From Candidatus Zhuqueibacterota bacterium (GTDB lineage Bacteria > BS750m-G25), in contig JADHWK010000081.1 of NCBI GenBank assembly GCA_016783505.1, positions 1-7,558 of the forward strand: a DNA stretch of 7,558 nt, written 5' to 3'. The notes beneath the pieces are model-generated. The model did no database searches. It was not told where the DNA came from and was given only the letters and a program-made list of their open reading frames with translations. Shown here piece by piece: positions 1-7,558 of the stretch. Numbering within the stretch: the stretch's first letter is position 1; each line of letters opens with the position of its first letter. Position numbers and translations under genes: made by a program.

Positions 1-65
1 CAACGACTCTGGCCAGTGGATAATTCCCAAAATTTTTGACTGCCGCAGTAAGGACATTTTTTCAT
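1..65 (-). CDS. N-terminus of a zinc-ribbon protein, possibly a transposase (cut by window edge)
   Basis: Reading leftwards from an ATG at 65-63, the 21 visible residues begin MKKCPYCGSQKFW and contain one CPxCG knuckle, the first half of a zinc ribbon. The rest lies beyond the window. Very short N-terminal zinc ribbons of this kind open the transposases of IS1595-like and related DDE elements, but also many small zinc-ribbon proteins, so the transposase call is inference. No Shine-Dalgarno precedes the ATG. Instead a perfect 12-bp hairpin (65-92) abuts and includes the first base of the start codon. The ORF starts 31 nt after the stop of the PEGA gene on the same strand. That gene looks truncated at its 3' end, which fits a mobile-element boundary here. 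The alternative is a two-gene operon with a zinc-ribbon protein. Confidence 0.45.
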   Translation of the reverse strand, partial: MKKCPYCGSQKFWELSTGQSR

Positions 66-92
66 AGCTGAAAAATAACTATTTTTCAGCTA
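65..92. repeat. Perfect 12-bp inverted repeat, 4-nt loop, at the start of the zinc-ribbon ORF
   Basis: Arms TAGCTGAAAAAT (65-76) and ATTTTTCAGCTA (81-92) are exact reverse complements around AACT. On the minus strand the hairpin lies between the PEGA stop codon (97-99) and the zinc-ribbon ATG (65-63), and its last base pair uses the A of that ATG. No U-run follows, so it is not an intrinsic terminator. In some insertion sequences a hairpin at this place hides the translation start on transcripts reading in from outside. That role is inferred here. Confidence 0.7.
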
Positions 93-96
93 GTTA

Positions 97-1296
97 TCAA
101 TACCTTTTAGTGTAATTTTGATGGGCCATTACCTTATATTTAATGTAATCCTCAGGGGCGGTGGCTTTCAGATAAAGATCGTTGGCATCGTTGTATTCTG
201 AACATTTGCTGATATATTCATTAAAAGTATAAGCAGCACCGGCTATGCTGGCTGTGCCCCCGATCACAAACAGCCACCCTCGAATCTTCTTCTCAGCATA
301 CAACTGCCCCCAGCCCGGGAAAAGGGTTGACCTTAAAAAGGCCTTTCCCCGGGTTCTCCCTAAATACTTCAGGTTCACTTTCAGCGGGGTGGTCTTACCA
401 TGCACTATGGTGACTCGTTTTCTATCTTTTCTGTATCCCTCCATCCCTGTATCCAGCCAGTATTCTCCCTGGGCAAGATCCACCTGAAAGGGAATGCTTC
501 CCAGCGGATTTTCCTCCCAGAATACATCGGCTCCCATCGGTTCTCCGCTTATGTCCAAGGTGCCCGTCCCCTCCAGCTCATAGGAGACCGTTTTCACCTT
601 CCCTTCCTCTACCACAACCGAGTCAAGAACATCGGCATAGGTGGGGGCGGATAGTTTCAACAGGTAGGTTGAAGGTCTTATATTCATCAATACCAACGGG
701 GTCGTCCCCCCCGGCTTCCCATCCAATAAAACCCTGGCACCGTCGGGAACCGAGGTCACCTTCAGAGAGCCGGTTCCCTCTTTGATCTTTTCCTCAAGGA
801 CCATTTCTGGTGAAAAATCAGCCATTCGCTGGGCCAGAATCTTCAGCGTATTCTCCATCAGCTCGTATAAAGAACCTTCACACCGCTCATTATAGCTCAC
901 CAATGTTTTCCTGCCCTTTACATCAACCATCTTTACGGTCACCGAATATACAAATTCTTCCTCCCCAATTTCCCCAACAAACACCCGATCAGCCCCTGAA
1001 ATCTTCCCTATCTCCACCAGATCGGCAAGACTTCGACTTACTAATAAACTTTCTTTCCCCTTTTTCTTCAACCATTCCTCCACCTGGGATTTGCCAAAGA
1101 CCCGGAAACCACCCGTTTTTTCTAACTTCTTTCCAAATTCATCGGATAACATATTCATCATGACCCTGGTGAGCATGGAGGATTTCCCCATGGGCTTAAA
1201 ATCTAATACAACACTTCGTAGCTTTGGGGAAGCCTGACCATATAAAAGTTGACCGGAAACAAACAGGACACCAACAAAGAACTCTTTACACTTCAT
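97..1296 (-). CDS. Secreted TolB-like / PEGA-domain / DUF5683-like envelope protein, probably 3'-truncated
   Basis: A 399-residue envelope protein of unknown exact role. From the ATG at 1296 it has a signal peptide (MKCKEFFVGVLFVSGQLLYG, cleavage near 20/21). A CsgG/TolB-N-like domain follows (about 28-165: VVLDF near 29-33, then EIGKISGADRVFVGEIG and VDVKGRK). Two PEGA beta-repeats come next (about 175-242, with VPDGARVLLDG and GTTP; about 244-309, with EPMGADVFW). The C-terminal segment (about 317-399) carries the DUF5683-type RSTLFPGWGQLY motif and one membrane helix (about 340-358). Such proteins are predicted to sit at the periplasmic side of the envelope. The frame extends upstream to a TTG at 1347 and an ATG at 1335, but only the 1296 start puts a normal signal peptide at the N-terminus. 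No clear ribosome-binding site is visible at any of the three. The protein ends at NYTKRY, where relatives as I recall them go on through an Asn-containing turn and another helix, so truncation is suspected. No terminator follows. Confidence 0.82.
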   Translation of the reverse strand: MKCKEFFVGVLFVSGQLLYGQASPKLRSVVLDFKPMGKSSMLTRVMMNMLSDEFGKKLEKTGGFRVFGKSQVEEWLKKKGKESLLVSRSLADLVEIGKISGADRVFVGEIGEEEFVYSVTVKMVDVKGRKTLVSYNERCEGSLYELMENTLKILAQRMADFSPEMVLEEKIKEGTGSLKVTSVPDGARVLLDGKPGGTTPLVLMNIRPSTYLLKLSAPTYADVLDSVVVEEGKVKTVSYELEGTGTLDISGEPMGADVFWEENPLGSIPFQVDLAQGEYWLDTGMEGYRKDRKRVTIVHGKTTPLKVNLKYLGRTRGKAFLRSTLFPGWGQLYAEKKIRGWLFVIGGTASIAGAAYTFNEYISKCSEYNDANDLYLKATAPEDYIKYKVMAHQNYTKRY

Positions 1297-1352
1297 ATCT
1301 TGTATTGAGAACAATATTTCAACAAAAAACCCCATCCAGTTCTTCAAAACCG

Positions 1353-1541
1353 TCAGGGGTCAATAATTCAAAGTTGGCAACTTCAGAGTGTAAAAAAAAC
1401 CCCTGAAAGCCTTCACCAGGCAAACTCTCTTACGATAGCCAAACCACTAATAGACTTACCTGAGTGAAAAAGGCCATTAGGGACAGCCTTTCGATAAGGA
1501 TGCCCGGTTATCGCAGGTAATTCCAAAATAGTGATTTAACT
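1353..1541 (-). promoter_or_regulatory. Candidate structured 5' leader of the PEGA gene (three-way junction plus attenuator-like hairpin)
   Basis: The minus promoter at 1548-1576 predicts a start near 1541, giving a leader of about 245 nt before the ATG at 1296. It can fold into a compact three-way junction. P1 is TTACCTG (1520-1514) with CAGGTAA (1462-1456). P2 is CGATAA (1513-1508) with TTATCG (1497-1492). P3 is AAAGGC (1491-1486) with GCCTTT (1474-1469). All pairs are Watson-Crick, the P1-P2 and P2-P3 strands abut with no unpaired bases, and a 6-nt strand (1468-1463) joins P3 back to P1. Downstream, a short stem CCTG (1420-1417)/CAGG (1405-1402) is followed by two more G (1401-1400) and U8 (1399-1392). 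TCAGGGGT (1406-1399) can instead pair with ACCCCTGA (1360-1353). I do not recognise it as a known riboswitch family. It could also be a DNA-level repeat. Confidence 0.4.
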
Positions 1542-1547
1542 AATAGA

Positions 1548-1576
1548 AGTATACGAAATAAAAGTTGCTTTGTCAA
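1548..1576 (-). promoter_or_regulatory. Sigma-70-type promoter for the PEGA gene
   Basis: On the minus strand, -35 TTGACA (1576-1571) is separated by exactly 17 bp from -10 TATACT (1553-1548). This is almost the full consensus. The predicted start is near 1541, well upstream of the coding start at 1296. Confidence 0.75.
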
Positions 1577-1673
1577 GAAAAAAGTTCAAAAATCGGCTTT
1601 TCAGAAATTTTTATGTTGCTCTCCATGCTCGTTGAGGAGCCTATCATCCTCGACAGATTTGTTGGTATCGAAT

Positions 1674-1738
1674 TTCTGGCGGATAACCCGCCACTATCCC
1701 GAAGCTTCGGGATGGCGTATAGGTAACATCCGCCGGGA
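1674..1738. repeat. Palindrome-rich segment containing the 18-bp palindrome, intergenic copy
   Basis: The core ATCCCGAAGCTTCGGGAT (1696-1713) is a perfect 18-bp palindrome. It lies in a 24-bp segment (1692-1715) that recurs exactly at 3152-3175 inside ppiD. Around it, GGCGGAT (1678-1684) pairs with ATCCGCC (1728-1734), and CGCC (1689-1692) with GGCG (1714-1717), so the whole stretch could form one long interrupted hairpin. Alternatively TGGCGG (1677-1682) pairs locally with CCGCCA (1688-1693). The rest of 1577-1770 shows no gene I can support. It may be the remnant of a dispersed repeat. Confidence 0.65.
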
Positions 1739-1770
1739 GCGCATAAAACTATATTCGCATCAAAAAACAC

Positions 1771-1799
1771 TTGTAAACTTCCCATTTTTTCCTTATATT
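1771..1799 (+). promoter_or_regulatory. Sigma-70-type promoter for ppiD
   Basis: -35 TTGTAA (1771-1776), a 17-bp spacer, then -10 TATATT (1794-1799). The start is predicted near 1806, leaving a leader of about 25 nt that contains AGGAG (1815-1819), 10 nt before the first ATG of ppiD. Confidence 0.65.
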
Positions 1800-1829
1800 T
1801 TCAGGTAATATTTTAGGAGTTATCATCCC

Positions 1830-3629
1830 ATGATGAACAAATTGAGAAAGAACACCGCCTTTATCCTCTGGATTTTGCTGTTCGCCTTTATCGGAACCAT
1901 CATCTTCAGTTGGGGAATGGGCGGGTTTAAGAGCAAAGCCAGTAAGGGCATCATCGCGGTTATCAACGGTCTGGAGGTCAAATACGATACCTATATGAAC
2001 AGCATCCAGCGTGAATACGCCCGCATGAGGGACGAACAGGGCGAACTGAGCGATCGGGAGACCCGCCAGATCCGCCAGCGAGTATGGGACGAGATGATCA
2101 ACGAAATCCTGATCGGTCAGGAGGTGAAAAAAGCCGATCTCAAGGCCACCGACGAGGAGATCGTATTCTTCGTCCGAAACAGCCCCCCGGATTTTTTGAT
2201 AAGCAGCGAGGCCTTCCAGACCGATGGCCAGTTTGATTACGAAAAATATCTAAAGGCCCTGGGGGACCCTTCCATTGACTGGACACCCATTGAGGAGTTC
2301 CTGAGACATGAGATCCCCAAAGATAAACTCAGGCGCCGGGTTTTAGCCTCCGTCTTCGCTTCCGATAACGAAGTGAAAGAAAAGTTTATTGAGGATAACC
2401 AAAAGGCCACTGCTTCCTACATCTTTTTTGACCCCAATACCTTTCAAACAGACAGCACCGAAATCTCCGAAGCGGAGATTTTATCCTACTATCGGGACCA
2501 TCAAGAGGATTACCGGGTGCCCGAGAAGCGGAAGATTGATTATGTTCTGTTCCATAATCTTCCCACCCTTGAGGACAGCGCCGAGACGTGGGAGGATGGC
2601 CGTGAACTGGTCGAAAGGGCCCGGGAGGGGGAGGATTTCGCCCTCTTGGTTCAGGACTTTTCACAGGACCGAGCCACGATAAGCCGGGATGGTGACCTGG
2701 GCTATTTCCCCAGGGGCCGCTGGCCGGATGAGTTTGACAAGGCCGTCTTCGGGGCCAAAATCGGTGGGGTAATCGGCCCCTTGAAGACCAATCGGGGGCT
2801 GCATATCGTCAAAATCGAGGATAAGAGGACCATAGACGGCGGCCCGGAGGTAAAAGCCAGCCACATTCTGCTCACCTTCGAGCCCAGCGCTGACACCCGG
2901 GAGGTCGTTCGGGAATCGGCCTATGATTTTGCTGAGGCGGTCAAGGAAGATGATTTTTATGAGACAGCGGAGATATGGGGGTATGAAGTAAGAAATTCGG
3001 ATTTTTTCGCCGCCGGGGGCTTCATTCCCGGGATCGGCAGGAGCGTTAGTGCCTCCCGCTCCATCTTCAACGCTGACCTTGAGGACGTAAGTGAGTCTTT
3101 CCCGATGCTAAACGGCTGGTTCGTCTTCAGGGTGAGTACTATCGAGAAAAGCACTATCCCGAAGCTTCGGGATGGGGTGAGGGATATTATTATGAGGACC
3201 CTGATCCGGCAGAAGAACCTCGTAAAGGCAGGACAGGTCTGCACCGATGTTCGGTCCAAAATGGAGGATGGAACCGATTTTGAGAAGTTGGCAACGGTGG
3301 AATCCTTAGGAATAAAGACCATTGACCGGGAGTTTACCATCGGTAGTTACCTGCCCGGTATCGGCAGGGACCGAAATTTCACCGCTGCTGCTTTCAAACT
3401 GAACCCCGGGGATATTTCATCGCCCGTGGAGGGCATTAAGGGATACTATCTTATCAAATTATTGTCAAAGTCGGCCTTTGATTCCACCGCCTTTGACAAA
3501 GAGAGGGAAAACCTGAAGGATAAAATCTTAAGGCAAAAGCAGCAGACGGCCTATGCCGCCTGGCTGCGGGGTCTTCAAAACCGTGCCAAGATTGAAGACT
3601 ATCGCTATTACTATTTCAGGGATTACTAA
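1830..3629 (+). CDS. ppiD: PpiD/SurA-type membrane-anchored periplasmic peptidyl-prolyl isomerase
   Basis: A 599-residue foldase anchored in the inner membrane and acting on proteins emerging into the periplasm. One membrane helix (about 9-29) follows a basic start (NKLRK). A SurA_N-like chaperone region covers about 38-225, including SEAFQTDGQFDYEKYLKAL. The parvulin domain (about 232-330) holds FSQD (277-280), GDLGYFPRG (288-296) and GPLKTNRGLHIVKI (316-329). A degenerate second parvulin-like domain begins at ASHILL (343-348). The C-terminal region repeats a unit with PGIGR at 400-404 and 509-513, each followed by an AF/IF..L/D segment and a GY/GW-hydrophobic strand. The first domain has DYVLF where active parvulins have SHIL, while the second has SHIL but no GLHI end, so catalytic activity is uncertain and a chaperone role may dominate. 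AGGAG at 1815-1819 supports the first of two adjacent ATGs. Own promoter and terminator, so monocistronic. Codons at 3156-3173 overlap the dispersed palindrome. Confidence 0.92.
   Translation: MMNKLRKNTAFILWILLFAFIGTIIFSWGMGGFKSKASKGIIAVINGLEVKYDTYMNSIQREYARMRDEQGELSDRETRQIRQRVWDEMINEILIGQEVKKADLKATDEEIVFFVRNSPPDFLISSEAFQTDGQFDYEKYLKALGDPSIDWTPIEEFLRHEIPKDKLRRRVLASVFASDNEVKEKFIEDNQKATASYIFFDPNTFQTDSTEISEAEILSYYRDHQEDYRVPEKRKIDYVLFHNLPTLEDSAETWEDGRELVERAREGEDFALLVQDFSQDRATISRDGDLGYFPRGRWPDEFDKAVFGAKIGGVIGPLKTNRGLHIVKIEDKRTIDGGPEVKASHILLTFEPSADTREVVRESAYDFAEAVKEDDFYETAEIWGYEVRNSDFFAAGGFIPGIGRSVSASRSIFNADLEDVSESFPMLNGWFVFRVSTIEKSTIPKLRDGVRDIIMRTLIRQKNLVKAGQVCTDVRSKMEDGTDFEKLATVESLGIKTIDREFTIGSYLPGIGRDRNFTAAAFKLNPGDISSPVEGIKGYYLIKLLSKSAFDSTAFDKERENLKDKILRQKQQTAYAAWLRGLQNRAKIEDYRYYYFRDY
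3152..3175. repeat. Second, in-frame copy of the 24-bp palindromic repeat, inside ppiD
   Basis: Positions 3152-3175 match 1692-1715 exactly, including the 18-bp palindrome (3156-3173). Here it encodes IPKLRD (residues 443-448) just before the C-terminal repeat unit, without breaking the frame. Related proteins often have an IPPLEEVRD-like stretch at this place, so the repeat fits the protein consensus. Confidence 0.8.
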
Positions 3630-3653
3630 TCAATTCATAAAATAAAGCATTAC

Positions 3654-3691
3654 AAAAAAAACCAGTCCAAAAAAATGGCTGGTTTTTTTTT
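3654..3691. terminator. Bidirectional intrinsic terminator between ppiD and the DUF116 gene
   Basis: CCAG-T-CCA (3662-3669) pairs with TGG-CTGG (3676-3682) around an A6 loop, with one bulged T (3666). The stem is flanked by A8 (3654-3661) and T9 (3683-3691), which can also pair and extend it. It gives a U-tract in both directions, closing ppiD from the left and the DUF116 gene from the right, whose stop codon lies at 3698-3696. Confidence 0.88.
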
Positions 3692-3695
3692 ATGG

Positions 3696-4481
3696 TTATT
3701 TTTTTAAAAAAATCTTAATGGCCTCTTCAATCTCTGAAACATTGGTATAAGTATTTTTACAGGGACCCTCGGGCCTTACGTTGGGGATGGCAATCACAGG
3801 AATTTTGGAAACTACATCCTCGATGCCGGTCACCAGATCACGTTCGCAGGCTACGGCGATGATACCGGTGGGCCGGATTTCAGCGATCTTGACACGGGCC
3901 GCCTCCCCCCCCGAGACCGTGTAGACCTCACAGTCATTTCTCTCAGCCAGCAATAGAATTTCCTGACGGTTCGCCTTCTGGAGACATCGGGGCAGGAGAA
4001 TCATCAGCTTATTCCCCCGGATCCTTCGCCTGGCGGCCCGGATCAAGGCGTTGCTGACCTTGATGAAGGAACTACTAATTCGGTCCCGGGAAATCCCGAA
4101 CCTCCGGCCCAGGTTGATGACGATGGGAACCAAAAAGGTGAGGGAATATTTCTTTTTCCCAAAATAGAAGGCCAGGTCCTTACCGATAATGATGGAGAGA
4201 AGCATCAGGGCAAACCAAATCCCCAGTGCTAGCACAAATCCCAGGATGAGGAGACCCACTACCAACGACAGGTAGGGGTGGATCATGTTCAGTCGGGGGG
4301 TAATCAGCCACCATGCAAATAAGGAAAGCAGCGAAATCAGAACCATGACTATGGTGGCGAAACCCAGGAAAATCCGTTTACCGCTGTCTACATTCTCCTC
4401 AGCCTTTCCGGACCAGTCCAGCCACTCGTCCCCCAGCCGGCGGCCGCCGGGCGGACCCTGCTGCTGACCTTTGTTAGCCAT
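3696..4481 (-). CDS. DUF116-family membrane protein lacking the usual central cysteine cluster
   Basis: A 261-residue protein with a hydrophilic Gly/Gln/Arg-rich N-terminus and two membrane helices (about 37-60 and 70-99). A cytosolic DUF116 domain (about 101-258) follows. Family motifs are clear: LLPRCLQ (162-168), VYTVSGGEAARVKI (186-199), IIAVACERDLVTGI (207-220) and IPNVRPEGPC (232-241), followed by NT (243-244). Cys166, Cys212 and Cys241 lie in the conserved positions. Most DUF116 proteins, as I recall them, have further cysteines (a C..CGxC stretch) between LPxCLQ and the GG motif. Here that stretch is shorter and keeps only Cys184, so any metal site would differ. The biochemical function of DUF116 is not established. 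The ATG at 4481 is chosen over the longer TTG start at 4523 because AAGGAA lies 4 nt upstream and the promoter -10 overlaps the TTG. Monocistronic, convergent with ppiD, divergent from nrdJ. Confidence 0.85.
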   Translation of the reverse strand: MANKGQQQGPPGGRRLGDEWLDWSGKAEENVDSGKRIFLGFATIVMVLISLLSLFAWWLITPRLNMIHPYLSLVVGLLILGFVLALGIWFALMLLSIIIGKDLAFYFGKKKYSLTFLVPIVINLGRRFGISRDRISSSFIKVSNALIRAARRRIRGNKLMILLPRCLQKANRQEILLLAERNDCEVYTVSGGEAARVKIAEIRPTGIIAVACERDLVTGIEDVVSKIPVIAIPNVRPEGPCKNTYTNVSEIEEAIKIFLKK

Positions 4482-4485
4482 ACTA

Positions 4486-4491
4486 TTCCTT
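4486..4491 (-). promoter_or_regulatory. Ribosome-binding site that fixes the DUF116 start
   Basis: AAGGAA on the minus strand (4491-4486) ends 4 nt before the ATG at 4481. No comparable site precedes the upstream TTG at 4523. Confidence 0.7.
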
Positions 4492-4522
4492 ATCCCAACG
4501 TTCCTATTAGCAATACACCCCA

Positions 4523-4551
4523 ATTTAATACATTTTGAGGGGAAATGTCAA
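4523..4551 (-). promoter_or_regulatory. Sigma-70-type promoter for the DUF116 gene
   Basis: On the minus strand, -35 TTGACA (4551-4546), a 17-bp spacer, then -10 TTAAAT (4528-4523). An alternative TATTAA two bases upstream would leave only 15 bp. The start is predicted near 4516, about 35 nt before the ATG. ATCAA-TAAA-TTGAT just upstream of the -35 (about 4560-4573) is a small dyad that might be an operator. Confidence 0.7.
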
Positions 4552-4790
4552 GGGAAAAGATCAATAAATTGATTGTATGTCCCCTGTAGCGATCTTGGGA
4601 AATGACCTGAAAAAATGGGGGGCATCCCTCATCAAACCCGTTTATGCTTTGTATGCTATCAACAGAAAAATTCAACGGCTTATCTTTACCAAAAAAGTAT
4701 TTCCCTCAAATATTACTTTAAGTGATTAATTTTTTCTTACACAATTCTTAGCCACATTCACCCACAAAGGGCAAGATAATGATTTTTCTC
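4552..4790. other. AT-rich intergenic stretch between divergent promoters, no gene seen
   Basis: This fills most of the 389-bp gap between the DUF116 gene and nrdJ. A 61-codon minus-strand frame runs through part of it but has no family resemblance and overlaps the DUF116 promoter. I see no RNA gene, cobalamin riboswitch or long repeat, only the small dyad near 4560-4573. Confidence 0.5.
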
Positions 4791-4819
4791 TTGACAAAAT
4801 TTGTAATATACATTATATT
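4791..4819 (+). promoter_or_regulatory. Strong sigma-70-type promoter for nrdJ
   Basis: -35 TTGACA (4791-4796), a 17-bp spacer, then -10 TATATT (4814-4819), close to full consensus. The start is predicted near 4826, leaving about 45 nt of leader. That leader has no evident Shine-Dalgarno; a C5 run precedes the ATG. CATTATATTG (4811-4820) overlaps the -10 and matches the NrdR-box core CWATATATWG at nine of ten positions, but no second box is visible at the usual spacing. Confidence 0.78.
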
Positions 4820-4870
4820 GAAACCCTACAAGATAATCCCAGTATTTCCTAATTCCTACTCCCCCAATTT

Positions 4871-7276
4871 ATGGCTCGAAGATCCTCGTCGCAAAAATCT
4901 TCCTCCCTTAACCTTTTTGGCGAACCCCAGGAGGGGGTGTCTTCCCCGTCCCAGACCCGCTTTTTGACCGAGGACGATTTAGAGATTAAGACAGATCCTT
5001 ATCGGGTTATTGAAAAACCCGCCAAGGAAATCATCGTCCCCATCGAACCCGTGCTATCTGATAACGCCCTCCGGGTGCTGGAACGGCGGTATCTCCGAAA
5101 GGATAAGGAAGGAAAGATCGCTGAATCCCCGGCTGAGATGTTCTCCCGGGTGGCCCGGCACATCGCTTCGGCAGATCTAAAATATGACCCCGATACTGAT
5201 GTCAGGAAAACGGAGATTCGTTTTTTCAACCTCATGGCCTCCCTGGATTTTCTCCCCAATTCCCCTACCCTGATGAATGCCGGTCGCGAGCTGGGTCAGC
5301 TCTCCGCTTGTTTCGTCCTCCCGATTGAAGATTCCATGGATCAAATTTTTGATACGGTAAAGAACACCGCCCTTATCCACAAGAGCGGTGGGGGAACGGG
5401 ATTTTCCTTCTCCCGCTTACGTCCCAAGAACTCAGTCGTTCGATCAACGGCGGGCACTGCTTCAGGTCCCGTTTCCTTTATGAGCGTGTTCAATTCCGCC
5501 ACCGAGACCGTCAAGCAGGGGGGTACCCGTCGGGGGGCCAACATGGGTGTATTAAGGATGGACCATCCGGACATCCTGGAGTTTATCGGCTGCAAGCATA
5601 GCGAACGGGATCTTAACAATTTTAACATATCGGTAGCGGTGACCGACGAGTTCATGGAGGCAGTCAAGAGCGGCGGTACTTATTGGCTGTTTGATCCCCA
5701 CACCCAGAAACGGGTCAGCCGGATGATAGCCAGGGAGGTGTTCGATCAAATCGTGGAACAGGCATGGCAAAATGGGGAACCGGGGATCATCTTCCTGGAT
5801 AAAGTCAACGCCCATAATCCCACCCCCAGTTTAGGCCTAATTGAGTCCACAAATCCCTGTGGCGAACAGCCACTCTTACCCTACGAATCCTGTAACCTGG
5901 GCTCCATCAATCTATCCACGATGGTTTCCAATGGCAAATTAGATTGGGATAAGCTGGAGGAAACGGTTTGCACCGCTGTCCATTTTCTGGACAACGTCAT
6001 TGACCTTAACCAGTATCCCCTGCCCCAGATCCGGGAGATGACCTTTGGAAACCGCAAGATCGGCCTCGGGGTAATGGGATTTGCCGACATGTTGGTGCAG
6101 TTGGGCATCCATTATGATTCGGAGGAGGGGTTGAAGACCGCCGAGGGTGTGATGGAATTCATCCACGCCTGTGCGCGAAAGAAATCGGATGAATTGGCCC
6201 TGAAGCGGGGTCCATTCCCCAACTGCCCGGACAGCATCTTCACCACCCCCACCCGCAACGCTACCGTAACCACCATCGCCCCCACCGGCACCTTGTCCAT
6301 GATCGCTGAAACCTCTGGGGGAATCGAGCCCCATTTCTCCTTAGTTTATATCAAAAAGGTCATGGATAATGAGGAACTGCTGTATGTGAACAGGGTTTTT
6401 GAAGAGGTGGCCCGAAAGGAGGGATTTTACAATCCTGAAATGATGAAAAGGGTGTCTGCCAGGGGCTCCCTGCAGAATATTGATGGGATTCCGGACCGTG
6501 TCAAAGAAATTTTTCGCACCTCCCACGACATTACCCCGGAGTGGCACGTCCGTATGCAGGCCGCCTTCCAGAAATACACTGATAATGCCGTTTCCAAGAC
6601 TATTAATTTCCCCCACTCCGCTACCAAGGATGATGTCCATCAGGCCTACCTTTTGGCCTATGAGCTGGGATGCAAGGGGTTGACCGTCTACCGGGATGGC
6701 AGCAGGGAGGAACAGGTTCTGAACGTGGGCTCCCAGATAAAAGAGGGACGGCTGGCTAATGGGGAAAAACTCCATCCCCGCAATCGTCCCCCCATAACCA
6801 GCGGAATAACCGAGAGAATTCGCACCGGTGAGGGTAATTTATACATTACGATCAATGAGGACGACTTTGGCCTCTGTGAGGTGTTCGCTTCCATCGGCAA
6901 GGCCGGGGGCAACGCCGCCGCCCAATCGGAGGCCATCAGCCGACTTATCTCGTTGGCCATGCGCTCGGGTATCAACACCAACGAAATTATCGAAGAGCTG
7001 AAGGGCATCTCCGGCCCCAATCCGGTGTGGGACTTGGGCGAGCTTATACTTTCCGCCCCCGATGCCATCGGAAAAGCCCTGGAACGGTATCTGACCCGGA
7101 TGGAGCGGATGAATGAATTGGATAAGGAAGATCAAGGTGAGAGAAAGACCAGCTTTATCGAGGAGAACTTAGAAGTCATCCCCCGGGGTGACGTCTGCCC
7201 CAAGTGCAACGGCCACATGGATATGATCGAGGGCTGTGCCACCTGTCGTTCCTGCGGTTTTTCTAAGTGTGGTTAG
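4871..7276 (+). CDS. nrdJ: Coenzyme B12-dependent (class II) ribonucleotide reductase
   Basis: An 801-residue cytosolic enzyme that reduces ribonucleotides to deoxyribonucleotides using adenosylcobalamin to make the active thiyl radical. It supplies DNA precursors with or without oxygen. The N-terminal RNR region (about 55-130) lacks an ATP-cone. SAC (145-147) gives the redox Cys147. HKSGGGTG (170-177) follows. NPCGEQ (328-333) gives Asn328, the radical Cys330 and Glu332, and SCNLGSINLS gives the partner Cys341. The 11-residue spacing from Cys330 to Cys341 matches Thermotoga maritima NrdJ (C322/C333). APTGTLS (470-476) is the conserved substrate phosphate-binding loop. A TSCPD domain spans about 640-735. 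The cysteine-rich tail (C776, C779, C789, C792, C795, C800) ends in SKCG and probably recycles the active-site disulfide. All key residues are present and the length suits long NrdJ proteins. The ATG at 4871 has no clear ribosome-binding site, but conservation begins soon after it. Transcribed alone from the 4791-4819 promoter, with a terminator 25 nt past the stop. Confidence 0.97.
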   Translation: MARRSSSQKSSSLNLFGEPQEGVSSPSQTRFLTEDDLEIKTDPYRVIEKPAKEIIVPIEPVLSDNALRVLERRYLRKDKEGKIAESPAEMFSRVARHIASADLKYDPDTDVRKTEIRFFNLMASLDFLPNSPTLMNAGRELGQLSACFVLPIEDSMDQIFDTVKNTALIHKSGGGTGFSFSRLRPKNSVVRSTAGTASGPVSFMSVFNSATETVKQGGTRRGANMGVLRMDHPDILEFIGCKHSERDLNNFNISVAVTDEFMEAVKSGGTYWLFDPHTQKRVSRMIAREVFDQIVEQAWQNGEPGIIFLDKVNAHNPTPSLGLIESTNPCGEQPLLPYESCNLGSINLSTMVSNGKLDWDKLEETVCTAVHFLDNVIDLNQYPLPQIREMTFGNRKIGLGVMGFADMLVQLGIHYDSEEGLKTAEGVMEFIHACARKKSDELALKRGPFPNCPDSIFTTPTRNATVTTIAPTGTLSMIAETSGGIEPHFSLVYIKKVMDNEELLYVNRVFEEVARKEGFYNPEMMKRVSARGSLQNIDGIPDRVKEIFRTSHDITPEWHVRMQAAFQKYTDNAVSKTINFPHSATKDDVHQAYLLAYELGCKGLTVYRDGSREEQVLNVGSQIKEGRLANGEKLHPRNRPPITSGITERIRTGEGNLYITINEDDFGLCEVFASIGKAGGNAAAQSEAISRLISLAMRSGINTNEIIEELKGISGPNPVWDLGELILSAPDAIGKALERYLTRMERMNELDKEDQGERKTSFIEENLEVIPRGDVCPKCNGHMDMIEGCATCRSCGFSKCG

Positions 7277-7301
7277 AAGCAATGCTATAAGGATCAAAAA
7301 G

Positions 7302-7331
7302 AACCAGCATCATTTCGGTGCTGGTTTTTTT
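7302..7331 (+). terminator. Intrinsic terminator of nrdJ
   Basis: AACCAGCA (7302-7309) pairs exactly with TGCTGGTT (7319-7326). A T-G wobble and a C-G pair extend it inward to a 5-nt loop (7312-7316). It is followed by a T-run to 7331. Confidence 0.9.
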
Positions 7332-7354
7332 GTTTGAATGAGAGAGGGTTACAC

Positions 7355-7393
7355 AAAAAAAGGCGGACAATCTGCTGTGACTATCCGCCTTTT
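7355..7393 (-). terminator. Intrinsic terminator for the beta-barrel gene entering from the right
   Basis: AAAAGGCGGA (7358-7367) pairs perfectly with TCCGCCTTTT (7384-7393) over 10 bp with a 16-nt loop. Read on the minus strand it ends in a seven-base U-run (7361-7355). On the plus strand it gives a shorter T4 and may back up the nrdJ terminator. A GGGGG/CCCCC hairpin (7404-7408/7416-7420) lies between it and the barrel gene's stop codon. Confidence 0.82.
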
Positions 7394-7426
7394 GAAATAA
7401 GTGGGGGGAACAAAACCCCCTATGTA

Positions 7427-7558
7427 TTATCCCCCAAAAAAGAAATTGACTCCAAACATCACCTGGCTTAGATCTATTTTCGGGACGTCATTTATTTTTA
7501 CATCATTGGACTTCCAGTTGTTTTTGTTTATCGAGCAATAGAAGTAGCCCAGGTTCCC
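7427..7558 (-). CDS. C-terminal end of an outer-membrane beta-barrel protein (cut by window edge)
   Basis: The last 43 codons and a TAA (7429-7427) of a minus-strand gene that begins beyond the right edge. The peptide alternates polar and hydrophobic residues and ends IDLSQVMFGVNFFFGG. This is a final transmembrane beta-strand rich in Phe, as found at the C-terminus of outer-membrane barrels, where it acts as the BAM recognition strand. The preceding YFYCSINKNNW and VKINDVPKI segments look like another strand and a turn. The frame is open to the window end, and the stop is followed by a GC hairpin and a strong terminator on the same strand, so this is a real gene end. The specific family cannot be named from 43 residues. 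Confidence 0.65.
   Translation of the reverse strand, partial: GNLGYFYCSINKNNWKSNDVKINDVPKIDLSQVMFGVNFFFGG

Follow-up and report, generated by a model that had tools for sequence, protein, structure and literature searches.

The 7,558-bp contig of Candidatus Zhuqueibacterota analysed here, referred to as the window, raises the question of how one and the same short palindrome came to stand both between genes and, in frame, inside an apparently functional protein gene. The exact 24-mer CACTATCCCGAAGCTTCGGGATGG was found twice, at 1692-1715 and 3152-3175, and holds the 18-bp palindrome ATCCCGAAGCTTCGGGAT at 1696-1713 and 3156-3173, in agreement with the first-pass annotation, which had reported one copy between genes and one in ppiD. 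The alignable match between the two copies extends over 27 bp, with 26 of the 27 positions identical, while shuffling of the window gave an expectation of zero occurrences of the 18-mer even with three mismatches. Copy 1 lies between genes, where inverted repeats abound. The features of the window are as follows.

97-1347, minus strand: PEGA/DUF5683-like protein, on one flank of ppiD
1622-1741, plus strand: larger dispersed repeat holding copy 1, with 79-80% identity to C66:35525-35647
1631-1654, plus strand: first hairpin of the larger repeat, GTTGAGGA / TCCTCGAC, from the window sequence
1678-1734, plus strand: second hairpin of the larger repeat, GGCGGAT (1678-1684) / ATCCGCC (1728-1734), with copy 1 in its loop
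1697-1712, no strand assigned: copy 1 of a 16-bp palindromic unit, TCCCGAAGCTTCGGGA, its ends taken from covariation and kept terminal bases
1830-3629, plus strand: ppiD-like periplasmic peptidyl-prolyl isomerase, 599 amino acids, intact, with SurA_N and rotamase domains
3157-3172, no strand assigned: copy 2 of the unit, in frame in ppiD, where the 18-mer codes for IPKLRD
3696-4523, minus strand: DUF116 protein, on the other flank of ppiD
4871-7276: ribonucleotide reductase with a TSCPD domain (801-amino-acid open reading frame)

Ordinary terminator-like hairpins with T runs were also present after ppiD (3655-3699) and after the ribonucleotide reductase gene (7303-7330).

The number of copies was determined in the host genome, a draft of 2.51 Mb in 89 contigs that is 60% complete, using as control the reversed pattern, which has equal composition and is likewise palindromic. 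These analyses revealed six exact 18-mers, 67 occurrences of ATCCCGANNNNTCGGGAT and 216 places within three mismatches, compared to none in any of the three classes for the control, and thus the possibility that the genome holds only the two copies of the window fails. Within 757 kb of host stretches, 120 copies of the 16-bp form were located (reversed control, 0), of which 100 are intergenic, although intergenic DNA makes up 15% of these stretches; the densities are not used as genome estimates because known copies guided part of the choice of stretches, which biases them upward. Copies inside genes are rare, and ppiD is the sole convincing interior, in-frame case among the 144 copies of this genome that were examined. 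The core of the family is CCCGANNNNTCGGG. These counts bear out the proposal that a dispersed palindromic family can occupy a gene without disrupting it. In the G000 stretches L144-L163, the k-mer table was dominated by long repeats, probably within a protein gene (CCACATAGGCGTAACTGCCGCTGACGGCAACG).

The boundaries of the repeat were set by covariation. The pair at the edge of a 16-bp unit, YCCCGANNNNTCGGGR (consensus YCCCGA-N4-TCGGGR), was complementary in 117 of 122 copies, compared to 84 expected, as T-A in 97 and as C-G in 20, whereas one step further out, the pair that makes up the full 18-mer was complementary in 62 copies (57 expected, p = 0.16). The 24-mer and 18-mer are real, as the first-pass annotation had them, but the conserved unit is 16 bp long, and the outer A/T pair of the 18-mer consists mostly of host bases, since covariation ends at the 16-bp edge. 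A purine stands to the left of the unit and a pyrimidine to the right in about 90% of the 122 copies, and the unit folds as a 16-nt RNA with -8.2 kcal/mol. The flanks carry no tag of REP type: among 244 flanks GTAG occurred twice (3.2 expected) and CGTC four times (3.6 expected), while GGAG occurred 13 times (2.4 expected), apparently through repeated GGAGT contexts. The CACT..GG context of both window copies also surrounds a third copy, at C66:35553, which suggests that the 24-bp form is a subfamily. Coincidental protein motifs were not counted as members of the family, among them PKLxPDGSGG (L151, L082) and a site in L114 that by eye looks like a conserved phosphatase motif.

Searches in other genomes showed that the exact 18-mer is present in at least 117 stretches of a species-representative collection; among the matches listed, the record titles name Flavobacterium, Marinilabilia and other Bacteroidota, Marinimicrobia, Calditrichota, KSB1, Omnitrophota and a few others. 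The distribution is patchy, the degenerate form being found in 56 of 247 Bacteroidota and 32 of 149 Marinimicrobia genomes sampled, with its reversed control in one genome of each sample, and the highest copy count seen was that of the genome of the window. The family was missing from all 20 other bacterial genomes searched, and viral contigs, examined for carriage by phages, gave no match to the exact 18-mer or its reversal. A search of the open-access literature found no paper on the motif itself. A tandem array with a period of about 68 bp and ATCCCGACACGTCGGGAT in every unit was observed at C14:42459-43376 of G215.

The setting of copy 1 gives a first indication of how the unit is accommodated. 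Partial relatives of the larger repeat (1622-1741) were found on C81, C49, C15, C28 and C22, and sequence related to its first hairpin occurs in L199, L202 and L261. The second hairpin recurs in L202 and L262 with the short loops GGCGGATGACAACATCCACC and GGTGGATGGCAACATCCGCC instead of the unit, and in L216 AAAAATT stands at the position of the 18-mer. As part of the replacement reading developed below, and at the same strength, copy 1 is probably a 16-bp unit grafted into the loop of this larger dispersed element. The AGAACC..GGTTCT repeats of the host behave alike, their tip being either a short loop (ATCTAAAGAT, CTCTTTAGAG) or the unit. For 15 of the 111 exact copies from elsewhere, the perfect hairpin goes on for at least 4 bp more (1.3 expected); this location is a preference and not a rule, because most copies lie off perfect tips.

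What the unit does to its target was examined by joining the flanks of 277 distinct copies and seeking unit-less relatives of the joined sequence in the DNA collection. Such a relative was found for 27 copies: 20 of them show 4-14 native bases at the position of the 18-mer, six look like plain insertions and one has a single base. When the tRNA and Flavobacterium pairs described below were added and duplicates removed, a set of 21 pairs was obtained in which the native stretch exchanged had a median of 6 nt and a range of 2-17. The terminal native base was retained beside the unit on the left in 16 and on the right in 19 of the 21 pairs (joint p about 1e-4), whereas the second bases inward matched only at chance. 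No target duplication was seen at the compared sites. For pairs of paralogues the direction of change is an assumption; the only firm cases are the tRNA copies, a transposase gene and the Flavobacterium site.

These cases define the exchange at single-base level. In L087, a true tRNA-Arg gene, recognised by ARAGORN and Rfam, lies beside tandem copies in which the anticodon arm ACAGCCTTCTAAGCTGT has become exactly ATCCCGAAGCTTCGGGAT. In the host genome, tRNA-Glu copies have ATCCCGATACTTCGGGA for the arm GCCGGCCTCTCACGCCGG, and in tRNA-Asp copies the unit spans the region from the anticodon loop to the variable loop. A Y1 transposase gene of one Neomarinimicrobiota genome encodes SWSRLVGRYGG where one paralogue has SWQRGYGG and another SWSRLVGSYG, GCAACGTGG of 9 nt having been exchanged in frame for GTCCCGACTCGTCGGGAG of 18 nt. 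At an orthologous intergenic site of Flavobacterium, unit-less relatives read TCCTGCA-AGGTTTTGAAAACCT-TGCAGGA or CCTGCA-AGGTTTTC-AAAACCTTGTAGG, while L041 has TCCTGCA-ATCCCGAAGCTTCGGGAT-TGCAGGA compared to the former, and the F. pectinovorum genome has CCTGCA-ATCCCGAAGCTTCGGGAC-AAAACCTTGTAGG compared to CCTGCA-AGGTTTTC in the latter; between L041 and F. pectinovorum the left junction is identical and the right junctions differ. At a second orthologous site (L078), one lineage has a hairpin module of 38-42 bp, TGTCATTTCG[18-mer]CGAAATGA, that others lack, in an alignment too poor to place its ends.

Several related observations were made alongside these comparisons. The last 400 bases of L087, as well as L119, contain tRNA-Arg-like copies repeated in tandem every 132 bp, each with the 18-mer in place of its anticodon arm. 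At positions 8361, 10521, 11000 and 11706 of L162 (G000 C85), several tRNA-Leu-like 3' halves contain a unit, or two, close to the variable arm. In L237, L240 and L242, from the Neomarinimicrobiota genomes G022 and G023, hairpin-derived sequence lies at or beside the conserved Y1 motif WQRGYG in three genes, and the three Y1 genes with an altered WQRGYG region read SWSRLVGSYG, SWSRLVGRYG and FPARLCHSGGEAWQ*. Within one Flavobacterium genome (G481, contigs C2, C3, C5 and C6), a 38-42 bp hairpin of the form TGTCATTTCG[18-mer]CGAAATGACA is apparently dispersed itself.

The copy in ppiD was compared with 30 Marinimicrobia orthologues, all of at most 34% identity. Copy 2 falls at residues 443-448, and the protein of the window is one residue longer than the orthologues (+1, not +6), so that 16 or 18 bp are unlikely to have been cleanly inserted. 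None of the 30 shares the IPKLRD residues or their codons, contrary to the refuting case set by the first-pass annotation, and the closest one, whose genome (G042) lacks the degenerate motif, has VRPLED, encoded by GTT CGT CCA CTC GAG GAT. The native ppiD sequence is not readable from the orthologues because the nearest ones found, which are Marinimicrobia proteins, are only 34% identical; the alignment would nevertheless fit a swap of the unit for about 13-15 native bases. That this copy alone arose by chance or in place from a conserved IPPLEEVRD-like stretch, outside the family, has in its favour the conserved pattern (Y/I)-x-P-L-E-E-V of that stretch, certain codons of which could come near the motif. 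This origin is nonetheless highly improbable, given that 18 of 18 bases are identical to the family, that the CACT..GG context is held in common with two other copies, that the residues and codons occur in no orthologue and that the protein is one residue longer.

Taken together, the data make it reasonably probable that the unit represents a minimal family of 16-bp hairpins that spreads by short-patch exchange for native DNA in Bacteroidota, Marinimicrobia and some other phyla. Judging from the sequence comparisons, the unit would travel as single-stranded hairpin DNA, the donor presumably being copied or ligated at the replication fork and swapped for a short native stretch, preferably the tip or arm of another hairpin. 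The exchange could be a relative of template switching that replaces a short patch, its likelihood perhaps being raised by Y1 (RAYT-type) transposases acting on hairpins, and the ppiD copy would be a rare tolerated replacement in which the frame was kept. Against this reading stand the following points: about six of the 27 compared sites resemble plain insertions, most copies lie off perfect hairpin tips, the ancestral state of paralogous pairs is an assumption, a sharp 16-bp unit is not predicted by template switching alone, a single Y1 gene of the host has the unit at its flanks, and three carrier genomes lack a Y1 match. A stronger form, in which a dedicated, so far undescribed hairpin-swapping activity in several phyla exchanges a 16-nt cassette for native stretches lying between a purine and a pyrimidine, and so rewrites the tips of hairpins, arms of tRNAs and coding DNA among them, is a tentative and rather doubtful proposal.

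Ordinary transposition and in-situ correction of palindromes both fit poorly, because the unit is discrete and sharp-ended, the loss of target is variable and there is no duplication. A rival reading takes the unit for a REP-like element that a dedicated Y1 (RAYT) transposase cuts out and inserts in the form of a single-stranded hairpin. In accordance with this, Y1_Tnp genes were found in 10 of 13 genomes tested, and one of them, of 151 amino acids (C80:2162-2617), has ATCCCGAAACTTCGGGAT on either side, at the apex of its AGAACCG..CGGTTCT repeats. The AGAACC stem, however, persists with or without the unit as its tip (ATCTAAAGAT, TCACTTTTAGTG), and the unit therefore looks like a passenger there; in the host genome it flanks only this Y1 gene, and next to the 19 others inspected stand different hairpins, none of these genes having the unit directly on both sides. 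Insertion of the IS200 type, moreover, leaves target DNA undeleted, the GTAG/CGTC tag is absent from the flanks of the unit, and each of the carriers G032, G033 and G035 has one copy of the unit and lacks a Y1 match, which leaves a dedicated Y1 system unlikely. Correction of imperfect inverted repeats by template switching at each locus is established in microbes and able to make perfect stems (PMC8794818, PMC7202029), and the variable loops and the covariation of the outer stem pair are in line with it, yet it yields locus-specific arms, whereas CCCGA..TCGGG is common to hundreds of loci and palindromes of the reversed motif were not found in the same DNA. The common arm sequence thus disfavours correction as the sole cause, an origin we regard as very improbable, while such correction may take part in the upkeep of pairing.

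A selected protein-binding site, bidirectional terminator or RNA stabiliser, reached by repeated convergence, would accord with the stability of the hairpin as RNA and with Aquimarina and similar loci, where A and T tracts flank the unit in a terminator-like manner. Convergent and tandem spacers are not favoured, however (0.08 and 0.87 compared to 0.07 and 0.85 at random), the unit is found in pseudo-tRNAs, in a transposase gene and in ppiD, and convergence does not explain replacement of an anticodon arm, so that we judge selection of this kind improbable. The terminator was rejected as a general cause, since the orientation classes equal those of random intergenic positions and most flanks lack T tracts, which some copies of Flavobacteriia have. 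No support was found for the protein or nucleoid recognition site put forward in the first-pass annotation, and a host function is unnecessary to account for the unit, for which short-patch exchange remains our preferred explanation.

The unit belongs among the dispersed palindromic repeats, and its interest lies mainly in the evidence for replacement. The palindromic elements of Rickettsia, with which the first-pass annotation had compared it, are longer insertions that add tens of residues to proteins. They resemble the unit in being palindromes tolerated in frame in genes (PMC3733652). The comparison holds as an analogy only, since those elements insert, whereas ppiD gained one residue by replacement, with no added block, and 2-17 nt were swapped for 16 bp. 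The small dispersed repeats of cyanobacteria, reportedly described by Elhai et al. in 2008 as very small and mobile without a known transposase, are of similarly small size but differ in sequence and hosts. Short-patch double illegitimate recombination replaces a short native stretch with DNA copied from another site, the sequence carried being arbitrary. Template-switch mutations (PMC8794818) likewise replace a short native stretch with DNA copied from elsewhere, of arbitrary sequence and not as one recurring discrete unit.

REPs carry a GTAG or CGTC tag and are located near gene 3' ends (PMC3733652). REP/REPIN sequences with their RAYTs (PMC3733652, PMC3116915, PMC6006769) share with the family short hairpins, imperfect or perfect, high copy number, a mostly intergenic location, patchiness across phyla and occasional presence in genes; high copy number and intergenic location are evident from the counts given above (100 of 120 copies in 15% of the DNA; 216 places). 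The family differs in its 16-bp perfect unit, the missing tag, the replacement of native DNA and the lack of a clear dedicated RAYT, and it has no bias to positions downstream of genes, the orientation classes matching random intergenic positions and not the 3' ends and convergent or unidirectional spacers of GTAG/CGTC REPs. HIP1 of cyanobacteria, an 8-bp element linked to methyltransferases (PMC4390886), is also a short perfect palindrome overrepresented across species; the unit, in contrast, has a variable loop, and its core does not match that of HIP1 (GCGATCGC). In Volvox, one short palindrome may have been inserted within another (PMC2670323), and the double-hairpin elements of Allomyces lack target duplications (PMC2800124). 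These organelle elements, together with the sponge RHE (PMC2800124), are short selfish palindromes, nested, without target duplication in Allomyces and occasionally in genes, and the family has the same nesting and absence of duplication in its nested tips and replaced loops; it differs in its bacterial chromosomes, shorter unit and hairpin-arm replacement documented at base resolution. They are the best behavioural parallel, common ancestry not being claimed.

The family would rank among the smallest bacterial dispersed repeats with a definable unit, and the evidence at base resolution is of replacement, not insertion. It would offer a handle on how palindromes without a transposase spread, a question open for REPs, Rickettsia palindromic elements and organelle hairpin elements alike, and would show how a single step can rewrite the tip of a hairpin, the arm of a tRNA or a short segment of a protein.
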